NCBI GenBank assembly: GCA_028876395.1 | Contig: JAGWRX010000038.1 | Location: 1 to 62,165 of the forward strand | Origin: Acidobacteriota bacterium | GTDB taxonomy: Bacteria > Acidobacteriota > Terriglobia > Terriglobales > Acidobacteriaceae | Reading direction: 5' to 3' | DNA length: 62,165 nt | Shown here: positions 1-62,165 of the stretch, piece by piece | How positions within the stretch are numbered: the stretch's first letter is position 1 | How the letters are laid out: the number at the start of each line of letters is the position of its first letter | Made by a program: the position numbers and the translations under genes | The notes under the pieces: model-generated | Database searches by the model: none | The model's input: the letters and a program-made list of their open reading frames with translations, nothing else | Told to the model about the DNA's origin: nothing

Positions 1-1024
1 AGTCGACTTTGCCCTTGAAGCGCGCGTAGACAAAAACAACATATGCGATGGCGAGAGTCATTCCAAAGGCCCACCAGACAAGGCCGACCTGAAGAGTGTG
101 CGGGCCGGAGATGGCGCGGGTGAGTGTGATGTCGTTCTGCGAGCCGGTGGTGGCCGGCAGCAGCACGGGATAGACGCCCCAGCACGCGCCGGCCAGCATG
201 AAGAAGAGGTACAGGCACGAGGCCAGAAACGCCTTGACCGGCTGGGATTTGCGGTTCAGCAGCCAGATGGCGGCCAGCGATACGATCACGCCGACGGGCA
301 CGATGAAAGTTGCCGGGTAGCTGAAGTAATTGTTCAGGCTGGCGGGGCGCACGGCGATGGTGGCGATGAGGCTGACCACGGTGAGGACAACAAGCAACAG
401 CCAGAGCGGAGTCACGATTCTGCGCGCGCGCTGCTCCAGCTCGCCGGAGATTTTGATGGTGAGCCAGAGCGCGCCGTGCAGCGTGAGCGCCACGAGCGCC
501 ACCAGCCCGCCGATGACGGTGTACCAGTCGAGGATGCCGGGGTTCGGGCCGGGCTGCCAGTTGGTCCACAGGGGCAGAAAGAAGTAGCCGTCAGCTTGCA
601 ACGGCACGCCGCGCAGCACGTTGGCCAGGGCCGCGCCGAAGAAGATGGTGAGCAGCGCGCTGGCCAGTCCGAAGACCCCGTCCAGCAGCCCGCGCCACAC
701 GCCCATGTCAAGGTGATTGCGCAACTCCAGCGTGACGCCGCGCAACACGAGCAGCCACAGCACAATCATCAGCGGAAGATAGAAGCCCGAGAAGGCAGAA
801 GCGTAGAGCAGCGGGAAAGCGAAGTAGAGCGTGCCGCCGCCGGCAAGGAGCCAGACCTCGTTGCCGTCCCACACCGGGCCGATGGAGTGCAGGGTGGCCT
901 GCCGCTCGGCCTCGTTGCGCACAAGGAACAGGTGGAGCACGCCAACGCCGAGGTCGAAGCCGTCGAGCACGACGTAGCCAACGATCATCACGGCAACCAG
1001 CCAGAACCAGACGAAACCCATCAT
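1..1024 (-). CDS. cydB: Cytochrome bd ubiquinol oxidase subunit II, 3' end cut by the window edge
   Basis: This is the second subunit of the cytochrome bd quinol:O2 oxidoreductase in the inner membrane. About 341 codons are readable and no stop is reached before the edge; the family is usually 335-380 residues, so only a few are missing. The protein begins MMGFVWFWLVAVM and then has YVVLDGFDLGVG in the first helix, which is diagnostic of CydB. A further hallmark is the segment HSIGPVWDGNEVWL, and repeated hydrophobic helices follow. The start at 1024 is chosen because AGGAG lies 7 nt upstream; the next codon is also ATG. It lies 114 nt downstream of cydA on the same strand, so the two form a cydAB operon. 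No cydCD or cydX is visible here. Confidence 0.95.
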   Translation of the reverse strand, partial: MMGFVWFWLVAVMIVGYVVLDGFDLGVGVLHLFLVRNEAERQATLHSIGPVWDGNEVWLLAGGGTLYFAFPLLYASAFSGFYLPLMIVLWLLVLRGVTLELRNHLDMGVWRGLLDGVFGLASALLTIFFGAALANVLRGVPLQADGYFFLPLWTNWQPGPNPGILDWYTVIGGLVALVALTLHGALWLTIKISGELEQRARRIVTPLWLLLVVLTVVSLIATIAVRPASLNNYFSYPATFIVPVGVIVSLAAIWLLNRKSQPVKAFLASCLYLFFMLAGACWGVYPVLLPATTGSQNDITLTRAISGPHTLQVGLVWWAFGMTLAIAYVVFVYARFKGKVD

Positions 1025-1072
1025 GACGAAACTCCTGATGAACGGACGATGGTCGAGATTTGTGGCCTCCCG

Positions 1073-1104
1073 CCCATTCGCCGGAAAAGAGGCGAAAGGA
1101 TGGG
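1073..1104. other. Hairpin in the cydA-cydB intergenic spacer
   Basis: CCCAT and TCGCC on the left pair with GGCGA and ATGGG on the right around an 8-nt loop, with a 4-nt bulge on the right arm. The hairpin lies inside the presumed cydAB transcript. There is no U-tract, so a role in mRNA stability or in tuning subunit ratio is more likely than termination. Function is inferred only. Confidence 0.4.
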
Positions 1105-1138
1105 ACACGAAGCCTTTGCGTGACAGCCCGCGTATCGG

Positions 1139-2494
1139 TCAATCAGCATGAACCGCCTCAGCAGGCTTCGGCTCAGGCCCGTTGCTGATTTCGCGATAGA
1201 CCAGCACGGTGAACAGCAGGCCCAGCAGCGCGTAGAGCCCCATGAAGCCCAGCAGCGTGAACAGTCCGTTCGAGGCCGACACCGTGCTGGAGAAGCCCTC
1301 GCTGGTGCGCATGAGGCCATAGATGAGCCAAGGCTGGCGGCCAATCTCCGCCGTCATCCATCCGGCGGTATTGGCAATGTAGGGCAGCGGAAAACTGATC
1401 AGCAGCAGCCACAGCATCCAGCGCGCGCCGTAGAGCTGTCCACGCCACAGCATGAAGGCCGCAGCAATCATGAGCAGCACGAAGTACGTCCCCAGCCCGG
1501 CCATGATGTGGTAGGCGTAGTAGAGCAGCGGCAGCGTGGTGGGCCACTGGTCGCGCGGAAACTGATCGAGGCCCTTTACCTCAGCCTTGGTTGTGCCGTA
1601 GATGAGAAAGCTCAACACGTCGTTGACGACAATGGGATTGTCAATCTGGCCGGTCTCCTCGTTGGGCTGCCCCATCAGCACAATGCCCGCGCCGGTTTCG
1701 GTTTTGAAGAGGCCCTCCATCGCCGCTATCGAAGCGGGTTGATTGCGGGCCACGTATTTGCCGTGCAGGTCGCCCGTGGGAAAGATGATGAGCACGGTCG
1801 AGATGAGCCCGGCAATCACACCGACCTTTGTGAAGATGTGGCCATAGTCGCAGCCGCATTCCGTGAAGCGGCCCTCAAGCAGATAAAATGCGCCCGTGGC
1901 GGCCATGACGAAACTCGCCGTGACCACTGCGCCGGTCATGTTGTGCGCGTACTGCAGCAGCGCCCACGGGTTCAGCAGCAACTGCCAGAAGCTCAGCACC
2001 TCATATTGTCCGCTGGGCAGGTGCACGTAGGCCACCGGGTGCTGCATCCATGCGTCGGTGACGATGATGAAGAAGCCCGAGATCCACGAGCCGACGAAGA
2101 CCATCACCGCCGAGAACCAGTGCAGCGTTTTGGAGAGCCGCTTTTCGCCGTAGAGGAAGAGGCCGAGAAAGGCCGACTCCAGAAAGAAGCTGAAGACGCC
2201 TTCCATGGCCAGCGGCTGCCCGATGACGCCGCCGGAGAGCCGCGAGAAGCGCGCCCAGTTGGTGCCGAACTCAAACTCCATGGGGATGCCGGTGACCACG
2301 CCGAAGACGAAGTTGATGCCGAAGATGCGTCCCCAGAAGCGCGCCGCGCGGTCCCACTCCTCATTGCCGGTTTTGAGCGCGACAGTCTTGAGCACCACGA
2401 TCAGCAGCGCCAGGCCCATGGTGAGTTGCGGAAAGAGGTAATGGAAGGTCACCGTGAAGGCAAAATGCAGCCGGTGAATCAATTCAGCAGTCAT
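1139..2494 (-). CDS. cydA: Cytochrome bd ubiquinol oxidase subunit I
   Basis: CydA carries haems b558, b595 and d and oxidises quinol at the periplasmic side. The 451-residue product starts MTAELIHRLHFAF. His18 in VTFHYLF matches the conserved N-terminal haem ligand, and the hallmark GRQPW occurs near residue 370. The protein is clearly shorter than the 522-residue E. coli form, as expected for the short-Q-loop subfamily. The reading frame stays open 40 codons further upstream, but ATG 2494 is preceded by AGGAG at 7 nt and aligns with family N-termini, so it is chosen. It is the first gene of cydAB and shares a 286-bp divergent promoter region with the protoporphyrinogen oxidase gene. That region holds a Crp/Fnr-type palindrome and a second palindrome. 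bd oxidases work at low O2 and tolerate nitric oxide, which fits the NO-defence island elsewhere in the window. Confidence 0.96.
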   Translation of the reverse strand: MTAELIHRLHFAFTVTFHYLFPQLTMGLALLIVVLKTVALKTGNEEWDRAARFWGRIFGINFVFGVVTGIPMEFEFGTNWARFSRLSGGVIGQPLAMEGVFSFFLESAFLGLFLYGEKRLSKTLHWFSAVMVFVGSWISGFFIIVTDAWMQHPVAYVHLPSGQYEVLSFWQLLLNPWALLQYAHNMTGAVVTASFVMAATGAFYLLEGRFTECGCDYGHIFTKVGVIAGLISTVLIIFPTGDLHGKYVARNQPASIAAMEGLFKTETGAGIVLMGQPNEETGQIDNPIVVNDVLSFLIYGTTKAEVKGLDQFPRDQWPTTLPLLYYAYHIMAGLGTYFVLLMIAAAFMLWRGQLYGARWMLWLLLISFPLPYIANTAGWMTAEIGRQPWLIYGLMRTSEGFSSTVSASNGLFTLLGFMGLYALLGLLFTVLVYREISNGPEPKPAEAVHAD

Positions 2495-2612
2495 TGGGGA
2501 TCTCCTGATGGAGGACGAACCCGAGGGGAAACGATATGACGCATCGCCCCCGGACCGTGGATGCGAGGTGCAGCCAGAACAAGACTTCTTCTTGCGTACC
2601 AAAGCATAACGC

Positions 2613-2626
2613 AATTGTGAACAATT
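2613..2626. promoter_or_regulatory. Palindrome AATTGTgaACAATT upstream of cydA
   Basis: AATTGT and ACAATT are perfect inverted arms around GA; one more C/G pair extends the palindrome on each side. It lies 119 nt upstream of the cydA start, next to a possible minus-strand -10 (TATGCT, 2608 to 2603). This suggests a repressor operator over the cydA promoter. The left arm resembles half of a Rex site, but the second TTCACAA half is absent, so no regulator is named. Confidence 0.4.
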
Positions 2627-2642
2627 GGGCCTTTATGATGGA

Positions 2643-2656
2643 GTGATATGAATCAC
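2643..2656. promoter_or_regulatory. Perfect Crp/Fnr-type site GTGAT-ATGA-ATCAC
   Basis: The five-base arms are perfectly inverted and give GTGA-N6-TCAC, the core recognised by Crp-like proteins with an R-E-x-x-x-R helix. The centre is about 54 nt from a possible cydA start point and about 45 nt from a possible hemY start point (TAAT-type -10 near 2684). It may serve either or both divergent genes. The Crp/Fnr regulator at 25377-26081 has the matching recognition helix. That this protein is the one acting here is inference. Confidence 0.55.
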
Positions 2657-2780
2657 ACACCACTCGGCGGCTCCAGCTTGATCCTAATCGGGTGGAATGC
2701 ACGCGCTCTGCAACGCCTCGGTTTCCGTTTGCGGAATGAAAGAGACGCAGAGTAGTTGTGATGATTGGAAGAGGTCAACG

Positions 2781-4247
2781 ATGCGGACGGCAATCATCGG
2801 CGGCGGCATAGCGGGGCTGGCAGCCGCCTATGAGCTGGAAAAAGCGCGGGCAGCGGGCGCGGCGGTCAAGTACACGCTCTTTGAGGCGCGCGAGCGGCTG
2901 GGCGGCTCCATCGCTTCGGAGATTTTGAACGGCGCGGTGCTGGAGCGCGGACCGGATTCCTTCATCACTGAAAAGCCTGCGGCCGCCGCGCTGTGCCGCG
3001 AGCTGGGACTGGGCGACGCGCTGACGCCCTCCAACGACGCCAACCGCAAGACCTACATCGTGGTTCGCAACCGGCTGGTTCCGCTGCCCGATGGGCTCAT
3101 GTTTCTGATCCCCACCAAGCTGGTGCCTACGGCACTCACGCGACTGTTCAGCCCCATGACCAAGCTGCGCATGGCGCTGGAGCTGCTGCATCCGCCGCGC
3201 CCGAGCGGGCATGATGAGTCCGTGGCCACGCTTGTAGAGAGGCACTTTGGCGCGGAGGCCGTGGACCGGCTGGCCGATCCGCTGCTCTCCGGCATCTACG
3301 GCGGCGACGCATCGCAACTGAGCGCGCGCACCGTGCTGCCCAAGCTGGTGGAGATGGAGAGCGAGTACGGCTCGCTGACGCGCGGCATGCTGGCCGCGCA
3401 CCGCAAGATGCGCAAGAAGATGGCAGCGAGCCACGCAGCCAAACCGCAGGGCAACGCACGACCCGCGCCGCGCGGCATCTTCACCACGCTGCGCGGCGGC
3501 ATGCAGCAGCTTGTGGATGCGCTCGAAGCGCGGCTTGAGCCCGCGTGGGTGCGGCGCTCCACGCCGGTGAGCGCGCTGGAGAAGACCGAAGGCGGCTGGA
3601 AGATTGCAGCGGGCGGCGTGACGGAACTCTTCGACGCAGTGATTATGGCCTCGCCCGCATGGGCCGCGGGCGAGCTGCTGGGCGCGGTTGACCCGGTGCT
3701 GGGCGAAGAGCTGGGAGGAATTCCCTACTCCTCAAGCATCACTGTGAACCTGGTCTACGACGAAGCAAAGCTGGGGCGGCTGCCGGACGGGTTCGGCTTT
3801 CTGGTGCCGGCGAGCGCGGGCCGCGCGATGCTGGCGTGCACATTTGTGCATCGCAAATTCCTGGGGCGCACACCGCCGGGCAAGGCTGTGGTGCGGGCCT
3901 TTCTGGGCGGCGCAAAAAACGAGTCGCTGCTGAACGAGAGCGACGATGCGCTCATTGCGACGGTGCGCCGCGAACTGAGCGAGATACTCGGCAGCCAGGT
4001 CATCCCCCGCGAGGCAGAACCCGAGCACGCGCAGGTGTCGCGCTGGCGCAGGGCCATGGCGCAGTACGCCGTGGGCCACCAGGAGCGGATGCAGCGCATC
4101 ACGGCGCGTGTGGCCGCGCTGGGCGGCCTGCGGCTCGCGGGCAACGCCTACGACGGCATCGGCATTCCTGATTGCATCCGGCTGGGACGGCAGGCGGCGC
4201 AGGAGTTGGTGGAGTCCGGCAAGACGGCGAGCCAGCAGGTCAGCTAG
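2781..4247 (+). CDS. hemY: Protoporphyrinogen/coproporphyrinogen oxidase, HemY (CgoX) type
   Basis: This FAD enzyme aromatises protoporphyrinogen IX or coproporphyrinogen III near the end of haem synthesis. The 488-residue product starts MRTAIIGGGIAGLAAAYELE, which contains a textbook dinucleotide-binding GxGxxG. It continues with ERLGGSI and the family motif FITEKPAAAALCRELGLGD, and ends in a FAD-contacting AGNAYDGIGIPDCI segment. Start 2781 follows GAGG about 7 nt upstream; an upstream ATG at 2697 would add a non-conserved tail. It is divergent from cydAB, whose product needs haem. Whether the substrate is the copro or proto form cannot be told from this sequence. Confidence 0.93.
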   Translation: MRTAIIGGGIAGLAAAYELEKARAAGAAVKYTLFEARERLGGSIASEILNGAVLERGPDSFITEKPAAAALCRELGLGDALTPSNDANRKTYIVVRNRLVPLPDGLMFLIPTKLVPTALTRLFSPMTKLRMALELLHPPRPSGHDESVATLVERHFGAEAVDRLADPLLSGIYGGDASQLSARTVLPKLVEMESEYGSLTRGMLAAHRKMRKKMAASHAAKPQGNARPAPRGIFTTLRGGMQQLVDALEARLEPAWVRRSTPVSALEKTEGGWKIAAGGVTELFDAVIMASPAWAAGELLGAVDPVLGEELGGIPYSSSITVNLVYDEAKLGRLPDGFGFLVPASAGRAMLACTFVHRKFLGRTPPGKAVVRAFLGGAKNESLLNESDDALIATVRRELSEILGSQVIPREAEPEHAQVSRWRRAMAQYAVGHQERMQRITARVAALGGLRLAGNAYDGIGIPDCIRLGRQAAQELVESGKTASQQVS

Positions 4248-4309
4248 GGCTGGCCGATGTTATGGAAGGGCGGGCCGGATTGCAGGAACGGCCTCTCCGA
4301 TCTCACACT

Positions 4310-5128
4310 TCAATTCTGTTTCTTCTGAAATACGCGGTTGTGGCCGACCTGCAAAATCTCGTCGAATAGCTCACGGTCCACTTCTGCCGCAACTCTTGAC
4401 GGCCCGGGATGACCCGCAAAGGCAAAACGGGGAGGTACATACCTGGTCGTCAACCCGGAATCATCTAAGACGATCAGTCCGCCCGGCTTCACTGCCCGCG
4501 AACAGTTGGCCCAATCGATCGCAGCCACTTCGTAGTCATGGCAGCCGTCAATGTAAATACAGTCCCATGTCCGGGAGGCAATCTTTTCCTGAGCAACTGG
4601 GTCGGTAGAATATGCCTTGATAAGTTCCGGTTGAGGAAGGCCGAATGAACGAAAGTTCGCGAGCGTGTCCGCGAGGTAATCGACTTCCTCCAAGTATCTG
4701 CTTACTGAATCGCCCGCAGCCGAAAATGGCGAGATACCGCATACAGGCTGCGGATGGCCGGAAGCCGTTTGCAGCAGCGAGACAAGGCTTAACACCTGCC
4801 CCCGATAGATGCCAATCTCAAGGAAATCATTGAAGCCAAACTCCTCGTACAGAAGAAACCACATTACGTGAAAGGCATCTTCACCGAAGCCTCTGCGATT
4901 CTGAGTAAAGTATGCGCGATGTTGCACCAGCCGGCTGGGCAAGCGGGCGTGAAAGTATCGAAAACATTCGAGATAAAAATCGCGGGGAGACTCCAGGCTT
5001 CCCGGCCACTCTGAGCGGCGGAGCTTCGCAGGATCAGCCGGGGAGCCCGCTTTGGCCGCCTGCATCGCCCGCGCATTCAGAAACCGATCAAGCCTTCCGT
5101 TCAGCCTGCGAAGCATGCGCATGAACAT
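4310..5128 (-). CDS. Class I SAM-dependent methyltransferase (Methyltransf_24 type)
   Basis: The 272-residue protein has a Rossmann methyltransferase core in its second half. FLEIGIYRGQ is SAM-binding motif I, DCIYIDGCHDYE gives the acidic motif II/III region, and VKPGGLIVLDDSG is motif V. The style matches macrocin-O-methyltransferase-like or glycan-associated methyltransferases; the substrate is unknown. There is no Shine-Dalgarno sequence. A -10-like TATATT (5139 to 5134) lies just upstream, so the message may be leaderless starting at ATG 5128. GTG 5131 and ATG 5122 are alternatives. It is convergent with hemY and does not look operonic with its neighbours. Confidence 0.8.
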   Translation of the reverse strand: MFMRMLRRLNGRLDRFLNARAMQAAKAGSPADPAKLRRSEWPGSLESPRDFYLECFRYFHARLPSRLVQHRAYFTQNRRGFGEDAFHVMWFLLYEEFGFNDFLEIGIYRGQVLSLVSLLQTASGHPQPVCGISPFSAAGDSVSRYLEEVDYLADTLANFRSFGLPQPELIKAYSTDPVAQEKIASRTWDCIYIDGCHDYEVAAIDWANCSRAVKPGGLIVLDDSGLTTRYVPPRFAFAGHPGPSRVAAEVDRELFDEILQVGHNRVFQKKQN

Positions 5129-5286
5129 CACACAATATAGGAGTCGTCGGGCGGGTGAACCGCCCTTCTTTCACGTTGCTGCCCCAATCTACCACACAGG
5201 GAAGTGCCCAACCTTGACGCGCTCTTTTTGCGTCGAGGATGGGGCACCGAGGTTGCTGGTCCGGGAGCGGACTTCCGGCCATCCGC

Positions 5287-7062
5287 CTATCGTGGCACCA
5301 CCGGCAGCAGCAGGGCGCTGGGGTGTTCGCTGTCGTGGAGGATGGTGTTGGTGGCTTTGACGAAGACGGCGCTGGTGGCGGCGTCCTTGCCGGTGTTCAG
5401 GTTGCGGTCGAAGCGCGGGAAGTTGCTGCTGGAGACTTCAAGGCGGATTCTGTGGCCCTTGAGGAAGACGTTGCTCGTGGACCACACGTCAATCTTGTAC
5501 TCGTAGACTTTGCCCGGCGTGATGGGCTCGGCCGTGCTGGTGGAGTTGCGGAAGCGCGCGCGCAGAATGCCCTCCGTGAGGTTGTGCGCAACGCCGTCGG
5601 GGGCCACATCGACGAGCTTCGCGGTGAAGTCGGTATCGACCGCCGATGATTTTGCGTAGATGTCGAGTGTGACAGGGCCGGTGACTTCCATATCCTGTTC
5701 AAGGGGCGGCGTGGAGTAGACGAGCACATCGTTGCGCGCTTCCACTTGCTCCTGGTCGCGCGGCCCTCCCGGAAGATGCGCCGGGTCGCAGCAGAGCGGC
5801 CCGCCGACGGTGGGCACGGGGTTGGCGGGGTCGTAGACAATGCTGTCGGCGGCTTCCTTGTGCGCTGCGGAAATCGTCAGAGCGCCGTCGCCGGCAGCGC
5901 TGTTGGCCTTGCCGGCGGAGTGCAGGAAGTAGCGCGTCTCTTTGGCGCGCCCCAGCGGCCATGCGTCTTCATAGCGCCACTTATTCTCGCCCATCACGAA
6001 GATCTTGACCGGCTTTTCAGTGGCGAATTCGTTCTGCCTTCCCTGGAAGAGGTACTCGTACCACGCGAGGGTGACGGCGTTCTCGTCGAAAGGCGCATCG
6101 GGTCCGAAATCGACTTCGCCGACCTTGCGGCCGAAGCCGGAGTGGCCGCCGATGGCGATGATCAGATGCTGGCCGTTGCGCGCGGCCTCATTGCCGGCGT
6201 GCGCCTTGAGGCCCATGAAGTTGCGCAGCGAGCCACCCTGAAACAGGTCATACCATGCGGCCACGGTGAGCGCAGGGACCTGAATGTTGGCGTAGTTCTC
6301 GTCAATGGCCCACTGCTGCCAATAGCTGTCGTAGGTGGGATGACTGAGCCAGTCTTCAAAGTAAGGAGCCAGCGTGGCGGTCGCGGCGGGCGAACCGGGA
6401 TCGAGGTGCAGGTTGTAGAGCGGATACTGCTTCAACGGCAGTACTGTGCTGTTGACGGTTGCGTTGGTTGCATCGAGGACGGCGCGGTTGAGGGTGTCCT
6501 GCGCGAGGCCGGAGGTCCACGACTCGTCGAACCACTGCTCGAATGCGCCGCCCTGGTAGGTCCAGTTCTCGTGGTAGTTGCTAGCCGTGACCACGGGGCA
6601 GATGCCGGCCAGATGGGGCGGATGGCTGATGGCGGCGAGCATCTGCGTGGCGCCCACGTAGGAGCCGCCGAACATGCCGACCTTGCCGTTGGAGTGCGGC
6701 AGCGCGGCGGCCCACTCCACTGTGTCATAGCCGTCGTTGCTTTCGTGCTTGAAGGTGTACCACTCGCCCTCGGAGGTGTAGCGCCCGCGCACGTCCTGCG
6801 CGACAACCATGAAGCCGTGCGCGGCGGCCATGCGCGCGAACGCGGCGGTGTTGTCCTTGTTGTACGGCGTGCGCTGCAGCAGGACGGGGAAGCTGCCCTC
6901 TCCCGCGGGGCGGTAAATATCCGCGCGGAGAGTGACGCCATCGCGGGTCTTCATGGCGACGTTGCGCTCGACGATGAGGTCAGGGGCGGACTGGGCCAGT
7001 GCGGAAGTGAAGGGCAGCAGCGTGACAGCAAACGCGAGCAGGCAAAGAGCTTTTTTGAGCAT
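5287..7062 (-). CDS. Secreted CocE/NonD family alpha/beta hydrolase (X-Pro dipeptidyl-peptidase-like)
   Basis: The 591-residue protein starts with a clear signal peptide ending ALA-QSAPD near residue 24. The catalytic serine is Ser134 in GGSYVG, and RTPYNKD and RGRYTSEGE are typical of the CocE/NonD family. A candidate catalytic His lies in GGHSGFG near residue 308. The C-terminal third is the jelly-roll X-Pro dipeptidyl-peptidase domain (VTGPVTLDIYA, FLKGHRIRLEVSSSNFPRFDRN). Substrates range from acyl esters to beta-lactam acyl groups and peptides, so the physiological one is not predictable. Start 7062 has GGAG 5 nt upstream. Confidence 0.9.
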   Translation of the reverse strand: MLKKALCLLAFAVTLLPFTSALAQSAPDLIVERNVAMKTRDGVTLRADIYRPAGEGSFPVLLQRTPYNKDNTAAFARMAAAHGFMVVAQDVRGRYTSEGEWYTFKHESNDGYDTVEWAAALPHSNGKVGMFGGSYVGATQMLAAISHPPHLAGICPVVTASNYHENWTYQGGAFEQWFDESWTSGLAQDTLNRAVLDATNATVNSTVLPLKQYPLYNLHLDPGSPAATATLAPYFEDWLSHPTYDSYWQQWAIDENYANIQVPALTVAAWYDLFQGGSLRNFMGLKAHAGNEAARNGQHLIIAIGGHSGFGRKVGEVDFGPDAPFDENAVTLAWYEYLFQGRQNEFATEKPVKIFVMGENKWRYEDAWPLGRAKETRYFLHSAGKANSAAGDGALTISAAHKEAADSIVYDPANPVPTVGGPLCCDPAHLPGGPRDQEQVEARNDVLVYSTPPLEQDMEVTGPVTLDIYAKSSAVDTDFTAKLVDVAPDGVAHNLTEGILRARFRNSTSTAEPITPGKVYEYKIDVWSTSNVFLKGHRIRLEVSSSNFPRFDRNLNTGKDAATSAVFVKATNTILHDSEHPSALLLPVVPR

Positions 7063-7146
7063 GGAGTCTCCGGAGCGGCGAAAGCCGACACCATTCTATA
7101 AGCAGTGCCGCACGGAAGACGCGCTTTGGGTTTGGGGGCGGGCTGG

Positions 7147-8352
7147 TTACATGCCGCCCTTGCCGAGCAGGATGCCGATGCCGTAGGTGACCGCGCCTTC
7201 AACGGCGCCGACGACGGTCATCTCCATGCCCGAAGCCCACCACGAGCGGACGGTGATGAGGCTCTTGGCAGCGCCGACGGCGAAATGGGCAATGAGCGAG
7301 ACAATGGCCGCGGCGACGATGGCCGGAATGCCCTGCAAGAAGAAAAACGGCAATACGGGAATTGCGGCTCCGATGGCCGTGGAGAGCGCGCCGGAGGTGG
7401 CGGAGACGAGGGGATTGGACAGCGCATCTTCCGTGGTGCCGAGCCGCTCGCGGGCCAGAACCTGGACCATCTGCTCGGGGTCGCGGGCGATGTGGTCCAC
7501 CACGCGGTCGGCGTCTTCCTCGGGCAGACCCTTCACCTGGTAGTAGAGCGAGAGCAGCTCGCGGGCTTCAGGGCCGTTCATCTGGACGGCCTCGCGCTCA
7601 CGGACAATCTCCGCGTCGTAGATTTCGCGTTCGCTCTTGGCGGCCAGATAGGCGCCGGAGCCCATGGAAAGGGCGCTGGCGATCATGCCGGAGACACCGG
7701 CCAGCAACACATATTTGCTGTCGCCGGCGGTGGCGCCGGAGACGCCGGAGACAATGCCGAAGATGGCGCCGAGGCCGTCGTTGACGCCGTAGATGGCGTC
7801 GCCGATCCAACTGCCGGCCTGCTTGCGTCCCTTTTCCCGCTTGGCCAGCAACTCGTCGAGAACCGCCTTGGCGTCCACGTGGGGCGCACCGGCGGGCGCG
7901 GAGTAGTGACCACGCAAGAGCGAACCAAGCTCGCGGTGATGCTCCTTCTCGTCTTCGACGACGTGGTGCAGGATGGCGATGGAGCCTTCGTCGCCCAGCT
8001 CTTTCAACTGCTTGCCATAGTTGGCAATGTGGCGGCTTTCCTCGATTTCCAGGCGGCGCAGGGCCATGCGGATGCCGCCCGCGCGGTTGGCCAGCGAGTC
8101 GGCCTCGCCACCGGGACCGCCGGTGTAGACGGGCCTGGGGCCGCCCAACTCTTCGATGCGGCTCTCCCACAGGGCGGCGTGCTCGAGCTCAGCCTGGGCC
8201 AGGTGGCGCAACACCTGCGCGCGCACCGGATCGGCGTCGCGGTCGGCCAGCGCCAGATAGGTGTGGTAGCCCTCCATCTCGGCCTGCCAGTTGCCCTCCA
8301 GGGCAGCCAGAATCTTTTTCAGCCTGGCGTTGTTCAACACTGCAATCGGCAC
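7147..8352 (-). CDS. mbfA: MbfA-like membrane ferritin: rubrerythrin/ferritin-like domain fused to a VIT1/CCC1 transporter
   Basis: This is a predicted iron (or manganese) exporter in the inner membrane with a cytosolic di-iron domain. Residues 1-165 form a ferritin-like helical bundle with three ExxH motifs, E55/H58, E105/H108 and E135/H138. Residues 175-401 are a VIT1/CCC1 transporter beginning DAIYGVNDGLGAIFGIVSG, the family signature, with five hydrophobic segments. The arrangement equals MbfA of alpha-proteobacteria, which exports iron under iron or peroxide stress. The start is GTG at 8352, supported by AAGGAG about 6 nt upstream. Fenton-stress protection fits the nearby haem and redox genes, but no regulator site was recognised. 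Confidence 0.9.
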   Translation of the reverse strand: MPIAVLNNARLKKILAALEGNWQAEMEGYHTYLALADRDADPVRAQVLRHLAQAELEHAALWESRIEELGGPRPVYTGGPGGEADSLANRAGGIRMALRRLEIEESRHIANYGKQLKELGDEGSIAILHHVVEDEKEHHRELGSLLRGHYSAPAGAPHVDAKAVLDELLAKREKGRKQAGSWIGDAIYGVNDGLGAIFGIVSGVSGATAGDSKYVLLAGVSGMIASALSMGSGAYLAAKSEREIYDAEIVREREAVQMNGPEARELLSLYYQVKGLPEEDADRVVDHIARDPEQMVQVLARERLGTTEDALSNPLVSATSGALSTAIGAAIPVLPFFFLQGIPAIVAAAIVSLIAHFAVGAAKSLITVRSWWASGMEMTVVGAVEGAVTYGIGILLGKGGM

Positions 8353-8682
8353 TCGTCTCTCCTTGCTTTCCTTTGAGAATACGGTATCTTCGGGCGATTT
8401 TGCAGGTCATCCTGGGGCCACGCACCGCGATGCGATGCCGCCGCCCGTAAAAAGCGGCGGGAACGGCAGGAGCCTTTGGAGCAGCTTATGGATTGGCCCT
8501 TCCCCAGCGCGGGGTTTCCCGTATAGTGTTGTGTTCAGCAAAAGCGGCCGGGGTATCCGGCCAAGCCGTACCACAGGCGGTAACCAACGAGCCGCCGGCA
8601 CGCGCCTGACCTGCGCCCAGGACAGGCGAACGCAGCCTTACCGGGCAGAACACTTTTTTGAGGAAGCGGGGAACAACCTCTC
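8353..8682. other. 330-bp divergent intergenic region, mbfA / sugar permease
   Basis: It holds the divergent promoters. A hairpin lies at 8438-8460 (CCGCCGC pairing with GCGGCGG across a loop rich in A). At 8477-8495 there is a 19-nt element TGGAGCAGCTTATGGATTG that recurs with one mismatch at 10038-10056, upstream of the next gene. A TATAGT -10-like hexamer for the + strand lies near 8523. No small gene is supported. Confidence 0.5.
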
Positions 8683-9936
8683 ATGGCCACTCGATCCACA
8701 CCGCCAGCAACGCAAGCTTCACCCAACTACACGGGGCCGTTCATCACCGTAGCGGTTCTTTTTTTCATCTTCGGGTTCATCACCAACCTGAACATGGCCC
8801 TGGTGCCGCATCTCAGGTCAATCTTTGACCTGCAATATGCGTGGGCGATGCTGGCGGAGTCTGCATTCTTCCTGGCCTACTTCGTGTTCTCGTCGCCGAC
8901 CTCGAAGCTGATTGAGTCCATCGGCTACAAGCGGACGATGGTGGTTTCGCTGTTTATTCAGGTGGTTGGCTGCCTGCTGTTTGTTCCCGCCGCCAAATTG
9001 GTGAGCTTTCCGCTGTTCCTGACCGCGGTGTTTGTGGTGGGCGCGGGCGTCACGGCTCTGCAGACGGCGGCCAATCCGTACGTTGCGATTCTGGGCCCCG
9101 AGCACAGCGCTCCGGTGCGCCTCACGCTGGCGCAGGCACTGAACTCGCTGGGCGGCACGATTGCTCCACTGGTGGCGGGCGCGTTCATCCTCACCGATCC
9201 CGCGTCAATGGCCTCCAAGGCCGCCATTGCCAACACCGTGCGCGGCCCCTACATCGCCATTGCGGCCGGGCTGCTGATTCTTGGCGTAGCCGTGGCTTTC
9301 ATGCATCTGCCGCACATCGCACAGACCCAGACGTTCCGGCCCGCCAAGGAGGGCGACCCCGTGCTGAGCCGCAGCATCTGGGGCTACAGGCATACAGTGC
9401 TGGGCGCGGTGGGCATCTTTTTGTATGTGGGCGTGGAGGTGGGCCTGGCCTCGATTGCAGTCAACTACTTCAAGACGCAGGGCGTGGACAGCGCGAAGAC
9501 GGCTTCGTTTCTGGTTTCACTCTACTGGGCCGGCGCGCTGGTGGGCCGCCTGCTCGGGTCGTGGGTGCTGACCAAGATCAAGTCCGGCAGGCTGCTGGGC
9601 GGCTTTGGATTTGCCGCGGCGCTGCTGCTGGCCGTCTCCATGGGCAGCAGTGGGCAGGTGGCAATCTGGACGCTGGTGCTGTGCGGCTTCTTCAACTCGA
9701 TCATGTTCCCGAATATCTTTGCGCTGGGCATCGCCGGGCTGGGCCCGATGACGAGCAAAGGCTCGGGGCTCATTATGACAGCGGTTGTCGGCGGAGCAGT
9801 GATTCCCTTCCTGATTGGCGCGGCTGCCGACAAGATGGGCATTCAGCATGCGTTTGTCATTCCCATCCTCTGCTATCTCTTCATTGCCTACTACGGGCTG
9901 TGGGGATCCAAACCCAAGCGGACTGTGACGGCGTAG
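8683..9936 (+). CDS. Sugar:H+ symporter of the FucP/GluP MFS family
   Basis: The 417-residue protein has about 12 transmembrane helices. The first helix reads FFIFGFITNLNMALVPHLRSIF, very close to the FucP/GluP signature in which an Asn and a charged pair shape the sugar pathway. TAANPYVAILGPE in the middle matches the 'ANPY' segment of glucose/galactose and fucose transporters. It probably imports a hexose or deoxy sugar. The shine-dalgarno sequence is weak (GGGGA, 11 nt away). Downstream is a strong hairpin, so it is likely monocistronic. It is related to, but clearly different from, the FucP-type permease at 32397-33710. Confidence 0.87.
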   Translation: MATRSTPPATQASPNYTGPFITVAVLFFIFGFITNLNMALVPHLRSIFDLQYAWAMLAESAFFLAYFVFSSPTSKLIESIGYKRTMVVSLFIQVVGCLLFVPAAKLVSFPLFLTAVFVVGAGVTALQTAANPYVAILGPEHSAPVRLTLAQALNSLGGTIAPLVAGAFILTDPASMASKAAIANTVRGPYIAIAAGLLILGVAVAFMHLPHIAQTQTFRPAKEGDPVLSRSIWGYRHTVLGAVGIFLYVGVEVGLASIAVNYFKTQGVDSAKTASFLVSLYWAGALVGRLLGSWVLTKIKSGRLLGGFGFAAALLLAVSMGSSGQVAIWTLVLCGFFNSIMFPNIFALGIAGLGPMTSKGSGLIMTAVVGGAVIPFLIGAAADKMGIQHAFVIPILCYLFIAYYGLWGSKPKRTVTA

Positions 9937-9964
9937 GCTGATTGCCGCACGCAGTTGACGGAAC

Positions 9965-10012
9965 GCCCTCCGGCCGCTCGCTGGAGGGCCTTCGCCTTTG
10001 TGCCCTCCAGCG
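9965..10012 (+). terminator. Competing hairpins after the sugar permease
   Basis: An 11-nt perfect stem, CGCTGGAGGGC (9979-9989) with GCCCTCCAGCG (10002-10012), follows the permease stop by 43 nt. An upstream GCCCTCC (9965-9971) can pair with the same GGAGGGC, so two hairpins exclude each other. There is no strong U-tract. A simple terminator is likely; an attenuator-like switch for the next gene is possible. Confidence 0.5.
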
Positions 10013-10226
10013 CCCACCGCTTGTTATCTGCCGCGCATGGAGCAGCTTATGGGTTGTCTGCATCCGCGGGCGCTGTTTTTCGTCTAATAAAAAGCTACGG
10101 GCATCTTTAAAGCACTCAGCGACGGCGCCGGCATCCAGGCGCAGGGGCTAAGGAATGGCCAGACTATTCCAAATATTCCTCAAACGGGGTGTGCTTCGTG
10201 GCGGCAACACAACTCCTGGAGGCATT

Positions 10227-11015
10227 TTGCGTCTTTTTCTTTCTTTCCTACTGATCGCGGCATCCGCATCGGCGCTTGCCCAGCGGGCGGCTGATTCCTC
10301 GTCTCTGCCGGAGGCGCCCGCAGCGCAGGTGCTTGCCGCAAACGCGCCGGAGACAGGCGTGCCACTCGGTCTGGCGGCTGCACCGGACGCACCGGCGCCG
10401 ACGCATCCCGGGGTGCCCATATCCAAGCAGCAGCCCAAGCGCATTCTCGGCTTCATGCCCAACTACCGCGCGGTCAGCGCGGGAGCCATTCCTCCGCCAC
10501 CCACGCCCAAACAGGCGTTCAAGCTTGCCACGCAGAACAGCTTTGATTATTCGTCTTTTCTCTTTGTGGGTCTCACGTCGCTGCTGGCCAAGGGAACTGA
10601 TGCGCATCCGCAACTGGGCAAAGGTCCGGAGGGGTTGTGGGCCTATACCTGGCGCGGCTTTGTGGATAAGACCGACGGCAACTACCTGGTGATCTTCGCG
10701 TTGCCGACGGTGTTTCATGAGGACGAGCGCTACTTCTCAAAGGGCGAGGGCGGCATCTGGAAGCGCGGGATTTATGCTGGCTCGCGCGTGCTGATCACTC
10801 CGAACTACCACGGGCACAACACGTTCAACGCATCGGAGGTGCTGGGACGCGGCATCGCCGAGGGCGTCTCGCTGACCTACTATCCCAGCGAGGACCGGAA
10901 CGCAGCAGATATCGCGGAGAAGTATGGGTACGCCATCGGGCGCGATGCGCTGACCAATGTCTTTCGCGAGTTCTGGCCTGACATCGCCACGCACGTGCTG
11001 CACAGGCATCCATAA
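10227..11015 (+). CDS. Conserved acidobacterial secreted protein of unknown function
   Basis: The product is 262 residues if it starts at TTG 10227, which follows GGAGG by 4 nt and gives a compact signal peptide (MRLFLSFLLIAASASALAQ). An ATG at 10155 would add 24 residues and bury the signal sequence, and it lacks a well-spaced ribosome site. After the signal come SSLPEAP, a motif frequent in exported proteins of this phylum, a Pro/Ala-rich linker, and a compact domain with GFMPNYRAVSAG, FHEDERYF and SRVLITPNY. I do not recognise the fold. Several short hydrophobic stretches in the second half could be beta strands or weak membrane contacts. It stands alone between two hairpins. Confidence 0.7.
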   Translation: MRLFLSFLLIAASASALAQRAADSSSLPEAPAAQVLAANAPETGVPLGLAAAPDAPAPTHPGVPISKQQPKRILGFMPNYRAVSAGAIPPPPTPKQAFKLATQNSFDYSSFLFVGLTSLLAKGTDAHPQLGKGPEGLWAYTWRGFVDKTDGNYLVIFALPTVFHEDERYFSKGEGGIWKRGIYAGSRVLITPNYHGHNTFNASEVLGRGIAEGVSLTYYPSEDRNAADIAEKYGYAIGRDALTNVFREFWPDIATHVLHRHP

Positions 11016-11042
11016 CTCTGGGCGGGACCCAATTCCCTCTTT

Positions 11043-11072
11043 GGCAAACGGCGGCTGCGCCCGCCATTTGCC
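11043..11072 (+). other. Hairpin between the secreted protein and GH8 genes
   Basis: GGCAAA-c-GGCGG pairs with CCGCC-a-TTTGCC around a 6-nt loop, 28 nt after the upstream stop. There is no U-tract. It could end the upstream message or structure the leader of the GH8 gene. Confidence 0.45.
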
Positions 11073-11148
11073 CTTGCCGGGGAACGGGCGCGATACTGCT
11101 GAACGCGAAGTAAATCGCTTCATCTTTGTCGCAAACGGAGGCCCGGAC

Positions 11149-12456
11149 GTGTTCCAGAAATCACTGAATCGGCGCGCGCTGCTGAGTGTGGCGCTGCTCG
11201 TCGCCGGCGTTCCCGGCGCGCTGGCAAAGACTGCTCCGGAAGACGGCGCGGGCGCGTATGCAACCGGCAAGTACCGCAACCTGTTCGCGGAAGACGGCCA
11301 CTCCAGCCGCGCAATCAAAGCCAGAATTGACGCTGCCTATCAGCAGCTCTTCCACGGTGACCCGCAGACGCAGGCCATTGCCTTTGCCGCGGGCAGCAAC
11401 GCAGATGGTCCGCTGATGTATGTGACCGACTGGGCCAACCACGATGTGCGCACTGAGGGCATGTCCTACGGCATGATGATCACAGTGCAGCTGGGCAAGA
11501 AGGCCGAGTTCGATGCGCTGTGGAACTGGGCCAAAACGTACATGTACATCAGCGACCCGAAAGCGCCGAGCTACGAGTTCTTCGCATGGTCGTGCAAGAC
11601 GGACGGGACGCACAACTCAGAGGGCGCGGCGCCGGATGGGGAATCGTATTTCGCCATGGCGCTTCTGTTTGCATCGAACCGCTGGGGCGACGGCAAGGGG
11701 ATCTATGACTACCATGCCGAGGCGGACAAGCTGCTGAGGGCCATGGTGCACCGGCAGGTCATCTCGGCGCCGGGCAAGTATGGACCGCACGCTGTGGGGC
11801 CGATGGTGAATCAGGACCCGCCGATGATCCTGTTTGTGCCGGAGATCATGCAGCAGCCGTTCACCGACCCCTCGTATCATCTGCCGGCCTTCTACGAGCT
11901 GTGGGCGCGCTGGGGTCCGGCGGAGGACCGAGCCTTCTGGGCTCGCGCGGCCGAGGTGAGCCGCGATTTTTTTGTGAGGACCACGCATCCGAAGACGGGC
12001 CTCGCGCCGAGCTATGCGAACTTTGACGGCACGCCGCATCAGACGCGGTTTCCGCAATCCGGCGAGTTCGGCTACGACGCATGGCGCACGGCGAGCAACT
12101 GGTCAGTGGACTGGTCGTGGTGGCGCAAGGCGCCCGCGGAGCAGCAACTGAGCGACCGCATCCAGAGCTTCTTTGCATCGCAGGGCATCAACGACTACGG
12201 GCCGGTGTATACGCTGGACGGCAAGCTGCTGGGCACAACGCCGGGGCTCACGCACGAGGCTCATCCGGCCGGGCTTGCGGGCACGAACGCGGTGGCGGGA
12301 CTGGCGGCCACGGACCGCGCGCGGGCGAAGCAATTCACCGACGCATTGTGGAACACGCCCATCCCGTCAGGGCAGAACCGCTACTACGACGGCATGCTCT
12401 ACCTGATGAGCCTGATGCACCTCGGCGGCGAGTTCCGCATCTGGGGGCCGCAGTAG
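11149..12456 (+). CDS. Glycoside hydrolase family 8 (reducing-end xylanase or endoglucanase type), secreted
   Basis: The 435-residue protein has an N-terminal export signal with an RR pair and ends at ALA near residue 26. The GH8 signature HDVRTEGMSYGMMI carries the general acid Glu103. A further conserved acidic segment is APDGESYFAMALLFASNRWG near residue 170. The short N-terminal approach and the VRTEG form resemble exo-oligoxylanases that release xylose from reducing ends, but endoglucanase activity cannot be excluded. The frame is open further upstream; GTG 11149 is chosen because GGAGG lies 7 nt before it and the signal peptide starts there. It ends 20 nt from a convergent gene. Confidence 0.92.
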   Translation: MFQKSLNRRALLSVALLVAGVPGALAKTAPEDGAGAYATGKYRNLFAEDGHSSRAIKARIDAAYQQLFHGDPQTQAIAFAAGSNADGPLMYVTDWANHDVRTEGMSYGMMITVQLGKKAEFDALWNWAKTYMYISDPKAPSYEFFAWSCKTDGTHNSEGAAPDGESYFAMALLFASNRWGDGKGIYDYHAEADKLLRAMVHRQVISAPGKYGPHAVGPMVNQDPPMILFVPEIMQQPFTDPSYHLPAFYELWARWGPAEDRAFWARAAEVSRDFFVRTTHPKTGLAPSYANFDGTPHQTRFPQSGEFGYDAWRTASNWSVDWSWWRKAPAEQQLSDRIQSFFASQGINDYGPVYTLDGKLLGTTPGLTHEAHPAGLAGTNAVAGLAATDRARAKQFTDALWNTPIPSGQNRYYDGMLYLMSLMHLGGEFRIWGPQ

Positions 12457-12476
12457 GACGAACCTGCGGCCTCTGT

Positions 12477-14447
12477 TTACCACTGCACGCCGGGATAGAG
12501 GCTCGGCAGGCGGCTCACGTGAAACTGATCCGCGCCGGCAGTGGAACCCTGCCACACGACTTGGGACGCCTGCGAATCCAGTTCCTGCACGATCGCGCCA
12601 TTGTGCGCCGCACAGAAATCGACGTGGATGTCGCCATTGGGCAACAGGTCGGCATTGCCGCCGAAGAAGCTGTAATAGCTGGGCGGAGGCATGTAATGCA
12701 CCACCATGGTCGCCGTCATGTCCGTCTCGTTCAATTGCAGCAGGGGCATGGTCGAGTAGCACTGCGCCGATGGCGTGGCCGACGGCTTGCAATACACCTG
12801 CCCGGTGGGCGGCGGGAAGATGCGGTCATTTCCATTGTCCATCAGGCCGATTCGAAAGACCCCGGTGGTGTTGGGCGTGAAGTAACTCATGCCGTGCTGC
12901 GCATAGAACCAGTCCGTGGGGTCCACGGCGCCGACCAGCTTGAAGTCTCCCTGGTAGCCCAGATGCCACAACACTTTGCCTGAGCCCGCGCCATCAAGAT
13001 ACTCAATCTTGATGATCCAGTTCTGGTGGCGGATGGAGAGCAGCAGATTGTGGTCGTCGCTCGAATACAGCAGGTCATTCGAGTGCGTCCAGTCAGGGAA
13101 GTTCATCGGGTGGCGGTTGATGTCGAGATGGTCGAAGGTGTTCCACACCCACACGGGATTGGAATTCTGGTCCACATCGACGACTGCATCGCCGGTCACC
13201 GTCGTGGTTCCGGGGTATCCGGGCAGATTGGTGTAGTCCTTCGCGTAGCTGGCCAGCATGATCCAATGCCCGTTGGGCAGCGCGATCACGCTATGGTGGA
13301 AGCTCTTGAGCTGGTAGAGATTGCCCTGCGCATCGCGCAGGTTGGACGCGGCCAGCTTCTGATTCAAGCCGTCCATGGTGACGGAGCGGACGGTATCGCC
13401 CATCAGGTTGATTTCGCGCACCTCATTGATGAGGCCTGGAATCTGACCGACAGTCAGCGAGGAGAGATAGGAAATCACCATCAGGAAATCGCCGTTGGGC
13501 AGCAGTTGAATTCCCTGCAGCAGATCCTGGCTGGTGCCCTGGTAGGTGTAGGTCCAGATCACGTTCCCGTTGAGGTCGGTGGCAAATGCGGGCGCCACGG
13601 TCTGCGGGATGAGCGTGTTCCACATCTCGATTCCCGGTTGCGGCGTTCCTCCGCCCGGGGTGGCGATTGTGGCGGCCGAGGTCGCAGGCGGCGTGCCCGT
13701 TGTGCAGGTCTGATCGGGATCGGTATAGGTGGCGCCGTTGTCGAGCGTGACCCGCGCCCGCATGTGATAGAGGGTCTGGGCCAACATGCCGGCGACGAAG
13801 ATTTCAACGTCCCCGCCATTGGATGTGGGCGCAGCAACCTTCCAGGTATCCAGGCCGTAGTTGGTAGTCTTGCCGAACTCAATATAAGCCTTGCCGGGGG
13901 CGGGCAGGTAAATCTTGTAGAGCGCCACCTGGGGATTCTTTGTGACGCCGGGGCAGAAGGCAAAACCGGGCTGGATGATCGACACCACCGCCGTGGCGTA
14001 GTTCTGCTTCGGTGACGAGATAAGCACCGCGCTGACCGTGACATTCTCGCTCTGCGTAATCTGCGCGGGAGCCGTGTAGTTCCCTGAGCCGTCCACCGTG
14101 CCGATGGTGGCGTTGCCGCCCGCGGTGCTGTTCACGAACCAGAGCACCTGGCCACCGCCTCCGCTGACGGTTGCCGTGAACTTGACCTTCTGGCCTGGCG
14201 CGATAGCGACATACTCCGGCGAGATGGTGACTGACCCACTCTGCGTTGCGGTAGGCGGTCCGCCGGTGGGCGGACTTTGGGGGGCAAAGAGTCCGGCTTC
14301 AGGCGTGAACCCGCATCCTTGCAGCAGCATCACGCAGACAAGGCTAAACAAAGCGGCAGCACAAACCGCCGTTGAACGGCAAGCCGAACGCATTGTCTGA
14401 ATCGGCCGGCGCTGCGGTTGACGAACGATACCGAGGGAACAGCTCAT
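12477..14447 (-). CDS. Arylsulfotransferase (ASST)-like lipoprotein with N-terminal Ig-like domain
   Basis: The 656-residue protein has a lipobox LLQGC with Cys45, so it should be lipid-anchored. Residues about 65-160 form a bacterial Ig-like domain (ISPEYVAIAPGQKVKFTATV). The remainder is the six-bladed propeller of arylsulfotransferases: FHHSVIALPNGHWI and DWTHSNDLLYSSDDHNLLLS followed by RHQNWIIKI match the conserved His-containing blades of periplasmic AssT. Such enzymes move sulfate between phenolic compounds without PAPS. The actual donor and acceptor are unknown. The start is uncertain: ATG 14447 has GAGAG 6 nt upstream, while ATG 14393 gives a more usual 27-residue lipoprotein signal. 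Confidence 0.82.
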   Translation of the reverse strand: MSCSLGIVRQPQRRPIQTMRSACRSTAVCAAALFSLVCVMLLQGCGFTPEAGLFAPQSPPTGGPPTATQSGSVTISPEYVAIAPGQKVKFTATVSGGGGQVLWFVNSTAGGNATIGTVDGSGNYTAPAQITQSENVTVSAVLISSPKQNYATAVVSIIQPGFAFCPGVTKNPQVALYKIYLPAPGKAYIEFGKTTNYGLDTWKVAAPTSNGGDVEIFVAGMLAQTLYHMRARVTLDNGATYTDPDQTCTTGTPPATSAATIATPGGGTPQPGIEMWNTLIPQTVAPAFATDLNGNVIWTYTYQGTSQDLLQGIQLLPNGDFLMVISYLSSLTVGQIPGLINEVREINLMGDTVRSVTMDGLNQKLAASNLRDAQGNLYQLKSFHHSVIALPNGHWIMLASYAKDYTNLPGYPGTTTVTGDAVVDVDQNSNPVWVWNTFDHLDINRHPMNFPDWTHSNDLLYSSDDHNLLLSIRHQNWIIKIEYLDGAGSGKVLWHLGYQGDFKLVGAVDPTDWFYAQHGMSYFTPNTTGVFRIGLMDNGNDRIFPPPTGQVYCKPSATPSAQCYSTMPLLQLNETDMTATMVVHYMPPPSYYSFFGGNADLLPNGDIHVDFCAAHNGAIVQELDSQASQVVWQGSTAGADQFHVSRLPSLYPGVQW

Positions 14448-14913
14448 CGGGCACTCTCAATGCAGGTGAGGCAACTTCCAGTAAGGCAAGTGAGAAGGGC
14501 GTCCGTCTTGCACCGTGCGGAGAAGTGCCGCCGGCCGACGCGATTTTGTCTAGAGCCGGCCCCCGTGCTGTCCGGTCCTGAATCAATCCACAAATAGTCT
14601 TTTCGCAGCCACGTGTCGTCCCAGCGAAAGGGATGCTGCGCTTTCCGTAGCGCCTTTCAGCTGTCTTGCTGCCGGGCCGGCGCCAGCCTGGCTTATATCC
14701 ACAAGATCGAAGAAAGGCAAACAGGCGCTCTCTTCCATCCACGGCGACCAGCGATGAGGTGATGCTAATATGCGCCACCCGCTGAGGGCAATCAGGGAAA
14801 GAGGCAAGCCGCGTGTCAGTCCTGCTCTCTGCCGGCCCGTCACGAAGACTTTGCACTACGCATGCACAGCCTGGACACCGCGCCTGTCCCTCCGCAATTG
14901 CGCGCGCGCGGGC
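14448..14913. other. 466-bp intergenic region without a supported gene
   Basis: Short open frames exist on both strands, but none has a ribosome site, a recognisable product or consistent codon use. The region should contain the promoter of the lipoprotein gene and the end of the 14914-15921 transcript. I saw no clear hairpin terminator or repeat. Confidence 0.5.
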
Positions 14914-15921
14914 TCAGAACCGGTACCCTGGCTTGAGTTCACAACGGTAGACCGAGGATTTCTGTCCTTCGGTATTGGTTCTCACAACGCATGTGGCCCA
15001 GCTCAGGTAAAGCTCAGGACCGAGGGGAAAGACCATGGGCATGCCATCAATCTCAGCTTCGATGCTCACGCCTTCCTCTGTAATGGGGAGGGTGAAGTTC
15101 AGCGTCCGGTCGTAGATGACGGGATAGGACCGGCGCACGCTTGAATCCATTGAGGCGCGAAAGACCTCGGCCTCCAGCAGAAACGTGGTGGTGTCTGACC
15201 AGTCCAATGCCGAAGCGGTCACCGTGCGGCCGCCGCGCTGGAAGCCGCTCGCGTCAATCCGCGTAAAGGGGCAGGGGCCTGCGATGCACGAGGCTCTCAC
15301 ATTGCGAAATTCATTGCCGAGGCCGGCGTCCAGTGAAGTGGAACCGGTTGCGGCCTTCCAGCTTCCGTCAGGCGAACAAAGAGACTGGCCGTTACAGGGC
15401 ACGTTGCCTTGATTGACAACCTGGAAAACCCTGACGGCGCTGCCGATGTTCTCCTCCTTCTGGGAGTTGACCGTGTACCGGATGCGGATGTTGGAGACGA
15501 CGGATGCCGGGTGGCCCGCATCGATGCTGACACGGGGCGCAATGGGCTCCATGGCCGCGACGTACAGACGTTTCGCCGCTTTACGAAGGCCTATTTCTGT
15601 TTGCATGTTGAGGGGCCGGTACTCCGGATGCCGGAAGTTGAGATTCACGGTCTGCCTGGGCCACACGCCCGCCTTCAAGGTGAGTATGAAATATCCGGAA
15701 GCGTCGGACCGCGTGGTGACGCTGCTCACGCCGTCCGATGCCGTGACCTCCGTGTCTGAAATCGGTACCTGCCTTCGGGCGTCGCCGTCGCGGCGCATCA
15801 CCGCGCCCTGTATGGTGATCAGCCTGGGCTGCCAGCGGTGCGTGCGCATCAGCAGCGTGACAATCAATGCAACGGCCACGGCGCAGGCGCCGGCCCAGAT
15901 CGCGACTGCTTTCCAATTCAT
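14914..15921 (-). CDS. Membrane-anchored protein with carboxypeptidase-regulatory-like domain, function unknown
   Basis: The 335-residue protein has one N-terminal transmembrane helix (residues 5-26, AVAIWAGACAVAVALIVTLL) and is otherwise extracytoplasmic. Residues 35-120 look like a CarboxypepD_reg/Ig-type fold: ITIQGAVMRRDGD, SDTEVTASDG, SDASGYFILTLKAG and the closing VNLNFRHPEYRPL. The C-terminal 200 residues are beta-rich with paired cysteines (VPCNGQSLC, CIAGPC) but match no family I know. The start has GGTGGATGG upstream at good distance. It is divergent from the glucan-locus hydrolase, with 206 bp between; a functional link is not shown. Confidence 0.72.
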   Translation of the reverse strand: MNWKAVAIWAGACAVAVALIVTLLMRTHRWQPRLITIQGAVMRRDGDARRQVPISDTEVTASDGVSSVTTRSDASGYFILTLKAGVWPRQTVNLNFRHPEYRPLNMQTEIGLRKAAKRLYVAAMEPIAPRVSIDAGHPASVVSNIRIRYTVNSQKEENIGSAVRVFQVVNQGNVPCNGQSLCSPDGSWKAATGSTSLDAGLGNEFRNVRASCIAGPCPFTRIDASGFQRGGRTVTASALDWSDTTTFLLEAEVFRASMDSSVRRSYPVIYDRTLNFTLPITEEGVSIEAEIDGMPMVFPLGPELYLSWATCVVRTNTEGQKSSVYRCELKPGYRF

Positions 15922-16127
15922 TGATTTCCATCCACCTATACTCTATTCTGACGCCTCCGGGCCCGGTTCGGCTGTCTGGCCGATTGCCGTCCCGATGCGA
16001 TTTTCTGCATCAAACCAATCATGGTTGAAATCATGGCTGGGGGCCTTGCAGGACGTTCTGAAGTTGCGGCCGCTAGGATAGAGCCAGCATTTCATTTCAC
16101 GGGCAAGGCGGAATACACATCCGTACA

Positions 16128-17507
16128 GTGACTGAACCAGCCAAAGGAACTCAATCGCGCCGCCAGGTACTGCACCAGATGGCATGCCTCTCCCTGGGCC
16201 TGCCGCTCGCGCAGGCAGCGGCCTTTCCGCTGGTTGATGGAGCGGGCGCTGCGGGGGCACAGAACGCCGGCCAGCACACGCAGCCGGCTGCGCCTCCGGC
16301 CCCGGCTGCGCTCTCGCCGGAAGACGACCAGTTCCTGAATGATCTTGAGAAGGCCAGTTTTCTCTTTTTCTGGGAACAGGCCGACCCCCATACGGGACTG
16401 GTCAAAGACCGGTGCAACGTGCGCAGCGCCGACACCACGCTGGTCGGAAGCATCGCATCCACCGGCTTTGGCCTTACAGCCATCTGCATCGCGCAGAAGC
16501 GGGACTTCATCTCCTACGCCGAGGCGCGCCTGCGCGTGATCTCGACACTCTCATTCCTGTGGCACCAGCTTCCCACGCATCGCGGTTTCTACTTTCACTT
16601 CGCCAACATCAACACGGGCGAACGAATCTGGGATTCGGAAGCCTCATCCGTGGACACAGCGATCCTGCTGTGCGGCATACTCACCTGCCGCCAGCACTTT
16701 CACGACATCGACATCACCAAGCTCGCGACGGCGATCTTTGACCGCGTGGACTGGACCTGGCTCTCAGAAGACACGCGGCTGCTGGCGCAGGGATGGACGC
16801 CTGAGCTGGGCTTTCTACCCTCCAAGTGGGACTTCTACAGCGAGCTGATGATGATGTACCTGCTCGGGCTCGGCTCGGCTACGCATCCGCTGCATCCGGA
16901 AGCATGGTTTGCATGGAAGCGAACAACATTCGAGTATGACGGCCTGCGCTACATAGGCTCGTTTGCGCCGCTGTTTGTGCATCAGTACTCGCAGGCCTGG
17001 TTCGACTTCCGCAACAAGCGCGATCGCTATGCGGACTACTTCCAGAACTCCGTCATCGCCACCGACGTGCATCGCCGGTTCTGCCTGGAACTGAACGAGA
17101 AGTTTCCCGACTACAGCAACGCTCTGTGGGGCATCACCGCGTCGGATTCCGCCAATGGTTATGTCATCTGGGGTGGTCCGCCGGCCATGGGGCCGATTGA
17201 CGGCACCATCGTGCCGGCTGCCGCCGGAGGCTCGCTGCCTTTTCTGCCAGGGGCAACCATTCGCGTTCTGCGCACCATTCACGACCACTATCCCAAGGCG
17301 TGGTGCCGCTATGGATTTGTCGATGCCTTCAACCCGCTGACCGACTGGTACGATACGGACGTCGTCGGCATTGACACCGGCATCACCATGCTGATGGCCG
17401 AGAATGCGCGCACGGGCTTCGTGTGGGAGACCTTCATGAAGAATCCTGAAGCGCAACGCGGCATGGAAAAGGCCGGCTTCAAATCCTACCGCCCAGCAAG
17501 CAAGTAG
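16128..17507 (+). CDS. Glycoamylase-like hydrolase (PF10091), candidate GH144 endo-beta-1,2-glucanase
   Basis: The 459-residue protein has a Tat-type leader (SRRQVLHQMACLSLGLPLAQA) and an (alpha/alpha)6-barrel domain from about residue 65. Family landmarks are FFWEQADPHTGLVKDR, STGFGLTAICIA, RGFYFHFANINTG, GWTPELGFLPSKWDFYSE and the terminal YDTDVVGIDTGITMLMAENARTGFVW. PF10091 contains characterised endo-beta-1,2-glucanases (GH144), and the gene lies on the same strand directly before an ABC exporter and a GT84 beta-1,2-glucan synthase, so periplasmic beta-1,2-glucan trimming is the best guess. The start is GTG 16128; ATG 16182 would remove the twin Arg. No good ribosome site is visible. Confidence 0.82.
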   Translation: MTEPAKGTQSRRQVLHQMACLSLGLPLAQAAAFPLVDGAGAAGAQNAGQHTQPAAPPAPAALSPEDDQFLNDLEKASFLFFWEQADPHTGLVKDRCNVRSADTTLVGSIASTGFGLTAICIAQKRDFISYAEARLRVISTLSFLWHQLPTHRGFYFHFANINTGERIWDSEASSVDTAILLCGILTCRQHFHDIDITKLATAIFDRVDWTWLSEDTRLLAQGWTPELGFLPSKWDFYSELMMMYLLGLGSATHPLHPEAWFAWKRTTFEYDGLRYIGSFAPLFVHQYSQAWFDFRNKRDRYADYFQNSVIATDVHRRFCLELNEKFPDYSNALWGITASDSANGYVIWGGPPAMGPIDGTIVPAAAGGSLPFLPGATIRVLRTIHDHYPKAWCRYGFVDAFNPLTDWYDTDVVGIDTGITMLMAENARTGFVWETFMKNPEAQRGMEKAGFKSYRPASK

Positions 17508-17737
17508 CCGCGTAGTCATTCGACCAGGGGGAGCAGCGGCCGTGGGCGCAGTCGCCGCATGCAAACGGCGATCTGCAAGGATATTCGACGCCAGGAACAC
17601 ATATAGTAAGATGAAGTGCTGAATTTAGTAGTACAAGACGCCGCAGCCAGCAAAGCGTCGCACACACCTTGGTTCAGGATTCCAGCGCAGCGCGCCTGCC
17701 GATTCTCCGCTTCACTCGGCGACCTTCAAAGGAACTT

Positions 17738-19609
17738 ATGTCCTCAACCATGAATGAATCGCAAGTCAACGGCGAGTCCAGGCAAAAAACATCCAGCCAG
17801 GCGCAGGGCCCGGGAAACGCCTGGGGCGACCGACTGCGCGCGCTCCAGAACGTTCCGCCTGTACTCCACTTCGTGTGGGAGTCGGGCCCCGCGGTTGTCT
17901 TCTGGAATATTGCGATTCGCATCCTGGTCGCTTTTCTGCCGGTTGGCATCGGCATCATCGGCCGCTTCATCATCGATGGCGTCAACCGCATCCGCATGCG
18001 CCTGCCGCTGCCCGAGCACTTCTGGTGGCTGGTGGCCGCGGAGATGGCGCTGGCCGTCTTTACAGGCATTCTGTCGCGCACAGTCGATTACTTCGACAGC
18101 CTGCTTGCCGACCGCTACACGCATCACGTCAGCGTCGAGGTCATGCGCAAGGCCGCCGCCCTCGATGTGACTGTCTACGAAGATCCGGTCTTTTACGATC
18201 GCCTGGAGCGCGCGCGCGTGCAGGCCACGGACCGGCTGGCCATGATTCAGCAGATGGGCCGCCTCATCCAGCAGACTGTAACGGCAATCGCCTTCTCGGC
18301 CGTGCTCGTTCGCTATTCGCCATGGCTGCTGCTGCTTCTGGTTGCCGGCGTCATTCCCGCGTTCCTCGGGGAGAGCCACTTCGCCTTCCTCACCTACGCC
18401 AAGAATTTTCGCCAGACACCGCTGCGCCGCCAGATGGACTATCTGCGCCAGGTGGGCGGCAGCAAAGAGGCTGCCAAGGAGCTGAAGCTCTTCAACCTGA
18501 GCGGCTATCTGACGGACCGCTTCAGCGCCCTCTCACAGCAAATCTACGAAGAGAACGTGAGCCTCAACCGCCGCCGCCTTTTCTGGGGCGCGGTGCTCTC
18601 CATGCTGGGCCAGCTCGGGTATTACGGCGCCTATGCTTACAGCATCTACCGCACGGTTCAGGGCCGCTACAGCATCGGCGATCTCACGCTGATTACGACC
18701 GCCATCATGCAGGCCATGGGCAACATCCAGATGGCCTTCTCGACTGCTTCCGGAGTTGCGGACCAGGCGCTTTTCCTTACCGACCTGCTGGCATTCTTTG
18801 AGATGAAGCCGCGCGTCGAATCCAAGGTGAATGGCCTGCGCACGCCGCGGCCCATCAAGCAGGGATTTGAATTTCGCGATGTCTCCTTCGCTTATCCCGG
18901 CACCAGCAGGCGCGTTCTCAGCAACTTCAACTTCACGCTGCGCCCCGACGAGCGCGTGGCTCTGATCGGCGAAAATGGCCAAGGAAAGACCACGATCGTC
19001 AAGCTGATCACGCGCCTCTACGACCCAACCGATGGCCAGATTCTTCTCGACGGCGTGGACCTGCGCGAATACGATCTGGCGGATCTGCATTCCGAAATCG
19101 GCGTCATCTTCCAGGACTTCATGCGTTACGAAATGACTGCGCGCGAGAACATCGCCGTGGGGCGCATCGAGGTGCCGCACGCGGTGGGAGAAATTGAACA
19201 CGCGGCGGAGAAAAGCCTGGCGGCGGGCGTTGTGGCCAGGCTGCAGGGCGGCTACGACCAGATGCTCGGCCGCCGCTTCGAGGGCGGCGTTGATCTCTCC
19301 GGCGGCGAGTGGCAAAAGCTTGCTCTGGCCCGCGCCTACCTGCGCGACGCGGAGTTGCTGATTCTCGATGAGCCAACAGCAGCGCTGGATGCGCGCAGTG
19401 AATTGGAAGTCTTCGAGCGCTTTGCCGAGCTGACTCACGGCAAAATGGCGCTCCTTATTTCGCATCGATTTTCGACAGTGCGCATGGCAGACCGCATTGT
19501 CGTCCTGGAAGCCGGACGGCTGGTGGAGGAAGGCAGCCATGCGCAGCTGATGGCGCTTGGCGGCCGCTACGCCGCCATGTTTGAAATGCAGGCAGCAAGC
19601 TATCGTTGA
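17738..19609 (+). CDS. ABC exporter, fused permease and ATPase, probable beta-glucan exporter
   Basis: The 623-residue protein is a type I exporter half-transporter. Hydrophobic helices fill residues about 50-330 and the ATPase follows from about 370. Walker A is GENGQGKTT (about 410), the signature is LSGGEW (about 520), Walker B is LLILDEPTAALD, and the H-loop is LLISHRFSTV. The gene stops 6 nt before the GT84 synthase start, with the stop inside that gene's ribosome site, so the two are translationally coupled. This mirrors the chvA-chvB/ndvA-ndvB pairing for cyclic beta-1,2-glucan export. ATG 17738 follows AAAGGA; an upstream TTG 17669 lacks such support. About 230 bp separate it from the hydrolase, with a TATAGT hexamer at 17602 that could be its own promoter. 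Confidence 0.88.
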   Translation: MSSTMNESQVNGESRQKTSSQAQGPGNAWGDRLRALQNVPPVLHFVWESGPAVVFWNIAIRILVAFLPVGIGIIGRFIIDGVNRIRMRLPLPEHFWWLVAAEMALAVFTGILSRTVDYFDSLLADRYTHHVSVEVMRKAAALDVTVYEDPVFYDRLERARVQATDRLAMIQQMGRLIQQTVTAIAFSAVLVRYSPWLLLLLVAGVIPAFLGESHFAFLTYAKNFRQTPLRRQMDYLRQVGGSKEAAKELKLFNLSGYLTDRFSALSQQIYEENVSLNRRRLFWGAVLSMLGQLGYYGAYAYSIYRTVQGRYSIGDLTLITTAIMQAMGNIQMAFSTASGVADQALFLTDLLAFFEMKPRVESKVNGLRTPRPIKQGFEFRDVSFAYPGTSRRVLSNFNFTLRPDERVALIGENGQGKTTIVKLITRLYDPTDGQILLDGVDLREYDLADLHSEIGVIFQDFMRYEMTARENIAVGRIEVPHAVGEIEHAAEKSLAAGVVARLQGGYDQMLGRRFEGGVDLSGGEWQKLALARAYLRDAELLILDEPTAALDARSELEVFERFAELTHGKMALLISHRFSTVRMADRIVVLEAGRLVEEGSHAQLMALGGRYAAMFEMQAASYR

Positions 19610-19615
19610 GGACCA

Positions 19616-22600
19616 ATGAAAGAAAACGCTCCCGATATGGACTCGCAACAACTTCTGGCTGCACAGGTACGCACGCATCTGCGCCAGGCAGCGAGTGCCG
19701 CCGATGCGTGGGATGTTGTGCACCGGCCTGAAACTCCGTGCCTGTTTCCTGCGCGCGTGCGCGCGGCACGCCTCGCGCTGAGGCAACTGGAGAGCAACCT
19801 TGCACGAACCCACGCGGGCAACGGGATGGAGAACCCTGCGCAGAGCCTTCCGCGTTCCGCGGTACTCGATTTGCAGTCAAACTTCCGGCTTTTGCGCGCG
19901 GCCGTGGTCGGCGTTTCAGAGAATCCACGGGACACGGCTCGCCTTCCGCGCATCGATCTGCCGCCGCGAGGCGAGGAGCCGCGTATCGCCGGAGCAGCAG
20001 CCCTCTATCTCCGCGCCGTTGAAGGAACGTTCTCCGCGACAACCTTCTCCACTTTTATTCAGGAGCTGCAGACCAACGACCCGCTCACCGTCAACGAGTT
20101 GTGGAACCTGCCCGCATTTCTTCAGTTTGTTCTGCTCGAACTGCTGCTCGGCGAGGCCGGCGCGCTTCTGTATTCTCACGACCCAGCCGCCGCCGTACAA
20201 ACACAGGTTCACCTTAAGAGCCTTCGTTCCATCGGTCACACAGACTGGAGCGCTCTGATTGAGCCGCTCATTATTTTTGACGAGACCTTGCGGCAGGACC
20301 CGGCGGGCGCCTATGCATCCATGGACTTCGAGAGCCGCGAGGCCTACTGCCGGCGCATTGCTTTCATCGCTCGTCATTCCGATTGCACAGAACCCAAGGT
20401 TGCTCAAACCGCGCTTGAACTTGCGCAGCAAGGTGCTCTGCACTCGGCCGATGAATCGCGCATGCAGCTTCGGCGCAAGCATATTGGCTACTACCTGGTC
20501 GACAAGGGATTTCCTCAGCTTGCGCGGCGTGTCGGTTTCCATCCGCCATTCATTGACCGTGTTCGCTCTTTCATTCGCGCTCATGCTGACGATTTTTACA
20601 TCACTGGAATCCAGCTGCTTACCATCCTCTTCATCGCCGCAGTGATCTTTCCTCTTCTGCCTCACGCTTCGGCTCTCACGGGACTGATCGTTGCCTTCCT
20701 TGTAGTTCTGCTTCCCGTGACGCAGGATGCGGTCGATCTGGTCAACAACTCCGTCACTGCGCTCTTCAACCCCGATCCCCTGCCGAAGCTCGATTTCAGC
20801 AAAGCAATTCCCGCCGCATGCGCAACGCTGGTCGCGGTCCCTTCCCTGCTTTTGAATGAAAAGCAGGTGCGCGATCTGGTGACCAACCTCGAAGTACGCT
20901 TTCTCGCCAACCGCGATCCGCATCTTCACTTCGCGCTGCTCACCGATCTGCCGGACTCGGTAAGCAAGCCGCACGAAAACGATTCGCATCCGCTCGTCGA
21001 GCTGGCCATCCAGCTTATCGACGCGCTCAATGAGAAATATGCGGCCCCCAGGGATGGGTACTTTCTTCTTCTGCACAGGCACCGCACCTTCAACCGGCGC
21101 CAGGGTGTGTGGATGGGCTGGGAGCGCAAGCGGGGCAAGCTGCTCGATCTGAACAAACTGCTTACCGGGGAGTACGACGCATTTCCCATCAAGGCGGGAA
21201 GGCTCGAGGCGCTCCATCAGGTGCGCTACATTCTTACGCTCGACTCAGACTCGCAGCTTCCTCGCGGCGCCGCGGCACGGCTCATTGGCGCGATGGCGCA
21301 CCCTCTGAATCAGGCGGTCATCGATCCCAGGTCGCGCATTGTCACGGCGGGATATGGAATTCTGCAGCCGCGCGTGGGCATCGCCGTCCAGTCCGTTTCG
21401 CGTTCGCGTCTGGCGTCTATCTACTCTGGCCAGACCGGCTTTGATATCTACGCCCGCGCCGTTTCAGACGCGTATCAGGATCTGTTTGGCGAAGGGATTT
21501 TTACCGGCAAGGGCATTTATGAGGTTGAAACTCTGCATGCCGTTCTCGATCGCAGATTTCCGCGCAACGCATTGCTGAGCCACGATCTGATTGAGGGCGC
21601 GTATGCGCGCGCCGGCCTGGCCACTGATATCGAACTCATCGACGACTATCCCTCGCACTACAGCGCGTACAGCCGCCGCAAGCATCGCTGGGTGCGCGGA
21701 GACTGGCAGATCGTGCAATGGATTTTCTCGCGCGTTCCTGAAGAGTCAGGCCGACGTGTGCGAAATCCAATCTCAGACATTTCCCGCTGGAAGGTTTTTG
21801 ACAATCTGCGCCGATCGCTGGTCGACCCTTTTCTCTTCATCCTGTTTGTCGCAGGTTGGCTGTGGCTGCCGGGCGGGCCGCTCTACTGGACCGTTGTCTC
21901 TCTGCTCCTCCTGATTTTCCCTACACTGGTCCAACTGGGATTCGGCCTGGGCCGCGCGCTTGCCGCAGGCCGCAAAGGCGGCGCCGGCGAGGCATTCGCA
22001 GGCTTTGGTCGCGCGATGCTCGTTGTTCTACTGAATTTTTCCTTTCTTCCTCACCAGACTCTGCTCGCGATTGACGCCGTCGTCCGCTCGCTTGTGCGGC
22101 GATTCATCACCGGCGAACGATTGCTTGAATGGGAGACCGCGGCACAGGCAGAGACTCAATCCGCCAGGCGCACGCCGGTCGATCGCTATCTTGCCCTCAC
22201 GCCGCTCGTTGCTGCGGGCCTGGCGGCGCTGGTCTACTTTTTTGCGCGGCATCACAGGGCGATCGTGTTCGCCGCGCCCATTCTCGTGCTCTGGGGACTC
22301 GCGCTGGTTGTCACGGCATGGCTCAACCGGCCGCCGCGCGACCAGCACAAGCACCTTGGCTCCAGCGACGCGGCATATCTGCTCTCTCATGCGCTCCGCA
22401 TCTGGCGCTACTTTCATCAGTTCGGCGCGGAGCGGCACAATTATCTGATTCCTGACAATGTCGAGGAAGCGGGCCTTCATGAGGCATCGCGCGTCTCGCC
22501 CACCAATGTGGGCCTGCTGTTGAATGCCCGCCAGGCAGCGTGCGAACTCGGATTCCTGACCACGCCGGAGTTTATCGCGCTCACACAGCAAAGTCTGGCG

Positions 22601-24118
22601 ACCATCACCCGCCTCGAAAAGTTCCAGGGCCACCTGTACAACTGGTACGACACGCAAACGCTCAGGCCGCTGGATGCCTCGCCTTTCGTGTCATCCGTTG
22701 ACAGCGGAAATTTTCTCGCCTCCCTTTACACGCTGCATGCTGGCGCGCAGGAACTTTTGCAGACTCCGCTGCTCACCGGTCTGCTCTTCAGCAGCCTGCG
22801 TGCGCATTGGCAGCGGATGCTGGCGGAGAATGCCAAGCGTGCCCTGTTCGAAGAAGTCGCATTGCCTGCTGCTTCCGCATCCATGGCGGAATGGATTGCA
22901 TGGCTTCCTGAGGCGGAAGCGGCGCTCTCTGCGGCCTCCGCCCACGCAGACGAGAAATCGGGCGAAAGTTGGTGGCTTGTCGAAACGCATCGACGTGTGA
23001 CGTCCATCCTGGAATTGCTTCGCGACTACATTCCGTGGATGCAGCCCGAATATGCGCCGCTTCGCAAGATGCTTCAACCGGCCATCGACGAGGAGGCTGG
23101 TATGCCATCCCTCGAAGAAGCCATCCCATTTGCCGAGGCCCTGGACGCCCGCCTCAAGCGCGCCTGGGCCGCGATTACCGAGCGGACGCCGCATCATCCG
23201 CTGGGCGAACAGCTCAGAGCATCATTGCCCGTTGCGCAGCAGAATCTGCGCAGTCTTGCCGCAAGTCTTCGCGCCATTGCGCAGGACGCCGAGCGCCTTG
23301 CGGAGGAAACGGACCTATCATTTCTGATGGATCCAAACCGCCAGATACTCTCCGTCGGCTATGACACAGGCGCGCAAAAGCTGCATGAGTCCTGCTACGA
23401 CATGCTCGCCTCCGAGGCCCGGATCGCCACGTTTCTGGCCATCGCGCGCGGGGAGCTGCCCCAGCAGAGCTGGTTCAGGCTGGCGCGCCAGCACGCGCAT
23501 GCCTTTGGCCGCTTTCTCCTGCTCTCATGGACCGGCACCATGTTTGAATACCTGATGCCGGCGCTGTGGATGCAGAGCTATCCGGACACGCTGATCTCGC
23601 GCACTCAGGCCGCCTGCGTCGATGTGCAGCGGGCCTTTGCGCGCTCGCTCGGCATTCCATGGGGCATTTCGGAGTCAGGTAATTCACGCAAGGATGATGC
23701 GGGCCATTATGCCTACCACGCCTACGGCATTCCCCAGGCTGCATTGTTTTTCGAGGCGACAGCCGGCCCCGTCGTTTCTCCGTACTCTACTTTTCTGGCG
23801 CTGAGCGTGGACGCCGGCGAGGCGCTGCGCAACCTGCGTCACATGGAGTTAGCAGGGTGGGTGGGATCCTATGGCTTCTATGAAGCGGGGGACTATATCA
23901 ACTCTCCGGGCCATGCCGTTCTGGTGCGCGAGTGGATGGCCCATCATCAGGGCATGTCCCTGCTGGCGGTCGTGAATCTGCTGCGGAACAATGCCGTGCA
24001 GCGCTGGTTTCACTTGAATCCTCTGGTGCAGTCCGCAGAGTTGCTGCTGCACGAGATCCCGGTTCGCAAAGCCGTTCTCAAGGCCGCGGCGAAGGAGTTC
24101 GCGCCTCTCGCCACGTGA
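19616..24118 (+). CDS. Beta-1,2-glucan synthase, GT84 plus glycoamylase/GH189-like domain, no GH94 domain
   Basis: The 1500-residue inner-membrane protein matches the first half of cyclic beta-1,2-glucan synthases (NdvB/ChvB/Cgs), which are near 2800 residues. Residues 1-320 are the N-terminal helical region. Helices follow near 325-370, then the GT84 catalytic part with TLDSDSQLPRG (about 541) and HRWVRGDWQI (about 690), and a helix cluster at about 738-905. Residues about 928-1495 are the glycoamylase-like, cyclisation-type domain (SWTGTMFEYLMPALWM, IPWGISESGNS, YGFYEAGDYI). The protein then stops normally at 24118; the DNA after it is a convergent gene, not a GH94 remnant. GH94 sets chain length in classical enzymes, so the product may be longer or linear. 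GAGG lies 4 nt before the start. Confidence 0.9.
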   Translation: MKENAPDMDSQQLLAAQVRTHLRQAASAADAWDVVHRPETPCLFPARVRAARLALRQLESNLARTHAGNGMENPAQSLPRSAVLDLQSNFRLLRAAVVGVSENPRDTARLPRIDLPPRGEEPRIAGAAALYLRAVEGTFSATTFSTFIQELQTNDPLTVNELWNLPAFLQFVLLELLLGEAGALLYSHDPAAAVQTQVHLKSLRSIGHTDWSALIEPLIIFDETLRQDPAGAYASMDFESREAYCRRIAFIARHSDCTEPKVAQTALELAQQGALHSADESRMQLRRKHIGYYLVDKGFPQLARRVGFHPPFIDRVRSFIRAHADDFYITGIQLLTILFIAAVIFPLLPHASALTGLIVAFLVVLLPVTQDAVDLVNNSVTALFNPDPLPKLDFSKAIPAACATLVAVPSLLLNEKQVRDLVTNLEVRFLANRDPHLHFALLTDLPDSVSKPHENDSHPLVELAIQLIDALNEKYAAPRDGYFLLLHRHRTFNRRQGVWMGWERKRGKLLDLNKLLTGEYDAFPIKAGRLEALHQVRYILTLDSDSQLPRGAAARLIGAMAHPLNQAVIDPRSRIVTAGYGILQPRVGIAVQSVSRSRLASIYSGQTGFDIYARAVSDAYQDLFGEGIFTGKGIYEVETLHAVLDRRFPRNALLSHDLIEGAYARAGLATDIELIDDYPSHYSAYSRRKHRWVRGDWQIVQWIFSRVPEESGRRVRNPISDISRWKVFDNLRRSLVDPFLFILFVAGWLWLPGGPLYWTVVSLLLLIFPTLVQLGFGLGRALAAGRKGGAGEAFAGFGRAMLVVLLNFSFLPHQTLLAIDAVVRSLVRRFITGERLLEWETAAQAETQSARRTPVDRYLALTPLVAAGLAALVYFFARHHRAIVFAAPILVLWGLALVVTAWLNRPPRDQHKHLGSSDAAYLLSHALRIWRYFHQFGAERHNYLIPDNVEEAGLHEASRVSPTNVGLLLNARQAACELGFLTTPEFIALTQQSLATITRLEKFQGHLYNWYDTQTLRPLDASPFVSSVDSGNFLASLYTLHAGAQELLQTPLLTGLLFSSLRAHWQRMLAENAKRALFEEVALPAASASMAEWIAWLPEAEAALSAASAHADEKSGESWWLVETHRRVTSILELLRDYIPWMQPEYAPLRKMLQPAIDEEAGMPSLEEAIPFAEALDARLKRAWAAITERTPHHPLGEQLRASLPVAQQNLRSLAASLRAIAQDAERLAEETDLSFLMDPNRQILSVGYDTGAQKLHESCYDMLASEARIATFLAIARGELPQQSWFRLARQHAHAFGRFLLLSWTGTMFEYLMPALWMQSYPDTLISRTQAACVDVQRAFARSLGIPWGISESGNSRKDDAGHYAYHAYGIPQAALFFEATAGPVVSPYSTFLALSVDAGEALRNLRHMELAGWVGSYGFYEAGDYINSPGHAVLVREWMAHHQGMSLLAVVNLLRNNAVQRWFHLNPLVQSAELLLHEIPVRKAVLKAAAKEFAPLAT

Positions 24119-24164
24119 GCCTATATGCAGACGGCTGCGCGTTGACTGCGCCCGCGCCATTGCT

Positions 24165-25310
24165 TCATGCGCCCTGCAGCACGTGAAGCGATGGCGCGCG
24201 TTTCATTGCCTGTGCAGGCTCCACATAGCCCCGCGGAACGTAGGAGCAGCACGGCTCCTGCGCAAATGCATTCCCCGTCAGCGCGTACGCGCGCGCCCGC
24301 GATCCTCCGCAAATTTGTTTGAACTCGCATGCGCCGCACTTGCCTTCGAGTCTGTCCGCGTCTCGCAACGCAAGAAACAAGGGCGACTCGCGATAGATGG
24401 TGGCCAGTGCCTGATGGCGGATGTTGCCCGCCGAAACGGGCAGAAATCCGCTGGGGAAAACCTCGCCTGTATGCGAGATGAAGACAAAACCCTTGCCGTC
24501 ATTGAGTCCACGCGGCGCGCGGCCGATGGAATCGGCCACCCTCTCGTGCGTGGAGTCCAGGCTTCCGGCCCTGCGGGCTGCGGCGCGCTGCTGCAGCAGA
24601 AAGCGACGGTAATGCTGCGCCTCAGTTGTTTTAATGTCGAACGGGGCCGTCCTGGAGAGGCCGTGAAGCTTTGCAAAAATCTCCTCGAACTCATCGGCGT
24701 TCAATAGATCATTCAGCTTGCCGCGGCCGGTGGGAACGAGGAAGAATACGCTCCATAAAGTGATTTTCAAGCGTGCAACCAATGCCACGATGTCGTCGAT
24801 TTCACCAATGTTTCTGCGGCTGAAAGTTGTATTGATCTGTACGGGGAGCCCCGCCTCGTTGGCCCAGCGGATCGCATCGAGCGTGCGAGCAAACGAGCCC
24901 GACATTCCGCGGAACCCATCGTGCGTCTCAGCGCTCGCGCCGTCCATGCTGACGGCAAGCCGCGCCAGCCCGGCATCCTTGAGGCGGAAGACAATCTCCC
25001 TGGTCAGCAACGGCGTGGCGCTCGGCGTGAGGGATACGCGCACCCCCGCCTGGCGGGCGTAGTCGATCAGTTCAAAGAGATCGGGCCGCTTGATCGGGTC
25101 GCCTCCGGTGAGCACGAAGACGGGCACGCGCAGGGTGGCGATTTGCCCGATGAGCTGCTTGCCTTCCTCTGTGCTCAACTCCATGGGATGACGCTCTGGC
25201 TGTGCTGATGCCCGGCAATGAACGCAGGCGAGGTCGCAGGCCTGCGTCACTTCCCAGATTGCGATAAATGGGCGCTCATCAAAATCGGTCGTATTGATCT
25301 GCGGGTTCAT
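24165..25310 (-). CDS. Radical SAM/SPASM protein related to AhbD and NirJ (haem-modifying type)
   Basis: The 381-residue protein has the radical SAM cluster motif C25-x3-C29-x2-C32 (CDLACVHC), the SAM-contacting TGGDPIKRPDL, and a C-terminal SPASM region with CGACEFKQICGG and a CC pair for auxiliary clusters. This resembles AhbD/NirJ and the related TIGR04053-type group, which act on porphyrin propionates or on unknown substrates. There is no ribosome site before ATG 25310. The NO-island palindrome is centred 42.5 nt upstream of that ATG, which is where an activator would sit if the message is leaderless. It is divergent from the Crp/Fnr regulator. A role in making haem for the NO enzymes is plausible but unproven. 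Confidence 0.82.
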   Translation of the reverse strand: MNPQINTTDFDERPFIAIWEVTQACDLACVHCRASAQPERHPMELSTEEGKQLIGQIATLRVPVFVLTGGDPIKRPDLFELIDYARQAGVRVSLTPSATPLLTREIVFRLKDAGLARLAVSMDGASAETHDGFRGMSGSFARTLDAIRWANEAGLPVQINTTFSRRNIGEIDDIVALVARLKITLWSVFFLVPTGRGKLNDLLNADEFEEIFAKLHGLSRTAPFDIKTTEAQHYRRFLLQQRAAARRAGSLDSTHERVADSIGRAPRGLNDGKGFVFISHTGEVFPSGFLPVSAGNIRHQALATIYRESPLFLALRDADRLEGKCGACEFKQICGGSRARAYALTGNAFAQEPCCSYVPRGYVEPAQAMKRAPSLHVLQGA

Positions 25311-25345
25311 AGCACGATGGAACCGCAGTGGAGTCGCCCCGCGCA

Positions 25346-25359
25346 GTGACTAAAGTCGC
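25346..25359. promoter_or_regulatory. NO-island palindrome, site A (radical SAM / regulator divergent promoter)
   Basis: The element is GTGAC-TAAA-GTCGC. It is identical over 14 nt to site C, and the identity continues a few bases each side. It lies 42.5 nt (centre) upstream of the radical SAM ATG on the minus strand and 24.5 nt upstream of the regulator's GTG on the plus strand. This geometry predicts activation of the first and autorepression of the second. Confidence 0.7.
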
Positions 25360-25364
25360 GCTGA

Positions 25365-25370
25365 TACAAT
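25365..25370 (+). promoter_or_regulatory. -10 element TACAAT of the Crp/Fnr regulator, leaderless
   Basis: TACAAT ends 7 nt before GTG 25377, so the predicted transcription start coincides with the start codon. No ribosome site exists, which fits a leaderless mRNA. No -35 hexamer is visible; site A occupies that position. Confidence 0.55.
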
Positions 25371-25376
25371 TTTGGC

Positions 25377-26081
25377 GTGAGTGCTGAGCGCATCGACCTT
25401 GCCGGAGTTTTGCAGAAGACGGGCCTGCTCTCCAGTCTGACGCCGCCCGAAGTGCAACTGCTGGCCACCCGAACCGTCCGCAAGCTATTCAAAGCCGGAG
25501 AGTTGCTGTTCTGCGAAGGCGAGCCGTGCAGCGGCTTGCATATTGTTGCGCAGGGCAAGGTTCGCATCTTCAAAACCTCCATGAGCGGGCGGGAGCAGGT
25601 GCTTGCGGTGGAGGGACCGGGCAGCTCCATTGCCGAATTGCCGGTCTTCGACGGCGGCCCTTATCCCGCATCGGTGGTGGCGATTGAGGATTCAGAGATT
25701 GCCTTCATATCGCGTCGCGACTTTCACGCTTACTGCATGGAGCATCCTGATGTGGCGCTGAAAGTGCTCGCCGTGGTGGGCGGGCGGCTGCGCCGGCTCG
25801 TGGGAATCATCGAGGAACTCTCCTTCACCACGATTCGCCAGCGGCTGGTCTCCACATTGCTCAAGATCGCACAGGCTGAGGGAAAGAAGACCGCGCACGG
25901 CGTGGAATTCCTTCTCCCTTACAGTCATCAGGAGATCGCCAATCAGCTTGGCACCGTGCGCGAGCTGATTTCACGCAACCTGATGCGCCTGCAGGCGGAA
26001 GGCCTGCTTGAAGTGGATGCGCGGCACATCGTGATCAAGAACATGAGCGGGCTTACCGCTCTGCTGGAAACATCCGCCTGA
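25377..26081 (+). CDS. Crp/Fnr family transcription regulator, probable NO/redox sensor of the island
   Basis: The 234-residue protein has a cyclic-nucleotide-binding-like beta-roll (residues about 15-130), a long dimer helix and a C-terminal winged helix. The recognition helix reads GTVRELISRNLMRL: Arg195, Glu196 and Arg200 reproduce the R-E-x-x-x-R that reads GTGA in Crp proteins, unlike the V-E-x-x-x-R of Fnr. There is no N-terminal Cys cluster, so it is not an Fnr-type Fe-S sensor. Cys46, Cys51 and Cys120 are present. Haem- or NO-sensing Dnr/NnrR/HcpR-type regulators share this plan. All surrounding genes belong to NO defence and carry the GTGAC element. The start GTG 25377 is supported by the leaderless promoter. 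Confidence 0.88.
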   Translation: MSAERIDLAGVLQKTGLLSSLTPPEVQLLATRTVRKLFKAGELLFCEGEPCSGLHIVAQGKVRIFKTSMSGREQVLAVEGPGSSIAELPVFDGGPYPASVVAIEDSEIAFISRRDFHAYCMEHPDVALKVLAVVGGRLRRLVGIIEELSFTTIRQRLVSTLLKIAQAEGKKTAHGVEFLLPYSHQEIANQLGTVRELISRNLMRLQAEGLLEVDARHIVIKNMSGLTALLETSA

Positions 26082-26157
26082 TTCCTCGCCCGCGCCGCAG
26101 TTCACAATGAAGACGAAAGAACCGCCTGCCCGGGCGCGTCCCGGTGCGTGAAACCAT

Positions 26158-26171
26158 GTGACTAAAGTCCC
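26158..26171. promoter_or_regulatory. NO-island palindrome, site B (norZ promoter)
   Basis: The element is GTGAC-TAAA-GTCCC. A -10-like TACTGT at 26195-26200 predicts a start near 26207, placing the site centre at about -42, the class II activator position. No -35 is evident. The leader of about 44 nt then carries GAGGG before the norZ ATG. Confidence 0.7.
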
Positions 26172-26250
26172 TGCGTGGCGCTTGTTCTCCCCCCTACTGT
26201 GACAACAGCAGCGGGCAGGTAGCATTCTCCTCTGCAAAGCGAGGGAAGCA

Positions 26251-28545
26251 ATGTCATACAAGCGTTATTGGCTTGTTCTAGCCATCGTCATCATAGGGTC
26301 ATTTGCCGTGCTGGGAGGAGTGGGGCGGAAGATGATCAGTCAGGCTCCTCCAATCCCGGATGTCTACACCACGGACGGGCAACTTCTTTTCACGGGCTCT
26401 TCCATCACCGACGGCCAGGGCGTCTGGCAGTCCATCGGCGGCCAGGAGATCGGCACGGTCTGGGGGCACGGGGCCTACGTCGCGCCCGACTGGAGTGCGG
26501 ATTGGCTGCATCGCGAGTCTGGCATTCTGCTGGATCGCTGGGCTCAGAGGGAAGGCGCGGCCAACTTTGCAGCGCTCAATTCAGATCAGCAGGCCGTGCT
26601 GCAGGCGCGCCTGGTCCGCGAGATGCGCACCAACACATATGACGCGGCGACGAACCGGGTTGTCATCAGCAGCGATCGCGCCGCAGCCTACCGGCAGCTT
26701 GCGGATTATTATGCAGGCGTCTTCGCGAACGGCCGCAAGGAATACGCCATCCCGCAGGGAGCGCTCACCGACACGGCCCGGCAGAAGCAGCTTGCCAACT
26801 TCTTCTGGTGGACTTCGTGGGCGGCAAGCACAGAACGCCCGGGCTCCACAGTCACATTTACAAACAACTGGCCGCATGAGCCGCTGGTCGCAAACGAAGC
26901 GACGCCGGGCGCGGTCTTGTGGAGCATCGTGAGTTTTGTCGGCCTGCTCGGCGGCATCGGCGCGCTCGTCTGGTGGTACGCATCGCAGGAAAAGGAGACC
27001 GTGCACGGCCCGTATCCGGCGCGCGATCCCTTCGTCGGCATGCGGCCGACACCGTCACAGCGCGCCACGATCAAATACTTCCTCGTGGTCGTGATTCTAT
27101 GGGCCGTTCAGATTCTGATGGGCGTCATCACCGCTCACTACGGCGTGGAGGGTCAGGGCTTCTACGGCTTCCCGCTGGACCGTTACCTGCCCTACGCCAT
27201 CACGCGCACCTGGCACCTGCAACTCGCGATCTTCTGGATTGCAACATCGTGGCTGGCAACGGGCCTCTATGTCGGCCCCGCAGTCAGTGGGCACGAGCCG
27301 CGCTTCCAGCGGCTGGGCGTCAACGTGCTGTTTGTTGCGCTGGTGCTGGTTGTCGGCGGATCGCTTGCGGGCGAGTGGCTCGGCATTCAGCAGCGGCTCG
27401 GCAATCTCTGGTTCTGGTTTGGCAGCCAGGGCTTTGAGTATGTGGACCTCGGCCGCTTCTGGCAGATTCTGCTGTTTATCGGCCTGGTGTTGTGGCTTGT
27501 CCTGATGGTCGCGTCGCTCAAGCCGGCACTGCAGCGCAAGAGCGAAGATCGCTCGCTGCTGTCGCTGTTCCTGCTTTCAAGCGTCGCCATTCCGCTGTTC
27601 TATGCGGCGGGCCTGATGTACGGCCAGCGGAGCCACCTGGTCACCGCCGAATACTGGCGCTGGTGGGTGGTTCACCTCTGGGTTGAGGGATTCTTTGAGG
27701 TGTTTGCCACCGTCGTCATCGCTTTCCTCTTCACGAGGCTCAGGCTGCTGGAAATTCGCAGCGCAACGCGAACGGTACTGTTTTCGACTTCCATCTTTCT
27801 TGCCGGCGGCATCATCGGCACCTTCCATCATCTGTACTTCTCGGGATCGTCGGCCATCGTCATTTCTCTGGGCGCAATCTTCAGCGCGCTTGAAGTAGTG
27901 CCTCTGACCCTGATCGGCTACGAGGCATGGGAGAATCTGCGCCTGGCCCGGCCCACGGAAAAAGCGCCGTGGCTCGCCAACTACAAATGGCCGATCTACT
28001 TCTTTGTGGCCGTTGCGTTCTGGAATATGGTGGGCGCGGGACTCTTCGGCTTCCTTATCAACCCGCCCATCGCCCTCTATTACATGCAGGGCTTGAACCT
28101 GACGCCTGTACACGGACACACAGCGCTCTTCGGTGTCTACGGCATGCTGGGACTTGGGCTGACACTGTTTTGCCTGCGCGTTCTGCAGCCCGGCCGCCCA
28201 TGGAAGCAGGGGGTCTTGAAAACGTCGTTCTGGTGCCTCAATATCGGACTGGTCTTCATGGTCGTCCTCAGCATGCTGCCCGTAGGACTGCTGCAGGCAT
28301 GGGCTTCCATCGAGCATGGCACCTGGTACGCGCGCTCGGCGGAGTTCCTGCAATCCCCTGCGATGCAGATGTTGCGTTGGATGCGGGTTCCCGGAGACAT
28401 TGTCTTCGCTCTCGGAGCCGCGCTTCTGGGCTGGTTTGTGCTTGGATTGCTGACCGGACACTCCTTCAGCAACGAAAATCCCGAGGCCGATGACGCTTCG
28501 CTATCCGCAGGCAAACGTTCCCGGCAAACATTGGTTGCTCGCTGA
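26251..28545 (+). CDS. norZ: Quinol-dependent nitric oxide reductase (qNOR)
   Basis: This enzyme reduces 2 NO to N2O with electrons from quinol in the inner membrane. The 764-residue length and the N-terminal periplasmic extension (residues about 30-215) after one anchoring helix mark the single-subunit qNOR form. Metal ligands are visible: His322 in TWHLQL, His485 with Glu489 in VVHLWVEGFFEV, His546 and His547 in GTFHHLYF, and His641/His643 in VHGHTALFG. About 14 helices are predicted. GAGGGAAGCA precedes ATG. No nitrite or nitrate reductase gene is nearby, so detoxification is more likely than full denitrification. Promoter site B predicts activation by the adjacent Crp/Fnr regulator. Confidence 0.95.
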   Translation: MSYKRYWLVLAIVIIGSFAVLGGVGRKMISQAPPIPDVYTTDGQLLFTGSSITDGQGVWQSIGGQEIGTVWGHGAYVAPDWSADWLHRESGILLDRWAQREGAANFAALNSDQQAVLQARLVREMRTNTYDAATNRVVISSDRAAAYRQLADYYAGVFANGRKEYAIPQGALTDTARQKQLANFFWWTSWAASTERPGSTVTFTNNWPHEPLVANEATPGAVLWSIVSFVGLLGGIGALVWWYASQEKETVHGPYPARDPFVGMRPTPSQRATIKYFLVVVILWAVQILMGVITAHYGVEGQGFYGFPLDRYLPYAITRTWHLQLAIFWIATSWLATGLYVGPAVSGHEPRFQRLGVNVLFVALVLVVGGSLAGEWLGIQQRLGNLWFWFGSQGFEYVDLGRFWQILLFIGLVLWLVLMVASLKPALQRKSEDRSLLSLFLLSSVAIPLFYAAGLMYGQRSHLVTAEYWRWWVVHLWVEGFFEVFATVVIAFLFTRLRLLEIRSATRTVLFSTSIFLAGGIIGTFHHLYFSGSSAIVISLGAIFSALEVVPLTLIGYEAWENLRLARPTEKAPWLANYKWPIYFFVAVAFWNMVGAGLFGFLINPPIALYYMQGLNLTPVHGHTALFGVYGMLGLGLTLFCLRVLQPGRPWKQGVLKTSFWCLNIGLVFMVVLSMLPVGLLQAWASIEHGTWYARSAEFLQSPAMQMLRWMRVPGDIVFALGAALLGWFVLGLLTGHSFSNENPEADDASLSAGKRSRQTLVAR

Positions 28546-28555
28546 TGCAAACTTT

Positions 28556-28595
28556 GCGGACCCTCAGTCGCCTTGCACCATGGCTGAGGGTCCGC
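28556..28595 (+). terminator. Strong hairpin after norZ
   Basis: A perfect 12-bp stem, GCGGACCCTCAG with CTGAGGGTCCGC, has a 16-nt loop and is followed by a mildly T-rich TTCTC. It starts 11 nt after the norZ stop. It probably ends or attenuates norZ transcription, leaving partial read-through into the cupin gene. Confidence 0.65.
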
Positions 28596-28639
28596 TTCTC
28601 ACCGTTGCGTTGCCAGGTAGCGCGATGAAGGCAGGGCTT

Positions 28640-28954
28640 ATGAATTACGCGTTTGTTGCCAATCTTCCAGATGAAATCACCGTACCCGAGCAAGGCATTC
28701 TGAGCAGGGTAATCCACAAGGACGAGAACACGACTATCACCGCATTCGGATTCTCTGCCGGAGAAGAGCTGTCGCCCCACTCTGCTTCTACTCCCGCAAT
28801 CCTCTATTTTCTTGAGGGTGAGGCTGAGGTCCAGTTGGGAGACGAGATGAAGCACGCACAGCCCGGTACCTTTATCTACATGCCACCGATGCTCGTGCAC
28901 GGCATCTCGACAAAATCCTCCGTCAAGATGCTGCTCATTCAAATCAAGAGATGA
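28640..28954 (+). CDS. Small cupin-domain protein of the NO island
   Basis: The 104-residue protein is a single conserved barrel (cupin_2 type). GFSAGEELSPHSASTPAILYFLEGEAEVQLGD is the first cupin motif region and GTFIYMPPMLVHGI the second. Metal-ligand candidates are His in LSPHS, Glu in FLEGE and His in LVHGI. Start 28640 (MNYAFVANL) fits the usual compact family N-terminus; in-frame ATGs at 28625 and 28580 are possible, but the latter lies in the norZ terminator. It follows norZ on the same strand by 94 nt. Its function is unknown; a metal- or NO-linked small-molecule role is only suggested by context. Confidence 0.8.
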   Translation: MNYAFVANLPDEITVPEQGILSRVIHKDENTTITAFGFSAGEELSPHSASTPAILYFLEGEAEVQLGDEMKHAQPGTFIYMPPMLVHGISTKSSVKMLLIQIKR

Positions 28955-29005
28955 GCAGAAGGCGCATCATAGTGAGAGAAGAAGCAGCTCACTGGAGGGC
29001 ATTCC

Positions 29006-29368
29006 ATGATTCAACTGAGGCGTGTCTACGATCCACCAGGCGATCACGATGGGGCCAGGTTTCTGGTCGAACGCCTTTGGCCGCGAGGCGTAAAGAAGTC
29101 GGCACTCACGATGCAGGCGTGGCTGAAAGATGCGGCGCCGAGCACAGCGCTGCGGCAATGGTTCGGACACGACCCCGCGCGATGGAATGAATTCCGGAAG
29201 CGCTATTTTGCGGAATTGAGCAAGCACCCCGACGCATTGCATCCTATTCTCGACGCTGCACGGCATGGTGCGGTCACGCTGCTTTACAGTTCGCATGACA
29301 CTGAGTACAACAATGCCGTTGCGCTGAAGGAGTTCCTGGAGAGCCGGCTTCTCTCCGCGCGGCCATAG
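29006..29368 (+). CDS. DUF488 family protein (YeaO-like)
   Basis: The 120-residue protein has the family landmarks RVYDPPGDHDGARFLVERLWPRG near the N-terminus, a central WFGHDPARWNEFRKRY, and VTLLYSSHDTEYNNAVALKEFL at the end. DUF488 proteins are small alpha/beta proteins of unknown activity, with conserved basic and acidic residues around the RxxDP and RLWPRG segments. GGAGG is 7 nt before ATG. It lies 51 nt after the cupin gene in the norZ direction, so it may be in the same unit. DUF488 genes often accompany redox or metal stress genes, but no mechanism is established. Confidence 0.85.
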   Translation: MIQLRRVYDPPGDHDGARFLVERLWPRGVKKSALTMQAWLKDAAPSTALRQWFGHDPARWNEFRKRYFAELSKHPDALHPILDAARHGAVTLLYSSHDTEYNNAVALKEFLESRLLSARP

Positions 29369-29407
29369 AGCACCGGCTATGGTATTCCAGATTCAGTCGC
29401 GGCGGGG

Positions 29408-29944
29408 TCACGTATTGCGCCGCGCTTTGAATTCTCCTCCGATTTCGCCAAGAGTCTGCTGATTGAAGAGTGCAGCCGCGCGCGGAAACACAACTTCCTC
29501 TTCGATGCGGATATGTTCTTCGTACAAGCTTTGCAACTGCCCGGTGCGCAACAGCAGGCGGTTTTCGTCCTCGTCTCCCAGGCTGCCATTCGCAATCCAT
29601 TTTGCATAGAGCAGTGCCGCTTCATCGTGATGCGCAGTCGCCTCATGGTGTTCAGCCTCCAACCGCTCCACCTCTTCAGTTGTGCCAGAGGGACCGCTTG
29701 CGCGCAGCCGGGGGAAGACAGACTGCTCCTCATCTTCATTGTGGCGAGGGCCGGACTGGGCGAAATAGCGAAGCGCGGACTCGACGGCGTGCCGTTCCTC
29801 GCCGCTCAGTGCGCGGCCGCGCGCCCGCCGGCAAACCTGGAACAGGATGCCGAGGAAACTTTCAATCCTGCGATGGCAATCCTTCAGCATCCCGATGGGA
29901 TCGTCAAAGCCGCTGTCAGGTTTTGCGCCGATGACTACTGGCAT
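29408..29944 (-). CDS. Hemerythrin HHE-domain protein
   Basis: The 178-residue four-helix protein carries the di-iron ligand pattern of bacterial hemerythrins: His in LKDCHRRIE near residue 24, PRHNEDEEQSVFPRL in helix 2 (HxxxE), LEAEHHEATAHHDE in helix 3, and LYEEHIRIEEEVVFPRA in helix 4. Such domains bind O2 or NO or store iron. AAGGAG about 8 nt before ATG is clear. Upstream on the minus strand are a TACAAT -10 (30004 to 29999) and then site C, about 41-47 nt from the predicted start, so it should belong to the same regulon. It is convergent with the DUF488 gene. Confidence 0.88.
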   Translation of the reverse strand: MPVVIGAKPDSGFDDPIGMLKDCHRRIESFLGILFQVCRRARGRALSGEERHAVESALRYFAQSGPRHNEDEEQSVFPRLRASGPSGTTEEVERLEAEHHEATAHHDEAALLYAKWIANGSLGDEDENRLLLRTGQLQSLYEEHIRIEEEVVFPRAAALFNQQTLGEIGGEFKARRNT

Positions 29945-30031
29945 AAATCAGCTCCTTCGCGTCTGCCGCGCAGAACATGCCGGGCAACCGCACCAATGAT
30001 TGTATGAGACTGTGCGGAAATGGCCTGCGCA

Positions 30032-30045
30032 GTGACTAAAGTCGC
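30032..30045. promoter_or_regulatory. NO-island palindrome, site C (hemerythrin promoter)
   Basis: The element GTGAC-TAAA-GTCGC equals site A. Here it is framed by a longer inverted repeat, CCTGCGC (30024-30030) and GCGCAGG (30044-30050). The minus-strand -10 TACAAT puts the centre about 46 nt upstream of the start (about 41 with the overlapping TCATAC). Confidence 0.7.
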
Positions 30046-30159
30046 GCAGGGAGGATGCTTCTGCAATCGCCGCAAGCCCGTGGGCTGCCGAATGTTAACG
30101 GCGCAATCCATGTCCTGGCGGCGCACCGCTATACGCCGGCGCGATTTTCTCCCTGCGCG

Positions 30160-30173
30160 GTGACATAAGTTAC
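30160..30173. promoter_or_regulatory. NO-island palindrome, site D (ric-nnrS promoter)
   Basis: The element is GTGAC-ATAA-GTTAC, the most diverged copy but with better arm symmetry than the other copies. A TACGTT -10-like hexamer at 30196-30201 predicts a start near 30208 and puts the centre at about -41.5. Sites C and D lie back to back in a 275-bp divergent region. Confidence 0.68.
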
Positions 30174-30219
30174 TGTCGCGAGGCTTCGATGCCGTTACGT
30201 TGATGGTGGAGCGTGCCCT

Positions 30220-30951
30220 ATGAGCATCACCAACATGCCGCTGCGCGAGATTGCCACGGAGCTTCCCGCGGCGATTTCCATCTTCGAGCAGTTTGACATC
30301 GACCTATGCGCCTGGGGAGACAAACCCCTCAGCGAAGCGTGCGCGGAGTTGCGGCTCTCAACGGATCAGGTGCGCGAAAAGCTGGATGCATTGTCTGTTG
30401 CAGAAGGCGGCGTGCGCGACTCGGCGGGCCTTTCGCTTACCAAATTGATCCAGCGCATCGTGCGCGTGCACCATCGGCGTGTGCGGCAGGACCTGCCCGC
30501 GCTGGCGCGCATGGCGGCAAAGCTGGACAACAGGCGCTCCAGCCAGAACAGGCCCGGAGCTTCGCTTGCGCACTCCATTCAGATTCTGCACGCCGACCTG
30601 CTGGCGCATATCGAGAAGGAGGAGCAGATACTCTTTCCCTGCATTGCGGCGATGGAAGAGGAAGACGGCGTGCTTTACCATTCAGAACGCGCGTGTTTCC
30701 CCTCAGTCCGCGAGCCGATTGCTGCAATGATGAGGGAGCACGCAGCGGCCGATAGGACGATCGACGAGTTGCGTGACCGCACTGGCAACTTCGAAGCAGC
30801 CGCTGATGCCTGCTCAACGCAGCGCGCTCTCTACGGCGGCTTAAGCAACTTTGAAGCAGACCTGCGCGAGCATCTCCATCTTGAAAACGACATCTTGTTT
30901 CCGCGCACCATCACAGCCGAGCTGGAACTGCGAAATAGGAGGCAGCCATGA
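30220..30951 (+). CDS. ric: RIC-type iron-sulfur cluster repair di-iron protein (YtfE/ScdA/DnrN)
   Basis: RIC proteins repair Fe-S clusters damaged by NO or peroxide in the cytosol. The 243-residue protein has the ScdA_N/DUF542 domain in residues 1-65 (IATELPAAISIFEQFDIDLCAWGD, then EAC), followed by a hemerythrin-like bundle with VHHRRVRQDLP, LHADLLAHIEKEEQILFPCI, MREHAAADRTID and LREHLHLENDILFPR, which hold the di-iron His/Glu set. In the N-terminal domain the usual adjacent Cys pair is LCAWG, with one Cys replaced. GGTGGAG precedes ATG. It overlaps nnrS by 4 nt (ATGA) and is led by site D. Confidence 0.9.
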   Translation: MSITNMPLREIATELPAAISIFEQFDIDLCAWGDKPLSEACAELRLSTDQVREKLDALSVAEGGVRDSAGLSLTKLIQRIVRVHHRRVRQDLPALARMAAKLDNRRSSQNRPGASLAHSIQILHADLLAHIEKEEQILFPCIAAMEEEDGVLYHSERACFPSVREPIAAMMREHAAADRTIDELRDRTGNFEAAADACSTQRALYGGLSNFEADLREHLHLENDILFPRTITAELELRNRRQP

Positions 30952-32306
30952 CCACAGCAGAGAAATCCACCTCCGTGGCGCAAGGGCCCGATACATTTGT
31001 TCTTCCGATCCTGGTCCGCGAAAAACAGAAGAGCCTGATGCTGCGTGCTTGGATCATGGGCGGGCTCTTCTTTATGGCCCTGCCGGGGACACTGCTTGGC
31101 TTCTCAAACCTGATGGCGATCAGCGCAGGTCACGGCCTGGCCGCGCTGCCCGCGGCATGGCTTCAGGGTCACGGTCATGCACAGATGTTTGGCTGGATTG
31201 GCAGCTTTGTGCTCGGCATCGGCTTCTACTCCCAGCCGGGAAAGGAACGCACCGCTCTCCGGCGGCAATTCATCTGCTTCGTGCTGTGGACGCTGGGTGT
31301 GGCGTTGCGCTGGCTCGCCAGCGTCTATGGATGGCATTGGGAAATTCTGTTTCCCGTTTCTGCGGGCATGGAGCTTGTTGCAATTCTGATATTCCTGCAG
31401 GCGGCATCGCACCACAAGCTTCCAGCGCCGGCCCAGCCCCACGCGGCGAGACCGAAGATGGAGCTGTGGATGCTTTCAGTGTTGCTGGGTACGGCGGGCC
31501 TGGCGGCAGGGGTCATCTTCAATTTCGTGGAATGTGTGCATCTCGCTCTGCGTGGACAGGATCGAGCCTTTCCCCATGGCCTGGATCAGCGCTACCTTGT
31601 CCTGCTTGGATGGGGATTTCTTGCGCCCATGGTGTGGGGATTCTCCGCGCGCTGGCTGCACTCATTTCTCTCGATTCCGCGGCCCAGTGCGCCGCTGCTG
31701 AAGCTTGCGCTGGCGCTGGACATAGCCGGTGTCCTGTGCGGCGTTGCGGGCTTCGCAATTGCGGCGGCCACTCTGCTGACCGCGAGCGCGGTCGTCATCG
31801 CATTCGCAATCCAGGTTGTGCGGGCCGCGCAGGGAACTCCCAAAGTGCAGGGAATTCATCCCAGCTTTCCATTTTTTGTTCGCATTACCTATCTCTGGCT
31901 GGTGATTGCTGCCGGCATGAGCATATGGGCAGCGCTCGCTGATCAACACGGCGGCATCTGGGGAGCGTCGCGCCACGCGCTTACGGTGGGCTTTGCCGCC
32001 ACGATGGTCTTCTCCATCGGCCCGCGCATTCTGCCCCATTTTTCCGGGGTGCGCGCGCTGTTCAGCAAGCGCCTGATGCTGCTGAGCCTGCTCCTGCTGC
32101 AGATTGGATGCACGCTGCGGGTCAGCTCCGAGCCGCTTGCCTACGAGGGCATTCTGCCGTTTGCGTGGAAGACGCTGCCCATCTCGGGAATGCTTGAGCT
32201 GAGCGGGGTGATCGTGTTCGCCATCAACATTGCATTGACGCTGCTTGCCGGGAAATCTGCATTTGCGCAGACCGCCGAAAGCCAGCATGCGACGCCTGCA
32301 GCCTGA
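30948..32306 (+). CDS. nnrS: NnrS family haem-copper membrane protein
   Basis: NnrS proteins are 12-helix inner-membrane haem proteins that protect against NO, probably by limiting dinitrosyl-iron complexes. The 452-residue protein has many helices and the family segments GLAALPAAWLQGHGHAQMFGWIGSFVLGIGFY, WGFLAPMVWGFSARWL and HALTVGFAATMVFSIGPRILPHFSG, with conserved His that may bind haem and copper. The start overlaps the ric stop by 4 nt, so the two genes are translationally coupled. It is the last gene of the island; the next gene is convergent 91 nt away. Confidence 0.92.
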   Translation: MTTAEKSTSVAQGPDTFVLPILVREKQKSLMLRAWIMGGLFFMALPGTLLGFSNLMAISAGHGLAALPAAWLQGHGHAQMFGWIGSFVLGIGFYSQPGKERTALRRQFICFVLWTLGVALRWLASVYGWHWEILFPVSAGMELVAILIFLQAASHHKLPAPAQPHAARPKMELWMLSVLLGTAGLAAGVIFNFVECVHLALRGQDRAFPHGLDQRYLVLLGWGFLAPMVWGFSARWLHSFLSIPRPSAPLLKLALALDIAGVLCGVAGFAIAAATLLTASAVVIAFAIQVVRAAQGTPKVQGIHPSFPFFVRITYLWLVIAAGMSIWAALADQHGGIWGASRHALTVGFAATMVFSIGPRILPHFSGVRALFSKRLMLLSLLLLQIGCTLRVSSEPLAYEGILPFAWKTLPISGMLELSGVIVFAINIALTLLAGKSAFAQTAESQHATPAA

Positions 32307-32396
32307 TGCGCGGACTGGCACCAGGGACTCCCTCGCACGGATGCGGTATGGATTCTGTCAGCGGGTTCACCGCCCGCTGGCTGTGCTGGACGCACG

Positions 32397-33710
32397 TCAG
32401 CGAGCAGCAGCCGGCGCAAGTTTGTATCCCCAGAAGGCGTACAGCGCCACGCAGAGATAGCACACCAGGGGAACCACCATTGCGGCCGCCATGCTCTTTG
32501 TGGTTTGAAACACGAGGCCGATCAGCGGCGTGAAAACCGCGCCGCCGATAATTGCCATCACGATCAGCGAAGCTCCGGCCTTCGTGTTCGGCCCGAGATC
32601 TCTCAGGCCCAGCACAAAGATGGTTGGATACATGAGCGACATGAAAAAGCTGGTCAGGAAGATTGCCCATAGTCCGACCCAGCCGGGGAAAAGGATTCCG
32701 ATTGTCACCAGAACGATATTGGCAAGGGCAAACAACCCCATCATCGTGCTGGCACGCATGACCTTCATCCAATGGCTTGCGGAAAAACGGCCTACACCAA
32801 AGCCCACAAGCGTCCCGGTAAGGAAGTACCCCGCAGCCTTTTCAGGCAGGTGAGTATAGTCCTGAACATATTGGATGAAGTAACTCCACGTGCCGACCTG
32901 CGCGCCCACGTAGCAGAACTGCGCCAGCACGGCAAAAAGAAAGTGAGGATAGCGAAGTAACTCCCGATAACTCCCGTACGGCTCATCGGATCCCGATGAC
33001 CGTCCCGCGGCAATTGCGGGGAAGGGCGTGCGCAGGATGAGAAGCGTCCACAGGAGAACGACCACGCCGAGCACCAGGTAGGGCGCGATGACGCGCATGG
33101 TTTCATGCTGCAGGTATGCATCGTAGGTTCCGGCAAGCTTGAGCCTGGCAATATCGGCAGCTTTCAGCTCGACGCCGGAAAAGATGAACAGCGTGCCGAT
33201 CAGCACGCCGGTGATGGCTCCGATGGGGTTGAATGCCTGCGAGAAATTGAGGCGGCGCACCGCGCTGTCAGGGTGGCCAAGCTGCGCTATCAGCGGATTG
33301 GCTCCCGTCTCAAGGAATCCAAGGCCGCTGGCAATGACAAACAGAGCCAGCAGAAACAGCGAATAGCTGCGCGCTTCAGCGGCAGGCAGAAAGAGAAAGG
33401 TTCCCACGCTGTAGAGCAGCAGGCCGACGACAAGGCCAACCTTGTAGCCGTGACGCCGCATGACCATGGCCGCCGGCACGGAGAATACAAAGTATCCCGT
33501 GTAGAACGCCGACTGCACCAGGCCCGCCTGCAGCCGCGTAATCTCGAAGGACTTCATGAACTGGCGAATGAGAACATCGTTCAGATTGTTCGGAATTCCC
33601 CAGAGAAAAAACAGCCCTGTGACAAGGATGAAGGCGGTTGCATTCTGCGCCGGGAACAGCGGCGCACTGTCGCTTTGATCGGACTTCGGCGGGGCCATCG
33701 CAAACGCCAT
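32397..33710 (-). CDS. fucP: L-fucose:H+ symporter-type MFS permease (FucP family)
   Basis: The 437-residue protein has 12 predicted helices. LFFLWGIPNNLNDVLIRQFMKSFE closely matches the first helix and loop of FucP, and ETGANPLIAQLG matches the conserved TGAN motif. AAGGAG lies 6 nt before ATG. It is divergent from a GH3 glycosidase, with 213 bp between holding a well-formed promoter and a spaced direct repeat. This suggests uptake of the monosaccharide released by the GH3. The exact sugar is not readable from sequence; 'fucP' denotes the family. Confidence 0.88.
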   Translation of the reverse strand: MAFAMAPPKSDQSDSAPLFPAQNATAFILVTGLFFLWGIPNNLNDVLIRQFMKSFEITRLQAGLVQSAFYTGYFVFSVPAAMVMRRHGYKVGLVVGLLLYSVGTFLFLPAAEARSYSLFLLALFVIASGLGFLETGANPLIAQLGHPDSAVRRLNFSQAFNPIGAITGVLIGTLFIFSGVELKAADIARLKLAGTYDAYLQHETMRVIAPYLVLGVVVLLWTLLILRTPFPAIAAGRSSGSDEPYGSYRELLRYPHFLFAVLAQFCYVGAQVGTWSYFIQYVQDYTHLPEKAAGYFLTGTLVGFGVGRFSASHWMKVMRASTMMGLFALANIVLVTIGILFPGWVGLWAIFLTSFFMSLMYPTIFVLGLRDLGPNTKAGASLIVMAIIGGAVFTPLIGLVFQTTKSMAAAMVVPLVCYLCVALYAFWGYKLAPAAAR

Positions 33711-33776
33711 CCACTACTCCTTCCTCGCAGAAACCATGACTTTGCCGCTTCAGGTCCGTCGGCCTCTGCCACAAAG

Positions 33777-33806
33777 TTCACTGCCCGTTCTACACCATTC
33801 ACTGCC
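33777..33806. promoter_or_regulatory. Direct repeat TTCACTGCC, two copies 21 bp apart, in the fucP/GH3 divergent region
   Basis: TTCACTGCC occurs at 33777-33785 and 33798-33806. The 21-bp period is two helical turns, so a regulator could bind both on one DNA face. It lies between the divergent genes and is a candidate operator for sugar control. Confidence 0.45.
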
Positions 33807-33874
33807 ATCGTGTCTCGCACCCTGGCTACATTGCCGGAAACGGAGGAGAGAGTGCCGCGTACCCGCAACTGCGG

Positions 33875-33903
33875 TTGTCTTCGCCGGGCATTGACCTTAA
33901 TAT
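33875..33903 (+). promoter_or_regulatory. Promoter of the GH3 gene, TTGTCT-N17-TAATAT
   Basis: The -35 TTGTCT (33875-33880) and -10 TAATAT (33898-33903) are exactly 17 bp apart. The predicted start near 33910 leaves a short leader that contains the GGAG ribosome site before ATG 33924. This is the best sigma70-type promoter I found in the window. Confidence 0.6.
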
Positions 33904-33923
33904 GGGCTCTCTGGAGCCACCCC

Positions 33924-36683
33924 ATGCGCACGAGCCCTGCTGCTGTCGTCCTCGCCTTCATTCTGCCCCTTTCTGCCGCGGCACAGATGGCCGTACAACC
34001 CACGCCTCCGCCGCCCACAGCGGAGCAGATCAGGGCGGCAGCTGCCATGCCGTTTCGCAATTCCGCGCTGCCGATTGAGCAGCGCGTTGACGATCTCGTA
34101 TCGCGCATGACGCTGGAAGAGAAGGTCTCGCAGCTTATTGATCGGGCCGCGCCGATTCCGCGCCTGGATGTGCCTGCCTACAACTGGTGGAATGAGGGGC
34201 TCCACGGCATCGCCCGCTCCGGTTATGCCACGCTGTTTCCGCAGGCTATCGGCAACGCGGCCACATGGGATGTTCCCCTCCTCCACGGCATCGGAACGGT
34301 CGTCTCCACCGAGGCGCGCGCCAAGTACAACGATGCGATTCGCCACGACAATCGCGATCGCTTTTACGGCCTGACAATCTGGTCGCCCAACATCAATATC
34401 TTCCGTGATCCTCGCTGGGGACGCGGCCAGGAGACCTACGGCGAGGACCCGTTTCTCACCAGCCGCCTTGGCGTGGCCTTCGTCAAGGGCATTCAGGGCG
34501 ACGATCCGGACTACTTCCGCGCTATCGCCACGCCCAAGCATTACGCCGTCCACAGCGGGCCTGAAAGCACACGGCACAAAGCCAACATTGACCCGAGCGA
34601 GCATGACCTCTGGGACACCTATCTGCCCGCATTTCGCGCAACAATTACCGAAGGCCAGGCCGACTCGATCATGTGTTCCTACAACGCCGTCGATGGCGTG
34701 CCTGCCTGCGCAAGCAAGATGCTGCTCGGCGACATTCTTCGCGGGGACTGGGGCTTCAAGGGATTCGTCACATCAGACTGCGACGCGATTGACGATTTCT
34801 CGCAGAAGAACGGGCACCATTACGCCAGCGATCATGCCACAGGTTCGGTGGCAGGGATTCTGGCGGGAACTGATACGGACTGCGGCACCGCGTACCGCGC
34901 TTTGACAGATGCCGTCCACCGCAATCTCATCACCGAGGCCCAGATTGACGTGTCCGTCAAGCGCCTGTTCACCGCGCGCATGCGTATGGGCATGTTCGAC
35001 CCCTCGGAAAAGGTGCCCTATGCCTCACTCCCCTTCAGCGTTGTCAACTCCGCTGAAAATTCGGCTCTGGCGCTGCGGGCCAGTCGCGAGTCGATGGTGT
35101 TGCTCAAAAATGATGGACATTTTCTTCCGCTGAAGCCGGATGGGAAACAGACAATTGCCGTCATCGGTCCGCTAGCCGCCTCCCGCATCGCGCTCGAAGG
35201 CAACTACAACGCGATACCGCTCAATCCCATTCTTCCGGTCGACGGCATCGCTGCGGAATTTGGCGCGGCGCACGTGCTCTACGCCGAGGGCTCGCCCTAC
35301 ATCATGGACGGCGAGGTGCCGGTTCCGCGCACTCTGCTGCGCACCGCGGCCGGGTCGAGTGTTGAGGGCCTGACCGCGGAATACTTTGCGGCTCCCGGCT
35401 TCGACGGCGCTCCCGCAATGACGCGCGTTGACAAGGAAATCGACTTCGACTGGGCCTTCGCCAATCCTGTCCCGAGTCTCTCAGCAGATACCACGGCCCA
35501 GAGCTTTGCCGTTCGCTGGACCGGCACCATCTCCGTGCCGGTTGCGCAGAGCGAGAACTTTCAGGTCCGGCTGCCCTTCTGCTACCCGTGCAATGGCCAG
35601 CTGAAGTTCGCCATCTATCTCGACGGCAAGCCGCTGGAGGCGCTTCCCCCGCAGGCCCTGGGGCCGGAAAGACTGCCCCCCAGCGGAAGGAACTTCGGCG
35701 CGGTTCACCGTTTCCTGATCCCGTTTGCAGATACCAAGCCGCACTCGATCAGAATCGAATACAGCCAGAGCGGCAGGATCGCCTTGAGCGGAATCACGTT
35801 CGAGTGGAGCCCGGGCCAGAAGCTTCTTCAGGACGAGGCCGTCGCCACAGCGAAGAAAGCCGATGTGATTGTGGCCTTCGTTGGCCTCACCGCGCACCTT
35901 GAGGGCGAAGAAATGCGCGTCAACGCCAAAGGCTTTTCCGGCGGCGATCGAACCGACATTGCCCTGCCCGATGTGCAGGAGGAGCTGCTGGAGTCGCTCG
36001 CCAGGACCGGAAAGCCCATGGTCGTCGTGCTGCTCAACGGCAGCGCCCTGGCCGTGAACTGGGCGCAGCAGAATGCCCGCGCGATTCTGGAAGCATGGTA
36101 TCCCGGCCAGGCTGGCGGAGAAGCGATTGCCGAAACCCTCAGCGGCAGGAACAATCCCGCCGGCCGCCTGCCGGTCACCTTCTACACGGGCATCGACCAG
36201 TTGCCTCCCTTCGAGGATTATGCGATGGCAAATCGCACCTACCGCTACTTCAAAGGCAAGCCGCTGTATGCCTTTGGCGACGGCCTTAGCTACACGGATT
36301 TTGCCTATTCCGCGGTCAAGCTTTCCACTGCAACTCTGCACGCTGGGGACACCCTGACGGTGGACGCGGACGTAAAGAACGTGGGCAATCTTGCAGGGGA
36401 CGAGGTCGCGGAGCTTTATCTGGCGCCGCCGCACACAAGCGTTTCGCCGCAACTGGCGCTTGCGGGCTTTGAGCGTCTCCACCTGAACCCGGGCGAGACG
36501 AAGCACGTGACATTCCGCCTTGATCCCCGCACGCTTTCCCAGGTGGATGACACGGGCATTCGCGCAGTACGTCCCGGCCGCTACCGGATATCCATCGGTG
36601 GATCGCAGCCTGGCGGGGACGCGGCCCAGGCCGTCAGGTCAAAGGAGTTCACTCTGGTCGGGACACAGCAGCTTCCGCGGTGA
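33924..36683 (+). CDS. Secreted GH3 beta-glycosidase (beta-xylosidase/beta-glucosidase type) with PA14 insert
   Basis: The 919-residue protein has a signal peptide ending SAAA-QM. The N-terminal GH3 barrel holds YGEDPFLTSRLG, PKHYAVHSGPE and the nucleophile Asp285 in SDCDAI; the SDCD form is common in beta-xylosidases. The C-terminal GH3 sandwich is split by a PA14-like module (about residues 480-630: LTAEYFAAPGFDG, RWTGTISVPVAQSENFQVRL) and ends in a fibronectin-III-like domain (VKNVGNLAGDEVAELYL). The open frame extends 273 codons upstream through the divergent permease gene, but ATG 33924 with GGAG 7 nt upstream, promoter and signal peptide mark the true start. A bidirectional terminator follows. 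Confidence 0.93.
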   Translation: MRTSPAAVVLAFILPLSAAAQMAVQPTPPPPTAEQIRAAAAMPFRNSALPIEQRVDDLVSRMTLEEKVSQLIDRAAPIPRLDVPAYNWWNEGLHGIARSGYATLFPQAIGNAATWDVPLLHGIGTVVSTEARAKYNDAIRHDNRDRFYGLTIWSPNINIFRDPRWGRGQETYGEDPFLTSRLGVAFVKGIQGDDPDYFRAIATPKHYAVHSGPESTRHKANIDPSEHDLWDTYLPAFRATITEGQADSIMCSYNAVDGVPACASKMLLGDILRGDWGFKGFVTSDCDAIDDFSQKNGHHYASDHATGSVAGILAGTDTDCGTAYRALTDAVHRNLITEAQIDVSVKRLFTARMRMGMFDPSEKVPYASLPFSVVNSAENSALALRASRESMVLLKNDGHFLPLKPDGKQTIAVIGPLAASRIALEGNYNAIPLNPILPVDGIAAEFGAAHVLYAEGSPYIMDGEVPVPRTLLRTAAGSSVEGLTAEYFAAPGFDGAPAMTRVDKEIDFDWAFANPVPSLSADTTAQSFAVRWTGTISVPVAQSENFQVRLPFCYPCNGQLKFAIYLDGKPLEALPPQALGPERLPPSGRNFGAVHRFLIPFADTKPHSIRIEYSQSGRIALSGITFEWSPGQKLLQDEAVATAKKADVIVAFVGLTAHLEGEEMRVNAKGFSGGDRTDIALPDVQEELLESLARTGKPMVVVLLNGSALAVNWAQQNARAILEAWYPGQAGGEAIAETLSGRNNPAGRLPVTFYTGIDQLPPFEDYAMANRTYRYFKGKPLYAFGDGLSYTDFAYSAVKLSTATLHAGDTLTVDADVKNVGNLAGDEVAELYLAPPHTSVSPQLALAGFERLHLNPGETKHVTFRLDPRTLSQVDDTGIRAVRPGRYRISIGGSQPGGDAAQAVRSKEFTLVGTQQLPR

Positions 36684-36866
36684 CGGTGCCGGCAAAGCCC
36701 GCGACCAGTCCGGATATGGACCATTACTGATTCATCTGCCCGGCCGCATTTTCTTCCGTTGGTCAAGGATGGGGGCGATGCCAGAGAGGCCAGATAGGTC
36801 GCCGGGCAGGCTCCACGCCGGCACGCCTCGGTGACTCTATCTATATAGCTCTTGAATAAGATAAGG

Positions 36867-36900
36867 CGGGCTGCCCGTTTGATGCGCCACGGGCAGCCCG
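36867..36900. terminator. Bidirectional terminator between GH3 and OmpA-like genes
   Basis: CGGGCTGCCCG (36867-36877) pairs perfectly with CGGGCAGCCCG (36890-36900). On the plus strand it is followed by GCTGGTTTTT, a usable U-tract. On the minus strand it is followed by a T-rich CCTTATCTTATT. It sits between convergent genes. Confidence 0.85.
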
Positions 36901-36913
36901 GCTGGTTTTTCGC

Positions 36914-38044
36914 TTACTGCTGGGTCGCAGCCGAGTGATGCCTTTCCGGCAGCGGCTTGCGTGTTTCCGGCTTCACGGTCGACTCATCCACCGGGGTGGT
37001 GCCTTGCACGTCGTTGGCAAAGTTCGCGCCGGACGGCACAAGGTAGTTCTGTGCTTTCTGTTCATCGTTGGTGCCGGTCGCCGTCGTAACGCGCGAGGGG
37101 TCAATTCCCTTTTCGGTCACCAGGTAGTCCTTGGAGTTGACGGCGCGCTGGCTGGCAAAATCCAGCACCTTGGCCCGCTTGTGCTTCGCCGCATACTTCT
37201 GCTGCTTTGCGGTCTTGTCCTTCTCCTTCGCATTCGAGTTGCCGACCACGACCGCCTTGGCGTCTGGCTGTTTCTGCAGATCGAGTGCAATCTCGTCCAG
37301 GCAGGCCTTAGCTTCGTTGTCAACGCGGGTTGGGCGCTTCTTATCCATCTCGAAGGAGACGATGCAGAGCGTCTGGACGTGAGGAACCGGCGGCGGAGGC
37401 GGAGCCACGATGGTTACGCTCGTGCCCGCGCTCGCGTGGTGCCCCTTATCGTCTGCAACGTTGCAGGAAATCTCGACGGGCCCGGTGGGCGCGCCGGTTG
37501 AAGAGTACGTAGCCGTGTTGCCGCTGCCGCTGATACTGCCGGCCGCTGCACTAAAGCTGTAGGTCAGCGGGCGGTTCTGCGGGCTCGCGCCCGTGGCGGT
37601 AATCGTGCTGCTGCCGCCCGGGTTGAGCGTGGTGGGGCTGGCGGAGCAAGCGATAGTGGGCGGCTCGAATTCCTTCACCGTGAAGCTGGCGGAGCATTCG
37701 GCGGACTGGCCGGGCTTGAGGCCTTCCTTGCCCTTCTTGCCTTCCTTGACCTCGCCCTTCACCGTATAGCTGCCTGGATCGAGCGAACCGGTGGCGACGG
37801 TGGCCGTCGTCCCGCTGCCCGTCACGCCCGTGCCGGACCAGCTGTAAATCACATTCACGTTCTTCTTGGTGCTCAATGAGCCCGCGGTTGCGGTCACTGT
37901 AACCGGCTCACCCGCAAAAATGGCGGGGGGGGCGGCATTGCACGCCAGAGTCACAGGCGGGGCCTTCTTGCACCCCATGGGCAAAAAGGTCAAACACGCC
38001 GAAGCCATAACCAGACAAACAGACTTCGATCTTGCTGAAATCAT
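36914..38044 (-). CDS. OmpA-family lipoprotein with Ig-like repeats
   Basis: The 376-residue protein starts MISARSKSVCLVMASACL and has a lipobox LPMGC near residue 25. Two Ig-like segments follow (about 30-120 and 130-215; VTLACNAAPPAIFAGEPVTVTAT, then PTIACSASPTTLNPGGSSTITATG), then a proline linker and an OmpA-like C-terminal domain (about 235-340; VDNEAKACLDEIALDLQ, AVVVGNSNAKEKDK, RAVNSKDYLVTEKGIDPSRV). The OmpA domain usually anchors to peptidoglycan, so this may tether the envelope. A very basic Lys/Gln stretch interrupts the domain. The upstream frame is open for 82 codons but GGAGGG at 38044 and the signal fix the start. Confidence 0.85.
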   Translation of the reverse strand: MISARSKSVCLVMASACLTFLPMGCKKAPPVTLACNAAPPAIFAGEPVTVTATAGSLSTKKNVNVIYSWSGTGVTGSGTTATVATGSLDPGSYTVKGEVKEGKKGKEGLKPGQSAECSASFTVKEFEPPTIACSASPTTLNPGGSSTITATGASPQNRPLTYSFSAAAGSISGSGNTATYSSTGAPTGPVEISCNVADDKGHHASAGTSVTIVAPPPPPVPHVQTLCIVSFEMDKKRPTRVDNEAKACLDEIALDLQKQPDAKAVVVGNSNAKEKDKTAKQQKYAAKHKRAKVLDFASQRAVNSKDYLVTEKGIDPSRVTTATGTNDEQKAQNYLVPSGANFANDVQGTTPVDESTVKPETRKPLPERHHSAATQQ

Positions 38045-38328
38045 AACTTTCCCTCCGTAATCGAAGTAAACACACAGAAGCGGCCCCCTGAGTGACGCCG
38101 CCCCCCTCAACCGGGAAAATTCCCGGAATTGTTTCGTCTGAATTCTAGCGCGTTTCGGGAAGTTTGAAACGCCGCATCCGATTTTGGACGAAAATTGCGG
38201 TGTTTTCGGCACTTTTTCAGAGACACTGCTTCTGAGAAACTTTGCAGCTTGCCGCCCTGCATCCGCACGCTTCCTTTTTCCAAACTTCAATGAGCCTTTC
38301 GTGCCGTTGACAGGCGGACTCCAGGCAG

Positions 38329-40166
<1,838 letters not shown>

Positions 40167-40546
40167 GCGTTCTTACTCCTAAAGAAAAATCCAGGCGCGA
40201 TCCCAGCCGCCCTGCCGGACAGGGATGCTTCGATCGACAGAGCGCGGCGGCGCGATGATCTCTGAACCATGAAGCCATGATTGAAGAAGAACAATCCGGC
40301 GCGGGATGCCGGCGCTGTACGGTTGGATGTCAATTCGATTCTCTTCCCTGCAACAATCGAAGTTCCATCGCCAGAAGGCCCGCCTGCTTGCAAATCGAAC
40401 TCGGTCTTCTGCGCGAAAAACCGTTGTATCACAAACGATGCAACTCGCGCTTCATTCCCGGGAAATGCCGTTCAGACGATCCTCATGGACCGCTGAGTGG
40501 AGCCTTCAGCCGACCGCTCTCTTCCCGGGAATGAACGTCTCCCCGG
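40167..40546. other. 380-bp region upstream of amtB, with long inverted repeat
   Basis: TTCATTCCCGGGAA (40451-40464) and its exact inverse TTCCCGGGAATGAA (40522-40535) flank a 57-nt spacer. Each arm itself contains the palindrome TTCCCGGGAA. The repeat lies between the 3' end of the esterase gene and the amtB promoter, so it could be a terminator stem or a pair of operators. A GATACAAC segment on the minus strand near 40430 may be part of the amtB promoter. No sigma54 site or small gene was recognised. Confidence 0.45.
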
Positions 40547-41677
40547 TCATTTTTTGTGCTGCGCGTTGGGGTAGCCCTGCCACACATACTCCAACGCCTC
40601 GGGCAGGGTCTGCAGCTTCACCGCGTGGTCAACATGACCAGCGTTGCGCGCAAACACAAACTGGTAGTGGTAGCCCCTGGCAGCCAGAACGTTGGCCATA
40701 TTCTCATTCGCAACCACCCAGTCATGCATCCCGTCGCGCATGACGTTCGGATTGAGAAGGTCGCGATCGCCCACCTCCATCCAGATGCGAAGCGGCCTGG
40801 CCGGGCTGTTCGGGATGAGGTGCTCGTGAAATTCCCACGCGCCATGGGGAGTCTGCGGATCCCATGGCCACTGCTGGTTCACGTAGGTGCCCGAATAGGT
40901 AAGCACGCGGTGGTACAGCTCCGGGTGATACCAGGCCATGATCAACGCGCACGAGCCGCCGGAGCTGCCGCCCATCGTGGCGCGCCCGTCCGGATCGTGG
41001 GTCAATTTCACGTGATATTTCGCCTCCACCAGCGGCAGCACTTCCTGCTCAACGAACTCCGCATACCGGCCGGACATCGTATCGTATTCCAGGCCGCGCT
41101 CGCTGCCCTGGGCGTCGCCCCCGCCATTGCCGATGGAGATGGCGATCATCACGGGGACCCGGTGCTCGGCGATCAGGTTGTCGAGCGCCGTGAACAACGC
41201 ATCGTCGGGTCCGTCCGCGCCCACAATAAACGGCGCAACAGTGCCTGGAACGTACTGCCTGGGCACATAAACCGCCACACGCCGCATGTAAGGAGCAGGA
41301 TGGCTCGCAGTCACCACCAGTCTGGCAGGATTGGAGGGATCAACGGTGCCAAATGTATTCGCGTCGCGCGCGATGCCGGGATAAATCCTGCTGTCTGCCG
41401 AGCTCATGGTGAACTCATACACCGCGCCGCGCGGCACACCGGCCCGCACTGACGACTCAGGCGCGGGGTTGTGCGTGGGCCCAATGATGAAATTCCCGTC
41501 GGTCTGCGCCGGAGCATTCATGCCGTCAGGCAATTCCTTCGCTGCGACGTAGCCGGGCGTGTGTGGATCGCGCGTGGGCGGCGTGGGACGAATCGGCCGT
41601 GGCACTGCCGGCGGCGCCTGGGCAATTGCGGAACCGACAACGGCCAGCAGGATGGCAAGGCTCACAAAACGAAGCAA
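40547..41677 (-). CDS. Secreted alpha/beta hydrolase, esterase (CE1/Fes-like)
   Basis: The 376-residue protein is an exported esterase. The nucleophile motif is GGSSGG (ATMGGSSGGSCALIMAW), preceded by a typical putative-esterase core: RRVAVYVPRQYVPG, PFIVGADGPDD, PVMIAISIGNGGG. A candidate catalytic His is in NAGHVDHAV near the C-terminus. Such enzymes deacylate sugars or cleave feruloyl and enterobactin-type esters. The start is unusual: TTG 41677 follows AAGGAG by 8 nt and opens directly into a signal peptide (MLRFVSLAILLAVVGSAIAQ). ATG 41713 and 41773 upstream have no such ribosome site. Confidence 0.85.
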   Translation of the reverse strand: MLRFVSLAILLAVVGSAIAQAPPAVPRPIRPTPPTRDPHTPGYVAAKELPDGMNAPAQTDGNFIIGPTHNPAPESSVRAGVPRGAVYEFTMSSADSRIYPGIARDANTFGTVDPSNPARLVVTASHPAPYMRRVAVYVPRQYVPGTVAPFIVGADGPDDALFTALDNLIAEHRVPVMIAISIGNGGGDAQGSERGLEYDTMSGRYAEFVEQEVLPLVEAKYHVKLTHDPDGRATMGGSSGGSCALIMAWYHPELYHRVLTYSGTYVNQQWPWDPQTPHGAWEFHEHLIPNSPARPLRIWMEVGDRDLLNPNVMRDGMHDWVVANENMANVLAARGYHYQFVFARNAGHVDHAVKLQTLPEALEYVWQGYPNAQHKK

Positions 41678-41898
41678 CGGGGCATCTCCTTGGGGGTGGC
41701 AATGCTGATGCATGCAAGAACTGCTTCGCGCTTGATTGTACAGTTTCCAATCAAACGCCTGATTCCGCCCCATGTGCAAGCTGCTACCGGGCAATCGGCA
41801 CAGGCTGTAGAGCGATTTGTTACGATGCGGGCAATGTAGACTTAGGAGTCACAATCCCTGCAACAGGCTTGAACAGGACGAGAAAGAGGTTCTCGACA

Positions 41899-43722
41899 AT
41901 GACAGAACGGGCCGTCCGTTTCACCCTCACGCCCTCTGCTGCCGGCTCTGGCGGAAAGCGCAGCTACAACGCCTTCCTCTTGCTGGTTGCGGGTCTTGGC
42001 GGCCTGCTCTATGGAATCGACGTGGGCATCATCGGCGGCGCATTGCCCTATCTTGAAGCGACCTCGGGCCTGACCGCGGCGCAGCTTTCGGTCATCGTCG
42101 CCGCTGTCCTGCTGGGCAGCGTCTTCTCCACCCTGTTCGCGGGAATTCTTGCCGACTGGATGGGGCGCAAGCCGCTGATGGTCCTGAGCGGCGCGACGTT
42201 CGTCCTGAGCATTCCAGTCATCGCCCTTTCGCACGGATATGCTCCGCTGTTCTTTGGCCGTCTTCTTCAAGGCATCAGCGGCGGGCTGATCGGCGTGGTG
42301 GTGCCGCTGTATCTGGCCGAGTGTCTTTCTGCATCGCAGCGCGGCAAAGGCACAGGCGTATTCCAGTGGCTGCTGACGCTCGGCATCGTTGCCGCGGCAT
42401 TGGTGGGAGTCTACTACAGCTATCGCGTCGATGCGGTTGCCAGAACCGCCGGTGCCGCAACGCTCCTGAGCTTCAAAGATCAGGCATGGCGGCGCATCTT
42501 CTGGGTTTCACTGCCGCCGGGACTGCTGTTCATGGCCGGCAGCCTGCTGGTCACGGAGTCGCCGCGATGGCTCTTCAGGCGTGGGCGTCGCGAGCTGGCC
42601 GAAGCAGCCCTGCTGCGCTCGCGGACACCCGAACAGGCTCAGCGCGAACTGCAGGAGATGGAAGAGACGGCGCACGCCACCAAGGCACAGCGCTCCTCCG
42701 GCAAGAAGATCCGGGAGTCTCTGCTGCGCAGAAAATATGCCATCCCGTTCCTGCTGGCCTGCGTCATCCTCTTCTGCAACACGGCAACGGGCGTCAACTC
42801 CATCATCGGATACAACACCGGAATTCTTTTGCAGAGCGGCCTCTCCGATTTGTACGCGCACTGGGGCTACGTCCTGTTTACGCTGGTCAACTTCCTGCTC
42901 ACGATGATCGGGATGGTGCTGGTGGATCGCAAGGGACGCAAGTTTCTCATGGTCCTTGGCACCAGCGGAATCATCGTCTCTCAGGTCGGGGTGGGCATAC
43001 TCTTCCTCACTACGGAGAAGTTGAGCTTGGGCGCGCGCGACCCTGTGCAGGCAATGGTCAGCCCGAATCAGGAGCTGACCCTCCGCTTTGATCCGGATGA
43101 AGCGCGGCGGCTGCTGGCGATGCAGGGCGCGGCGGGCAATGCGATCCAGGGCAGTCGCGCCTCGCTCGCCATCATTTACTCCTATGGAGATTTCACAGCG
43201 GCAACCAGCTATGTGCGATCGGATGATCCCGCGGCCGCTCCCATTCACATCACGCGAGCGGACTGCGTTCCATCCACCAGGGTCGAGGCATTCTTCAAGG
43301 CTCCGCTTGCAAACCTGGAGGCCGCCCAGTCCGCACCGCTCCGCATCAAGAAGGCAGTATTAGGCAGTGTGCCCGATGCCCGCCAAGGCTGGCTTGTCGC
43401 CCTCGGTCTGTACATGTTCATGGCCTTCTACGCGGTCGGGCCCGGCGTATGCGTATGGCTTGCACTCTCAGAACTGATGCCGACGCGCATCCGCTCCAAC
43501 GGCATGAGCATTGCGTTGGTCATCAATCAGCTGGTTTCCACCACGCTGGCTGGAATCTTTCTGCCCTTCGTCAGCAAGTATGGCTACTCTTCCATGTTCT
43601 TCCTGTTCTCAGGCTTTACATTCGTGTACCTGATCGTCGTGGCGTTCTTTCTGCCAGAGACCAAGGGCAAGACCCTTGAGGAGATCGAAGCCTACTTTGA
43701 AGCGCGGGCAACCAGGGCTTAG
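41899..43722 (+). CDS. Sugar porter family MFS transporter with an enlarged loop
   Basis: The 607-residue protein is a sugar:H+ symporter of the XylE/GalP/AraE type. LLYGIDVGIIGGALP, ADWMGRKPLM (A-motif), ESPRWLFRRGR and PETKGKTLEEIE are all diagnostic. Family members are usually 450-490 residues. The extra length is about 125 residues at about 370-496, between two late helices, predicted outside the cytosol and mostly hydrophilic. GAGG lies 9 nt before ATG 41899; the frame is open upstream through the divergent esterase region but is not coding there. It is convergent with cutC. Confidence 0.9.
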   Translation: MTERAVRFTLTPSAAGSGGKRSYNAFLLLVAGLGGLLYGIDVGIIGGALPYLEATSGLTAAQLSVIVAAVLLGSVFSTLFAGILADWMGRKPLMVLSGATFVLSIPVIALSHGYAPLFFGRLLQGISGGLIGVVVPLYLAECLSASQRGKGTGVFQWLLTLGIVAAALVGVYYSYRVDAVARTAGAATLLSFKDQAWRRIFWVSLPPGLLFMAGSLLVTESPRWLFRRGRRELAEAALLRSRTPEQAQRELQEMEETAHATKAQRSSGKKIRESLLRRKYAIPFLLACVILFCNTATGVNSIIGYNTGILLQSGLSDLYAHWGYVLFTLVNFLLTMIGMVLVDRKGRKFLMVLGTSGIIVSQVGVGILFLTTEKLSLGARDPVQAMVSPNQELTLRFDPDEARRLLAMQGAAGNAIQGSRASLAIIYSYGDFTAATSYVRSDDPAAAPIHITRADCVPSTRVEAFFKAPLANLEAAQSAPLRIKKAVLGSVPDARQGWLVALGLYMFMAFYAVGPGVCVWLALSELMPTRIRSNGMSIALVINQLVSTTLAGIFLPFVSKYGYSSMFFLFSGFTFVYLIVVAFFLPETKGKTLEEIEAYFEARATRA

Positions 43723-43731
43723 GAGCCGCAC

Positions 43732-44499
43732 TCAACGATCCTTGGATCCACCAGCGGTGGACGCTTCGCCGTCAAGGGCCCTGTGCGCCTGGTGAAAAAG
43801 CAGTACTGCCTCGCGCACATCGGCTTCCAGCACTGGCGCTCTATCCCCATTGCGGGGTAAGCTCGAACCGCTCCGCGCATCTCTTCGGATGAGCGACCCA
43901 TGCAGCGAGGTAACTCCGGTCCGCCGCACAACGTCCATCAGGTTGTCCAGGCGCAGCCCGCCGCCGGCCATCACGTCGAGACGCCTGCCTGCCAGCCTAT
44001 GCAACCTGGCAATCGCCTCTGCGCCGGCCACCACGTCCGCTGCGCCCCCCGAGGTCAGCAGGCAATCGGCGCCGGTTGCGATCACGTCTTCCAGGGCTTC
44101 GTCCATTTGCGGCGTCTCATCAAAGGCGCGATGAAAGGTCACTCCCATCGGACGGGCCAACTCCACCAGTTCGCGGCTTCGCGCCAAGTCCACACGCCCA
44201 TCCGGCAGCAGGACGCCAACCGCAATCCCCGCGGCTCCGGCCTGCTTTGCCTCTTCAATCTGCCGCCGCATCCGGTCAAACTCCTCAGCGGCGTAGCAGA
44301 AGTCTCCGCCGCGCGGACGAATCAGCACGCGCACAGGGATCGTGAGAAGCCTGACACAGTCCGCGATCAGATCGAGAGGAGGTGTAACGCCGCCTATCCA
44401 CAGTTTGCTGCACAGCTCAATCCGGTCGGCGCCGCCGGCCTCAGCGATTCGCGCGGATTCAAGACTCTCGACACACAGCTCAAAACGCAATGTTTTCAT
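43732..44499 (-). CDS. cutC: CutC family protein
   Basis: The 255-residue TIM-barrel protein begins LRFELCVESLESARIAEAGGADRIELC, the CutC signature, and has IPVRVLIRPRGGDFCY and GVTFHRAFDETP. CutC was linked to copper homeostasis, but its biochemical role is debated. The C-terminal 30 residues (after HQAHRALD) are not conserved. It lies 24 nt downstream of the D-amino-acid dehydratase-like gene on the same strand, so it is probably the second gene of that operon. No copper site or copper regulator is seen nearby. Confidence 0.9.
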   Translation of the reverse strand: MKTLRFELCVESLESARIAEAGGADRIELCSKLWIGGVTPPLDLIADCVRLLTIPVRVLIRPRGGDFCYAAEEFDRMRRQIEEAKQAGAAGIAVGVLLPDGRVDLARSRELVELARPMGVTFHRAFDETPQMDEALEDVIATGADCLLTSGGAADVVAGAEAIARLHRLAGRRLDVMAGGGLRLDNLMDVVRRTGVTSLHGSLIRRDARSGSSLPRNGDRAPVLEADVREAVLLFHQAHRALDGEASTAGGSKDR

Positions 44500-44523
44500 G
44501 GCGCACTCAAGAAATCGAATTTG

Positions 44524-45807
44524 TCAGAAGAACGTCTTGACGATCCCGACCACATCGTACTGCGGGTTCAGCACTGGCAGCACGCGCCACTTGTCGAAGG
44601 TCAGGCAGGGGTGACAGATGTCGAAGCCGATCATATCGCCGACCTGCAAGTCGTCCTCTGCAGCCATCCGCATGTAAGCATGTTGATCCATCATCTTCGT
44701 CAACGCCCAATGCGAGGGAGCCGCCTTCGGAGCCGTATCTCCAGGCCTGAAGTGCAGCGCGGGCACCGGCAGGCCTGAGTCAAAGGCCGCATCCCGCTTG
44801 CCCATGCCGATGATTGCTTTGTCTGCCTCCGGAACCGATTGCACATAGGCCCAGATTTGAAGCGCGGGCAGTAGACCCGACTTCATGCGGCGCGCTATGG
44901 GATTGCGCTCAAGAATCTTCGCCTGTGCCTCGCGATAGGCACCCACGTCGTGGGTGAGATAACAACCAGGACGCAGAACAATCTCAACGGCAGCGCCAAA
45001 CCCCGCAGCAGAGAAGACCTCGGCCACTACGTCGTACCAGGCCGAACCGGCGCCGGAAAGCAGGATGGGCGTTCGCTGGAAGTGCCCCTCCGCTGACAGC
45101 GTACGAGTGACATCGACAGCGCGTTGCAGGAAGGCGCGAATCCCAGCCTCGTCGTCGAGGACGCCTTCATAAAGCTCGACGCCGCTCAGGACAACCACAT
45201 CGCGCCATCTGGACAATGCGGCCAGCACGGATTGCAATTGCGCATCGTCGCGCACTCCCGCGCGGCCGCCCATCACGCCTAACTCAAGCAGCACATACAG
45301 CTTTTGGCCGAGCTTCGAGTAATAAGCGCCCAACTTGTCGATCTGCGCCACTGAGTCCACCAGGCAATAAAAATCAAAGCCGGGATCGCGCAGCAGACGC
45401 GAGATGATCGCCATGTTTTCCTTGCCCACCAACTCGTTCGCCATCAGGACACGGCGCACTCCATGCGCGTAGGCAGCCAGTGTCTGCGGCGCGGTCGCCA
45501 GCGTGATGCCCCACGCCCCGCTCTGCAGTTGCATGGCAAACAGCCTGGGCGCCATTGTGGTTTTGCCGTGCGGTGCAAGCTTAACCCCATAAGCATTGAT
45601 GAACTGCCGCATCCAGTCGAGGTTATGCAGGAGTCTGTCTTCATACAGTACCGCCGCTGGCAGGCTCAAATCCTCGCGCAGCAGGTTCCATCCCAATTGC
45701 GCAGCCTGATTGGGGTCGAGGGCGTGATCGAGCGAGCCAATGCCCTTGTTCAGCGGGCTGATTCCGGCCTCGCAGGCCACCTTTGCGGGCTCATTCTCTT
45801 TCGACAC
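44524..45807 (-). CDS. D-serine dehydratase-like / D-threonine aldolase-like PLP enzyme (fold III)
   Basis: The 427-residue protein is an alanine-racemase-fold PLP enzyme acting on D-amino acids. Lys82 in APHGKTTMAP is the predicted PLP Schiff-base lysine. His399 and Cys401 in DICHPCLTFDKW match the zinc-binding HxC of DSD1-type D-serine dehydratases. The reaction yields a keto acid and ammonia via an enamine. The chosen start is GTG 45807, with GGAGG 5 nt upstream; longer frames start inside the divergent gene. It is divergent from D-aminoacylase, which would supply its substrate, and near RidA, which hydrolyses its reactive enamine product. Confidence 0.85.
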   Translation of the reverse strand: MSKENEPAKVACEAGISPLNKGIGSLDHALDPNQAAQLGWNLLREDLSLPAAVLYEDRLLHNLDWMRQFINAYGVKLAPHGKTTMAPRLFAMQLQSGAWGITLATAPQTLAAYAHGVRRVLMANELVGKENMAIISRLLRDPGFDFYCLVDSVAQIDKLGAYYSKLGQKLYVLLELGVMGGRAGVRDDAQLQSVLAALSRWRDVVVLSGVELYEGVLDDEAGIRAFLQRAVDVTRTLSAEGHFQRTPILLSGAGSAWYDVVAEVFSAAGFGAAVEIVLRPGCYLTHDVGAYREAQAKILERNPIARRMKSGLLPALQIWAYVQSVPEADKAIIGMGKRDAAFDSGLPVPALHFRPGDTAPKAAPSHWALTKMMDQHAYMRMAAEDDLQVGDMIGFDICHPCLTFDKWRVLPVLNPQYDVVGIVKTFF

Positions 45808-45864
45808 CTGCACCTCCGTGAAGCGCTCGGAGAAACGTCGTAATAAGTGTGGAGCGCGTGCTGG

Positions 45865-45877
45865 ATATAGTCTATAT
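45865..45877. promoter_or_regulatory. Palindrome ATATAG-T-CTATAT in the D-amino-acid divergent promoter
   Basis: Perfect six-base arms surround one T, in the 85-bp space between the divergent starts. The right arm overlaps a plus-strand -10 TATATT (45873-45878) 14 nt before the D-aminoacylase ATG. It is a candidate operator that could control both directions; GntR-type regulators use similar A/T-rich palindromes, but none is encoded here. Confidence 0.45.
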
Positions 45878-45892
45878 TTTGAGTCAGCCGAC

Positions 45893-47347
45893 ATGTTGAG
45901 CTGCGACACTCTTATACGGAATGCAAGCGTTCTGGACGGCAGTGGCGCTTCTCCAGAGGTTCTGGATATCGCGATGCGCGATGGCCGCATTTGCGACATC
46001 GGCCCATCCCTTCAGTACAGCGCGGTATCGCTTGTGGAGGCCGAAGGCCTCGCGCTCGCGCCCGGCTTCATCGATGTCCACACTCACGACGACACCAGCG
46101 TGATTCGCACGCCGGCGATGCTGCCAAAGTTGTCGCAGGGAGTGACAACGGTGATTGTGGGCAACTGCGGCATCAGCGCGTCTCCGGTGCGGCTGAAAGG
46201 CGACCCGCCCGATCCCATGAACCTGCTCGGCGAGGCCGCAGATTTCCGCTACCCAACCTTCTCCGCGTATGTTACCGCGCTTCGCGACGCGCAGCCGGCG
46301 GTGAATGTGGGCGCGCTGGTGGGCCACACCGCGCTGCGCAATAACCACATGGACCGCCTGGACCGCACCGCGACCGACGCAGAGATTGCCGCAATGCGCG
46401 CGCAGCTCAGCGAGGCGCTCGACGGCGGCGCGCTTGGTCTGAGCTCAGGCCTCGCCTATGCTTCGGCTCATGCTGCGTCTACTGATGAGGTGGCGGCGCT
46501 GGCGCAACCACTGGCATCGGCAGGCGCGATCTATGTCACGCACATGCGCTCGGAGGCCGCAGCAATTCTCGACGCGATGAACGAGGCCTTTGCCATCGGC
46601 CGAGCGTCCCATGTGCCGGTGATTCTTTCCCATCTGAAATGCGCCGGCATCGCCAACTGGGGCCGCAGCGGCGAGGTGTTGCACGCACTGGAGGCCGCGC
46701 GCGCCGCGCAACCCGCCGGCTGCGATTGCTATCCCTACGCAGCCGGGTCGAGCACGCTCGACTTGCAGCAGGTGGATGATCGCGTTCAAATCGCGATTAC
46801 CTGGAGCACGCCGCACCCGGAGGTCGCGGGCCAGTCGCTGGCATGCATTGCTGAGGCGTGGAACGTGACGCAGATCGACGCGGCGCGGCGGTTACAGCCG
46901 GCAGGAGCGATCTATCACAGCATCTCTGAAACAGACATGCGCCGGATACTTGCGCACCCGGCGACGATGATCGGGTCCGACGGCCTGCCCAACGATCCGC
47001 GGCCCCATCCCCGCCTGTGGGGAACGTTTCCCCGCGTGCTGGGCCGCTATAGCCGCGATGAGAAGCTGATCGCGCTGCCTGACGCCGTTCGCAAGATGAC
47101 CGGCATGCCTGCGCAGAGATTCGGACTCGCGGAACGCGGCATGATTCACAAGGGATATTTTGCCGACCTGGTGCTCTTCGATCCGGCGAATATTATCGAT
47201 ACGGCAACCTTTGCCGATCCCATCCGCCCGGCGGAAGGCATCATGAGCGTATGGGTCAACGGCGTTCTTTCCTACACTGCCGCAGGGGCCACAGGGAATC
47301 GCGCCGGGCGCTTCCTGCCACGCGCCAGGACACGCTGGATTCAATAG
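45893..47347 (+). CDS. N-acyl-D-amino-acid deacylase (D-aminoacylase)
   Basis: The 484-residue amidohydrolase cleaves N-acyl-D-amino acids to a fatty or acetyl acid and a D-amino acid. His63 and His65 in DVHTHDD and Cys92 in VGNCGIS match the D-aminoacylase metal site, in which Cys is a bridging ligand. GVTTVIVG, HMRSEAAAI, ILSHLKCAG and GSDGLPNDPRPHPRLWGTFPRVLG are further hallmarks. Start 45893 gives the standard N-terminus (CDTLIRNASVLDGSG); the ribosome site is weak and the leader very short. RidA follows by 23 nt, then the permease, in one likely operon. Confidence 0.92.
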   Translation: MLSCDTLIRNASVLDGSGASPEVLDIAMRDGRICDIGPSLQYSAVSLVEAEGLALAPGFIDVHTHDDTSVIRTPAMLPKLSQGVTTVIVGNCGISASPVRLKGDPPDPMNLLGEAADFRYPTFSAYVTALRDAQPAVNVGALVGHTALRNNHMDRLDRTATDAEIAAMRAQLSEALDGGALGLSSGLAYASAHAASTDEVAALAQPLASAGAIYVTHMRSEAAAILDAMNEAFAIGRASHVPVILSHLKCAGIANWGRSGEVLHALEAARAAQPAGCDCYPYAAGSSTLDLQQVDDRVQIAITWSTPHPEVAGQSLACIAEAWNVTQIDAARRLQPAGAIYHSISETDMRRILAHPATMIGSDGLPNDPRPHPRLWGTFPRVLGRYSRDEKLIALPDAVRKMTGMPAQRFGLAERGMIHKGYFADLVLFDPANIIDTATFADPIRPAEGIMSVWVNGVLSYTAAGATGNRAGRFLPRARTRWIQ

Positions 47348-47370
47348 CTGAAAGGACGGATGAGAAGCAG

Positions 47371-47763
47371 ATGAGCATCAAGCGATATGGAGTGGAAGGC
47401 GGCAAGGGCACAGGTGGCCTGCATCTTCCCTTTGCGCGCGCGGTGGGGGCCGACGGCTGGCTCTATGTGTCGGGCCAGGTCCCAATGGCGAATGGCGAGG
47501 TCGTCGCTGGCAACATCATCGCCCAATCCCGGCAGGCCATTCAGAATCTTCTGTCCATCCTCAGTGAGGCGGGATACAGCCCGGAGCATGTGGTGCGCTG
47601 CGGTGTATGGCTCGATGACCCGCGCGATTTCTCCTCCTTCAATGCGGTCTTCAAGGAATACTTCGGCGAGCATCCGCCAGCCCGCGCCTGCGTCGTATCC
47701 AGCATGGTCGTCGATTGCAAAGTCGAGATCGAGTGCGTGGCGTACAAAGCCCCCGGCGCCTGA
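47371..47763 (+). CDS. ridA: RidA family enamine/imine deaminase
   Basis: The 130-residue trimeric protein hydrolyses 2-aminoacrylate and similar enamines formed by PLP dehydratases. Arg105 in PPARACVVS equals the catalytic Arg of E. coli RidA. YVSGQVPMANGE and SEAGYSPEHVVRCGVWLDDPRDF are family segments. It lies between D-aminoacylase and the permease, which fits clean-up of intermediates made by the D-serine dehydratase-like enzyme of the same cluster. Confidence 0.93.
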   Translation: MSIKRYGVEGGKGTGGLHLPFARAVGADGWLYVSGQVPMANGEVVAGNIIAQSRQAIQNLLSILSEAGYSPEHVVRCGVWLDDPRDFSSFNAVFKEYFGEHPPARACVVSSMVVDCKVEIECVAYKAPGA

Positions 47764-47834
47764 GCGTTGGAGTCCTCTTTGCCGCGCGAGCAGCCGTTCA
47801 ATCTTATCGACGCATCAACACCGATAGCGAGCCT

Positions 47835-49184
47835 ATGATCGATCCGCACAGTATCTTTCTTCTGGTCTCCGCATTAGCCGCGGTCATTGGGCTGATTCTG
47901 CTGATCGCCGTCCTCAAGCTGAATCCGTTTATTGCCCTGCTGCTGGCCTCGCTGTCGCTGGCCGTCGTTGCCGGAATGCCGCTCGCTACTGTGATTCATT
48001 CTTTTGAAGCAGGCGTGGGAGGCACACTCGGACACATCGCAATCATTGTGGCGCTGGGCACCATGCTCGGCAAGATGATGGCAGAGTCGGGCGGTGCCGA
48101 CCAGATTGCAAAGACGCTGATACGAGCCTTCGGCGAGAAGCGAATCTCCTGGGCCATGATGGCCATCGGGCTCGTGGTGGGCCTGCCGGCCTTCTTTGAG
48201 GTCGGCTTCGTTCTCCTCATTCCGATTGCATTCACCGTTGCGCGGCGCACGCGGACGTCCCTGATTCTGGTTGCATTGCCCATGGTGGCCGGACTTTCAG
48301 TCGTTCACGGCCTTGTGCCTCCGCATCCGGCCGCGCTGCTGGCGGTTGCAATCTACAAGGCCGACATCGGCCGCACCATCTTTTACGCATTGCTCATTGG
48401 TCTTCCCACTGCGGTGATTGCAGGCCCTGTGTACGCAAAGTTCATCGCGCCGCATGTCAAGCTTGCGCTGGAAAATCCCATGGCTGCCGAGTTCGTCGAT
48501 CACGGCGCGGAGAGCAGCCTGCCAGGCTTCGGCCTTACCTTGTTCACAATCCTGCTGCCCGTTGCATTGATGCTGATCGGCAGTTGGGCGGATACCGTGT
48601 CCGCGCCCGGCAGCTCTCTGAACCATGCGCTGCGCCTGATGGGAAACGACGACATGGCTCTGCTCATCGGCGTGCTCGTCAGCTTTTTCACCCTTGGAAA
48701 GCTGAGAGGATTCACGCGGGAAACCATCCTGCGCTTCAGCAACGAATGCCTGGCGCCAACGGCGACCATCACCATTCTCGTCGGCGCGGGCGGCGGCTTT
48801 GGCAGAGTCCTGCAGGACAGCGGCGTCTCTCAGGCTCTCATTGGAATCGCCCTGCAAAGCCACGTGCCGCTGCTATTGCTGGCCTGGCTTCTGGCCGCGC
48901 TCATGCGTCTCGCCACGGGCTCGGCAACCGTGGCCATGACAACCGCCGCGGGCATCGTGGCTCCGATTGCGCTGCACAGCACGGGCGTGCATCCTGAGTT
49001 ACTGGCCATTGCCACCGGCGCGGGTTCGCTCATCTTTTCGCATGTCAACGACGGCGGGTTCTGGCTCGTAAAGGAATACCTCAACATGAGTGTTACGGAA
49101 ACGATCAAGACCTGGTCGGTCAGCGAAACCATCATTTCAGTCACGGCTCTCCTTCTTACCCTTGCCGTATCGGTCGCGGTGTGA
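47835..49184 (+). CDS. GntP/DsdX family permease, probable D-amino-acid transporter
   Basis: The 449-residue protein has 12-14 helices of the GntP family: LKLNPFIALLLASL, ALGTMLGKMMAESGGADQIA, GLPAFFEVGFVLLIPI, GLVPPHPAALLA and ATGAGSLIFSHVNDGGFWLVKEY are all diagnostic. The family covers gluconate permeases and the D-serine carrier DsdX. The lactonase gene 68 nt downstream would fit gluconate, while the D-amino-acid genes upstream fit D-serine. I favour a D-amino acid because of the 72-nt spacing in one operon. The ribosome site before ATG 47835 is weak. Confidence 0.88.
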   Translation: MIDPHSIFLLVSALAAVIGLILLIAVLKLNPFIALLLASLSLAVVAGMPLATVIHSFEAGVGGTLGHIAIIVALGTMLGKMMAESGGADQIAKTLIRAFGEKRISWAMMAIGLVVGLPAFFEVGFVLLIPIAFTVARRTRTSLILVALPMVAGLSVVHGLVPPHPAALLAVAIYKADIGRTIFYALLIGLPTAVIAGPVYAKFIAPHVKLALENPMAAEFVDHGAESSLPGFGLTLFTILLPVALMLIGSWADTVSAPGSSLNHALRLMGNDDMALLIGVLVSFFTLGKLRGFTRETILRFSNECLAPTATITILVGAGGGFGRVLQDSGVSQALIGIALQSHVPLLLLAWLLAALMRLATGSATVAMTTAAGIVAPIALHSTGVHPELLAIATGAGSLIFSHVNDGGFWLVKEYLNMSVTETIKTWSVSETIISVTALLLTLAVSVAV

Positions 49185-49252
49185 CGCATCACTCTTCACG
49201 TTTTTGGGCGTCAGCAGGTTGTGACCGCTCAAATCATCCAAGGATGAATTGA

Positions 49253-50488
49253 ATGACAGATTGGACTTTGCTGCGGACGCCGTCTCGCCGAAACTTTTTG
49301 AAGACCACCGCCGCTCTTGCTGTTGCGCACTGCGTGCCGGGCATGGCCCGCGATGCCATGCCGGAAACTGGAAAAACCTTTGCCTATGTGGGCACTTACA
49401 CGGGCACGCCGGGCGCGGGCGGCAACGGCGAGGGCATTTATCTCTTCGAAATGAACACCGCGACCGGCGAGTTGTCAGAGAGAAAGCTAGCAGCAAAAAC
49501 GCCCAATCCATCCTGGATTGCGATTCATCCGTCCAGACAATATCTCTACGCCGTCAATGAGATTGCTGACTTCCACGGCAACAGCGGGTCGGTAAGCGCT
49601 TTTGCAATCCATCCGGGAACTGGCGCTCTTCACCCGCTGAATACGGTCAGTTCTGAAGGCGCCGGCCCGGCCCATCTCAGCCTCGACGCGTCGGGCAGAT
49701 ACGCCTTTGTGGCGAACTACGCAGGGGGCAGCGTCGCCGTGCTGCCAATCCTTGCCGATGGATCGCTCGGCTCGGCCGTGGACGTTCACCTTGATCACGC
49801 CTCGCTTGGCAGCATCCGGGCAACCAACGCTCCGCCCGGCAGCTTTGCCATCAGCGGTCATGACGCGCCGCATGCGCACATGATCGCGGCCGATCCGCAA
49901 AACAACTTTGTCTTGGCAACCGACCTGGGCCAGGACCGAATCTATACCTATCGCTTGAACCCCGCGACGGGCAGGCTGACCCCGGCAGAGCGCGCACCCT
50001 TTGTCGCATTGCCCTCCGGTGATGGCCCTCGTCATTTTGCATTTCATCCAAACGGGCACTGGCTCTATGCAATTCAGGAAGAGTCTTCCACCATCGTCTT
50101 CTTCTTGTACGATGCCGACACGGGGCAGCTCACCGCGCAGCAGACATTGTCTGCGCTGCCGCAGGGCTTCGCGGGATCGAGCTTTGCTTCTGAGATTCTG
50201 GTGTCGCCCGACGGAAAGACGCTCTACGCCGCCAACCGGCTGCACGACACGATTGCCGTCTTTGCCATCGACGCGCGTGGAAGGCTGGAGCACATCGGCG
50301 AAACATCGACGCAGGGCGATTACCCCGTACAGTGCCGCATCGGCCCGGGCGGCAGCTTCCTCTACGTATGCAACCGGCGCAGCGACAACATCACTTCATT
50401 CAGGATTCATCGCGACACCGGCCTGCTCACATTCACAGGGCATTACACGCCCGTAGGCAGCCCCGCAAGCATTGCGTTTCTCCCCTGA
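49253..50488 (+). CDS. Exported lactonase family protein (6-phosphogluconolactonase-like propeller)
   Basis: The 411-residue seven-bladed propeller has a Tat leader (SRRNFLKTTAALAVA). YVGTYTG at the mature start, NPSWIAIHPSRQYLYAVNE, GAGPAHLSLDASGRYAFVANYAGGSVAVLP, DGPRHFAFHPNGHWLYAIQEESS and GDYPVQCRIGPGGSFLYVCNRRSDNI are typical of the lactonase/YbhE family. Export makes a cytosolic pentose-phosphate role unlikely; a sugar lactone in the periplasm is more probable. AAGGA precedes ATG. It follows the GntP-type permease and is convergent with GH20. Confidence 0.9.
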   Translation: MTDWTLLRTPSRRNFLKTTAALAVAHCVPGMARDAMPETGKTFAYVGTYTGTPGAGGNGEGIYLFEMNTATGELSERKLAAKTPNPSWIAIHPSRQYLYAVNEIADFHGNSGSVSAFAIHPGTGALHPLNTVSSEGAGPAHLSLDASGRYAFVANYAGGSVAVLPILADGSLGSAVDVHLDHASLGSIRATNAPPGSFAISGHDAPHAHMIAADPQNNFVLATDLGQDRIYTYRLNPATGRLTPAERAPFVALPSGDGPRHFAFHPNGHWLYAIQEESSTIVFFLYDADTGQLTAQQTLSALPQGFAGSSFASEILVSPDGKTLYAANRLHDTIAVFAIDARGRLEHIGETSTQGDYPVQCRIGPGGSFLYVCNRRSDNITSFRIHRDTGLLTFTGHYTPVGSPASIAFLP

Positions 50489-50532
50489 CGGCTACTTGCT
50501 CACGCTTCCCGCCACAGACTGAAAGCATGCCT

Positions 50533-52638
50533 TCAGGGTTGCGACAAATTTGCTGCCGCAGCTTCCACCAGCTTCCGCAGCTCTGGCAGGAAGACGAAGC
50601 GCACCAGCGCCGAAGGCTGATCCGCGTCGGCGAGAATCGCCATCTCGCGCGCCTTCCATTCCGGAGCCGGCGCGGAATGCGTCTCCAGATAGGACAGTGC
50701 ATCCAGTCCAACCGCGCCGGAAGCACCAAGTTGCTGAGCCCGCTGGCCGATGTCTGAGAGCATGGGAGAGCGGCGAGACATGGCTTCAATCACCGGCGCC
50801 GCCGCCTGCCACTGCATAAAGCGCCTGCGCAATTCCATTGCCGCGGCCTGGGACTCGCCAGCATGGCCCGGCGCGAGAGTCGCGTCCACCAGACGCGCTA
50901 TCTCCTGCCTCGATGGCGGATCGGGCACAACCGCATCGACAGAGCGACCGAGCGTCGTAAGCGCATCCGTGTGCTGTCCGCGGTAACGCTCGCCAAAGCT
51001 TACCGGCTCGCTCACCGCTGCAAGAACGTCGAGCGGTGCGGTGTCCTCTGCTCCCCAGATGCTGCGCCGGATCTTCTGCGGGCCTGAGATATGCGTGAGG
51101 CCCACGTCCTCCAACTCCAGCGACGCCATGCGCAGCCGTCGATACATATCCGCGACATCCCGATCGGACTGGGGTGACCAGAAGCGCTCGGCAATGGCCA
51201 TGGTGCGCGGCCAGTTTCGTGAGTCGATTGTCTGGGCGTTGATCTGCTCGCCCCACATGCAGACTTCTCCGCCCAGAATCAGGCGCTGCTGGTCGGGCGT
51301 CAACTTTGTATCGGCGGGCAGCGGATCGGCCAGGAACATCGCCTCTGAGGTCTTTTGCGCGTCAAGATAATACGGAGCCGAAAGGATGCCGACATAGCCT
51401 TGCGCAGCTCCCGCCGCCAGCGAGGCCTCGCCGCGCCAGCTCTGGATTACGATATCCTTCGGCAACGCGGGATTCAGAATTTCGTCCCAGCCCATCATCT
51501 TCTTCCCATGCCGCGCGAGAATGGGCAGCAGGCGGCGATTGAAGTAGGCCTGCAGCTCCGCGGAGGTCTTGAAGCCTTGCTTCTGCATGAACGCCGCGAT
51601 GCGCGGATTCGCCAGCCACTCCTTGCCGTCGGTTTCATCCCCGCCGATGTGAAAGTAGGCATCGGGAAAAATCGCGGACATTTCCCCCACGAAGGCGTCG
51701 ATGAATTTGTAAGTGTTCTCGTTGCTCGGGTCCAGCACTGCCTCGTGAATTCCAAACACCGCGGGCAGCTCCCGCACCGCTTCGCCCGATTCATACTCCG
51801 GATAAGCGAGAAGCAGGCTTGATGTGTGACCGGGCATATCGAATTCAGGAACCACGCGGATGCCACGCGCCCGCGCATACGCGACCACTTCGCGCATCTG
51901 CTCCTGGGTATAGAACCGGCCTTCTGATGCAGCTTCCGTCAGCCGCGGAAACTTTTTGCTTTCCGCGCGGAAGCCCTGGTCATCGCTCAAGTGCCAATGA
52001 AAAACGTTGAGCTTCGCCACAGCCATTCCATCAAGCGTGCGCTCAATCACATCCACGGGCTCAAAATGGCGGCTCACATCGATCATCAGTCCGCGCCAGC
52101 GAAATCGCGGAGCGTCATCGATGGTGACAGATGGCAGCCGGCAGGTTCCGTTCTCCGTCGAGACAAGCTGCAGGAACGTCTCCATTCCATGCATCGCTCC
52201 CAGGTCGGTTGCGGCGGTCAATTCCGCCATTGCGGGCGTAACCTTCAACCGGTAGCTTTCATCCTCGTCAACGCTCTGCACGGCATTGCCCGGGCCGGCC
52301 GCTCTAATCGTCAACACACGGGGTGAGCCGTCTCCAGATGCAGCCTGCGCGCGAAGAACTTCCCCGCAGTGCCGATCCAGGCGCGCAAGCATGCGATCGA
52401 GCGCCGCATCGAGACGCGCGTCATGAGAGCCCGAGAAGCCTGCATTGAAATACGTATCGAGTACCAGATAACCTGCGCCGGATTCCACATGGCCAGGCAG
52501 CGGCATCAGCCGGAGCCGTTCGGGCGCGTTCCCCGGCGCTTCTCCCCACGCAACCGCGGCAACAGAAAAAACAATGAGCACCAGAAACGCAGCGCGCACC
52601 CGGCAACCCCCAACAAAACCACACTCACTTCTGGCCAT
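50533..52638 (-). CDS. Secreted beta-N-acetylhexosaminidase, GH20
   Basis: The 701-residue protein has a signal peptide (hydrophobic stretch 15-31), an N-terminal GH20b-type domain and a TIM barrel. Asp344-Glu345 in HIGGDE are the catalytic pair of substrate-assisted GH20 enzymes; FHWHLSDDQGFR and PEFDMPGHT are conserved subsite segments. It removes terminal GlcNAc or GalNAc from chitin fragments, peptidoglycan or glycans. The C-terminal 150 residues are helical and not conserved. GGAG lies before ATG. It lies 33 nt downstream of the GH35 gene on the same strand, suggesting an operon for one beta-galactoside/HexNAc-containing glycan. Confidence 0.93.
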   Translation of the reverse strand: MARSECGFVGGCRVRAAFLVLIVFSVAAVAWGEAPGNAPERLRLMPLPGHVESGAGYLVLDTYFNAGFSGSHDARLDAALDRMLARLDRHCGEVLRAQAASGDGSPRVLTIRAAGPGNAVQSVDEDESYRLKVTPAMAELTAATDLGAMHGMETFLQLVSTENGTCRLPSVTIDDAPRFRWRGLMIDVSRHFEPVDVIERTLDGMAVAKLNVFHWHLSDDQGFRAESKKFPRLTEAASEGRFYTQEQMREVVAYARARGIRVVPEFDMPGHTSSLLLAYPEYESGEAVRELPAVFGIHEAVLDPSNENTYKFIDAFVGEMSAIFPDAYFHIGGDETDGKEWLANPRIAAFMQKQGFKTSAELQAYFNRRLLPILARHGKKMMGWDEILNPALPKDIVIQSWRGEASLAAGAAQGYVGILSAPYYLDAQKTSEAMFLADPLPADTKLTPDQQRLILGGEVCMWGEQINAQTIDSRNWPRTMAIAERFWSPQSDRDVADMYRRLRMASLELEDVGLTHISGPQKIRRSIWGAEDTAPLDVLAAVSEPVSFGERYRGQHTDALTTLGRSVDAVVPDPPSRQEIARLVDATLAPGHAGESQAAAMELRRRFMQWQAAAPVIEAMSRRSPMLSDIGQRAQQLGASGAVGLDALSYLETHSAPAPEWKAREMAILADADQPSALVRFVFLPELRKLVEAAAANLSQP

Positions 52639-52671
52639 TCATTTCTCCGGATTGAACTGCGCTACCGACCG

Positions 52672-54513
52672 CTACGGATGAGCGGGCAAGCCATTCAGCA
52701 TCGGCGCGTCCACGCCGCGCAGGGTTCGTCCCGCTTGCCCTTCAACGTCGAACACCACCACCTCATTGTTCCCCCTCACCAGCCACGGCCCCGGAGCGTA
52801 AAGGGTTCTCTGCGGCCCGATATTCCAGATACGCCCCAGCGGCGTGCCGTTCAGCCAAAGCTGCCCTTTGGTGAAGGCGCTCGTATCGAGAAACGTGTCG
52901 CCCACCTGCGAGACCTGAAGCTGGCCGCGATAAAAGCAGGGGCCTTCACAGCTCTTGCTGCTGTACTTGAGAAGCTGCGGCGCATCCATCGGCAATCGAT
53001 AGATCTCCCACCCGCGCAGTTCCTGCCCCGCCAGCGTCACACGCTTCGTAATGCCCGCTCGCTCGCCGGGAATCGCAGGCCCGAAGTTGATGCGCCCGGT
53101 GTTCTCGACTAAAAGGTCCAGCCGCGCAGGGGCCTTCTTCACGTCCAGCATTATCCTGTCCTGCTTCAACCGTCTGTCCAGCGTTCCAACCTGCTTGCCA
53201 TTCAGATAAATCACCGCGTAGCTGTGCAGCGCATCCAGCACCAGGTCGCCGCGCGCAGCGGCCGGCAGCGTTGTCCGGTACAAAATGTAGCCGTAAGACT
53301 GGTCCACATCTTCCATGCTCAATATGCCCTGCGACCGTATCGGCTCAGGCAGGTTGTCCCACAGCGAAGCTCCTTCCACCATCTTTGCCGCGGGCGTGCT
53401 CACGGCGGCGGGCACCGTGGGAACGGTTGGAGGAGTTTTCCCTGTGGCCTTTGCAATCAGATCGCGAAAGGCAAAATACTTTGCCGTTGGCCGGCCGCTT
53501 TCATCCAGCGCGGAGTCGTAATCGTAGCTCGTTACATCCGGCTCATAGCTTCCTTTTCCGTCGCTGTTTGCGCCGTTCATCCACCCAAAGCTCGTCCCGC
53601 CGTGAAACATGTACACGCTGACGGAATAGCCCTGCTCCAGCATCCATTTCAGGTTGGCGGCCTGCGCCTCGGCGTTCGTGTGCGCATGCCTGCTGCCCCA
53701 ATGATCGAACCATCCGGCCCAGTACTCGCTATTGAAAAACGGTCCGTCAGGACGCGCCTTTTTCAGCACGGCAAATGCATGCTGCGCATCGCCAGGCTTC
53801 TCGCCTCCAAAGTTGATTCCCACCGGCAACTCAGGCAGCGATCCGTTGGGCACCTGCTCCGGCCCATCGGCCGTATAGAGTTGCGACTTCGTAAAGCCGG
53901 CATGCACAAGCGCCTGGTGGATCTGCTCCATGTACGCATGGTCATCGCCATAGGACCCATATTCGTTTTCGACTTGGGTCAGAATGATGGGTCCGCCATT
54001 CTCAACCTGCAGCGGCGCCAGTTCCTTGCCCAGCCTGTTGAACCATCCACGTACGAGCGACAGAAAAGCCGGATCATTGCTCCTCACCTTCATACCGTGA
54101 TCTTTCAAGAGCCAGGCAGGGTAGCCGCCGAAATCCCACTCCGCGCAGACATACGGCCCGGGCCGCAGAACCACGTAAAGCCCTTCCTCCTGCGCTTCCC
54201 TTACAAACTCCGCAACGTCCTTGTTCCCGCTAAAGTCGTACACTCCGGGCCGCGTCTCATGCTCATTCCAGAAGACGTACGTCGTAATCGTGTTCAGCCC
54301 CATGGCCTTCGCCATGCGCAGCCGATCGCGCCAATACGCGCGCGGAATGCGCGGGTAGTGCATCTCGCCTGAGATGACCTGGAACGGTTTGCCGTCAAGA
54401 ACGAACTGCCCTCCACTCACGCCGAAGTGATGCCGCTCGGGCTGCTGTGACGCGGCAGCGACGCCGTACAGCAGGCATGCCATTATCCCTGTGAAAATCC
54501 GCCTTGAACGCAA
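52672..54513 (-). CDS. Secreted beta-galactosidase, GH35
   Basis: The 613-residue protein has an N-terminal GH35 barrel with MHYPRIPRAYWRDRL, FWNEHE and RPGPYVCAEWDFGGYPAWLL. Glu184 in VENEYGSYG is the predicted acid/base and Glu263 in FFNSEYWAGW the nucleophile. Jelly-roll domains follow (YGYILYRTTL, GRIWNIGPQ-TLYAPGPWL). The start is TTG 54513, supported by GAGG 6 nt upstream and by the full signal peptide (RSRRIFTGIMACLLYGVAAAS); ATG 54483 would lose the basic n-region. It is first in a GH35-GH20 pair. Confidence 0.93.
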   Translation of the reverse strand: MRSRRIFTGIMACLLYGVAAASQQPERHHFGVSGGQFVLDGKPFQVISGEMHYPRIPRAYWRDRLRMAKAMGLNTITTYVFWNEHETRPGVYDFSGNKDVAEFVREAQEEGLYVVLRPGPYVCAEWDFGGYPAWLLKDHGMKVRSNDPAFLSLVRGWFNRLGKELAPLQVENGGPIILTQVENEYGSYGDDHAYMEQIHQALVHAGFTKSQLYTADGPEQVPNGSLPELPVGINFGGEKPGDAQHAFAVLKKARPDGPFFNSEYWAGWFDHWGSRHAHTNAEAQAANLKWMLEQGYSVSVYMFHGGTSFGWMNGANSDGKGSYEPDVTSYDYDSALDESGRPTAKYFAFRDLIAKATGKTPPTVPTVPAAVSTPAAKMVEGASLWDNLPEPIRSQGILSMEDVDQSYGYILYRTTLPAAARGDLVLDALHSYAVIYLNGKQVGTLDRRLKQDRIMLDVKKAPARLDLLVENTGRINFGPAIPGERAGITKRVTLAGQELRGWEIYRLPMDAPQLLKYSSKSCEGPCFYRGQLQVSQVGDTFLDTSAFTKGQLWLNGTPLGRIWNIGPQRTLYAPGPWLVRGNNEVVVFDVEGQAGRTLRGVDAPMLNGLPAHP

Positions 54514-54528
54514 ACTACACCTCAGATC

Positions 54529-54560
54529 TGCAATCGAATTGCAATGCCGGACATTCTATA
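54529..54560 (-). promoter_or_regulatory. Promoter and palindrome before the GH35-GH20 pair
   Basis: A minus-strand TATAGAAT segment (54560 to 54553) is a likely -10. Between it and the TTG start is the inverted repeat TGCAAT-CGA-ATTGCA (54529-54543), which would lie just after the transcription start, as expected for a repressor operator. No -35 is clear. Confidence 0.45.
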
Positions 54561-54645
54561 CAAAATGACCACGCCCACACTCTCGCCGGCGCAAAATGAA
54601 GGCGCCGCAGGCACATGCGCTCCGCCCGTGCCGCGGAGAGCCAAA

Positions 54646-56034
54646 TTACTTTCCGATGCAGAAGGTGGAGAAAATCAGGTTCAGAATGTCGTCCGGCGTG
54701 GTTTGCCCGGTGAGTGAATCCAGGGCCCACAGCGCGCGGTAGAGGTCGATGAGAATCATCTCGTCGGGAATGCCGTTTGTGTTGGCCTGGGCCGCATCGG
54801 CCAGTGCCGCGCGCGTCGTGGCAATAGCCTGCTGATGGCGCAGACTGGTCAGCAGTCCGGGCTCGGCGGCGGCTCCGCCGGTGGCCAGCGCCAGGATGCG
54901 CTCGCGCAGAGCCGCAATGCCCTCGCCCGTCAGCGCCGAGGTAGGCAAAGCCGAAACACCGGCGAATTGCGCGGCGGCCATATCGCTGCTCAGGGCATCG
55001 CTTCCCGCCAGATCACTCTTATTGATGGCAACGATGGCCGGGCGGCCCTCAACCGCAGCCAGCAGGCCACGCTCCTCGTCGTTCAGCGGCTGGGTCGCGT
55101 CCAGCACCACCAGTACCAGCGCGGCATCGGCCAGCGCTTCGCGGCTGCGCGCAATGCCCATCTGTTCCGCTTCTTCAAACGCCTCGCGCAAGCCCGCTGT
55201 GTCCACCAGTTCCAGCGGAATGCCATCCAGCGAGATGCGCTCCGTCACCAGGTCGCGCGTGGTGCCGGGCGTCGCGGTCACAATGGCCCTGTCGCGCTCC
55301 ACCAGCCGATTGAAAAGCGAACTCTTGCCTGCGTTGGGCCGTCCCACAATGGCCAGCGTCAGCCCGTCGTGCACAATGCGGCCGCGCGCAAAGGAGGCTT
55401 CAAGCGCTGCAAGCGGCGGGGCAATCTCTCCAATGCGGCGCGCAATCTCCGCCTGCGGCGTGACCTCCACGTCATCCTCGGCGAAGTCAATGCCCGCTTC
55501 AAGCTGCGCGATCAATTCCACCAGAGCCTGCTTCATCGGCTGTACGCGATGGCTGAGCGCTCCGCCCATCTGGGCGGCGGCCTGCCTCGCCTGCGTCAGG
55601 GTTTGCGCATCGATTAGATCGCGCACGGCCTCGGCCTGCGTCAGGTCAAGCTTGCCTGCGAGGAAGGCGCGCTGCGTAAACTCTCCGGGCTCTGCCAGCC
55701 GCGCACCCAGTTCAAGCGCCCGACGCAGCAGCAAGTCCAACACCACCGGCGACCCGTGCGCGGCGATCTCCACCAGGTCGTCTGCCGTGTAGGAATGGGG
55801 CGCGGCAAAAAACGTCACCACCGCTTCGTCAATGCGCGTGCCGCCTGCCTCCGGCGCATCCAGCACATCAGCCAGCCGCGCCCGCGCGTGCTCCAGCGGC
55901 TGCCGCAGCCTCACCAGTTGCGCGACAATCTCCGCGGCCCGCGGCCCGCTCAAGCGCACAATCCCGATGCCTCCCCGGCCGGGCGGGGTGGAGATGGCTG
56001 CAATGGTATCGACAACTTCCGCCGGTTCCGTCAT
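54646..56034 (-). CDS. mnmE: tRNA modification GTPase MnmE (TrmE)
   Basis: With MnmG, MnmE installs the carboxymethylaminomethyl group at tRNA wobble uridine-34. The 462-residue protein has the folate-binding N-domain (TIAAISTPPGRGGIGIVRLSG), a central helical domain, and a G domain inserted in it: GRPNAGKSSL (231-240) is G1, TTRDLV G2, DTAGLR G3 and NKSDL G4. It ends in FCIGK, whose Cys is the conserved catalytic C-terminal residue. Start 56034 (MTEPAEVVDTIAA) matches family N-termini; in-frame TTG 56079 and ATG 56076 would add 14-15 residues. Neither has a strong ribosome site. mnmG is not in the window. Confidence 0.96.
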   Translation of the reverse strand: MTEPAEVVDTIAAISTPPGRGGIGIVRLSGPRAAEIVAQLVRLRQPLEHARARLADVLDAPEAGGTRIDEAVVTFFAAPHSYTADDLVEIAAHGSPVVLDLLLRRALELGARLAEPGEFTQRAFLAGKLDLTQAEAVRDLIDAQTLTQARQAAAQMGGALSHRVQPMKQALVELIAQLEAGIDFAEDDVEVTPQAEIARRIGEIAPPLAALEASFARGRIVHDGLTLAIVGRPNAGKSSLFNRLVERDRAIVTATPGTTRDLVTERISLDGIPLELVDTAGLREAFEEAEQMGIARSREALADAALVLVVLDATQPLNDEERGLLAAVEGRPAIVAINKSDLAGSDALSSDMAAAQFAGVSALPTSALTGEGIAALRERILALATGGAAAEPGLLTSLRHQQAIATTRAALADAAQANTNGIPDEMILIDLYRALWALDSLTGQTTPDDILNLIFSTFCIGK

Positions 56035-56364
56035 GGCTTGGACCAGTGTAGCGGCTGCGCATAAGCCGGGCTGCATCAATCACCAGCTGCGCGATACAAA
56101 AACCTTTTAGTACAATACGTACAGGCACTCTCCATTCGGCCGCACAAGAGAAGCGAAGACTCCTCGGGCTGCTGTTGTGACAAGCCGGCGCAATGCACCG
56201 CCGGCTCTCTTGCGGCGCGGAATTTCTTCGCAGCACGAGGGCATCTGTCCCCGGGTGCGGCAGGTAATCAGCGGGCGTGGAAAGTAGCTGAAAAGAAATT
56301 CGTTGCAGCCCGGCCACGCCCGATTCGTTCCGGCGCGTCGCGGGATTAGCATTGAGAAGGTTTC
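56035..56364. other. 330-bp divergent region, mnmE / TonB-dependent receptor
   Basis: It holds the divergent promoters. GTAC-AATAC-GTAC near 56110-56122 is a small palindrome with a TACAAT on the plus strand at 56111. An inverted repeat, GGGCGTGG (56273-56280) and CCACGCCC (56314-56321) with 33 nt between, lies in the receptor leader. No small gene is supported. Confidence 0.4.
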
Positions 56365-59300
56365 ATGTACGCAAGGGCTCTGTTCGCAAAAGCACGCTTC
56401 CTCCGGTTGGCAACGCAATCGATCGCACAGCGCAACATCTGGCTTCTGGCGCTCGCAGGACTTCTGGCCTGCGCGGCCGCCGGCGCGCAACAGGCCGCGC
56501 AGGCCGTGTGGAGCGGCGTGCTGCGCAACCCGGGCGGCGCACCGATTATCGCCGCTACCGTCACCCTCACTGCCGGCGGCGCCAAGACAAGCGCCATCAC
56601 CGCAGCCGACGGACACTTCCAGCTACCCGCTTTGCCGGCTGGCCAGTATCGCCTCTCCGTCAGGACAACTGGCAGCCGCGCCGAGTTTGACCAGCCCATC
56701 GATCTTGTGGCCGGCACACAGTCGGTCGCCATTACGCTCTCAGGCCGCGGCGAAATCAGCGTGGCGGCTCTCAATGACAAGCAGCAGACCGCGACCGGCG
56801 GCGAACAATTGTCCAGCGAAGCCGTCAGCTCGCTGCCCTTGAACAAGCGCGACTTCAGCTCGCTGCTGCTGCTGGCAGCCGGCACCATGACCGATGCCAA
56901 CGGCGCCACCAACTTTACCGCCCAGTTCGCCATCAACGGCCAGCGCGGCGTAGAGGCGACATTCGCCATGGACGGCGCCGACATCAGCGACCCCGAAATG
57001 GGCGGTTCCACCTTCTCGAACTTCGACGTCGATGCCGTGCAGGAAATCCAGTCCAGCTCCGGCTGGATGCCCGCTGAAATCGGCCACGGCGCCGCCGGAT
57101 TCACCAATATCGTCACCCGCTCAGGAGCCAGCGGCTTCCACGGTTCGTTCTTCGAGTTCGTGCGCAACTCCGCCTTCGACGCGCGCAATTATTTCGATCA
57201 CGCAACTCCGGCATATCCCGGGCGCATCCCGCCCTTCCGCCGGAATGAGTTTGGCTTCACCAACGGCGGCCCCGTCTTCCTGCCGCATGTCTACGACGGG
57301 CGCAAGCGCACCTTCTACTTCGCGCAGTTCCAGGGCTTCCGCCAGGTGCTCGGCACCACTCAGGTCATGCCCGTGCCCACCGCCGACGAGCGCGCCGGCA
57401 TTGACAAAATCACTTATTCCGACGGCTCCACAGACACGCTCACGGTGCCGCTCGACCCCAGCATTGTGGCAATCCTGGCGCGCTATCCGATGCCCAACGT
57501 TCCCACCGGCGCCTATGGCAATCGCACCTACGCGACCGCGTCCAAGGTGGACACCAACGCCAATCAGTTCTCCGTGCGCATCGATCACAGCTTCTCGCCG
57601 AAGGACCAGTTCTTTGCGCGCTTCAATTTCGACAACCTCACCGGCCCCACCACCAACCCTGACCAGACCGCCATCGATCCCGCCTTCGGCGTGCAATACA
57701 TTGACCGCCAGCGCAACGTGATGGGCAACTATACCCGCACCGTTTCCCCGCATCTCGTGCTGGAGTCGCTCATCAGCATCACGCGCTCCACGCCCGGCTT
57801 CCCCACCAGCGACTACACCGATCCCGGCGTCAAGTTTGTCGACGGCCTCTTTGAGCCCTTCAACGCCGCAGCCGGTTCGGTCATGCAGGCCTACGGCAAC
57901 CTCTTCCAGGGCAGGCAGAGCGTGGCCTACACCAAAGGCCGACACAACATCAAGGCCGGCGTCGAAGCCCGCTTCAACCGCGACACCACCTACTTCGGCA
58001 TCAGTCCCAACGGCGAGTACGACTTCGGCGGCGGTACGGCCTACGCTATCGAAGCCATCCCCTCGCAGAGCGGCACGCACGACGTCGCCGTCGGTGATCC
58101 CCTGCCGGACACGCTCTCCGGTTTCCTCTCCGGCAGCGCCTTTGTCTACACCGTCGAACTCGCCGCCCCGGGAATCTCCGGCGGCGATCACATGGGCCCC
58201 GCGGCCATCAACCGCGAAAACTACGCCGCCTGGCTCCAGGACAGTTGGAAGATTACCCCGCGTTTTACTCTCGACTACGGCCTGCGCTGGGATCTCTACA
58301 CGCCCATCAGCGAGCGTGCCAAGCGCACCGGCGCATTGCGCTATATCAACGGCGTACAGCAGTACGTGGTGAATCCTCAGCCCGGCTACCAGACCAGCAA
58401 GCACGGCTGGGAGCCGCGCGTACAGGCTTCGTGGCAGGCTTCGACAAACCTCTCTGTGCATGCCGGCGGCAGCATCATGGTTATCCCGCCCAACATCTGG
58501 CAGGACAACTTCCTCACCGGCTCTGCGCCCTTTGCTGTCACGCCGCGCCTCGTCGCCGCGCAGGGCGCGCCTATCCCCTACGGCTTCAAGCTCACGCCCG
58601 CGCAACTGCCCGAGGCTTACACCACCAGCGGCCAGCCCGTCTTTGGCGCCAACCCCTACAGACCGGCTGCGCCCAACACCATCATGGACGTGGACCGCTA
58701 CGAGAAGGACATGGCCGCGCTCACGCCCAGCCACGTGGTCAGCGCGCTCAACCTCAGCGGCATCGATCTTTCCCTCACCAATGCCACGCTGTTCACCTGG
58801 ACGGCAGGCTTCGAGCGCAAAATCAGCAACCTCACCGCCGACGTGAATTATGTGGGCACGGCCGCTGAGCACCTGCCGCGTTACAGCTTCCCCAACGCCT
58901 ATCCCGGCGCCTCGCCCGGCTTCGCGCCCCACACGCAGTTTGACAGCTCCGGCAACGTCATCGGCGGTTTTGGCGTGGAGAACGTCATCATCGCCGACGC
59001 GCACTCCACCTATCACGCGCTGCAGACTTCGCTCTCCGGCACGGTCGGCCACGGCGGCCCCGGCATCCAGGCAAGCTACACCTGGAGCAAGTCCCTCGAC
59101 GACACCAGCCTGGTGCTCGGCGGCACGGGTTCCACGGGAGCCGTTACTTCGGGCTTTTCGCAGAACCCCTTCGACACGCATCCTGAAAAGGGCCCATCCA
59201 ACTTTGACGTAACGCACTCCTTCGGCCTCAGCCTAGCCCAGGACATGCATGTCGGCGGCGTCCCCTTCCTGCGCCCACTCGGCAAAAAATTCACCGACGG

Positions 59301-59802
59301 CTGGGAGATGCTCAGCATCTCCAGCATCAGCTCAGGCCAGCCCTTCACCGTGTATTCCGGCGTGCAGCAGACCGGCTACGGCTCCAACGGCGTCGACCGC
59401 CCTGACCAGGTCGGCAAGCCGCATCTCTCCACCGCCCGCAAGGTACGCGAGGACTACTTCGGCCTTGGCGCCAACAATGCCTCCTACTTCAGCATTCCCA
59501 TCCATGTGCCCGGCGGCACCGGCCCCAATCAGGGAAGCTTCGGCACGCTCGGCCGCAATTCCTTCCGCGGCCCCGCTTACTACAACTTCGACTTCGCTTT
59601 CATCAAGGACACATCCATCGGCCGCCGCGCCAGCGGAGCCGAGCGCATGGACCTGCAGTTCCGCTCGGAGCTGTTCAACCTGTTCAACATCGTCAACATG
59701 GGCCTGCCGTCCAACATCCTCAACGGCTCGGGCTTCGGCGAGATCAGCCGCACCGCCGGCACCTCCCGGCAGATTCAGTTCTCGCTCAAGCTCATCTACT
59801 AG
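56365..59802 (+). CDS. Oar-like TonB-dependent outer-membrane receptor with carboxypeptidase-regulatory domain
   Basis: The 1145-residue protein has a signal sequence (hydrophobic 25-40, ending AAGAQQ), a CarboxypepD_reg domain (about 45-125: VLRNPGGAPIIAATVTLTAGG, ADGHFQLPALPAGQYRLSV), a plug (about 160-260: INGQRGVEATFAMDGADISDPE, GFTNIVTRSGASGFHGSFFEFVRN) and a long beta-barrel. It ends FSLKLIY with a terminal aromatic, as outer-membrane barrels do. This is the large receptor type abundant in Acidobacteriota, usually tied to glycan or oligomer uptake. The ligand is unknown; nearby GH35/GH20 genes suggest a carbohydrate. GAGAAGG precedes ATG. Confidence 0.92.
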   Translation: MYARALFAKARFLRLATQSIAQRNIWLLALAGLLACAAAGAQQAAQAVWSGVLRNPGGAPIIAATVTLTAGGAKTSAITAADGHFQLPALPAGQYRLSVRTTGSRAEFDQPIDLVAGTQSVAITLSGRGEISVAALNDKQQTATGGEQLSSEAVSSLPLNKRDFSSLLLLAAGTMTDANGATNFTAQFAINGQRGVEATFAMDGADISDPEMGGSTFSNFDVDAVQEIQSSSGWMPAEIGHGAAGFTNIVTRSGASGFHGSFFEFVRNSAFDARNYFDHATPAYPGRIPPFRRNEFGFTNGGPVFLPHVYDGRKRTFYFAQFQGFRQVLGTTQVMPVPTADERAGIDKITYSDGSTDTLTVPLDPSIVAILARYPMPNVPTGAYGNRTYATASKVDTNANQFSVRIDHSFSPKDQFFARFNFDNLTGPTTNPDQTAIDPAFGVQYIDRQRNVMGNYTRTVSPHLVLESLISITRSTPGFPTSDYTDPGVKFVDGLFEPFNAAAGSVMQAYGNLFQGRQSVAYTKGRHNIKAGVEARFNRDTTYFGISPNGEYDFGGGTAYAIEAIPSQSGTHDVAVGDPLPDTLSGFLSGSAFVYTVELAAPGISGGDHMGPAAINRENYAAWLQDSWKITPRFTLDYGLRWDLYTPISERAKRTGALRYINGVQQYVVNPQPGYQTSKHGWEPRVQASWQASTNLSVHAGGSIMVIPPNIWQDNFLTGSAPFAVTPRLVAAQGAPIPYGFKLTPAQLPEAYTTSGQPVFGANPYRPAAPNTIMDVDRYEKDMAALTPSHVVSALNLSGIDLSLTNATLFTWTAGFERKISNLTADVNYVGTAAEHLPRYSFPNAYPGASPGFAPHTQFDSSGNVIGGFGVENVIIADAHSTYHALQTSLSGTVGHGGPGIQASYTWSKSLDDTSLVLGGTGSTGAVTSGFSQNPFDTHPEKGPSNFDVTHSFGLSLAQDMHVGGVPFLRPLGKKFTDGWEMLSISSISSGQPFTVYSGVQQTGYGSNGVDRPDQVGKPHLSTARKVREDYFGLGANNASYFSIPIHVPGGTGPNQGSFGTLGRNSFRGPAYYNFDFAFIKDTSIGRRASGAERMDLQFRSELFNLFNIVNMGLPSNILNGSGFGEISRTAGTSRQIQFSLKLIY

Positions 59803-59816
59803 CTTCGTGAACCCCG

Positions 59817-59843
59817 GCAGAGCGTGACATACCCGCGCTCTGC
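59817..59843 (+). terminator. Hairpin after the TonB-dependent receptor
   Basis: GCAGAGCG (59817-59824) pairs with CGCTCTGC (59836-59843) across an 11-nt loop, 15 nt after the stop. TATAAAGG follows at once and may be the -10 of the next gene rather than a U-tract. Confidence 0.5.
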
Positions 59844-59928
59844 TATAAAGGGTGCGCAATTCGGCCTGTCTTCCTGTCGATGTGCTGTGCCTCGCGCACA
59901 CGCAACAAAGCAGGCCGTGGAGGCGCCC

Positions 59929-61275
59929 ATGCATCTCGTCCGCTCCGCCCTCGCCGCGCGCCTTGCGCTGGCCGCCCTCGCGCTCACCCTCGTCGCGCCT
60001 GCATCGCTCGCGCAGCAGCCCGCCGGTCCGCGCGTCGATCTCACCGTCGTCAAGCCTGAATCCGTCGGCTTCTCCTCCGATCGCCTCGAAAACCTGCACA
60101 AGCTGATGCAGCAGACCGTGGACAAGAAGCAAATCGCCGGCATCGTCACCATCCTCGCCCGCCACGGCAAAGTCGTTGACTACCGCGCCTACGGCGTCAG
60201 CGACCTCGCCAGCGGCAAGCCCCTCCAGAAGGACGCCATCTTCCGCGACTTCTCCATGACCAAGCCCATCACTGGCGTGGCCATGATGATCCTCTTCGAG
60301 CAGGGCAAGTGGCTGCCCTCCGACCCCATCTCCAAATTCATTCCCGAGTTCGCGCACCTCAAGGTCTACAAAGGCGTGGGCGCCGACGGCAAAATGATCC
60401 TCGTCGATCCCGACCATCCGCCCACCATGCGCGAGCTGATGTCCCACACCGCAGGCTTCACCTACGGCTTCTTCGGCGACACGCCGGTCGACAGGCTGTA
60501 CCGTGACGCGCACCTGTTCGAGTCCAAAGACCTCCAGGAATTCATCGGCAAGCTGGCCAAATTGCCGCTGCTCTATCAGCCCGGCCAAGGATGGACCTAT
60601 TCGGTCTCCATGGACATCGAGGGCTATATCGTCGAGAAACTTTCCGGCCAGTCTCTGCCGGACTTCGATCGCGACCACATCTACACGCCGCTCGGCATGC
60701 GCGACGCCGGTTTCTTTGTGCCCGCTGACAAGAGCGGCCGCTTCGTTACCCTCTACCAGAGCCAGCCTGGGCCCAACGGCGAATTAGTCGCCGATCCCAC
60801 CGGCGGCGGCCTCAGCCACCACAACTACTCGCAGCCGCCCGGCATGCCCTCGGGCGGTGGCGGCATGGTCTCCACCGCGGAAGACTACTACCGCTTCGCA
60901 ACCATGATGCTGAACGGTGGCCAGCTTGGCGGCGCGCGCATTCTCGCGCCTTCCACCGTCAAGCTGATGACCTCGAACCACGTGCCCGCCGAGCTGCTCA
61001 CCGGCAAATTCGGTATCGGCTACCAGACAATGCGCCCCGGCTTTGGCTACGGCTACAACTGCGCCGTCGTCTTTGATCCGCCTGTGGCCAACCTGCCCGA
61101 CGGCAAAGGCACTTTCTTCTGGGATGGGGCAGCAGGCACCTGGTTCTGGGTTGATCCCGCCAACGATATTGTCTTCATCGGCATGATCCAGCGCATGCTC
61201 GGCCCCGCCAGCCCAAACCTCGAATACGAAAGCCGCGCCACCGTCTACGGAGCCCTCGTCGATCCGGCCAAATAG
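59929..61275 (+). CDS. Secreted serine hydrolase, beta-lactamase class C/PBP-like family
   Basis: The 448-residue protein has a signal peptide ending ASLAQQ. SMTK is the SxxK catalytic motif (DFSMTKPITGVAM); YSVSMDIEGYIVEKLSG gives the tyrosine motif region; MRELMSHTAGFTYGFFGD is the usual class C-like loop. These proteins are esterases, D-aminopeptidases or transacylases rather than true beta-lactamases. GGAGG 5 nt before ATG 59929 fixes the start over in-frame upstream codons. It follows the receptor by 126 nt with a hairpin between. Confidence 0.9.
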   Translation: MHLVRSALAARLALAALALTLVAPASLAQQPAGPRVDLTVVKPESVGFSSDRLENLHKLMQQTVDKKQIAGIVTILARHGKVVDYRAYGVSDLASGKPLQKDAIFRDFSMTKPITGVAMMILFEQGKWLPSDPISKFIPEFAHLKVYKGVGADGKMILVDPDHPPTMRELMSHTAGFTYGFFGDTPVDRLYRDAHLFESKDLQEFIGKLAKLPLLYQPGQGWTYSVSMDIEGYIVEKLSGQSLPDFDRDHIYTPLGMRDAGFFVPADKSGRFVTLYQSQPGPNGELVADPTGGGLSHHNYSQPPGMPSGGGGMVSTAEDYYRFATMMLNGGQLGGARILAPSTVKLMTSNHVPAELLTGKFGIGYQTMRPGFGYGYNCAVVFDPPVANLPDGKGTFFWDGAAGTWFWVDPANDIVFIGMIQRMLGPASPNLEYESRATVYGALVDPAK

Positions 61276-61332
61276 CGCGCACTCCAGCACTCCCGCAGCC
61301 GGATGCTACACTCCCACGAGCGGGAGTGGTAC

Positions 61333-62076
61333 ATGCGGGCAAGTGCAATCGAATTTCGCCTGCGTCTGGCGATCATCACGGTCATCATCGCGCTGGGCTT
61401 CTGGGCGCCGTGGATCGAAGCCTGGGGCATCGGTCAGCGCAACTCATTGCTGGAGTGGCTGGCCCTCGAACTGAGCCGCCTCGGCCTCGTGCGCTTTACC
61501 GTGGCCACGCCCGTGGTCATCGTCGTGGGCTCGTTGATCGCCGCGCTTGCCGTGGCTCTGCGCGTGTGGGGCACAGCCTGCCTTGGCCCCGGCACGGTGA
61601 ACCACGCCGGGATGCAGGCCGGCGCGGTCATGGCCGATGGCCCCTACCGCTTTGTGCGCAATCCGCTTTATCTCGGCACGTGGTGCATGACGGCCGCGAT
61701 GGCCTTCATCATGCCGCCTACCGGCGCACTCTTCGCCGTGGTGCTGGTCGGCTTCTTCCTGCTGCGCCTCATCCTCAGCGAAGAAGCCTTCCTCGCCACC
61801 CGCCTCGGCGAGCCCTACCATGCCTATCTGCGCGCCGTGCCGCGCCTTTTTCCGCGACTGCGCACTGCCTTGCCAGGCGCGGGCCACAAGCCCCGCTGGC
61901 TCCACGCCATCCTGGCCGAGCTGTTTCCCATCGGCGTCTTCGTCACGCTGGCTGCGCTCTCGTGGAGCTATGACAACCTGCTCATGATCAAGGCCATCCT
62001 CATCAGCTTCGGCATCTCGCTGGTGGTGCTTGCGCTGATGCCGCAAACGCCTACCGGCCCTGCGTCAGCGGAATAG
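61333..62076 (+). CDS. Isoprenylcysteine carboxyl methyltransferase-like membrane protein (ICMT/PEMT family)
   Basis: The 247-residue protein has about five to six helices. MADGPYRFVRNPLYLGTWCM and EEAFLATRLGEPYHAYLRAVPRLFP are the conserved halves of the ICMT/PEMT SAM-binding site. Bacterial members methylate lipids or unknown small molecules. GGGAG 6 nt before ATG 61333 supports the start. Its last 26 nt overlap the end of a convergent gene. Confidence 0.85.
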   Translation: MRASAIEFRLRLAIITVIIALGFWAPWIEAWGIGQRNSLLEWLALELSRLGLVRFTVATPVVIVVGSLIAALAVALRVWGTACLGPGTVNHAGMQAGAVMADGPYRFVRNPLYLGTWCMTAAMAFIMPPTGALFAVVLVGFFLLRLILSEEAFLATRLGEPYHAYLRAVPRLFPRLRTALPGAGHKPRWLHAILAELFPIGVFVTLAALSWSYDNLLMIKAILISFGISLVVLALMPQTPTGPASAE

Positions 62077-62165
62077 CTGCGCGCTGCTTGCCCAGCCTGC
62101 CCAGGTGCGTCCACCCGAATCCGTCCGCATACTTGAGTCCATAGCCCAGCAGCCGGTCCACGCCA
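62051..62165 (-). CDS. C-terminal end of a DUF4260-like membrane protein, cut by the window edge
   Basis: Only the last 37 residues are present: GVDRLLGYGLKYADGFG, then WTHLGRLGKQ and a short tail to a TAG at 62053-62051. The pattern 'LDR-LGYGLKY--GF--THLGRIG' is how DUF4260 proteins end, from memory of that family. The frame overlaps the ICMT-like gene tail to tail by 26 nt. Identification rests on a short segment. Confidence 0.55.
   Translation of the reverse strand, partial: GVDRLLGYGLKYADGFGWTHLGRLGKQRAAIPLTQGR

Follow-up and report, generated by a model that had tools for sequence, protein, structure and literature searches.

Four copies of a 14-bp element are found among a group of genes for which a role in NO defence can be proposed, and one of these genes codes for a Crp/Fnr-family protein. 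The locus raises the question whether the four copies are the operators of this protein, and in what manner it would act on the neighbouring genes. A preliminary description had placed the copies at 25346, 26158, 30032 and 30160; all of them were found there, and sites A-D are all intergenic. The window, that is the whole stretch of 62,165 nucleotides that was analysed, corresponds to contig C230 in an assembly of 3.85 Mb. The names Acidobacteriota and Terracidiphilus appear on some of the homologues of its proteins, and five contigs from Acidobacteria MAGs are close relatives of its DNA. The gene island extends from 24165 to 32306, and its genes and sites are the following.

24165..25310, minus strand: rSAM, radical SAM/SPASM protein of the TIGR04053 family (485.5 bits, cut-off 395)
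25346..25359, plus strand: site A, GTGACTAAAGTCGC, between rSAM and crp, conserved in relatives (matrix score 24.4)
25377..26081, plus strand: crp, Crp/Fnr-family regulator, proposed binder of the sites (cNMP_binding and HTH_Crp_2 domains)
26158..26171, plus strand: site B, GTGACTAAAGTCCC, upstream of norZ (matrix score 25.1)
26251..28545, plus strand: norZ, NO reductase of the qNOR type with a fused cytochrome c-like domain (E 9e-252 to a solved NO reductase chain)
28640..28954, plus strand: cupin protein (domain match), possibly part of the norZ transcript
29006..29368, plus strand: DUF488-family protein (domain match), possibly part of the norZ transcript
29408..29944, minus strand: hemerythrin-domain protein (domain match)
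30032..30045, minus strand: site C, with the same plus-strand letters as A, assigned to the minus-strand hemerythrin gene (matrix score 23.1)
30160..30173, plus strand: site D, GTGACATAAGTTAC, upstream of ric (matrix score 18.8)
30220..30951, plus strand: ric/ytfE-like iron-sulfur repair protein (ScdA_N and hemerythrin domains)
30948..32306, plus strand: membrane protein, NnrS-like at best (names of some homologues)

The TIGR04053 family of the rSAM product is related to the heme b synthase AhbD. The ric-like product scored 173.8 bits with TIGR03652, below the cut-off of 204.7. The last gene had been called nnrS; its product has no Pfam match at E <= 10 and the name is weak, nevertheless some of its homologues carry the annotation 'uncharacterized protein involved in response to NO'. 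No hcp gene was found in the genome of the window.

Specificity of the element and its predicted targets

Sites A and C are identical, and B differs from them mainly in the right arm, as had been described. The same had been said of D, and here the description has to be corrected: of the four differences between D and A, the spacer and the right arm hold two each. The element had been given as GTGAC-N4-GTCGC, which is too loose and is not enriched by itself. With at most two mismatches it has 96 matches in the window against 85.8 expected; when one mismatch at most is allowed, the genome contains 343 matches and the reversed control has 656. It becomes specific once the spacer is restricted: the pattern GTGACHWAAGTYVC has five exact matches in the 3.85-Mb genome, and its reversed control has none. 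All five stand before genes of the module (ric, norZ, rSAM, crp, the gene of a NapH-like polyferredoxin, hcp and others). Four of them are sites A-D, and the fifth, on contig C223, lies upstream of a second ric gene, whose product has ScdA_N and hemerythrin domains. The real element reads approximately CA-GTGAC-TWAA-GTCRC-TG, and the sites of relatives extend the palindrome to about CA-GTGAC-TWAA-GTCAC-TG.

A matrix was built from 86 sites of relatives, with two loci of the window's own lineage excluded. It ranked A-D first to fourth in the window, at 18.8-25.1 bits. The next-best place anywhere in the window scored 7.8; the island thus contains no further copy, and none had been noticed inside its genes before. 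In 100 first-order Markov windows the top scores of the same matrix had a mean of 9.2 and a maximum of 16.3.

The same-genus set comprised 36 genomes, including that of the window, and yielded 96 distinct exact sites, each of which was tested by tblastn with the module proteins, a gene start at most 200 nt away being counted. A module gene was found within 200 nt downstream of 73 of the 96 sites: ric alone in 28 cases, norZ in 11, rSAM together with crp in 11, the polyferredoxin in 11, rSAM alone in three, and other combinations in nine. The polyferredoxin resembles NapH and scores under the cut-off of the NapH model. As a control, 30 of the 49 reversed-pattern matches were fetched and subjected to the same tblastn test; none was near a module gene. 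The enrichment before NO genes that the preliminary description had anticipated is therefore present, and orthologous promoters retain the element although gene order changes. Its expected occurrence before hcp orthologues was likewise observed in two of the three same-genus genomes that have hcp (3/36), namely G027, where the regulator is present, and G022, which is 65% complete and where no regulator was found; in the third, G008, neither regulator nor site was found.

The remaining 23 of the 96 sites have no module gene nearby, which counts against the operator reading; ten of these are followed, in one of the two directions, by TAnnnT at offset 23 or 24. Such sites precede a lactate dehydrogenase gene (G011; a G004 gene opens with the same sequence), the gene of a YwiC-like protein (G030, with a look-alike in G018) and a multihaem cytochrome gene (G026), and one is at the end of a contig (G033). 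The G017 site lies between cydA and a protoporphyrinogen oxidase gene, and since the -10 at offset 23 faces the latter, cydA was rejected as the target. Two exact sites inside yjeF genes (G012, G018) look like chance matches and were taken as false positives.

The poor enrichment of the loose 10-base pattern could suggest that the motif arose by chance or from a repeat and has no regulatory meaning. The matrix ranking, the target enrichment, the fixed distance to the -10 and the conservation in other genera, the last two being presented below, rule this out for practical purposes.

Promoter layout and the probable role of site A

Promoter geometry was analysed in relatives' ric, norZ, polyferredoxin and NnrS-like promoters together with the ric and norZ promoters of the window. 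Site-to-start gaps of 21-99 nt were admitted and sequences at least 75% alike removed, which left 59 promoters. The hexamer TAnnnT starts 23 nt after the site in 51 of them and 24 nt after it in six, that is in 57/59; in 1000 shuffles the mean was 3.2 and the maximum nine of 59. The 23 non-redundant rSAM and hemerythrin promoters have a hexamer of the form TnnnAT, with an offset of 23 in 13 cases and of 24 in nine. The lack of A at position 2 of these hexamers counts against the operator reading. The putative -10 elements of the window are as follows.

25317..25322, minus strand: putative -10 of rSAM, TTCCAT, at offset 24 from A; the start codon would then be at about +1 (leaderless)
25365..25370, plus strand: putative -10 of crp, TACAAT; the GTG start follows 7 nt on (leaderless)
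26195..26200, plus strand: putative -10 of norZ, TACTGT, at offset 24 from B
30004..30009, minus strand: putative -10 of hemerythrin, TCTCAT, at offset 23 from C
30196..30201, plus strand: putative -10 of ric, TACGTT, at offset 23 from D

Another hexamer, TACAAT at 29999-30004, would give a spacing of about 46.5 nt at hemerythrin; we prefer TCTCAT, since a TnnnAT at offset 23-24 recurs in the rSAM promoters. The hemerythrin TCTCAT fits this rSAM-like offset, and the spread of 41-47 nt that had been reported for the site centres thus narrows to about 41.5. The class II layout proposed earlier stands, with a single spacing: the site centre is 41.5-42.5 nt before the putative +1 at norZ, hemerythrin, ric and rSAM alike. 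In E. coli CRP class II promoters the site centre is at about -41.5 and there is no -35 box. A consensus scan of 25200-30300 gave no promoter in which a -35 was combined with a -10, against 1.2 expected, which is a weak result. The fixed offset between site and -10 supports class II activation, with +1 positions deduced from the letters.

The arrangement at crp is different. In the putative crp promoter, site A occupies the spacer and reaches into the -35 region, and its centre is 24.5 nt before the GTG start. Among relatives, TAnnAT stands at offset 6-8 in nine of 13 non-redundant crp promoters; in two relatives' genomes the site is located 76 and 130 nt from crp instead. The overlap with the core promoter rules out A as a class II site for crp, and autorepression is therefore predicted: the regulator probably limits its own synthesis via site A, a feature that the preliminary description did not contain.

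We consider it highly probable, at roughly 87%, that A-D are operators of the Crp/Fnr protein encoded at 25377-26081, which would be a class II activator of NO-defence genes and probably an autorepressor. According to this model a dimer of the regulator would bind the palindrome, with its centre at the place of the -35 box, and would activate norZ, hemerythrin, ric (with the NnrS-like gene) and rSAM, while at site A it would probably curb its own production; the signal would most likely be NO or NO-caused damage.

Alternatively, the operators and targets could be real and the regulator a repressor, or the signal could be something other than NO, such as oxygen, redox state, nitrite, or heme or iron status. 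The position of site A over the crp core promoter would agree with repression, and the lactate dehydrogenase, protoporphyrinogen oxidase and multihaem cytochrome targets elsewhere would suit a redox or heme signal. However, the offset of 23-24 nt in 57/59 promoters is the layout of a class II activator, and NO reductase and ric, together with hcp in genomes that have it, make up the main targets; we regard this alternative as unlikely.

The regulator gene, its product and known systems

The regulator was counted as present where a match of E 1.5e-95 or better was obtained, which was the case in 23 of the 36 same-genus genomes; the other 13 gave none better than 6e-21. Sites occurred in all 23 genomes with the regulator (93 sites) and in three of the 13 without it (three sites; Fisher test, 1.1e-6). 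Reversed-pattern matches numbered 30 in the regulator-bearing genomes and 19 in the others, so genome size does not explain the co-occurrence. The three genomes with a site and no detected regulator, which count against the operator reading, are 65-78% complete. The norZ match is absent in 12 of the 13 regulator-less genomes and partial in one, and a ric match is likewise absent in 12, the remaining genome giving a weak match split into three pieces. Regulator, sites and NO genes are present or missing together; for this reason these 13 genomes provide no test of norZ promoters where the regulator is missing. A further point against the operator reading is the regulator orthologue of G032 (81% identical), which has no site within its 20-kb stretch.

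The genome of the window holds seven regulator matches at E <= 0.001, this regulator included, and a different Crp/Fnr paralogue might bind the sites, the 25377-26081 protein merely adjoining them. Against this, the sites follow this very orthologue (23/23 with it, 3/13 without), the 13 genomes that lack it still have other Crp/Fnr matches, and sites flank the regulator gene itself across genera. Binding by a paralogue appears very improbable, and we infer that the 25377-26081 protein itself binds the sites.

The protein belongs to the Crp/Fnr superfamily, as PF00027, PF13545 and PF00325 all scored above cut-off. It is not a CRP proper: Pro-Ala stands opposite Arg-Ser of chain 4ev0, a Crp-like solved chain, where Arg-Ser is presumably the cAMP-binding pair of the CRP pocket. 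Tyr/Phe-Pro-Ala is found there in 39/39 homologues, a set that includes two pairs from the same contig, and the CRP equivalog model gave 74.5 bits against a cut-off of 266. Nor is it an FNR, whose [4Fe-4S] oxygen sensor has four cysteine ligands: the only conserved cysteines are Cys51 (37/39) and Cys120 (38/39), and the Fnr model gave 50.9 bits against a cut-off of 228. His123 is kept in 37/39 homologues, and Cys120-x2-His123 is a lead, and only a lead, to the signal sensing of the regulator. The likeness to E. coli CRP at class II promoters consists in the centre near -41.5, the missing -35 box, the R-E-x3-R helix and the GTGA half-site; unlike there, Pro-Ala replaces the Arg-Ser of the cAMP pocket, and the rSAM and crp starts would be leaderless.

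The recognition helix reads GTVREL[IV]SR in 39/39 homologues. Under the Crp/Fnr recognition rule given in PMC1274295 (R180-G3, E181-A6), its R and E predict GTGA, and the sites show GTGA. By its described helix and site features, Desulfovibrio HcpR, also a Crp/Fnr regulator of nitrosative-stress genes, appears to be the closest known match. PMC5701242 describes HcpR with TGTGA-N6-TCACA sites and with R at positions 1 and 6 and E at position 2 of the helix; these residues are matched here by R195, E196 and R200 (39/39). The half-site has G in third position in both cases, with the same spacing between the arms, and hcp is among the targets in two genomes. In contrast to the sites of HcpR1, which belongs to the CRP-like branch, those described here have A instead of T before GTGA, then C, an AT-rich spacer and G after the right arm, and the core targets are norZ, ric, rSAM and the polyferredoxin.

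DNR and NnrR of Proteobacteria also control nor, nnrS and related genes via Crp/Fnr half-sites, according to PMC1274295, where the DNR site resembles the FNR box TTGAT-N4-ATCAA and the NnrR site is ctTTGcg-N4-cgCAAag. The present sites, GTGAC-N4-GTCRC, are set apart from both by their motifs. The NO regulons of NsrR and NorR described there share the targets ytfE/dnrN, hcp, nnrS and nor; NsrR and NorR nevertheless belong to other protein families and have other sites, and NorR is sigma-54-dependent. HcpR and DNR count as heme-based NO sensors, marked by heme binding and activation that depends on NO; for the HcpR of P. gingivalis, Met68 is cited in PMC12750200.

Acidobacteria are abundant and ubiquitous in soils, and NO reductase genes have been reported in strains without nitrate or nitrite reductases, for which detoxification has been suggested (PMC5900883). 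The word Crp is absent from the text of that paper, as are Acidobacter and Solibacter from the available text of PMC1274295, and among the literature matches listed no title or abstract opening describes such a regulon in Acidobacteriota. The promoter element offers a route to further NO-defence genes. It should be emphasized that the operator, the candidate regulator, the promoter layout and the target list are all directly testable.

Occurrence beyond the genus

A scan of named genomes with the regulator alone gave six loci, one of them distant. In the survey of the class, which covered 200 genomes, each at least 90% complete, a regulator homologue (E 1e-35 or better) was found in 99 genomes and in 54 of 79 genera. 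Forty loci, all from other genera, were chosen by hand. RTGAC-N4-GTCAY occurred at most 200 nt from crp in 24 of them, and the number rises to 29 when positions upstream of a module gene are counted as well; each of five control patterns (reversed, N3, N5, inside-out, rearranged) gave 0/40. Eleven of the 40 loci have no strict element next to crp or a module gene, which counts against the operator reading.

It is conceivable that the regulon is a class-wide acidobacterial NO regulon, governed by a Crp/Fnr clade so far undescribed, distinct from the CRP, FNR, DNR and NnrR types, whose members would sense NO in a pocket of their own. This extension is tentative, and on balance we incline somewhat against it. 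The pocket proposed for it would consist of the near-invariant Cys51 and Cys120-x2-His123, with Pro-Ala replacing the cAMP Arg-Ser. On this reading the TIGR04053 rSAM protein, related to heme synthases, the NapH-like membrane polyferredoxin and the NnrS-like protein without a Pfam match would be recurring targets and as yet unstudied parts of NO defence.

The promoter layout was also followed in 24 other-genus promoters, picked by hand for a site beside crp or a module gene. The A and T of the -10 stand at the offset described above in 24/24 (22 of them at 23), whereas shuffles gave at most eight. The class II layout is accordingly seen in 57/59 of the non-redundant promoters and in 24/24 hand-picked other-genus promoters, with putative +1 positions in both sets. 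Several of the other-genus -10 elements begin with C rather than T.

Genes of relatives preceded by the element

In two loci of relatives, L072 and L080, the element together with a canonical -10 (TAnnnT starting 23-24 nt after it) precedes a gene for L-lactate dehydrogenase, which was identified by scanning in L072 and assigned in L080 by its same beginning. Downstream of this gene come a cupin gene and a second NO reductase (44-45% identical).

L072:6538-7494, L-lactate dehydrogenase
L080:12227-13246, putative L-lactate dehydrogenase

The NapH-related membrane polyferredoxin was also observed as a recurrent predicted target of the element in the same-genus genomes, where the hemerythrin gene often lies close to it.

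L102:1565-2668, NapH-related polyferredoxin
L103, L110, L113, L127, L199, L203, L204, L215, L217 and L221, further loci of this gene

In two genomes the element stands upstream of look-alike genes, and the -10 is at offset 24 (L195, site 3014; L213, site 1119); the product of the L213 gene matches YwiC. A protoporphyrinogen oxidase gene, divergent from that of cytochrome bd subunit I, is the predicted target of a further copy of the element, whose -10 is at offset 23 (L186:1464-2981); this might represent a heme link.

A weaker copy and presumed chance copies

A weaker copy, GTGACTAAAGTCAT, is present in the window's own genome at G000:C157:28905-28918 (L009; L101:8906), with a matrix score of 15.8; an alginate-export-like ORF lies about 200 nt after it, without evident connection to NO. 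Exact sites within the yjeF coding sequence of two genomes (L125 and L114, site at 1501) were set aside as presumed chance occurrences.

Regulator residues and a tandem pair

In the product of window 25377-26081, Cys51, Cys120 and His123 are near-invariant among the 39 homologues compared; these residues could possibly form a metal, heme or thiol sensor. A genome from a different family carries, next to ric and norZ, a tandem pair of Crp/Fnr genes (L274:8220-9629) that share 60% and 37% identity with this product.
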